A stretch of 22,347 nt of DNA. Origin: a virus. Below the pieces are notes generated by a model that worked only from the letters and a program-made list of their open reading frames with translations, was not told the DNA's origin and searched no databases. Position numbers and translations under genes: made by a program. Positions 1 to 22,347 of this stretch are shown here, in pieces. The stretch is from the IMG/VR virus record IMGVR_UViG_3300007234_003091, positions 1 to 22,347 of that record; one strand, given 5' to 3'. Position 1 is the stretch's first letter, and every line of letters begins with the position of its first letter.

Positions 1-2
1 CT

Positions 3-1571
3 AAACTCAAGCAAGGAATTGATGCGTTAGCGGATGCAGTGAAAGTAACATTAGGACCTAAGGGACGGAATGTTATTATTGATAAAGGAGCATTGTCGCC
101 TGTAGTAACAAAAGACGGTGTATCAGTCGCAAAACATATTGAACTAGAAGATTCGATTGAAAATATTGGTGCTAGACTTATCAAGGAGGTTGCTTCTAAA
201 ACAGCAGATTTAGCTGGTGATGGAACTACAACAGCAACTGTAATTGCACAAGCTATTATAACTGCAGGCCTAAAAAATGTTACTGCCGGTGCAAATCCAA
301 TGGATTTAAAGCGCGGCATTGATTTGGCCGTAGAAGCTATAGTTAAAGAACTAGATGAAATGGCAATAGAAGTCGCATCGGATTCAGATCAAATAAAACA
401 AGTTGCTACGATCTCAGCAAATAGTGATGAATCTATTGGAAGTATTATTGCACAGGCTATGACAGAAGTTGGCATTGATGGTGTTATTACTGTCGAAGAA
501 GCTAAAGGCATGGAGACAGAACTGCGTACTGTTGAAGGAATGCAATTTGATCGTGGTTATTTATCACCGTACTTTGTTACGGATAGCAATCGAATGGAAG
601 CAGTTTATGAGGATGCATTTATCTTATTATATGAGAAAAAGATTTCTAATATGGCCGAATTGTTACCTGTATTAGAATCAGTTATTCAGACTGGCAAACC
701 ATTATTAATTGTAGCAGAAGATGTAGATGGAGAAGCATTAAGTTCTTTAGTAGTTAATAAAGTACGTGCTGGATTTAAAATTGTAGCTGTTAAAGCTCCA
801 GGATTTGGCGATGCACGTAAAGAAATGTTACGAGATATTGCTGCAATAACAGGCGGAACAGTAATTTCGCAGGAGATAGGCAAGACCTTAGATCAAGCAA
901 CAATTGAAGATTTAGGATTGGCAGAAAAAATTACGGTATCTAAAGATGCGACAACGATTGTTAATGGATTTGGCGAAGAAGCCGATGTGAGTGATCGTAT
1001 TGATAGTATTAAGGTGCAGATTGATTCTAGTAAATCAGACTATGAGACAGAAAAACTCCAAGAACGATTAGCTAAATTAGTAGGTGGCGTGGCAGTATTA
1101 TCAATCGGCGCAGCCACGGAGGTAGAGATGAAGGAAAAGAAAGATCGTGTTGATGACGCATTACATGCTACAAGAGCAGCAATTGCCGAAGGTATTGTAC
1201 CTGGCGGAGGCACTGCACTACTACACGCTGCAAATAAACAAAAAGATTTAGGAAAAGATTCCAATCAAGATATTAAATATGGTATTGATATTGTACGACG
1301 AGCAGTCGAAGAGCCTATTCGCCAAATTTGTTACAATTCGGGTGTTGACGGCTCTGTGGTAGTACGGGATGTATTAGAGTCAGGATTAGGATATAATGCT
1401 CAAACAGGAAAATACGAAGACTTGATCGAGACGGGAGTTATAGATCCTAAGAAAGTGACACGTGTAGCGTTACAAAATGCCGCTTCAATAGCATCACTTG
1501 TGTTGATGACTGAGTGTGCAGTAGTAGAAATACCAAAAGAAGAAAAAGAACAGCCTGCATATGGTATGTAA
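3..1571 (+). CDS. groEL: Chaperonin GroEL (Hsp60), 5' end cut by window edge
   Basis: ATP-dependent group I chaperonin that folds proteins inside a double-ring cage with a GroES-type lid. The reading frame is open to the left edge, so the first complete codon is at 3. It opens with [15 protein letters not shown], matching E. coli GroEL from about residue 14, so roughly a dozen codons are missing. The GTG at 39 lies inside a conserved helix and is not the start. Visible family marks are TLGPKGRNV, the ATP-site [21 protein letters not shown], the PGGG loop and [10 protein letters not shown]. All three domains are intact over 522 visible codons. The C-terminus ends in EKEQPAYGM instead of the usual Gly-Gly-Met repeats. 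The gene sits directly before phage replication-type genes, so it is probably phage-encoded. GroEL is known in some large phages such as Pseudomonas phage EL. No groES is in view. Confidence 0.97.
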
Positions 1572-1603
1572 GTTGATAAAAAGATTATATATTAGGAAAT
1601 ATA

Positions 1604-1834
1604 ATGGATAAAAAAGAAAGAGCAATGCAGGCACGTGGCATGAAACCGTTACGTGCAGAAGATTTAATCGATATCATATGTGAGTCATGCGGAGGACGAT
1701 TCTTTAAAGAAGTTCAGTCATTTAAACGCGTGCCTGCACTTCTTTCTCCGACTGGTAAAGAACAGATTATGCCAGTGCCTACTTTTAGATGTGATGACTG
1801 CGGCCATATTAATGAAGAGTTTATGCCTAAGTAA
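1604..1834 (+). CDS. Small zinc-ribbon protein
   Basis: A 76-residue protein with two CxxC pairs, C26-x2-C29 and C63-x2-C66, each followed closely by Gly (CESCGG and CDDCGH). This is the layout of a single zinc ribbon with two knuckles about 34 residues apart. The N-terminal 25 residues are charged and probably helical. There is no signal peptide or membrane segment. The start at 1604 has an AGGA eight bases upstream. Its TAA overlaps the next ATG by one base (TAATG), so it is probably co-translated with the clamp-loader-like gene. Small zinc ribbons are frequent in phages, where some act in transcription or nucleic-acid binding, but no specific role can be assigned here. Confidence 0.8.
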   Translation: MDKKERAMQARGMKPLRAEDLIDIICESCGGRFFKEVQSFKRVPALLSPTGKEQIMPVPTFRCDDCGHINEEFMPK

Positions 1835-2274
1835 TGACTAAGAAACCGAAAACTATATTTGATCATCTCGCCGGCATTAGTCATAAAAAAGATGAATGGA
1901 ATTCACTGACAGAAGCAGATCAAAAATCTTTTTCGCCATATTTAATTAACAGATGGCTATCGATGCAATACGATCTAATTGAGGTTGTGGATGCATTGCA
2001 GAGGTTTACTATAGGCCCATTATCGACAAAGCATGTATATCAGTTATATTATGACGTTTTGCCAGCAAAGCGTTATTTTGCAAAATATATTAAAGGTAAG
2101 GCATCTGTTAAATTTGACAAGGAGTTATTGACACTGATAGCAAATCACTTTCAGATATCAAAACAAGAAGCTACTGATTATCTAGAAATATGGTTAACGT
2201 CAGATGCCGAGCCTCTCAGAGAGATCTTACGTAAATATGGTAAAACGGACAAAGAGATAAAGAAATGGCTATAA
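1834..2274 (+). CDS. Probable phage clamp-loader small subunit (T4 gp62-like)
   Basis: A 146-residue, mostly helical protein. Its order of motifs aligns with the bacteriophage clamp loader A family (T4 gp62): FDHLAGI near residue 9, a central SPYLINRWLSM, then LPAKRYFAKYIKGK, then an ANHFQISKQEATDYLEIW helix pair. T4 gp62 reads similarly, with PRGKRYGKWAK followed by LLAKRYQV. In T4, gp62 joins four gp44 ATPases to load the gp45 sliding clamp onto primer-template DNA. The gp44 and gp45 partners are not in this window and should lie elsewhere in the genome if the call is right. It overlaps the zinc-ribbon gene by one base and the DUF3310 gene by ten. The match is from memory of the family, not from a search. 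Confidence 0.7.
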   Translation: MTKKPKTIFDHLAGISHKKDEWNSLTEADQKSFSPYLINRWLSMQYDLIEVVDALQRFTIGPLSTKHVYQLYYDVLPAKRYFAKYIKGKASVKFDKELLTLIANHFQISKQEATDYLEIWLTSDAEPLREILRKYGKTDKEIKKWL

Positions 2275-2534
2275 GCAAATTTATACGAGAAACAAAAAAC
2301 AAAGTAGAACTTTCAGAAACTGTACATCACCCCGATCATTATGGCGGCGAAGATAATATTTACGAAGCTATAAAAGTTATTGAAGCTTGGGGATTAAATT
2401 TCGCATTAGGAAATACAGTTAAATACATTTCACGAGCCGGCAAAAAAGATCCTAACAAGACGCTAGAAGATCTAGAAAAGGCACTTTGGTATTTAGAACG
2501 TGAAATATCTCGTATAAAAGATTTGGATAAATAA
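2265..2534 (+). CDS. DUF3310 / SaV-like phage protein
   Basis: An 89-residue protein with the full hallmark of the DUF3310 (SaV-like) family: HPDHY at 22-26, GLNFALGNTVKYISRAGKKD at 43-62, and the LEDLEKALWYLERE helix at 67-80. The family is widespread in phages of many hosts, usually near replication or nucleotide-metabolism genes. It is sometimes labelled a nucleotide kinase, but no P-loop is visible here and I do not endorse that label. The biochemical role is unknown. The ATG at 2265 overlaps the end of the upstream gene by ten bases, which suggests translational coupling. Confidence 0.92.
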   Translation: MAISKFIRETKNKVELSETVHHPDHYGGEDNIYEAIKVIEAWGLNFALGNTVKYISRAGKKDPNKTLEDLEKALWYLEREISRIKDLDK

Positions 2535-2557
2535 TCATTATTTCTTATATTTAGAGT

Positions 2558-3490
2558 ATGCATAGTTTAATTAAGTTTAATATACGAGAACCTAACGGCG
2601 AACGTAAGATATCATACTCTCAATTTTCAATGTATAGCAAATGTCCTAAACAATGGGAATTGGCATATGTACAAAATTTACGAGAGTTTAGGCAGAGTAT
2701 TCATACACTATTCGGTACGGCATTTCATGAGACGCTTCAAGAATATTTGACGGTAATGTATGAACAATCGGCAAAAAAGGCTGATGAACTCGATGTCAAT
2801 GGCATGCTCCTCAACAAGATGGCAGATGCATATGCACATGCCGTGAAGGAGATGGGCGAACATTTTTCGAATAAGTTTGAACTTAATGAGTTTTATAATG
2901 ACGGTGTACTCATTCTAGATTATCTTAAAAAGAATAGATCAAAATATTTTTCTGCTAGGCATGAAGAGTTGGTAGGTATCGAAGTTCCAATTTACCACCA
3001 GGCAGATGATGATAATAGTTCTGTTATGATGATGGGGTTTCTAGATATTGTCATACGAGATAAGCGTACGGATCGTATTAAGATTATCGATATTAAGACA
3101 AGTACACAAGGATGGAATAAGTATCAAAAGGCTGATAAACTAAAGGCGTCGCAGTTAGTTTTATATAAAGAATACTTTGCTCAGCAATTTGGGTTTGATG
3201 TAGATAAAATTGATATACTATATTTAATTGTTAAGCGTAAGTTAATTGAAGGAGCGATGTTTCCACAGAAACGTGTGCAAGAATTTGTGCCGGCGAGCGG
3301 TAAGCCTACAAGAAACAAACTTAAGAGTTCATTGAACAATTGGATTGGTTCAAGTTTTGATAAAGATGGAAATTACAACGTTAATAAAACATATCCAGCG
3401 GTTGCCGGCAAGAATAAGAAAAATTGCAAATACTGTGAATTTGCAGATCGTGAAGATCTTTGCCCTGTTGCTAAAAGGATCAAAGAATGA
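2558..3490 (+). CDS. PD-(D/E)XK nuclease, RecB/Cas4-like, possible Fe-S protein
   Basis: A 310-residue DNA exonuclease-type protein of the PDDEXK_1 superfamily. Motifs in order are SYSQFSMYSKCP (19-30), GTAFHE with H57 and E58, E142 in GIEVP, the metal ligand D163 in GFLDI, the catalytic D178-I-K180 in IIDIKTS, and the QLVLYKEYF helix. C29 together with a C-terminal C-x2-C-x8-C in NCKYCEFADREDLCP gives four cysteines placed as in Cas4 and AddB nucleases, which bind a 4Fe-4S cluster. A cluster here is inferred. Such phage nucleases process replication or recombination intermediates or degrade host DNA. No Shine-Dalgarno sequence is obvious, but homology begins soon after the ATG, and ATATTTA occurs just upstream. 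The gene overlaps the SLOG gene by four bases (ATGA). Confidence 0.88.
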   Translation: MHSLIKFNIREPNGERKISYSQFSMYSKCPKQWELAYVQNLREFRQSIHTLFGTAFHETLQEYLTVMYEQSAKKADELDVNGMLLNKMADAYAHAVKEMGEHFSNKFELNEFYNDGVLILDYLKKNRSKYFSARHEELVGIEVPIYHQADDDNSSVMMMGFLDIVIRDKRTDRIKIIDIKTSTQGWNKYQKADKLKASQLVLYKEYFAQQFGFDVDKIDILYLIVKRKLIEGAMFPQKRVQEFVPASGKPTRNKLKSSLNNWIGSSFDKDGNYNVNKTYPAVAGKNKKNCKYCEFADREDLCPVAKRIKE

Positions 3491-3885
3491 AAATCGCGAT
3501 GATTGGATCTAGGCACTATGAAAAGCCTAGAAAAATACGAGACACGATTACTAATTCTAAACGGAAGTTTGGCGATGAATTGATAATTATTTCCGGTGGG
3601 GCAAAAGATGGAGCTGATCGGTATATAAAAAAGTATGCAATAGAGTTTGGTGTTACGTATAAAGAGTTTAATCCAGCACATACACCGAGAAATCTATACA
3701 GTGCTATGTCAGAAGATTATTACAATAAGCCGTATCACGTGTCTCAATTTCATCATCGTAATATGCTACTGGCTAAAGATTGTGATGTAATGATTGCATT
3801 TGCGGAAGGCGATGTTACTAACGGCACAAAAAGTGCAATTCAAGCAGCAAAACGGCTTGGAAAAAAGGTGGTTATTATCACCTAA
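3487..3885 (+). CDS. SLOG-fold (YspA/DUF2493-like) nucleotide-binding protein
   Basis: A 132-residue single-domain Rossmann-like protein. It begins MKIAMIGSRHY (phosphate-binding GSR at 7-9) and has SGGAKDGAD at 36-44, then HHRNMLLAKDCDVMIAF and GTKSAIQAAKRLGKKVVII near the end. That is the usual order in YspA-type members of the SLOG superfamily, which bind nucleotides or nucleotide-derived ligands. The cellular substrate of YspA-like proteins is not established. A stand-alone phage copy could act in nucleotide metabolism or bind a signalling nucleotide, but nothing in the sequence decides this. The gene starts inside the nuclease stop codon (ATGA at 3487). It is the last gene before the 44-base gap that leads into the glycosyltransferase block. 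Confidence 0.85.
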   Translation: MKIAMIGSRHYEKPRKIRDTITNSKRKFGDELIIISGGAKDGADRYIKKYAIEFGVTYKEFNPAHTPRNLYSAMSEDYYNKPYHVSQFHHRNMLLAKDCDVMIAFAEGDVTNGTKSAIQAAKRLGKKVVIIT

Positions 3886-3901
3886 ATCATATTTATAATA
3901 A
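3883..3901 (+). promoter_or_regulatory. Possible promoter-like element before the glycan block
   Basis: In the 44-base gap after the SLOG gene, the stop codon runs straight into TAAATCATATTTATAATAA. This holds ATATTTAT and TATAAT, and a GGAG ribosome site follows before the ATG at 3930. A very similar stop-linked string, TAATCAGATATTTATTG, stands in the gap before the gene at 21912. The sequence resembles a diverged phage late or host -10 promoter, but it is not the T4 late consensus TATAAATA and no clear -35 is seen. It is a weak call based on repetition and position. Confidence 0.35.
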
Positions 3902-3929
3902 AGAAAAAGAACGGTTATACGGAGATTTA

Positions 3930-5390
3930 ATGGAACAGTTACAGTTACCTAAGCTTAGGAAGATTGATCCTAACAAACCAAAAAAGAAAAAGATTTTATT
4001 GTTATCAGATGACTTGCGCATGCATTCTGGTATTGCAACAATGTCACGTGAATTTGTAATGGGCACTCTTAAAGAGTATGACTGGGTACAGATTAGTGCA
4101 GCAGTAAAGCATCCAGAAGAGGGCAAAATTATGGATTTGTCCCAAAGCGTTGCAAAAGAGACTGGTATTAATGATGCATATTTAAAGTTATATCCTGTAT
4201 CAGGGTACGGTAATGCACAGATATTGCAGCAAGTAATGAATATTGAAAAGCCGGATGCAATATTGCACTTTACAGATCCTAGGTTCTGGGGTTGGTTATA
4301 TCAACTTGAACATTCGCTTCGTCAGCACATCCCCCTTATGTATTATAATATTTGGGATGATTTGCCATATCCGCATTGGAACGAACCATTTTACGAGTCA
4401 TGTGATTTGATCATGAACATTTCACGTCAGACTCAAAACATTGTAAAAAATGTTCTTAAAAAGTATCCTAAACCAGATTGGGCAGTGCAATGGGTATCGC
4501 ATGGTATTAATGAAAATGATTTCCGTATTATTAACGAATTGGATAAAGATTGGAATGAGTATAAAAAGTTTAGTGATGATTTTAAGAAAACTCATGACGT
4601 AGACTTTATTGTGTTCTGGAACAATAGGAACATTCGACGTAAGCAACCAGGGGATTTAGTGTTAGCGTTTAGTGAGTTTTGCAATCGATTACCAAAAGAA
4701 AAGGCAGACCGTACATGTTTACTAATGCATACTCAGCCAGTAGATCAAAATGGTACAGATTTATATGCTGTCGCAAATACAGTTGCACCTAATAGAAAAG
4801 TTTTCTTCACTGATGGGCATATAGATAGAAAGCAATTAAACTTCTTGTACAATATGGCCGATGTAACTGCTAATATTGCATCTAATGAAGGCTTTGGTTT
4901 ATCTCACGCAGAATCGTTAATGGCCGGCACGCCGATTATTAATAATGTAACGGGCGGTCTTCAAGATGGATGTCGTTTCGAAGATGAAGAAGGGAATTGG
5001 ATAGAATTCGATACAGAGTTTCCATCTAATCATAATGGAAGATATAAAAAGCATGCAGAGTGGGCTAAACCAGTATTTCCGACAAACAGATCATTACAGG
5101 GCTCACCACCGACGCCGTATATATTTGATGATAGAGTTGACTACAAGGATGTTGCGGATGCAATTGAATATTGGTATGAGTTAACACCACAAGAGCGTGC
5201 TGAGATGGGCGAAGCTGGACATGAATGGGCAATTGGTGATGAATCAAATTATTCGGCTAGAAAGATGTCTGAGCGATTTATAGAATGTATTAATACATGT
5301 TTAGATAATTGGACACCGAAAGAAAAATTCACGATGTATTCAGTGCCATTAAAACAAAGTTATGAATTTGAAAAAATAGGAGTATTATGA
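3930..5390 (+). CDS. GT-B glycosyltransferase (GT4-like)
   Basis: A 486-residue enzyme predicted to transfer a sugar from a nucleotide-sugar donor with retention of configuration. The N-terminal Rossmann half starts at KKILLLSDDLRMHSGIATMSRE. The C-terminal half has the GT4 donor-binding E-x7-E (E320 to E328 in NEGFGLSHAE), followed by SLMAGTPIINNVTGG. There is no signal peptide or membrane segment. It has a Lys-rich N-terminal extension, LQLPKLRK at 4-11 followed by KKKK, and the same LPKL motif recurs at the C-terminus of the next gene. A GGAG precedes the ATG. The last codons overlap the next start (ATGA at 5387), so the two enzymes are probably made together and may act together. Donor and acceptor are unknown. 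Confidence 0.88.
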   Translation: MEQLQLPKLRKIDPNKPKKKKILLLSDDLRMHSGIATMSREFVMGTLKEYDWVQISAAVKHPEEGKIMDLSQSVAKETGINDAYLKLYPVSGYGNAQILQQVMNIEKPDAILHFTDPRFWGWLYQLEHSLRQHIPLMYYNIWDDLPYPHWNEPFYESCDLIMNISRQTQNIVKNVLKKYPKPDWAVQWVSHGINENDFRIINELDKDWNEYKKFSDDFKKTHDVDFIVFWNNRNIRRKQPGDLVLAFSEFCNRLPKEKADRTCLLMHTQPVDQNGTDLYAVANTVAPNRKVFFTDGHIDRKQLNFLYNMADVTANIASNEGFGLSHAESLMAGTPIINNVTGGLQDGCRFEDEEGNWIEFDTEFPSNHNGRYKKHAEWAKPVFPTNRSLQGSPPTPYIFDDRVDYKDVADAIEYWYELTPQERAEMGEAGHEWAIGDESNYSARKMSERFIECINTCLDNWTPKEKFTMYSVPLKQSYEFEKIGVL

Positions 5391-6718
5391 AACCATATAT
5401 AGTAGTAATGGGTCCGGTGGCCACTAGGTCCGGATATGGCAATCATATGAGGGACTTATGTATAAGCTTAATTGATTCGGATAAGTATGAAGTTGATATA
5501 ATTTCATTGCCATGGGGAAACACTCCTATGGATGCACTCAAAGCAGATAACGAAGAACATCAGCGTATTTCTAGTCGTATTGCTAAGCAAAATATATCGC
5601 GTAAGCCAGATGTATTTATTCAAGTATCTGTCGCAAATGAATTTCAGGCGCATGGAAAATACAACATCGGTATTACAGCCGGCGTTGAGACAGATCAGCC
5701 GCCTGGCGAATTTATCGAAGGCTGCAATAAAATGGATTTGATTATCGCCACTTCAGAGTATACGAAAGAGAGCTTGCAAAAAGTATCATATGATAAGTTA
5801 GATAAGAAGACTAATCAAAAAATTGGCGATATTCGTCTAACTACGCCTATCGAAGTATTAGCAGAAGGAGCAGACCATTCGATTTATAAAAAACTAAAAC
5901 GAGCCGAAATTCATGAGTCGGTTGATGCATATTTGAGCAAAATACCTTCATCATTTAACTTTTTATTTGTTGGTCATTGGTTAAAAGGAGCCCCTGGTCA
6001 TGATCGTAAAGATGTTGCTATGATGATTAAGACATTTTGCGAAACATTTAAAAATAAAGCAAAACAGAATAAACCTGGTTTGATCTTAAAAACTAGCCAT
6101 GCAACGTTTAGTATAATGGACCGAGATGAAATTTTCCGTAAAATACAAGAGATTTTAGAACCGTACGGCGATAAGGCTCCTAACATCTATTTGATACATG
6201 GCGACTTAACGGATGAAGAAATGAATTCATTATATAACCATTCAAAGGTAAAGGCAATGATATCATTTACTAAAGGTGAAGGATTCGGACGTCCGTTATT
6301 GGAATTTACATTTAGTGGTAAGCCAGTAATTGCCTCTGACCACTCCGGCCATAAAGATTTCTTACGTGTGAGTCATATGTTACCGGGCGAACTTACTAAA
6401 GTACATAAATCGGCAGCCGATCAATTTATACTCGAAGGTTCAAATTGGTTTACTGTAAACTATCAATATGCATCTAAGGTTCTTAAAGATTGCGTTGACA
6501 ACTATAAAAATTACATGAAGGCAGCTAAAGAACAGTTTAAGATTAGCCGTAAAGAATTTACACGAGATATAATGGCTAGCAAATTATGTGCAATAGTTGA
6601 TAAAGGTATAGACTCAGTGCCTAAAGAAGTATCATTGCAATTGCCAAAACTTAAAAAATCGTCTAATTCTAGTACCCCTAAGTTAAAATTACCAAAACTT
6701 AATAAGGTAGAAGCATGA
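5387..6718 (+). CDS. GT-B glycosyltransferase (GT4-like) with repeated C-terminal LPKL tail
   Basis: A 443-residue GT-B enzyme. The acceptor half opens with GPVATRSGYGNH, the usual glycine-rich start. The donor half carries FVGHWLKGAPGHDRK and the E-x7-E motif E298 to E306 in KGEGFGRPLLE, followed by SGKPVIASDHSGH. After the fold ends near residue 405 there is a low-complexity basic tail with LQLPKLKK (417-424) and KLKLPKLNK (432-440). These resemble the N-terminal extension of the upstream glycosyltransferase. GGAG lies before the ATG, which overlaps the upstream stop by four bases. The tail looks like a docking or tethering peptide. The sugar and target are unknown. Confidence 0.88.
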   Translation: MKPYIVVMGPVATRSGYGNHMRDLCISLIDSDKYEVDIISLPWGNTPMDALKADNEEHQRISSRIAKQNISRKPDVFIQVSVANEFQAHGKYNIGITAGVETDQPPGEFIEGCNKMDLIIATSEYTKESLQKVSYDKLDKKTNQKIGDIRLTTPIEVLAEGADHSIYKKLKRAEIHESVDAYLSKIPSSFNFLFVGHWLKGAPGHDRKDVAMMIKTFCETFKNKAKQNKPGLILKTSHATFSIMDRDEIFRKIQEILEPYGDKAPNIYLIHGDLTDEEMNSLYNHSKVKAMISFTKGEGFGRPLLEFTFSGKPVIASDHSGHKDFLRVSHMLPGELTKVHKSAADQFILEGSNWFTVNYQYASKVLKDCVDNYKNYMKAAKEQFKISRKEFTRDIMASKLCAIVDKGIDSVPKEVSLQLPKLKKSSNSSTPKLKLPKLNKVEA

Positions 6719-7233
6719 AAGATTTAAAAGCAGATTATGATAGCACTTCGCCAATAACAGGCAACTTTTGTGTTATGGAAGAATCGGATCCAGAAACTAA
6801 TACTACATCGTATATGTGTATGGAGTCAGGTTGGACAACGTCAGACCATATGAAAATTGGGTCAGATTTAGTGCAAGCATTTGAGGAGAACTGTACGGAA
6901 CTAATGCGCAAATCTCGTATAGATGATGAAGAACGTGGATTAGTTTGGTTTCCTGCGTTTATGCAAATGCCTAATGCAATGTTGTACTGTACCGGTGCTG
7001 ATGTATCATCACTGAAATGGGAAGTTGCGGCAGTTATATCTGTTCCAGATGAAGAGAAGGAAAGATATCCTATTCCAGGACGCCCAGGCGAATACTATAC
7101 GTCTAAGTTGGATGTCGAAAATGCTAATCAATATGATAAGTTAGACTTTGAGACGGCATTAAACGAACTATATGATATCGTAGAAAAAGGTTATAATGAG
7201 TATAAAGATCAGTTACGCGATTCCGGTATGTAA
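6715..7233 (+). CDS. Conserved-looking phage protein of unknown function
   Basis: A 172-residue acidic, soluble protein that I cannot assign to a named family. It has a Cys/Met-rich N-terminal stretch (TSYMCMESGWTTSDHMK), a Trp/Pro/Met-rich middle (VWFPAFMQMPNAMLYCTGAD) and an acidic helical C-terminus. No catalytic motif, signal peptide or membrane segment is visible. It starts in the stop codon of the second GT4-like gene (ATGA at 6715), and the next glycosyltransferase starts 38 bases before its end, so it is embedded in the glycan block's translational chain. That placement suggests, but does not show, a role as an accessory factor of the flanking transferases. Confidence 0.75.
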   Translation: MKDLKADYDSTSPITGNFCVMEESDPETNTTSYMCMESGWTTSDHMKIGSDLVQAFEENCTELMRKSRIDDEERGLVWFPAFMQMPNAMLYCTGADVSSLKWEVAAVISVPDEEKERYPIPGRPGEYYTSKLDVENANQYDKLDFETALNELYDIVEKGYNEYKDQLRDSGM

Positions 7234-7831
7234 TGAATGGATGGAATTAGAGCATCTTCTAAAATACCTATTTAAACATAAACGTGATCAAGATGAGATT
7301 GTAGTTCAATGTGATAAAGGAAATACTACACCTAACGTGTATCAAGTACTACAAGAATATTCTACTTATTATTCTGTAGGATTTAAAGTAACTGAGTTCC
7401 CTTTAAACAAAGATTTTGCTTCATTTAAAAACAACCTTAAAGATAATTGTTCGGGGGATTACATATTCCAAATTGATGCCGACGAATATCCAGATGAATA
7501 TTTAATGGACATGATTGAGCCTACCATTAATATGAACAATTCAGTTGATATATTCTGGGTACCTAGAATTAATAAAGTAAATGGGCTTACTCAAGAGCAT
7601 ATTAACGCTTGGAAATGGAATGTCGATCGCGATGGAAGAGTTAATTTTCCAGACTATCAATGTCGTATCATGAAGAACGTGAAAAGAATTAAATGGAAAA
7701 ATAAAGTCCATGAAGTACTTACAGGATACAAGACAGAGGCTAAATTACCTGCAAATGATGAATTTTGTCTAATTCATATCAAAGATATTAAACGTCAAGA
7801 ACATCAAAATGCATTTTATGATACGATATGA
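7196..7831 (+). CDS. GT2-family glycosyltransferase (small, WaaE-like)
   Basis: A 211-residue GT-A fold inverting glycosyltransferase. It begins KISYAIPVCNE, the GT2 nucleotide-binding start, and has the metal-binding DAD at 94-96 in FQIDADEYPDE. Near the end is CRIMKNVKRIKWKNKVHEVLTGY, an arrangement typical of WaaE/KdtX-type GT2 enzymes. It is short because it lacks the long C-terminal extension of many GT2 proteins. The start is the ATG at 7196, 38 bases inside the preceding gene. No later ATG would keep the IPVCNE motif. It overlaps the following gene by four bases. The acceptor is unknown. Confidence 0.88.
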   Translation: MSIKISYAIPVCNEWMELEHLLKYLFKHKRDQDEIVVQCDKGNTTPNVYQVLQEYSTYYSVGFKVTEFPLNKDFASFKNNLKDNCSGDYIFQIDADEYPDEYLMDMIEPTINMNNSVDIFWVPRINKVNGLTQEHINAWKWNVDRDGRVNFPDYQCRIMKNVKRIKWKNKVHEVLTGYKTEAKLPANDEFCLIHIKDIKRQEHQNAFYDTI

Positions 7832-8850
7832 TTAAGATCAAATTATATGAATTAGATAAACATCGTAATGAGTGTGCGTTTCGGCCATATATAGCCGCTC
7901 AACACGTATTACGTGATATTGGGATAGAATTTACGCAGGGTGATTCGTATGATTATGCATGGATAGCTCAAGCTAGTTTTCTTAATAAGAAAGTATCATT
8001 AGGTCAGTCTGTAAACGATGGGTTAGAATTTTTGTCTAAAATTACCGGCGACTATATGTTGTTAGATGGGCAAGATTCTACATCATTACTTGGCTCGTAC
8101 GAAGTATTTAAAGAGTCTAATGCATTGCTTCTATTAAAGAATAGTCTGTTGAAGAATCGATCGTTATATAAACAAGGCTCACAACTAGGACGATATTATT
8201 GGGGACCGGGCGATTATAAATTAGAAGATTTCGACGACTATTCAGATCGTATAGTATTAAGTGGTACGAATTGGTTATCTACTCATTGGGCTGGTATCAA
8301 TGTACAATGGCAACAAATTGATAGACCACGTAAATACGATGTGTCAGCTATGTTTCAATATCCATCCAAGCAAATTAATTATGAACATGGAATTGACCAG
8401 ACCACGCCATATGATAAGTTTCGTACTAATTGTATAGATCAACTTAATCAATCGTCTAGACTAGTTGCTAAATTAGAAAACGGCGAACGCGTATCACAAC
8501 AGGAATACTTTCAACGAATGTATGATTCGAAGCTTATAGTAGCTCCGTTCGGATATGGCGAAATGGCTCCTAGAGATTTAGAAGCAGCGATGTTCGGATC
8601 AGTGCTTATTAAGCCAGATATGAGTTACGTAGATACTAATCCAAATGTGTTTGTACCTAACGAAACGTATATTCCATGTAAACATGATTTTAGTGACCTG
8701 AACGAAAAAATTGAAGAAATATTAGGAAATCAGGAGCAATATTCTTATATTATTAACAACGCACGTGCTAAGTATATTGAGGCAATGGATCCACAGACAT
8801 TAGCAATGAATGTGTATAACATATTTAAACAGTTGGACGGGATAGAATAA
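7828..8850 (+). CDS. Exostosin/CgeB-like GT-B glycosyltransferase, paralogue A
   Basis: A 340-residue protein whose C-terminal half carries SKLIVAPFGYGEMAPRDLE (near 234-252), then FGSVLIKPD and ETYIPCK, the pattern of exostosin- or CgeB-type GT-B transferases. The N-terminal half has TGDYMLLDGQDSTSLLGSYEVF (73-94). The gene at 13643-14665 encodes a protein of exactly the same length with the same block order, so the two are paralogues. No membrane segment is seen. Arginine codons are mostly CGN (11 of 14), as in most of the block. It overlaps both neighbours by a stop/start junction (ATGA upstream, TAATG downstream). Confidence 0.75.
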   Translation: MIKIKLYELDKHRNECAFRPYIAAQHVLRDIGIEFTQGDSYDYAWIAQASFLNKKVSLGQSVNDGLEFLSKITGDYMLLDGQDSTSLLGSYEVFKESNALLLLKNSLLKNRSLYKQGSQLGRYYWGPGDYKLEDFDDYSDRIVLSGTNWLSTHWAGINVQWQQIDRPRKYDVSAMFQYPSKQINYEHGIDQTTPYDKFRTNCIDQLNQSSRLVAKLENGERVSQQEYFQRMYDSKLIVAPFGYGEMAPRDLEAAMFGSVLIKPDMSYVDTNPNVFVPNETYIPCKHDFSDLNEKIEEILGNQEQYSYIINNARAKYIEAMDPQTLAMNVYNIFKQLDGIE

Positions 8851-9998
8851 TGAAAAAAATATGGTACGCTCCTTATAAGTTTGAATCTTATGGCAATGAG
8901 GAAATAAAAGCAGTTGAAGAATCATTAAAATCTGGTTGGTTAGGAGGACAAGGTCCTAGATCGGTTAAGTTCGAAAAAGAAATTGCAAAAAGATTTGGTA
9001 AGAAATATGGAGTATTTGTCAACTCCGGAAGTTCTGCATGTTTATTAGCAATAGCATCCCTTGATCTTCCTAAAGGAAGTAAAATTATAACTCCTGCTTG
9101 TACTTTTTCAACAACACTAGCTCCTATTATTCAATTAGGATACATTCCTGTATTTGTTGATGTCGATCCTACTTCATATTGTGCTAAAGTAGAAGATATA
9201 ATGGAAGTTCTAGACAAGGATGTAAGAGCTATAATGCTCCCTAACTTAATAGGCAACAAACCAGACTGGGAATCCCTCAGATTTGAATTAGATAACCATA
9301 ACAGACACGATGTGTTATTGATAGAAGACTCAGCAGATACTATCACTCATACAGAATGTACTGATGTGTCTACTACTAGTTTTTATGCTTCTCATGTTAT
9401 CACAGCTGGTGGAGTTGGAGGTATGGTAATGTTTAACGATAAAAAACATGTCACACGTTGCCTCCAATACAGAGATTGGGGGCGTATAGGAGATGATTCT
9501 GAAATAATGGATGATCGTTTTAACCACAAAGTAGATGGAATTCCTTATGATCATAAATTTTTATATAGTGTGTTAGGGTACCACATGAAAGCTTGTGAAA
9601 TGAATGCTGCTTTTGGCCTTGTTCAACTAAAAAGATTTGAAAAATTCTCTAAAATTCGTAGAGAAAATTTTGAAAGATACTTAGAAAATTTACAAGGTGT
9701 AGGAGATTTAGTTCTTCCTAATGATAGTCTTAAACCTAATTGGTTAGCTATTCCTTTACAAACTGAAAAAAGATTTGAACTCCTTACATTCCTTGAAGAA
9801 AATAATATTCAAACTAGAGTAACATTTGCTGGTAATGTAACACGTCACCCAGTTTATAGAGAATATTTGCAAGAGTTTACTAACTCAGATATTATTATGA
9901 AAAACGGTTTTTTGTTAGGAGCTCACCATGGAATGACAATTGAAGATGTAGATTATGTTTGTGATAAAATTAAAGAATTTTTTGCACGACAATTATAG
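8850..9998 (+). CDS. PLP-dependent nucleotide-sugar 3-dehydratase, ColD/RfbH-like (DegT family)
   Basis: A 382-residue DegT/DnrJ/EryC1/StrS fold protein. Where aminotransferases of the family have the PLP-binding Lys (S/A-x-K before GEGG), this one reads SFYASHVITAGGVGGMV with H182 (codon 9393-9395). Lys-to-His at this site defines the sugar 3-dehydratases ColD (H188) and RfbH/E1 (H220), which remove the C3 hydroxyl of 4-keto-6-deoxy sugars. RDWGR, YDHKFLYSVLGYHMKACEMNAAFG and LIEDSAD also match that branch. It lacks the Fe-S cysteine cluster that follows RDWGR in RfbH, so it is closer to ColD in type and length. The expected product is a 3,6-dideoxy-4-keto sugar, if the substrate is as in ColD. 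Arginine codons (12 of 18 AGA) differ from the neighbours, hinting at separate acquisition. Confidence 0.82.
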   Translation: MKKIWYAPYKFESYGNEEIKAVEESLKSGWLGGQGPRSVKFEKEIAKRFGKKYGVFVNSGSSACLLAIASLDLPKGSKIITPACTFSTTLAPIIQLGYIPVFVDVDPTSYCAKVEDIMEVLDKDVRAIMLPNLIGNKPDWESLRFELDNHNRHDVLLIEDSADTITHTECTDVSTTSFYASHVITAGGVGGMVMFNDKKHVTRCLQYRDWGRIGDDSEIMDDRFNHKVDGIPYDHKFLYSVLGYHMKACEMNAAFGLVQLKRFEKFSKIRRENFERYLENLQGVGDLVLPNDSLKPNWLAIPLQTEKRFELLTFLEENNIQTRVTFAGNVTRHPVYREYLQEFTNSDIIMKNGFLLGAHHGMTIEDVDYVCDKIKEFFARQL

Positions 9999-10018
9999 TT
10001 ATCAATGGAGTCAAAAAG

Positions 10019-10699
10019 ATGAAGAATATTTCAATTTTAGGTGACGGCTTATTAGGATCAGAATTACAAAATCAACGATCGAACTGGATGTTATATTCTC
10101 GGCGACAGACGAATTTTGATATTAAAGATATCAATATACCTGAGTCAGATGTAATTATTAACTGCATAGCACATACAAATACATATGATACAGATCGACA
10201 ACCTAATTGGGACGTAAATTATAAATTCGTATCAGATTTAGTAGAATATTGTAATACGACTAATACTAAATTAGTTCATATATCAACAGATTATATATAT
10301 TCAAATTCTGACACAAATGCAACGGAAGATTCAGTGCCAGTTCATTGTAATAATTGGTATGGGTATACAAAGCTATTAGCAGACGGCTATGTACAGTTAA
10401 AAAGTAATGATTATTTAATTATTAGATGTACACATAAGCCGACTCCATTTCCATACGAATCAGCTTGGATTGATCAAATTGGTAATTTTGACTATGTCGA
10501 TTTAATAGCTTCATTGATAATAAAACTTGTAGAAAAAAATTGTTACGGCGTTTATAATGTGGGCACTCATACAAAGACTATGCATGAATTAGCAAAACGT
10601 ACTAGGATAGTAAGTTCATCATTCCGCCCAACATATGTGCCTGGCAATACTAGTATGAACATTAACAAATTAACAGGAGTTATATGCGATTTGCATTAA
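10019..10699 (+). CDS. Short RmlD-like NAD(P)-dependent sugar reductase (SDR)
   Basis: A 226-residue extended-SDR protein. The dinucleotide-binding GDGLLGS lies at 8-14, HISTDYIYS contains STD at 89-91, and the catalytic Y114-x3-K118 is in WYGYTKL. This is the order seen in dTDP-4-dehydrorhamnose reductase (RmlD) and related GDP-sugar synthases. It is about 70 residues shorter than RmlD, mostly in the substrate-binding part, so the substrate cannot be read across. Directly after a ColD-like dehydratase, it could reduce the 4-keto group of that product, as ColC does in colitose synthesis. That pairing is inference. GGAG precedes the ATG at 10019. It overlaps the next gene by 16 bases. Confidence 0.8.
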   Translation: MKNISILGDGLLGSELQNQRSNWMLYSRRQTNFDIKDINIPESDVIINCIAHTNTYDTDRQPNWDVNYKFVSDLVEYCNTTNTKLVHISTDYIYSNSDTNATEDSVPVHCNNWYGYTKLLADGYVQLKSNDYLIIRCTHKPTPFPYESAWIDQIGNFDYVDLIASLIIKLVEKNCYGVYNVGTHTKTMHELAKRTRIVSSSFRPTYVPGNTSMNINKLTGVICDLH

Positions 10700-11637
10700 T
10701 AGTCGATAGTTGTGGCGTTGGATCTTATCAAGTTAAAGATAATAAAGCATATTCATTAATCGACGGCAACGTGCCATTTCAATTTCACCATTCTATTGGT
10801 AATGAATGTTTTATGGGATTCTGGAGTTTGCCATTTGTTTTCGATGGATGTTTTATTAATTGGAGCGAATGGACCGATTTACCAGATCTAGATTTAGAAG
10901 TAATATTTATATCGATTGAAAAACGTTTTGATACTTGTACTATTGAACATTTACGTGAAAAATATCCAAATGCTAAAATTTATGGTTATGTAAAAGAAAC
11001 GTGGAATTGGGAACATGCGTGGAAGCAGCGATTACACGTACTCAATCAATGTGATAAAGTTATAATACCAGTTGAAAATCTTGGACTATTTCCTCAACTA
11101 ACAGCTAATTGTATACGTGATATAGAATACTTACCACAGCCAGTAAATATAGATTATTTATATAATCATTATTACACTGATGAACGTACCGATTCTATAT
11201 TTGCCTATGATATTGTATGGAATCAGTCTAGACGCGGTAATACAATTAAATTTGCACAATATCTTAGTCAAAAATATAACGTAGATCTGATTAATATTAA
11301 TACTCAATATGAAAAAAATCAATGGGAAGCTTTTTTAAATTACTGGCCTAAATGTACATTTCATGTAAACTTAGACCCAATGCCTATGTTTCCAGGTCAA
11401 CAAGCAATCCAATGTGCTACTCTAGGCGTTATTCAATTAGGCGGAGTTAATGATTCGCATGCGCGATTGTTTCATGAAACGGCTACAAATGATCTTAAAC
11501 TTTTAGAAGATAAATTTGTAGAATATTTAGAAAATTTTGATAGACGTATAGAAGTAATGGAAAATGCATTCCATAAAGTTAATAAACTGTATTCATTTGA
11601 AGCAGTATATAATAAATTTAATAGGATCATAGAATGA
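10684..11637 (+). CDS. Putative GT-B-like glycosyltransferase
   Basis: A 317-residue soluble protein. Two Rossmann-like halves can be inferred from the alternating hydrophobic strands: VIFISIEKRF, KIYGYVKETW and KVIIPVENLG in the first half, and TFHVNLDPMPMFPGQQAIQCATLGVIQLGG in the second. The latter resembles the donor-binding helix region of GT-B enzymes, where a Pro/Gly-rich turn precedes a helix and a G-V-I strand. A clear E-x7-E is missing. Position between a sugar reductase and a GT2-like gene supports a glycosyltransferase role. GGAG lies just upstream of the ATG, which overlaps the SDR gene by 16 bases. The family call is tentative. Confidence 0.6.
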   Translation: MRFALIVDSCGVGSYQVKDNKAYSLIDGNVPFQFHHSIGNECFMGFWSLPFVFDGCFINWSEWTDLPDLDLEVIFISIEKRFDTCTIEHLREKYPNAKIYGYVKETWNWEHAWKQRLHVLNQCDKVIIPVENLGLFPQLTANCIRDIEYLPQPVNIDYLYNHYYTDERTDSIFAYDIVWNQSRRGNTIKFAQYLSQKYNVDLININTQYEKNQWEAFLNYWPKCTFHVNLDPMPMFPGQQAIQCATLGVIQLGGVNDSHARLFHETATNDLKLLEDKFVEYLENFDRRIEVMENAFHKVNKLYSFEAVYNKFNRIIE

Positions 11638-12317
11638 AAGTAGGATTTATCACGACAAGCCACTGGTCAGATGAATTCCGTCCGGATGGCGGTATGTTTA
11701 TTAAAAGATTTCATACAACTTTAAAAGAACATTGTAGATTTAATTATCAACTGTATATTATTGATAATGCATCTACTTATAAAATAGACGTTCCTTCAGA
11801 TGCATTATATACTCGGATTGATGATCAACGAATTGCCGGTATTACCGGTGCATGGAATCGTGGCATATATCAAGCTTATACAGATAGATGTGATATTATT
11901 ATCAATTGTAATGATGATTTATATTTCAATGAGACTATTAATGTATTTATTCAATATATACATCATGATAATAACGATGATATAATTTACAGTGCATTGT
12001 CAAATGGAATATTGGGTGGCGCACAAAAAGCTAATGCTCCTTCGCAAGGCATTCAGATAAAATCATGTAACAGCGATCATACATGTATTAATGGCTTCTT
12101 TTTTGGTATGACACGTAAACATTATGAAAAATATCGATTTACGGAAGATCAATATTTCAACAAAAATAATCGTCACAATGGCGGCGATGGTAAATGGGGA
12201 GGTCAGGAAGGACAGTTTATCGAAAATTCGGAAAAAGGATTATTTGCTAAAGTTGTTAATGAATGTTGGCTACCACATGACAAACTCCGCGGTTGGAAAC
12301 AATTAGTAGGACAGTAA
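11634..12317 (+). CDS. GT-A glycosyltransferase (GT2-like)
   Basis: A 227-residue protein with the short GT2-like layout. It begins KVGFITTSH, has YIIDNAST near 41-48, then GAWNRGI, the metal-site NDD at 93-95 in IINCNDDLYF, and NGFFFGMTRKHYEKY, where the acceptor-side strand of GT2 enzymes usually stands. A Gly-rich GGDGKWGGQEG follows, with the Glu in the position of the usual catalytic E-D pair. No membrane segment. It starts in the stop of the preceding gene (ATGA), with GGA upstream. Its stop overlaps the next ATG by one base (TAATG). Confidence 0.75.
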   Translation: MKVGFITTSHWSDEFRPDGGMFIKRFHTTLKEHCRFNYQLYIIDNASTYKIDVPSDALYTRIDDQRIAGITGAWNRGIYQAYTDRCDIIINCNDDLYFNETINVFIQYIHHDNNDDIIYSALSNGILGGAQKANAPSQGIQIKSCNSDHTCINGFFFGMTRKHYEKYRFTEDQYFNKNNRHNGGDGKWGGQEGQFIENSEKGLFAKVVNECWLPHDKLRGWKQLVGQ

Positions 12318-13066
12318 TGAGAACAGAAGATACGAATACTACTTACGAACATCTTTGTAAGATGTTAGATAATAATAAACGCGTATATTATAGCAGATTC
12401 GGCGATGGCGATTTTTATATAATGAATGGCCGCAGAGAGAAAATGCATCAACATTCGCCTGAACTGGAACGAGAATTAACAGAAGCATTTCTCATTGAAG
12501 ACCCGTTGTATTTAAGAGGCGCTATGGTTAACTATCCTACGGAACCCGGCATGAGACCAGGGTTATTTGCTCCGCCTTCAGATAATAGTATGATAGAACA
12601 TTGGCTGATTAATAATCAAAAGATACCGCCATCAACTACTTTTTATAGTCATATCATGTTCCATTATATCTCAGTATTTAAACAAGATAAAATGAAACAT
12701 TTTCTAAACACGTACATACGTCCGCGTACTAAAATGTTTATTGGTGCAGTGCCTAAAGAGGTAATTGAAAAATTAGTTGGGCCGATCGATTTTTACGTTA
12801 ATGTCCCGGAACGCGACGCATATTATACAATCGATGATTGGTACCCATCTATCTTAGAAAATATAGATAAAGTGGATTTATGTCTTCCAGCAGCAGGAAT
12901 GGCTGGCCGTGTTATTCAAAAACGATTATGGAAGTTAGATAAAGATATACATTCAATTGATTTAGGGTCTGTTATTGACGCGGCATGTAATGTTTCATCT
13001 AGAACCTGGATTGATCTCGTAGACCGAGGCGATGCCAGCAGTAAAATTTCAAATTTATTATTATGA
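12317..13066 (+). CDS. GT-D-like (DUF1792-type) glycosyltransferase
   Basis: A 249-residue protein with YYSRFGDGDFYIMNGR near residues 24-39. The Arg-Phe-Gly-Asp-Gly-acidic motif marks the GT-D fold (DUF1792), whose founding member glucosylates the serine-rich streptococcal adhesin Fap1 and uses a DGE motif. Here the motif is DGD. Later segments TKMFIGAVPKE and DLCLPAAGMAGRVIQKRLW fit the Rossmann part of that family. I prefer the ATG at 12317, which forms TAATG with the upstream stop, over a TTG at 12293 that would add eight residues. It overlaps the methyltransferase gene by four bases. If the family call holds, this is the gene in the block with the most direct precedent in protein glycosylation. 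Confidence 0.65.
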   Translation: MRTEDTNTTYEHLCKMLDNNKRVYYSRFGDGDFYIMNGRREKMHQHSPELERELTEAFLIEDPLYLRGAMVNYPTEPGMRPGLFAPPSDNSMIEHWLINNQKIPPSTTFYSHIMFHYISVFKQDKMKHFLNTYIRPRTKMFIGAVPKEVIEKLVGPIDFYVNVPERDAYYTIDDWYPSILENIDKVDLCLPAAGMAGRVIQKRLWKLDKDIHSIDLGSVIDAACNVSSRTWIDLVDRGDASSKISNLLL

Positions 13067-13656
13067 TTATAAACAAAACATTAGTAGATGCTATTGACTT
13101 AACGTCGTATGTACACTTGATCTCTCGTAAAGATCATAAGCCAATTTTTCTAGCACCAGCCGGTGAAAATCATTATAAACTATTAGCTTATATTGCCACT
13201 CAATTAAATAATAAACTGATTATTGAGTTAGGTACGCATGAAGGAACGAGTAGTACGGCATTAGCTATTAATAAGTCGAACAAAATAGTTACATTCGACG
13301 TAAAAGATATGTATACGGTGACAGCCCAGCCTTCAAATGTAGAACGTAAGATTGGTAACATATTTAAACTGGGCATGCAAGATGTATTATTGCAGTCCGC
13401 AGTTATTTTCTTAGATACTGCTCATCGCGGAGATTTTGAATGGGAAGTATATTCATTTCTTAAAGAGAACGACTATAAAGGCATTCTAGTCTTAGATGAC
13501 ATTCATTGGAATGACGCCATGAAAAAGTTTTGGGAAAAAATTGATACGATTAAATATGATGTCACGCATTTAGGCCATGGCATTTGCCCGGATGGGATTG
13601 CCGGTACCGGGATTGTAGATTTTAGTGATCAGGTAGTTATAGATGATAAAAATTAA
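13063..13656 (+). CDS. Class I SAM-dependent methyltransferase
   Basis: A 197-residue methyltransferase of the Methyltransf_24 or CmcI-like kind. Motif I is IIELGTHEGTSS (53-64). An acidic residue closes the second strand at TFDV (77-80). FLDTAH is at 116-121, and VLDDIHW at 143-149 supplies the metal-type DD-x-H signature of O-methyltransferases that act on sugars or catechols. The last third contains HGICPDGIAGTGIVDF. Placed between two glycosyltransferases and coupled to both by overlaps of 4 and 14 bases, it probably methylates a sugar hydroxyl of the glycan made by this block. Confidence 0.8.
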   Translation: MIINKTLVDAIDLTSYVHLISRKDHKPIFLAPAGENHYKLLAYIATQLNNKLIIELGTHEGTSSTALAINKSNKIVTFDVKDMYTVTAQPSNVERKIGNIFKLGMQDVLLQSAVIFLDTAHRGDFEWEVYSFLKENDYKGILVLDDIHWNDAMKKFWEKIDTIKYDVTHLGHGICPDGIAGTGIVDFSDQVVIDDKN

Positions 13657-14665
13657 ATTGTCCGATCCGACAGATCAAAAAAACTTTAGCGGGCTGTTAC
13701 ATGCACGTGATATACTACCCGAGTATAGTATACAGCTCACAGATTCAAATGACTATGATTATGAATTTGTATCTCATAAGAATTATGTAGATTCTTCTAT
13801 ACCACTCGAATATAGTATAGAAAAAGGTATCAATGCATTAGCAAATAAGACTGGCGATTATTTTTTGTTTAGTGGTGCAGATTCTACGTCATTGTTAGGT
13901 GCATATGAAGTTTTTTCTGAAAGTAGTGCAAAGTTTTTATTCAAAAAACAACTATTATCTCGTGAAGATTATAGACAGCCGGCAGCGTTGAATAAATGGT
14001 TCTTTGGTAATGGGACATTATTAGACAAAGGATATGATATTCCTAACGATGAATATAATCGTATACAATTAACTGGTTATAATGTAGGACACAATTGGCC
14101 ACATCTGCATCAATTACAGTATCCAACTAACGTACGTGATATTGACGTATGTGCAGTATATCAAACACATATCCCACGTGAAGTATATGATCATGAAGTA
14201 CGTAGTGATACATTATATGCTGCACACCGCGATAGAGCCTGGCAAGAATTATCAAATCTCGAAAAGAAGTATCGTATCATAAAAGGACAGTCGACACCAC
14301 AACAATTTGTAGAGATTATGAAACGATCTAAAATCGGAATATCGCCATTTGGAATGGGCGAATTATGTTATAGAGATCTAGAACTAGTACAGTGGGGATG
14401 CCTACTCGTTAAACCAGATATATCTAAAGTGAAAACAAAGCCGGACTTTTTCAAACCGATGGAAACATATGTTCCGGTCAAGCCAGATTGGTCAAATCTA
14501 AACGAAACAGTTGAGAAAATACTTGGAAATTGGCAAGATTATCAATATATTATCGATAATGCAAGAAGGCAGTTATCAGAAATGTATTCATATCATAATG
14601 TTTGTATGCACTGGTACAAATTTTTTGCTAACTTAGATAATATATCTACGCAGGAAGAACAATGA
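13643..14665 (+). CDS. Exostosin/CgeB-like GT-B glycosyltransferase, paralogue B
   Basis: A 340-residue paralogue of the protein encoded at 7828-8850. Shared blocks are MIKIKL at the start, TGDY-x-L with DSTSLLG-x-YEVF-x-ES (70-93), SKIGISPFGMGE and RDLE (229-247), GCLLVKPD, ETY-x-P-x-K, and ILGN-x-Q-x-YQYII-x-NAR near the end. Other parts diverge strongly, so this is an old duplication or a separately acquired relative. The ATG lies 14 bases inside the methyltransferase gene, and MIKIKL at both paralogues supports this start. It ends in an ATGA overlap with the deacetylase gene. Donor and acceptor are unknown. Confidence 0.75.
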   Translation: MIKIKLSDPTDQKNFSGLLHARDILPEYSIQLTDSNDYDYEFVSHKNYVDSSIPLEYSIEKGINALANKTGDYFLFSGADSTSLLGAYEVFSESSAKFLFKKQLLSREDYRQPAALNKWFFGNGTLLDKGYDIPNDEYNRIQLTGYNVGHNWPHLHQLQYPTNVRDIDVCAVYQTHIPREVYDHEVRSDTLYAAHRDRAWQELSNLEKKYRIIKGQSTPQQFVEIMKRSKIGISPFGMGELCYRDLELVQWGCLLVKPDISKVKTKPDFFKPMETYVPVKPDWSNLNETVEKILGNWQDYQYIIDNARRQLSEMYSYHNVCMHWYKFFANLDNISTQEEQ

Positions 14666-15264
14666 AAAAGATATTAGCAATTGCTCCGCATACTGATGAT
14701 ATTGAGTTAGGTTGCGGCGCAACGTTAAATAAACTAAAAGATACATGCCAGATTGATGTAATCGGCATTACATCGGCACAGCCACTAGCAATTGGCGACC
14801 CTGTAGAAGAATTCTACCAAGCAATGTCCATACTTAAAGCTAATGTGACATTTTTAGACTATACACCTAGAATATTAAATGAACAACGACAGAAATTGCT
14901 AGATTATTTTTGGAAACTTAATCAAAATAATAAATACGATTTAGTTTTCTGTCCATCATCATACGACCATCACCAGGACCACCAAGTAGTATATCAAGAA
15001 ACGTTTAGAGCATTTAAGCATTCGACTATTTTAGGATATGAACTGCCATGGAATAATCGCACGTTTAGGACAGATGTGTTTATATCAGTACAAGAAGATG
15101 ATCTAAATGCTAAAATAAAGATGTTAGATTGTTACAAAACGCAACAGGAGCGTGCGTTTATGTGTAAAGATTACGTATATGATATGGCTCGTACACGCGG
15201 ATTGCAAGTTGGCAAGAAATATGTAGAATCATTTGAAGCAATTAGAATTGTAGATTTAGTATGA
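14662..15264 (+). CDS. PIG-L/LmbE-family N-deacetylase
   Basis: A 200-residue zinc-dependent deacetylase of the PIG-L/LmbE fold. The N-terminal PHTDD (9-13) gives the first metal ligands and the catalytic Asp, and DHHQDH (102-107) gives the distal His ligand. SSYDHHQDHQVV and LGYELPW also fit the family. Known members remove acetyl from GlcNAc-containing molecules in GPI-anchor, mycothiol and bacillithiol synthesis and in antibiotic pathways. Here the likely substrate is an N-acetylated sugar of the glycan or its nucleotide-sugar donor, leaving a free amine. AGGAAG lies upstream of the ATG. Both ends overlap neighbours by four bases. No membrane segment is present. Confidence 0.9.
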   Translation: MKKILAIAPHTDDIELGCGATLNKLKDTCQIDVIGITSAQPLAIGDPVEEFYQAMSILKANVTFLDYTPRILNEQRQKLLDYFWKLNQNNKYDLVFCPSSYDHHQDHQVVYQETFRAFKHSTILGYELPWNNRTFRTDVFISVQEDDLNAKIKMLDCYKTQQERAFMCKDYVYDMARTRGLQVGKKYVESFEAIRIVDLV

Positions 15265-16592
15265 AAAATGTAGTATGGTGGGCTGGTGTAAAAACTAGCG
15301 AATTCAATGATAAATACGGCGGCCATGATTGGATTGAAATATCAAAAAAATCTTGGCAGTACTGGTGCAAACAGAATGATGTAGAGTTTGTTGCATTCGA
15401 GGAACCTATTGAAAAAGATGTACGTCGGTTTAGAATCAATTGGCAAAAATCTATTTTTGTATTTGATGAATTGGAACGTCGTAATATCGATTATGATCAG
15501 ATATGTCTTGTCGATGCATCGTCAATAATTAAATGGGATGCGCCAAATTTCTTTAACTTAACAGACCATCAGTTTTGTGCTGTTAAAGAAACAGATAACA
15601 TGAATTGGATGTTGGCTAGTATAAAGGGGTATGAGCCATTTTTTGGATATAAACTTGACCCAATCAAGTATTTTAGTAGCGGCTTCTTAGTCTTTAATAA
15701 ATTGCATAGAGAGCTGTTCATGTCATTTAAACAGCTATATTATGATAATGTAGATACATTTGTAAAATTACAGGATGAAATAGTACGTAAAGGTACAGAA
15801 CAAACGCCATTAAATTATTTAGCACAGATACAAGGAGTCGATGTAAAGTTTCTATCGCCGGCATGGAAGTTGACTCATATAAATCGTAAAGAAATGTTTC
15901 AGCATAATTGGCAACTTCAAGAAGATGCTCGTCCATTTTTTGAAAAGTATGGTTATATATGGTTCTTTACTGGAATTAATAAAGAGAATCGATCACATAT
16001 TATGTCTCAAGCTTGGGAAAGGTATAAGACATTTTATTCAGACGATCACGTGTTAAATAAGATTAAGAATAAACATATTGCAAAATATACTACGAGTCAT
16101 AAATTTAAACAGGATATATTATACTTTTTTTCAGCTGAAAAATATAAACAAATGAATGTGCTTGAATTAGGTGCATGCCGCGGCGACACGACTCGTATAT
16201 TAGCCGAATGTTTTAATCATGTTTATAGCTACGAGCTCGATAATACTAATATTGCGGATGCTCGAAATATTACTAGTGATTGTGATAATGTAACATTGAC
16301 ATGTGCTGATGTATATGACAAAGACTTCGATTTACCAGATGTCGAAATTCATGTAGCATTTATAGACGCAGGCCATACAGCCGACCATATTAAATATGAT
16401 ATTGAACGTATTAAACGTAAATATGGAGATGTTATAATGATATTTGATGACTATGGGCAACCGGACCGGGCATTGTATAATGAAATTAATCAATTAGCTG
16501 TTGATAGATATATTGGTGAAAATGCAGGCTTTGTAACTGCAAATGGAATTAAATTTGTAACATCAGAAGGTGTTATATGTAATATGAAGTAA
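15261..16592 (+). CDS. Fusion: GT8-like GT-A domain plus SAM methyltransferase
   Basis: A 443-residue two-domain protein. Residues 1 to about 260 are paralogous to the whole protein encoded at 16596-17375, a GT-A/GT8-like transferase. Residues from about 275 to 443 form a class I methyltransferase with VLELGACRGDT (300-310), an acidic close at YELD, FIDAGH (367-372) and FDDYG (395-399). In the transferase half, the metal-binding DAD of the paralogue is DAS (85-87), FDSG is FSSG (138-141) and DQTP is EQTP (180-183), so three acidic positions are altered together. The GT half may bind sugar without metal-dependent transfer, or use another mechanism. The methyltransferase motifs look intact. The start overlaps the deacetylase gene by four bases with no clear ribosome site. 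Confidence 0.8.
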   Translation: MKNVVWWAGVKTSEFNDKYGGHDWIEISKKSWQYWCKQNDVEFVAFEEPIEKDVRRFRINWQKSIFVFDELERRNIDYDQICLVDASSIIKWDAPNFFNLTDHQFCAVKETDNMNWMLASIKGYEPFFGYKLDPIKYFSSGFLVFNKLHRELFMSFKQLYYDNVDTFVKLQDEIVRKGTEQTPLNYLAQIQGVDVKFLSPAWKLTHINRKEMFQHNWQLQEDARPFFEKYGYIWFFTGINKENRSHIMSQAWERYKTFYSDDHVLNKIKNKHIAKYTTSHKFKQDILYFFSAEKYKQMNVLELGACRGDTTRILAECFNHVYSYELDNTNIADARNITSDCDNVTLTCADVYDKDFDLPDVEIHVAFIDAGHTADHIKYDIERIKRKYGDVIMIFDDYGQPDRALYNEINQLAVDRYIGENAGFVTANGIKFVTSEGVICNMK

Positions 16593-16595
16593 GAT

Positions 16596-17375
16596 ATGAA
16601 AAATATTATATTCTTAGTTGATGTAAAATTGCCCGGTAAGCAAAAAGATGTAGGTCGTTGGGCCGGAACGCGAAGCGATCCGTATAAGTTTAGTATTGAT
16701 AGTTGGAAAGAGTGGAGTAAACATAACAATTGTGAAGTATTTATTCTCAATGATTTAATACGAGATCATAGCGATATGCCAGTTTCATGGCAACGGTATT
16801 ATATATTTGATCTATTAGAAGCCAATGAAATAGAATATGATCAGATTATGTATGTAGATGCTGATACAATCGTGCATCCAGATTGTCCTAATGTATTCGA
16901 AATGAGTGATAGGAAATTTTGTTTTGTACATAATGATGGTAGCTATGATTGGGTTCTGCGTAGTATAGAAAATTATTCAAGACATTTCTTTAACGGATAT
17001 ATGTTTAGATTCGATCACTATTTCGACTCAGGCATGTTAATTTTTAATAAAGATCATAAACAATTTTTCAGTGATATCATATCATTTTTTGATAATAATC
17101 GAGATAGACTGCTTGAAGCGGAGAAAGTATGGCATGTGGGAACAGATCAGACCCCGGTCAATTTTTTAACGCATATAAATGAAATTGATTACAAAGTGTT
17201 GCCATATGAGTATAATATGGTCGATTTGAATCGTAAGGAATTATTACAAGAAGATCTGCCTTTTACTCAATTAGGATGGATATATCAGTACAATTCGATT
17301 CCAAACAATAAAGATGATCGATTGACATATTATTGGATGGAAAAAACATATAATAAGCTTTACAAAGGAAAATAA
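16596..17375 (+). CDS. GT8-like GT-A glycosyltransferase
   Basis: A 259-residue GT-A enzyme with an intact DXD: VDADTIVHPD (87-96) matches the GT8 pattern of a DAD followed by a hydrophobic pair. FDSGMLIFNKDHKQFF (143-158) and GTDQTPVNFL (182-191) are the other conserved blocks of the fold. The protein is the single-domain paralogue of the N-terminal half of the fusion just upstream, and is likely the active copy. It starts three bases after the upstream stop with no obvious Shine-Dalgarno sequence, so it may rely on coupling. Its stop is followed after one base by the next ATG. Sugar and acceptor are unknown. Confidence 0.82.
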   Translation: MKNIIFLVDVKLPGKQKDVGRWAGTRSDPYKFSIDSWKEWSKHNNCEVFILNDLIRDHSDMPVSWQRYYIFDLLEANEIEYDQIMYVDADTIVHPDCPNVFEMSDRKFCFVHNDGSYDWVLRSIENYSRHFFNGYMFRFDHYFDSGMLIFNKDHKQFFSDIISFFDNNRDRLLEAEKVWHVGTDQTPVNFLTHINEIDYKVLPYEYNMVDLNRKELLQEDLPFTQLGWIYQYNSIPNNKDDRLTYYWMEKTYNKLYKGK

Positions 17376-17376
17376 A

Positions 17377-17844
17377 ATGGGATTAGGTAGAATAGATTTA
17401 AGTGATTTATGCCAAGCATTTATTGTAGATATATTACCGGCGGGTTCGACAATTGTAGAATTAGGCAGTGGATATGGAACTAAACGCTTAACAAAGCATT
17501 ATACAGTGTATTCAGTAGAACAAAATAAGTCATGGGTCGGTTTTTGTGATAAATCGAATTATATTCATGCTCCTATAATCGATGGCTGGTATGATCCCGG
17601 TATCTTAAAAGAGCAGTTGCCGGGCGAGTATGACATGTTGATAATCGACGGTCCCGGCAGCGTCGGAAGGTCATATTTTATGCGGCATATTGAACTATTC
17701 CCTAATCTAAATAATATTCCAATTATCGTAGACGATGCTAATAGAAATGAAGAGAGGATATTATTGAATGAGTTGTCTAACTATCTCGGTAAAGAATATT
17801 CATTAATAGAAAATGATCCGGGAACAGCTTACTTTATGCCATGA
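17377..17844 (+). CDS. Small class I SAM-dependent methyltransferase
   Basis: A 155-residue compact methyltransferase. IVELGSGYGT (26-35) is motif I, YSVEQN (45-50) ends the second strand with its acidic ribose contact, LIIDGPG (88-94) is the motif-IV region, and PIIVDDANRNE follows. It is shorter than most class I enzymes because the C-terminal cap is minimal. It directly follows a stand-alone GT8-like gene, mirroring the GT-methyltransferase fusion upstream, but its motifs differ from the fused domain, so the two methyltransferases do not look like simple duplicates. A good AGGA stands before the ATG. It overlaps the next gene by four bases. Probable target: a sugar hydroxyl or related group of the same glycan. 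Confidence 0.78.
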   Translation: MGLGRIDLSDLCQAFIVDILPAGSTIVELGSGYGTKRLTKHYTVYSVEQNKSWVGFCDKSNYIHAPIIDGWYDPGILKEQLPGEYDMLIIDGPGSVGRSYFMRHIELFPNLNNIPIIVDDANRNEERILLNELSNYLGKEYSLIENDPGTAYFMP

Positions 17845-18806
17845 AACGAACTAAATTTGCAATAGGATGTCTAGTTCAGTGGTATGAATGTGACATAATC
17901 GAAGAATATATCGATTCATTGAAAGATGCGATTGAAGAGTATGACGGCGATGTATTAGTAGACTTTACTATATGTTTGAATCAAGATCTCGAGAAATGTA
18001 TTAGCGCTGAGCAATTAAAGCTTTGTGAAGCTAAAATAGGAAATCAAATATTAGATATTAGATTTAAAACTAAATTTACGCGTGAATTAGTAACAGTTGC
18101 GGATTATAGAAGAGAATTTAATGATAAGTATTGTGATTTAGCTGATGTATTAATTTGGGGTGAAAGTGATGCGATATTGCCTAAGCAAATGTTTACTGTA
18201 TTAGACAGACTCCATCATATGTCATTACAAAACAACAATCCTAAATATTTAGCATTTTTTGGGACATGTAAGATGTGGGATGATACTTGGAAAGTATTAG
18301 AGCATAATGACTTTACTGATAAGCCGTTTATAGAAGATGATACTGAAAACTGGTGGAGTCTGCGTTATGACATGACTAAAGATGAGATGAATGCCATCAA
18401 TGATAAAACAGATGAATTGGATGTACGATTAGTGTCACCGCATAAGTTTAATGGCTGTGGCTTGGTTATTTCGTCTGAAGTAATCCGCGCCGGCGTAAAC
18501 ATTCCTAAGTCAGTATTCTTTGTACATGAGGATTCGGCATTTATGTTTATGACAAATAAAGTATTAGGTAATATACCTCAGTATATAATTAAGAATATCT
18601 TACTAGTCCATAACAGAAAACATCGAAATAAACGGATGTATATTAAAGGTGAGGAAGCATTCGATGCAAAAGATCCAGGGGCTAAACGTAGATCAAATAA
18701 ATGGTATACTCTAGCAAATAAGATGTGTGACCAGAACTATCATAATCTATTCAATCCATCATATAAATCCTTTTCATGGGAAGATGTATGGGCTAATGTA
18801 AAATAA
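17841..18806 (+). CDS. Putative GT-A glycosyltransferase
   Basis: A 321-residue soluble protein with a GT-A-like order of elements. It has a hydrophobic N-terminal strand (KFAIGCLVQWYE), a strand ending in a possible metal site (VLIWGESD, residues 103-110) in place of DXD, FNGCGLVISSEV (203-213), and FFVHEDSAFMF (226-236) where GT2 enzymes place the catalytic ED pair. The basic C-terminus has HNRKHRNKR. These cues are weaker than in the neighbouring transferases, so the call rests partly on context. The ATG sits in the preceding stop (ATGA at 17841). After its TAA comes a very A-rich 22-base stretch that leads into the next gene. Confidence 0.6.
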   Translation: MKRTKFAIGCLVQWYECDIIEEYIDSLKDAIEEYDGDVLVDFTICLNQDLEKCISAEQLKLCEAKIGNQILDIRFKTKFTRELVTVADYRREFNDKYCDLADVLIWGESDAILPKQMFTVLDRLHHMSLQNNNPKYLAFFGTCKMWDDTWKVLEHNDFTDKPFIEDDTENWWSLRYDMTKDEMNAINDKTDELDVRLVSPHKFNGCGLVISSEVIRAGVNIPKSVFFVHEDSAFMFMTNKVLGNIPQYIIKNILLVHNRKHRNKRMYIKGEEAFDAKDPGAKRRSNKWYTLANKMCDQNYHNLFNPSYKSFSWEDVWANVK

Positions 18807-18828
18807 AAAAATAAAAAAAAATTCTGGT

Positions 18829-20325
18829 ATGAAACGTACGATAAAATTTATACAAATCGGCACTAGTGTAGCGAATGATGACGTATTTGAAAAAGTAAAA
18901 GATTGCGACATCGAATTAGGAATATTAGTAGAACCGATACCGAAGTTCAAGGAAGAGATTTTACAGTGCTATGATGGCATAGATAATATATATTTAGAGC
19001 AAGTTGCAATAGTTTCAGAAAATTCTGACCAGCAAAATGCTACTCTTTTTTGTAGTGATACGCATCTAGGCATTGCGTCGTTCAATAAAGATCATTTAAT
19101 TGTACATAGAATAAATGATGCGGATATATATGAAATAAACACGCCTTGTCTTAAGGTATCTGATATATTTGAAAAATATGACATACAAGAACTAGATTAT
19201 TTGTTTATAGACACTGAAGGTTCGGATGCGGACATACTTCTATCTATAGATTTCGCGAAAGTTAACATTACAGAAATCGTATTTGAAGATATTCATATAG
19301 ATGGACCGCAGAAATTTGGAGGAAATAAGACTAGGGAGTTGTTTACTCATTTAATGCGATCTGGATATACTCTTACTAAAGAACATAAATGGAATACTAC
19401 AGCGAAACTGCAACATAAAATAACAACGTGCATTTCTACAAACAATAATTTAGAGTATCTTAAATTAGCAGTGCAGTCTGTTAGGCAGAATGCATACTAC
19501 AAAAATATGCCAATTATCGTTTATGCAGAAAATTGTACGGATGGTACCGATGAATGGCTAGCTGATAATGAATACGATATTGAATATTATATTGAAAAGA
19601 ATGATACCGAAAAGGGCATCGGAGGCGGTATGGATTTTTGTGTTGACAAAGCTAAAACGGAGTTTGTTAACATTATTCATTCTGATATGTGGATTGCGCC
19701 AAATCAAGACTTAGAACTACTTAAGTTATATACAGGACTAGATCCTAATGAAAGACTTATAGCATCGTCTTTTAGAATCCAACCAAAAATATTTCCTAAT
19801 GACCCAGATTATAGGCCTGGCACGGTATTTGTACCTATGAATGAATTCGGTGCATATCATAATGATTTTGACAGTAAATATTTTGATGAATGGTCTTTGG
19901 AATTTTGTGAAGAAAATGATATATTTGTAAGGAAAGGTGGAGGCGCCGGCTTTTTTTGTAGAAAACGAGATTATGAATGGATTGGCGGTAATGATCCACA
20001 GTTTGCACCGGCCTCTTGGGAAGATAAAGATTTGTTTATTCGAATGCAGTTAGAAGGATATACATTTAAGATGACGAGCAAGTCTGTGGTATGGCATTTT
20101 AGTGCACGTGGCAGTCATTTTAGAGATGAAGCTAAAGATGACTTTAGCAAGAAATCCCAAAGGCAAATCAGATCTGAACAATTTAATTCACAGAAATTTA
20201 TAAACAAATGGGGCCGGCTACCTGAAGATGATGAACAGACATTTGTTAAGCCTATTTATGGAACTAATGTAAAAACAAGATTAGGAAGTTATGAAGATAA
20301 GTTTAATTCAGCCATCTCGCAATAA
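18829..20325 (+). CDS. Fusion: FkbM-type methyltransferase plus GT2 glycosyltransferase
   Basis: A 498-residue two-domain protein. Residues 1 to about 190 are FkbM-like: KFIQIGTSVANDD at the start, then VEPIP, and the family mark FIDTEGSDADIL (126-137). Residues from about 197 on form a GT2 domain: ITTCISTNNNLEYLKLAVQSVR, the metal-site HSDMW (284-288), GGNDPQFAP followed by WEDKDLFIRMQLEGY, and WHFSARGSHF. One protein would thus add and methylate a sugar. The GT2 half resembles the next gene's product, block for block. No Shine-Dalgarno is visible: the leader (18807-18828) is almost all A. A-rich leaders can help initiation by exposing the start. The start is fixed by the FkbM motif. Confidence 0.88.
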   Translation: MKRTIKFIQIGTSVANDDVFEKVKDCDIELGILVEPIPKFKEEILQCYDGIDNIYLEQVAIVSENSDQQNATLFCSDTHLGIASFNKDHLIVHRINDADIYEINTPCLKVSDIFEKYDIQELDYLFIDTEGSDADILLSIDFAKVNITEIVFEDIHIDGPQKFGGNKTRELFTHLMRSGYTLTKEHKWNTTAKLQHKITTCISTNNNLEYLKLAVQSVRQNAYYKNMPIIVYAENCTDGTDEWLADNEYDIEYYIEKNDTEKGIGGGMDFCVDKAKTEFVNIIHSDMWIAPNQDLELLKLYTGLDPNERLIASSFRIQPKIFPNDPDYRPGTVFVPMNEFGAYHNDFDSKYFDEWSLEFCEENDIFVRKGGGAGFFCRKRDYEWIGGNDPQFAPASWEDKDLFIRMQLEGYTFKMTSKSVVWHFSARGSHFRDEAKDDFSKKSQRQIRSEQFNSQKFINKWGRLPEDDEQTFVKPIYGTNVKTRLGSYEDKFNSAISQ

Positions 20326-21502
20326 TTTAAAGTATCTCAAATGGTCATATGATTCGATACGTAAGAACCAAGGCAACCATATAGTTGAAATTTGTGTAGC
20401 TGATGACGATAGTAGCGATGGTACGTGGGAATGGTGTCAAGAACGAATGGCTGCGGATAAACATTTCAGCGCTATTCGTAATGAATCCGGAAAACGATTA
20501 GGTCATACGATATTATATGATCAATTAGTTAATGAAGTTGCTAGTCATGATATTTGTATGATTTATCATGCAGATATGTATTTATGCCCAGGTGCTTTAG
20601 ATGCTATTGAAGATGAACTTAAAGAAAAAACAATAGTATCTTTAACTCGAATTGAACCACCATTACACCCAGATGGCCCTGAAAAGATACTTAAAGACTT
20701 TGGTGTTGAACCTGAAGAGTTTAATGAACATGGCTTATTAGAGTTTATCAATTCTAGAGTACCGGCTAATGATACTACTGAAGGGATATTTGCTCCATGG
20801 GCATTTTGGAAGAGAGACTTTCAAAAAATAGGCGGCCATGACCCATTGTATGCGCCGCAGTCTAAAGAAGATAGTGATATATTTAATCGATTTCACCTTA
20901 ATGGCATTAAATTTATACAAACATGGCATGGCTGTGTTTATCACATGACATGTAGAGGAAGCCGAAGGAACACGCATGATGGTGCACCTAATATACAAAC
21001 GAACAATCCAGAGTGGGAAGCTCAGAACATCCGGTCAACTCGTAACTTTATTCGTAAATGGGGACATTTCGTTAAACATGATAGGTATATGAAACCTATC
21101 ATTCCGCCGAAGTATAATATTGAGTTTAGAGTGTTTAACTGCACATTAAATGCATTAGCTCAATTAGAACCATGGTGTTCGATAATATACACCGATTTGC
21201 CAGAATCTGATCGGCAGAGATATATCAAGCAGGAACAGGTTAATACTAGATTTAAGCTTTCTAATCGTGTATATGGATTAATGGGAGAGCTAGCATCAGA
21301 AGCTGATATCTTGGTAAGAATAGATTGTAATAATTTTGATTGGCAACGAGATTTTTATTATATTCAGCATATGTCAGAAATTATTAATGATAGTGGCGAG
21401 CAAGGTACATTCGATTTAGGAAATCTAAGAATCACTATCGAAGATATGTCGACATATGAAAGCGATTTAATCGTCTGTGAAAGTAATATTTATTCAAAAT
21501 GA
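20291..21502 (+). CDS. GT2 glycosyltransferase with extra C-terminal region
   Basis: A 403-residue GT2 enzyme. ISLIQPSRNNLKYLKWSYDSIR opens the fold, followed by ADDDSSDGT, the metal-site HADMY (93-97), GGHDPLYAP followed by SKEDSDIFNRF (191-201), and YHMTCRGS (217-224). These match the GT2 half of the upstream fusion, so the two are paralogous. Beyond about residue 270 an additional region of some 130 residues (IEFRVFNCTLNALAQLEPW onward) has no counterpart in the fusion and no recognised family. The ATG at 20291 lies 35 bases inside the upstream gene, with AGGAAG four bases before it, which makes this start convincing. It ends in an ATGA overlap with the next gene. Confidence 0.85.
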   Translation: MKISLIQPSRNNLKYLKWSYDSIRKNQGNHIVEICVADDDSSDGTWEWCQERMAADKHFSAIRNESGKRLGHTILYDQLVNEVASHDICMIYHADMYLCPGALDAIEDELKEKTIVSLTRIEPPLHPDGPEKILKDFGVEPEEFNEHGLLEFINSRVPANDTTEGIFAPWAFWKRDFQKIGGHDPLYAPQSKEDSDIFNRFHLNGIKFIQTWHGCVYHMTCRGSRRNTHDGAPNIQTNNPEWEAQNIRSTRNFIRKWGHFVKHDRYMKPIIPPKYNIEFRVFNCTLNALAQLEPWCSIIYTDLPESDRQRYIKQEQVNTRFKLSNRVYGLMGELASEADILVRIDCNNFDWQRDFYYIQHMSEIINDSGEQGTFDLGNLRITIEDMSTYESDLIVCESNIYSK

Positions 21503-21750
21503 TGTACTATATTTTGTACCCCGGCGATACGGAGTCAGATGCTATTAGAGAAATTAATCAATTAGGCGAGGATAATGGATTTGGTGTATTTTGGGCCGGC
21601 CAAGGATTAAATGTACTGCAAAGAGCAGTAGAACAAAATCATGATATTGTAGAACATTTTTCAATCTTCGATGAACGTCGTAACTCATATACAATCGAAG
21701 AATTTTTAACTAAAATAGCAAAACTTAAAGTTAGGATTAATAATGGGTAA
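21499..21750 (+). CDS. Small phage protein of unknown function
   Basis: An 83-residue soluble protein beginning MMYYILYPGDTESDAIREINQLGE, with FWAGQGLNVLQRAVE in the middle and a basic C-terminal helix (KIAKLKVRINNG). I have the impression that similar short proteins occur in T4-like phages of marine bacteria, but I know no function. It is coupled to the GT2 gene by a four-base overlap and overlaps the next small gene by eight bases. ATATTTAT, the motif seen at two intergenic gaps, also occurs 13 bases before this start but inside the upstream coding sequence. Confidence 0.75.
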   Translation: MMYYILYPGDTESDAIREINQLGEDNGFGVFWAGQGLNVLQRAVEQNHDIVEHFSIFDERRNSYTIEEFLTKIAKLKVRINNG

Positions 21751-21883
21751 GTTTCAATGGCGAGAAGTCGATGAATATGAAAGAGCAGGTAGCCAGAAAA
21801 TTAAACGTCGTACTAAGTTTATTGATGAGGATGGTACGGATTTGTCTCCAAAAAAGCCGCAGCGTAGAGCCAAGCGTAAATAA
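21743..21883 (+). CDS. Small basic protein, 46 residues
   Basis: A 46-residue open frame that starts MGKFQWREVDEYER and ends KKPQRRAKRK, with 13 Arg or Lys residues in its last 28. The basic C-terminus suggests nucleic-acid or polyanion binding. There is no family I recognise. The ATG overlaps the preceding gene's end by eight bases, there is a TTAGGA upstream, and the spacing to both neighbours is tight, which supports a real gene despite the short length. Confidence 0.6.
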   Translation: MGKFQWREVDEYERAGSQKIKRRTKFIDEDGTDLSPKKPQRRAKRK

Positions 21884-21899
21884 TCAGATATTTATTGAA
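21881..21899 (+). promoter_or_regulatory. Possible promoter-like element, copy 2
   Basis: The stop codon of the small basic gene runs into TAATCAGATATTTATTG, close to the string at 3883-3901 (TAAATCATATTTATAATAA). It is followed by AAAAAGGA and the ATG at 21912. The motif is 16 bases from the start, leaving room for a short leader. It is a weak promoter call supported by similarity between the two gaps. There is no clear -35. Confidence 0.35.
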
Positions 21900-21911
21900 A
21901 AAGGAATTAAT

Positions 21912-22347
21912 ATGTGTTATACTAGAGAACAAATAGAAGCTGCTATGCAGTCTAAAGGATACCGTTGGTTTACTAATGGCGATTATAACGTTAATATCGT
22001 AGGTGTACGTAACATGGACACTGCCGGCGAAGTAACTAACAAATTTGACGACTGCGTTACTATTTCATACAAAGAAAATGATGAATGGCAATTTAGATGT
22101 TATGAAGCAACTACAGATCCAGGTAAGTATTGGATGGAAAATCTAATCAACCCAGATGGTGCTGCTATTCTTAAACCAGGCCAATATCGTAAGTCTCATA
22201 AGATAAGATTACATCGCGGTCAATATGAAGCGTTAGGTCAATGCGGTCCATTAAAAGTATATAGGGATGATGACCAGGACTTAACATATGATATTAGCGA
22301 AGAAAATGTTCAGGAAGGATTGTTTGGCATTAATATCCATAGAGCAA
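21912..22347 (+). CDS. Phage protein, possible YkuD-like fold, 3' end cut by window edge
   Basis: An open frame of 145 complete codons running off the right edge. After MCYTREQIEAAM and a segment with VNIVGVRNMD it has the blocks CYEATTDPGKYW, INPDGAAILKPGQYRKS, KIRLHRGQYEALGQ, LKVYRDDDQDLTYD and EGLFGINIHRA. I associate this order, especially the terminal GINIHRA, with a phage protein family whose next segment carries an S-x-GC-like motif as in YkuD L,D-transpeptidases. That segment lies outside the window, so the catalytic Cys cannot be checked. If right, the protein would act on peptidoglycan or another surface polymer. AAGGA precedes the ATG, and the gene follows a 28-base gap with the promoter-like string. 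Confidence 0.6.
   Translation, partial: MCYTREQIEAAMQSKGYRWFTNGDYNVNIVGVRNMDTAGEVTNKFDDCVTISYKENDEWQFRCYEATTDPGKYWMENLINPDGAAILKPGQYRKSHKIRLHRGQYEALGQCGPLKVYRDDDQDLTYDISEENVQEGLFGINIHRA

Follow-up and report, generated by a model that had tools for sequence, protein, structure and literature searches.

Sugar 3-dehydratases employ PMP, which condenses with the substrate's 4-ketone to a Schiff base; a histidine then takes the PMP C4' proton and O3 leaves, after which the reaction is completed either by electrons delivered through a [2Fe-2S] cluster, as in E1 and SpnQ, or, as in ColD, by hydrolysis, with glutamate restoring PMP (PMC8987622, PMC10440746). Only these three 3-dehydratases are described as well characterised (PMC8987622). 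Tertiary alcohols are built on ketones by ThDP enzymes of three classes, the decarboxylase (YerE-like), transketolase and alpha-keto acid dehydrogenase types; YerE uses CDP-3,6-dideoxy-4-keto-glucose, and a CDG motif has been called unique to JanthE (PMC12247030). In the 22,347-nucleotide stretch of DNA analysed here (the window; IMG/VR virus record IMGVR_UViG_3300007234_003091, from a marine phage), the plus strand encodes at 8850-9998 a 382-residue DegT-family enzyme of the His type without Fe-S ligands, identified by Pfam, NCBIfam and PDB searches and an AlphaFold2 (AF2) model, which we propose to be a PMP-dependent NDP-4-keto-6-deoxyhexose 3-dehydratase.

Active site of the window protein

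Automatic annotation names this protein an aminotransferase, both by PHROGs ('aminotransferase') and by Pfam (PF01041, DegT/DnrJ/EryC1/StrS aminotransferase, 241 bits), as a preliminary description made from the DNA letters had anticipated. The top NCBIfam model is RfbH (equivalog NF011936), at 263 bits against a curated cut-off of 423, and a PDB search returned E1 (3bcx, E=3e-58) ahead of ColD (E=3e-36). The AF2 model (pLDDT 94.8) is structurally closest to E1 (VIA Z 45.6, 361 residues, rmsd 2.2, 37% identity), with ColD at Z 43.5 and 28% identity in the structural alignment; since certain Lys aminotransferases slightly outscore ColD in this comparison, the fold does not discriminate function. 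For PDB entry 9wvy, titled as a putative NDP-4-keto-6-deoxyglucose-3-dehydratase, no paper was found in a partial literature search.

Positions 9375-9425 lie in frame within the ORF and translate to TSFYASHVITAGGVGGM, and the segment SFYASHVITAGG (9378-9413, plus strand) contains Y179, equivalent to E1 Y217, and, encoded at 9393-9395, H182. HMMER alignment places H182 on the catalytic H220 of E1 (3bcx, SFYPAHHITMG), in the column that holds lysine in the solved E1 mutant H220K (3bb8, SFYPAKHITMG). This column is histidine in 78/78 close relatives, in all six Fe-S RfbH proteins and in all four ColD-type proteins, against lysine in 9/9 aminotransferases, so that the replacement of the PLP lysine by the residue diagnostic of ColD and RfbH, as originally read, is borne out. 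The internal-aldimine lysine of sugar aminotransferases (ArnB, PseC, PerA and others) is absent in all 78 relatives, with no lysine next to the histidine; a shifted PLP lysine is ruled out, as residues 176-197 contain none, the next being K198, and every member has the histidine. The motif SFYASH[VIL]ITAGG is kept in all 80 viral loci (the best 80 of the 186 viral relatives from a first scan, at 76-100% identity), and H182, Y179, D160, D163, S177 and SGSSA (59-63) are invariant in an alignment of 56 sequences whose members range down to 40% identity with the window protein. The conservation of the motif and the invariance of H182 indicate that SFYASH is no chance occurrence: the protein is real, well conserved and functionally constrained.

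Further residues ally the protein with E1. The segment D160-S161-A162-D163 (9327-9338, plus strand) aligns its cofactor aspartate D160 with E1 D191, A162 with C193 and D163 with D194; the D163 position has the E1-type aspartate in the window protein, glutamate in ColD and H, C or Q in aminotransferases. The preliminary description had assigned RDWGR and YDHKxxYSxLGY to the ColD and RfbH branch alike. Both are present and match E1 (RDWGRDCYC, YDHKYTYSHLGY), but ColD has RAHGWTR instead, and because WGR is common to RfbH and absent in ColD these are E1 features. The window protein thus has in common with E1/RfbH (3bcx) H220, Y217, D194, WGR, YDHK..YS.LGY, the fold and its position in the tree, and departs from it in the [2Fe-2S] cysteines, in the second His of HH, which is Val or Ile, and at F345. 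The counterpart of the last, L299 (9744-9746, plus strand), is a signature of the close relatives (Leu in 78/78), its equivalent being Phe in RfbH and in ColD alike. ColD (2gms, 3b8x) resembles the window protein in having His for the PLP lysine and in lacking a full set of Fe-S ligands, so that both would be expected to use hydrolytic PMP chemistry, but it differs at the D163, W210, R212 and L299 positions and forms a branch of its own.

The RfbH cysteines are missing, as had been claimed: E1 C193, C251, C253 and C261 align with A162, G214, a gap and M220, and W210-G211-R212 with the loop that follows (9477-9509, plus strand), corresponding to the C251, C253 and C261 region, is free of cysteine. 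None of the 78 close relatives has the loop cysteines. At the C193 position phage members have Ala, and 36 of the 67 cellular ones have Cys; the complete four-Cys set occurs in no clade member. The four-Cys [2Fe-2S] motif of SpnQ-type enzymes, which take a 2,6-dideoxy substrate, is likewise absent from the window protein (motif as described in PMC8987622). Unlike E1/RfbH, the window gene has no E3-type partner seen beside it, and an E3-type reductase domain (PF00175, NAD_binding_1) was detected in 2 of 23 phage records, which are fragmentary and whose hosts could serve with their own proteins. Two other cysteines, C64 (9039-9041) and C84 (9099-9101), adjoin cofactor-site motifs and are invariant among 11 phage members (alignment A1); they vary in the wider 56-member alignment.

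Descent, distribution and genomic setting of the SFYASH clade

The preliminary description spoke of a 3-dehydratase in a phage. The gene does lie in a phage, but it belongs to a large clade (the SFYASH clade) shared with bacteria: a genome scan recovered 66 cellular loci (38-78% identity) in Patescibacteria, SAR86, SAR11 (Pelagibacter), Prochlorococcus, Rhodospirillales, Chlamydiae and others, to which one Ensifer replicon is added. The catalytic-position histidine is present in all 67 of these bacterial and archaeal members and the Fe-S loop in none; some of the cellular contigs nearest the phage members may themselves be viral. In an 81-row tree all His enzymes separate from all Lys enzymes with support 100, so that the tree, like the alignment, sets the protein apart from the Lys aminotransferases. 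A 39-row tree resolves the SFYASH clade (support 100/99), Fe-S RfbH (98/93) and ColD (99/95), and joins SFYASH with RfbH (96/89); in topology tests on this tree, SFYASH with ColD was not rejected (AU p 0.11) and RfbH with ColD was just rejected (p 0.04). The clade is probably neither ColD nor E1. The original designation as ColD-like therefore probably fails for descent, which more likely lies on the E1 side, and holds for the chemistry that the missing cysteines lead us to expect. The clade is widespread and apparently unnamed, and a partial literature search found no published report of it or of phage branched-sugar pathways.

A megablast of the whole window found no isolated phage relative; kinship with isolated phages is limited to glycosyltransferases of Flavobacterium phage immuto and Microcystis phage Mel-JY01. 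Upstream of the 3-dehydratase gene lies a glycosyltransferase cassette (3930-8850, plus strand), four gene clusters of which recur in about 70 of the 80 viral loci. It consists of two glycosyltransferase genes (3930-5390 and 5387-6718), a gene for 172 residues (6715-7233), a GT2-like gene (7196-7831) and a glycosyltransferase-like gene (7828-8850) whose product of about 340 residues has a weak glycosyltransferase match only; a similarly sized protein encoded at 13643-14665, also with weak glycosyltransferase matches, is an apparent paralogue of it. A PIG-L type de-N-acetylase (14662-15264) also belongs to the glycan cassette. Phage immuto (vB_FspM_immuto_3-5A) has a window-like gene order of GroEL, DUF3310, PD-(D/E)XK nuclease, two glycosyltransferases, a small ORF, GT2 and DegT, but its DegT protein (15783-16979), in the same slot as the window gene, reads SLQAIKHIT and is a Lys-type aminotransferase; depending on the phage, then, this slot is occupied by an aminotransferase or by a 3-dehydratase. 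Immuto also has a second, short DegT-like ORF (19492-20136).

A His-type DegT enzyme is likewise part of the glycan cassettes of the Synechococcus phages ACG-2014f, S-CAM7, S-H68 and RN05-S. The genes of ACG-2014f and S-CAM7 (L086, 7893-9086, and L087, 7929-9062) belong to the ColD branch, and those of S-H68 (L085, 9845-11140) and RN05-S (L090, 9854-11149), which encode all four cysteines, to the Fe-S RfbH branch, so that phages contain at least three 3-dehydratase branches. Several of these cyanophage 3-dehydratases are annotated as aminotransferase or hypothetical protein. A further candidate homologue, in a 'Salmonella phage' (OR851175.1), was set aside, as it is a bacterial-type rfbH on an unverified 2.6 kb contig and probably host contamination.

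Alternating SDR and ThDP genes downstream

The gene that follows in the window (10019-10699, plus strand) encodes a compact RmlD-like SDR of 226 residues (Pfam RmlD_sub_bind), a putative reductase for the 4-keto group of the 3-deoxy product. It contains STD (S89) and YGYTK (Y114-K118), and S89, Y114 and K118 are invariant in 28 members. Its profile finds RmlDs at the top of the PDB (E 1e-18), its AF2 model (pLDDT 92.8) has RmlD as the leading Foldseek matches, and it is about 60 residues shorter than RmlD.

Among the 80 phage loci (the best of 186), 55 have only this type of SDR near the SFYASH gene, usually as the adjoining gene and as in the window, 20 have only a ThDP gene, a single locus combines the two, and the remaining four lack both, three of them ending at a contig edge. 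The mutual exclusion is pronounced (Fisher p 6e-15), but since this value disregards relatedness the better measure is the number of switches on the 3-dehydratase tree, where the SDR or ThDP state changes eight times by parsimony, at least three of the changes being forced by supported branches. By Pfam the phage ThDP genes fall into three kinds. One is a complete TPP enzyme of the YerE/JanthE type, with JanthE (8rph, E=1e-168) as its nearest match; the other two are split, either into N and C halves of a transketolase or into E1_dh and Transket_pyr halves. The three kinds correspond to the classes for which branching of keto-sugars is known or has been proposed. Of the phage YerE-like proteins initially placed with that of L219, most carry CDG; a more divergent set has GDG. 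A reciprocal scan from a CDG-type protein recovered nine viral loci, each with the gene just downstream of the SFYASH gene. Near cellular members, YerE-like genes occur in eight loci and transketolase halves in three or four, by approximate best-match assignment.

The sister phages resemble the yersiniose pathway (YerE, JanthE): directly behind the 3-dehydratase they have a YerE/JanthE-like ThDP enzyme, which is followed by an SDR. They differ from it in their dTDP context and Fe-S-free 3-dehydratase, and the window phage differs again in having the reductase instead. In three phages (L166, L170 and L179) an HpcH/HpaI aldolase-family gene lies between the 3-dehydratase and YerE-like genes, and its product could be a hydroxylated 2-oxo acid donor, as ErwE prefers. 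Another phage (L224) has RmlB-like and YerE-like genes far from the 3-dehydratase, at downstream positions +9 and +10, and is missing the usual SDR. On Azospirillum lipoferum plasmid AZO_p6 (L231, 1-2646), a ColD homologue (E=3e-121) adjoins E1-alpha and transketolase-C genes, which suggests that ColD feeds the synthesis of a branched sugar in this bacterium.

Substrate, proposed mechanism and competing readings

The preliminary description had put forward GDP-4-keto-6-deoxymannose as the substrate to test, and the neighbours of the clade members speak for another nucleotide sugar. In marine bacteria, rmlA and rmlB genes passing curated cut-offs lie beside the SFYASH gene of a gammaproteobacterium (L141) and a Prochlorococcus (L123), and rmlB passes also in a Pelagibacter (L136) and a Rhodospirillaceae locus (L145); an SDR and rmlC, or a gene like it, are also present at these loci. 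Best reference matches, an approximate assignment, put RmlB-type genes no more than six genes away in 40 of the 65 cellular loci, RmlA genes in 18 loci and genes of RmlC types in 21. Two phages (L220 and L221) have an RmlB-like gene directly downstream that matches the dTDP-glucose 4,6-dehydratase model at 292 and 307 bits, the phage RmlB-like proteins as a whole scoring 286-307 bits, under the curated cut-off of 365. Because the relatives sit with rmlA, rmlB and rmlC-like genes, the substrate is most likely dTDP-4-keto-6-deoxyglucose. A CDP pathway was rejected, RfbF/RfbG-like neighbours being rare and weak in the cellular loci; in this respect too the locus differs from E1/RfbH, the genes nearby being of dTDP and not CDP type. 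No 4,6-dehydratase is encoded in the window, so the substrate would have to come from the host or from an unsequenced part of the phage.

We regard it as likely that the enzyme is an Fe-S-free PMP 3-dehydratase with hydrolytic release, and that the C4 ketone of its product is used by the SDR here and by ThDP enzymes in the sister phages. The NDP-4-keto-6-deoxyhexose would condense through its C4 ketone with PMP to a ketimine, and proton abstraction from C4' of PMP by H182 would be accompanied by loss of the C3 hydroxyl; hydrolysis of the aldimine, needing neither an Fe-S cluster nor reductase electrons, would give PLP and an enamine that sheds ammonia to yield a 3,6-dideoxy-4-keto sugar, and glutamate would reconvert PLP to PMP. 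Reduction of C4 by the adjacent SDR would supply the glycosyltransferases around it in the window phage with a 3,6-dideoxyhexose, whereas attack on the C4 ketone by the ThDP enzyme of sister phages would lead to a yersiniose-like branched sugar. The SDR or ThDP neighbours support 3-deoxygenation, and with it the original suggestion of a 3-deoxy sugar. Hydrolysis is the better fit because cluster ligands are missing and NAD_binding_1 is so rare in the phage records; descent from the E1 branch, whose characterised members are the nearest relatives and use electron transfer, counts against it.

That descent gives some credit to the idea that an E1-like reductive mechanism persists, with electrons arriving by another route or through another metal site, for which C64 and C84, invariant in the phage set, might be considered. 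As neither cysteine is invariant among the 56 sequences, no member has the four-Cys set and only 2 of 23 phage records have NAD_binding_1, we hold this to be very improbable. It is unlikely, though less so, that the enzyme is a ColD orthologue in substrate too, removing O3 from GDP-4-keto-6-deoxymannose toward colitose or a related GDP sugar. The shared lack of Fe-S cysteines would suit such an orthologue, and dehydratases that are presumably Gmd-like occur elsewhere in a few phage contigs (PF16363, 413 bits in G022 and 393 bits in G002) and as the best match of a neighbour in four cellular loci. Yet the ColD-type residues (the E194 equivalent, HG and F345) are missing and the RfbH-type WGR and D194 are present, no GDP-mannose pathway was found beside the window gene, and the cellular neighbours and adjacent phage dehydratase best fit dTDP-glucose 4,6-dehydratase models.

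An atypical His-bearing transaminase making a 4-amino sugar deserves equally little credence as the reductive mechanism. SpnQ does transaminate when its reductase is absent, but ColD and E1 gave no transamination under similar conditions (PMC8987622). The DegT fold and the Lys-type protein of immuto in the same slot would agree with transamination; the main argument against it is that the RmlD-like SDR and the ThDP enzymes both need a free C4 ketone, which a 4-amino product would not leave them. Loss of the PLP lysine would by itself also permit a protein that is catalytically dead or recruited to another role, a reading to which we attach almost no weight given that H182, Y179, D160, D163, S177 and SGSSA are invariant across 56 sequences, some of them only 40% identical.

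The SFYASH enzymes may form a third class of 3-dehydratase, Fe-S-free and of E1-side descent, with dTDP-4-keto-6-deoxyglucose as its substrate, whose product an uncultured lineage of aquatic phages would either reduce or extend with one of the three kinds of ThDP carboligase, making 3,6-dideoxy and yersiniose-like sugars of their own; we judge this wider proposal to be evenly balanced. What is most unusual is the breadth of the clade together with the exchangeable next step in phages. Automatic annotation should be treated with caution here, as it names these 3-dehydratases aminotransferases. An E1-side clade without the cluster raises the question whether ColD-type hydrolysis arose twice or E1 gained its cluster. 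The phage loci amount to a natural experiment in which one 3-dehydratase is combined with alternative next-step enzymes; they offer new YerE-like, transketolase-like and E1-like carboligases for testing, and the SDR or ThDP pairing predicts which rare sugars these phages could make.
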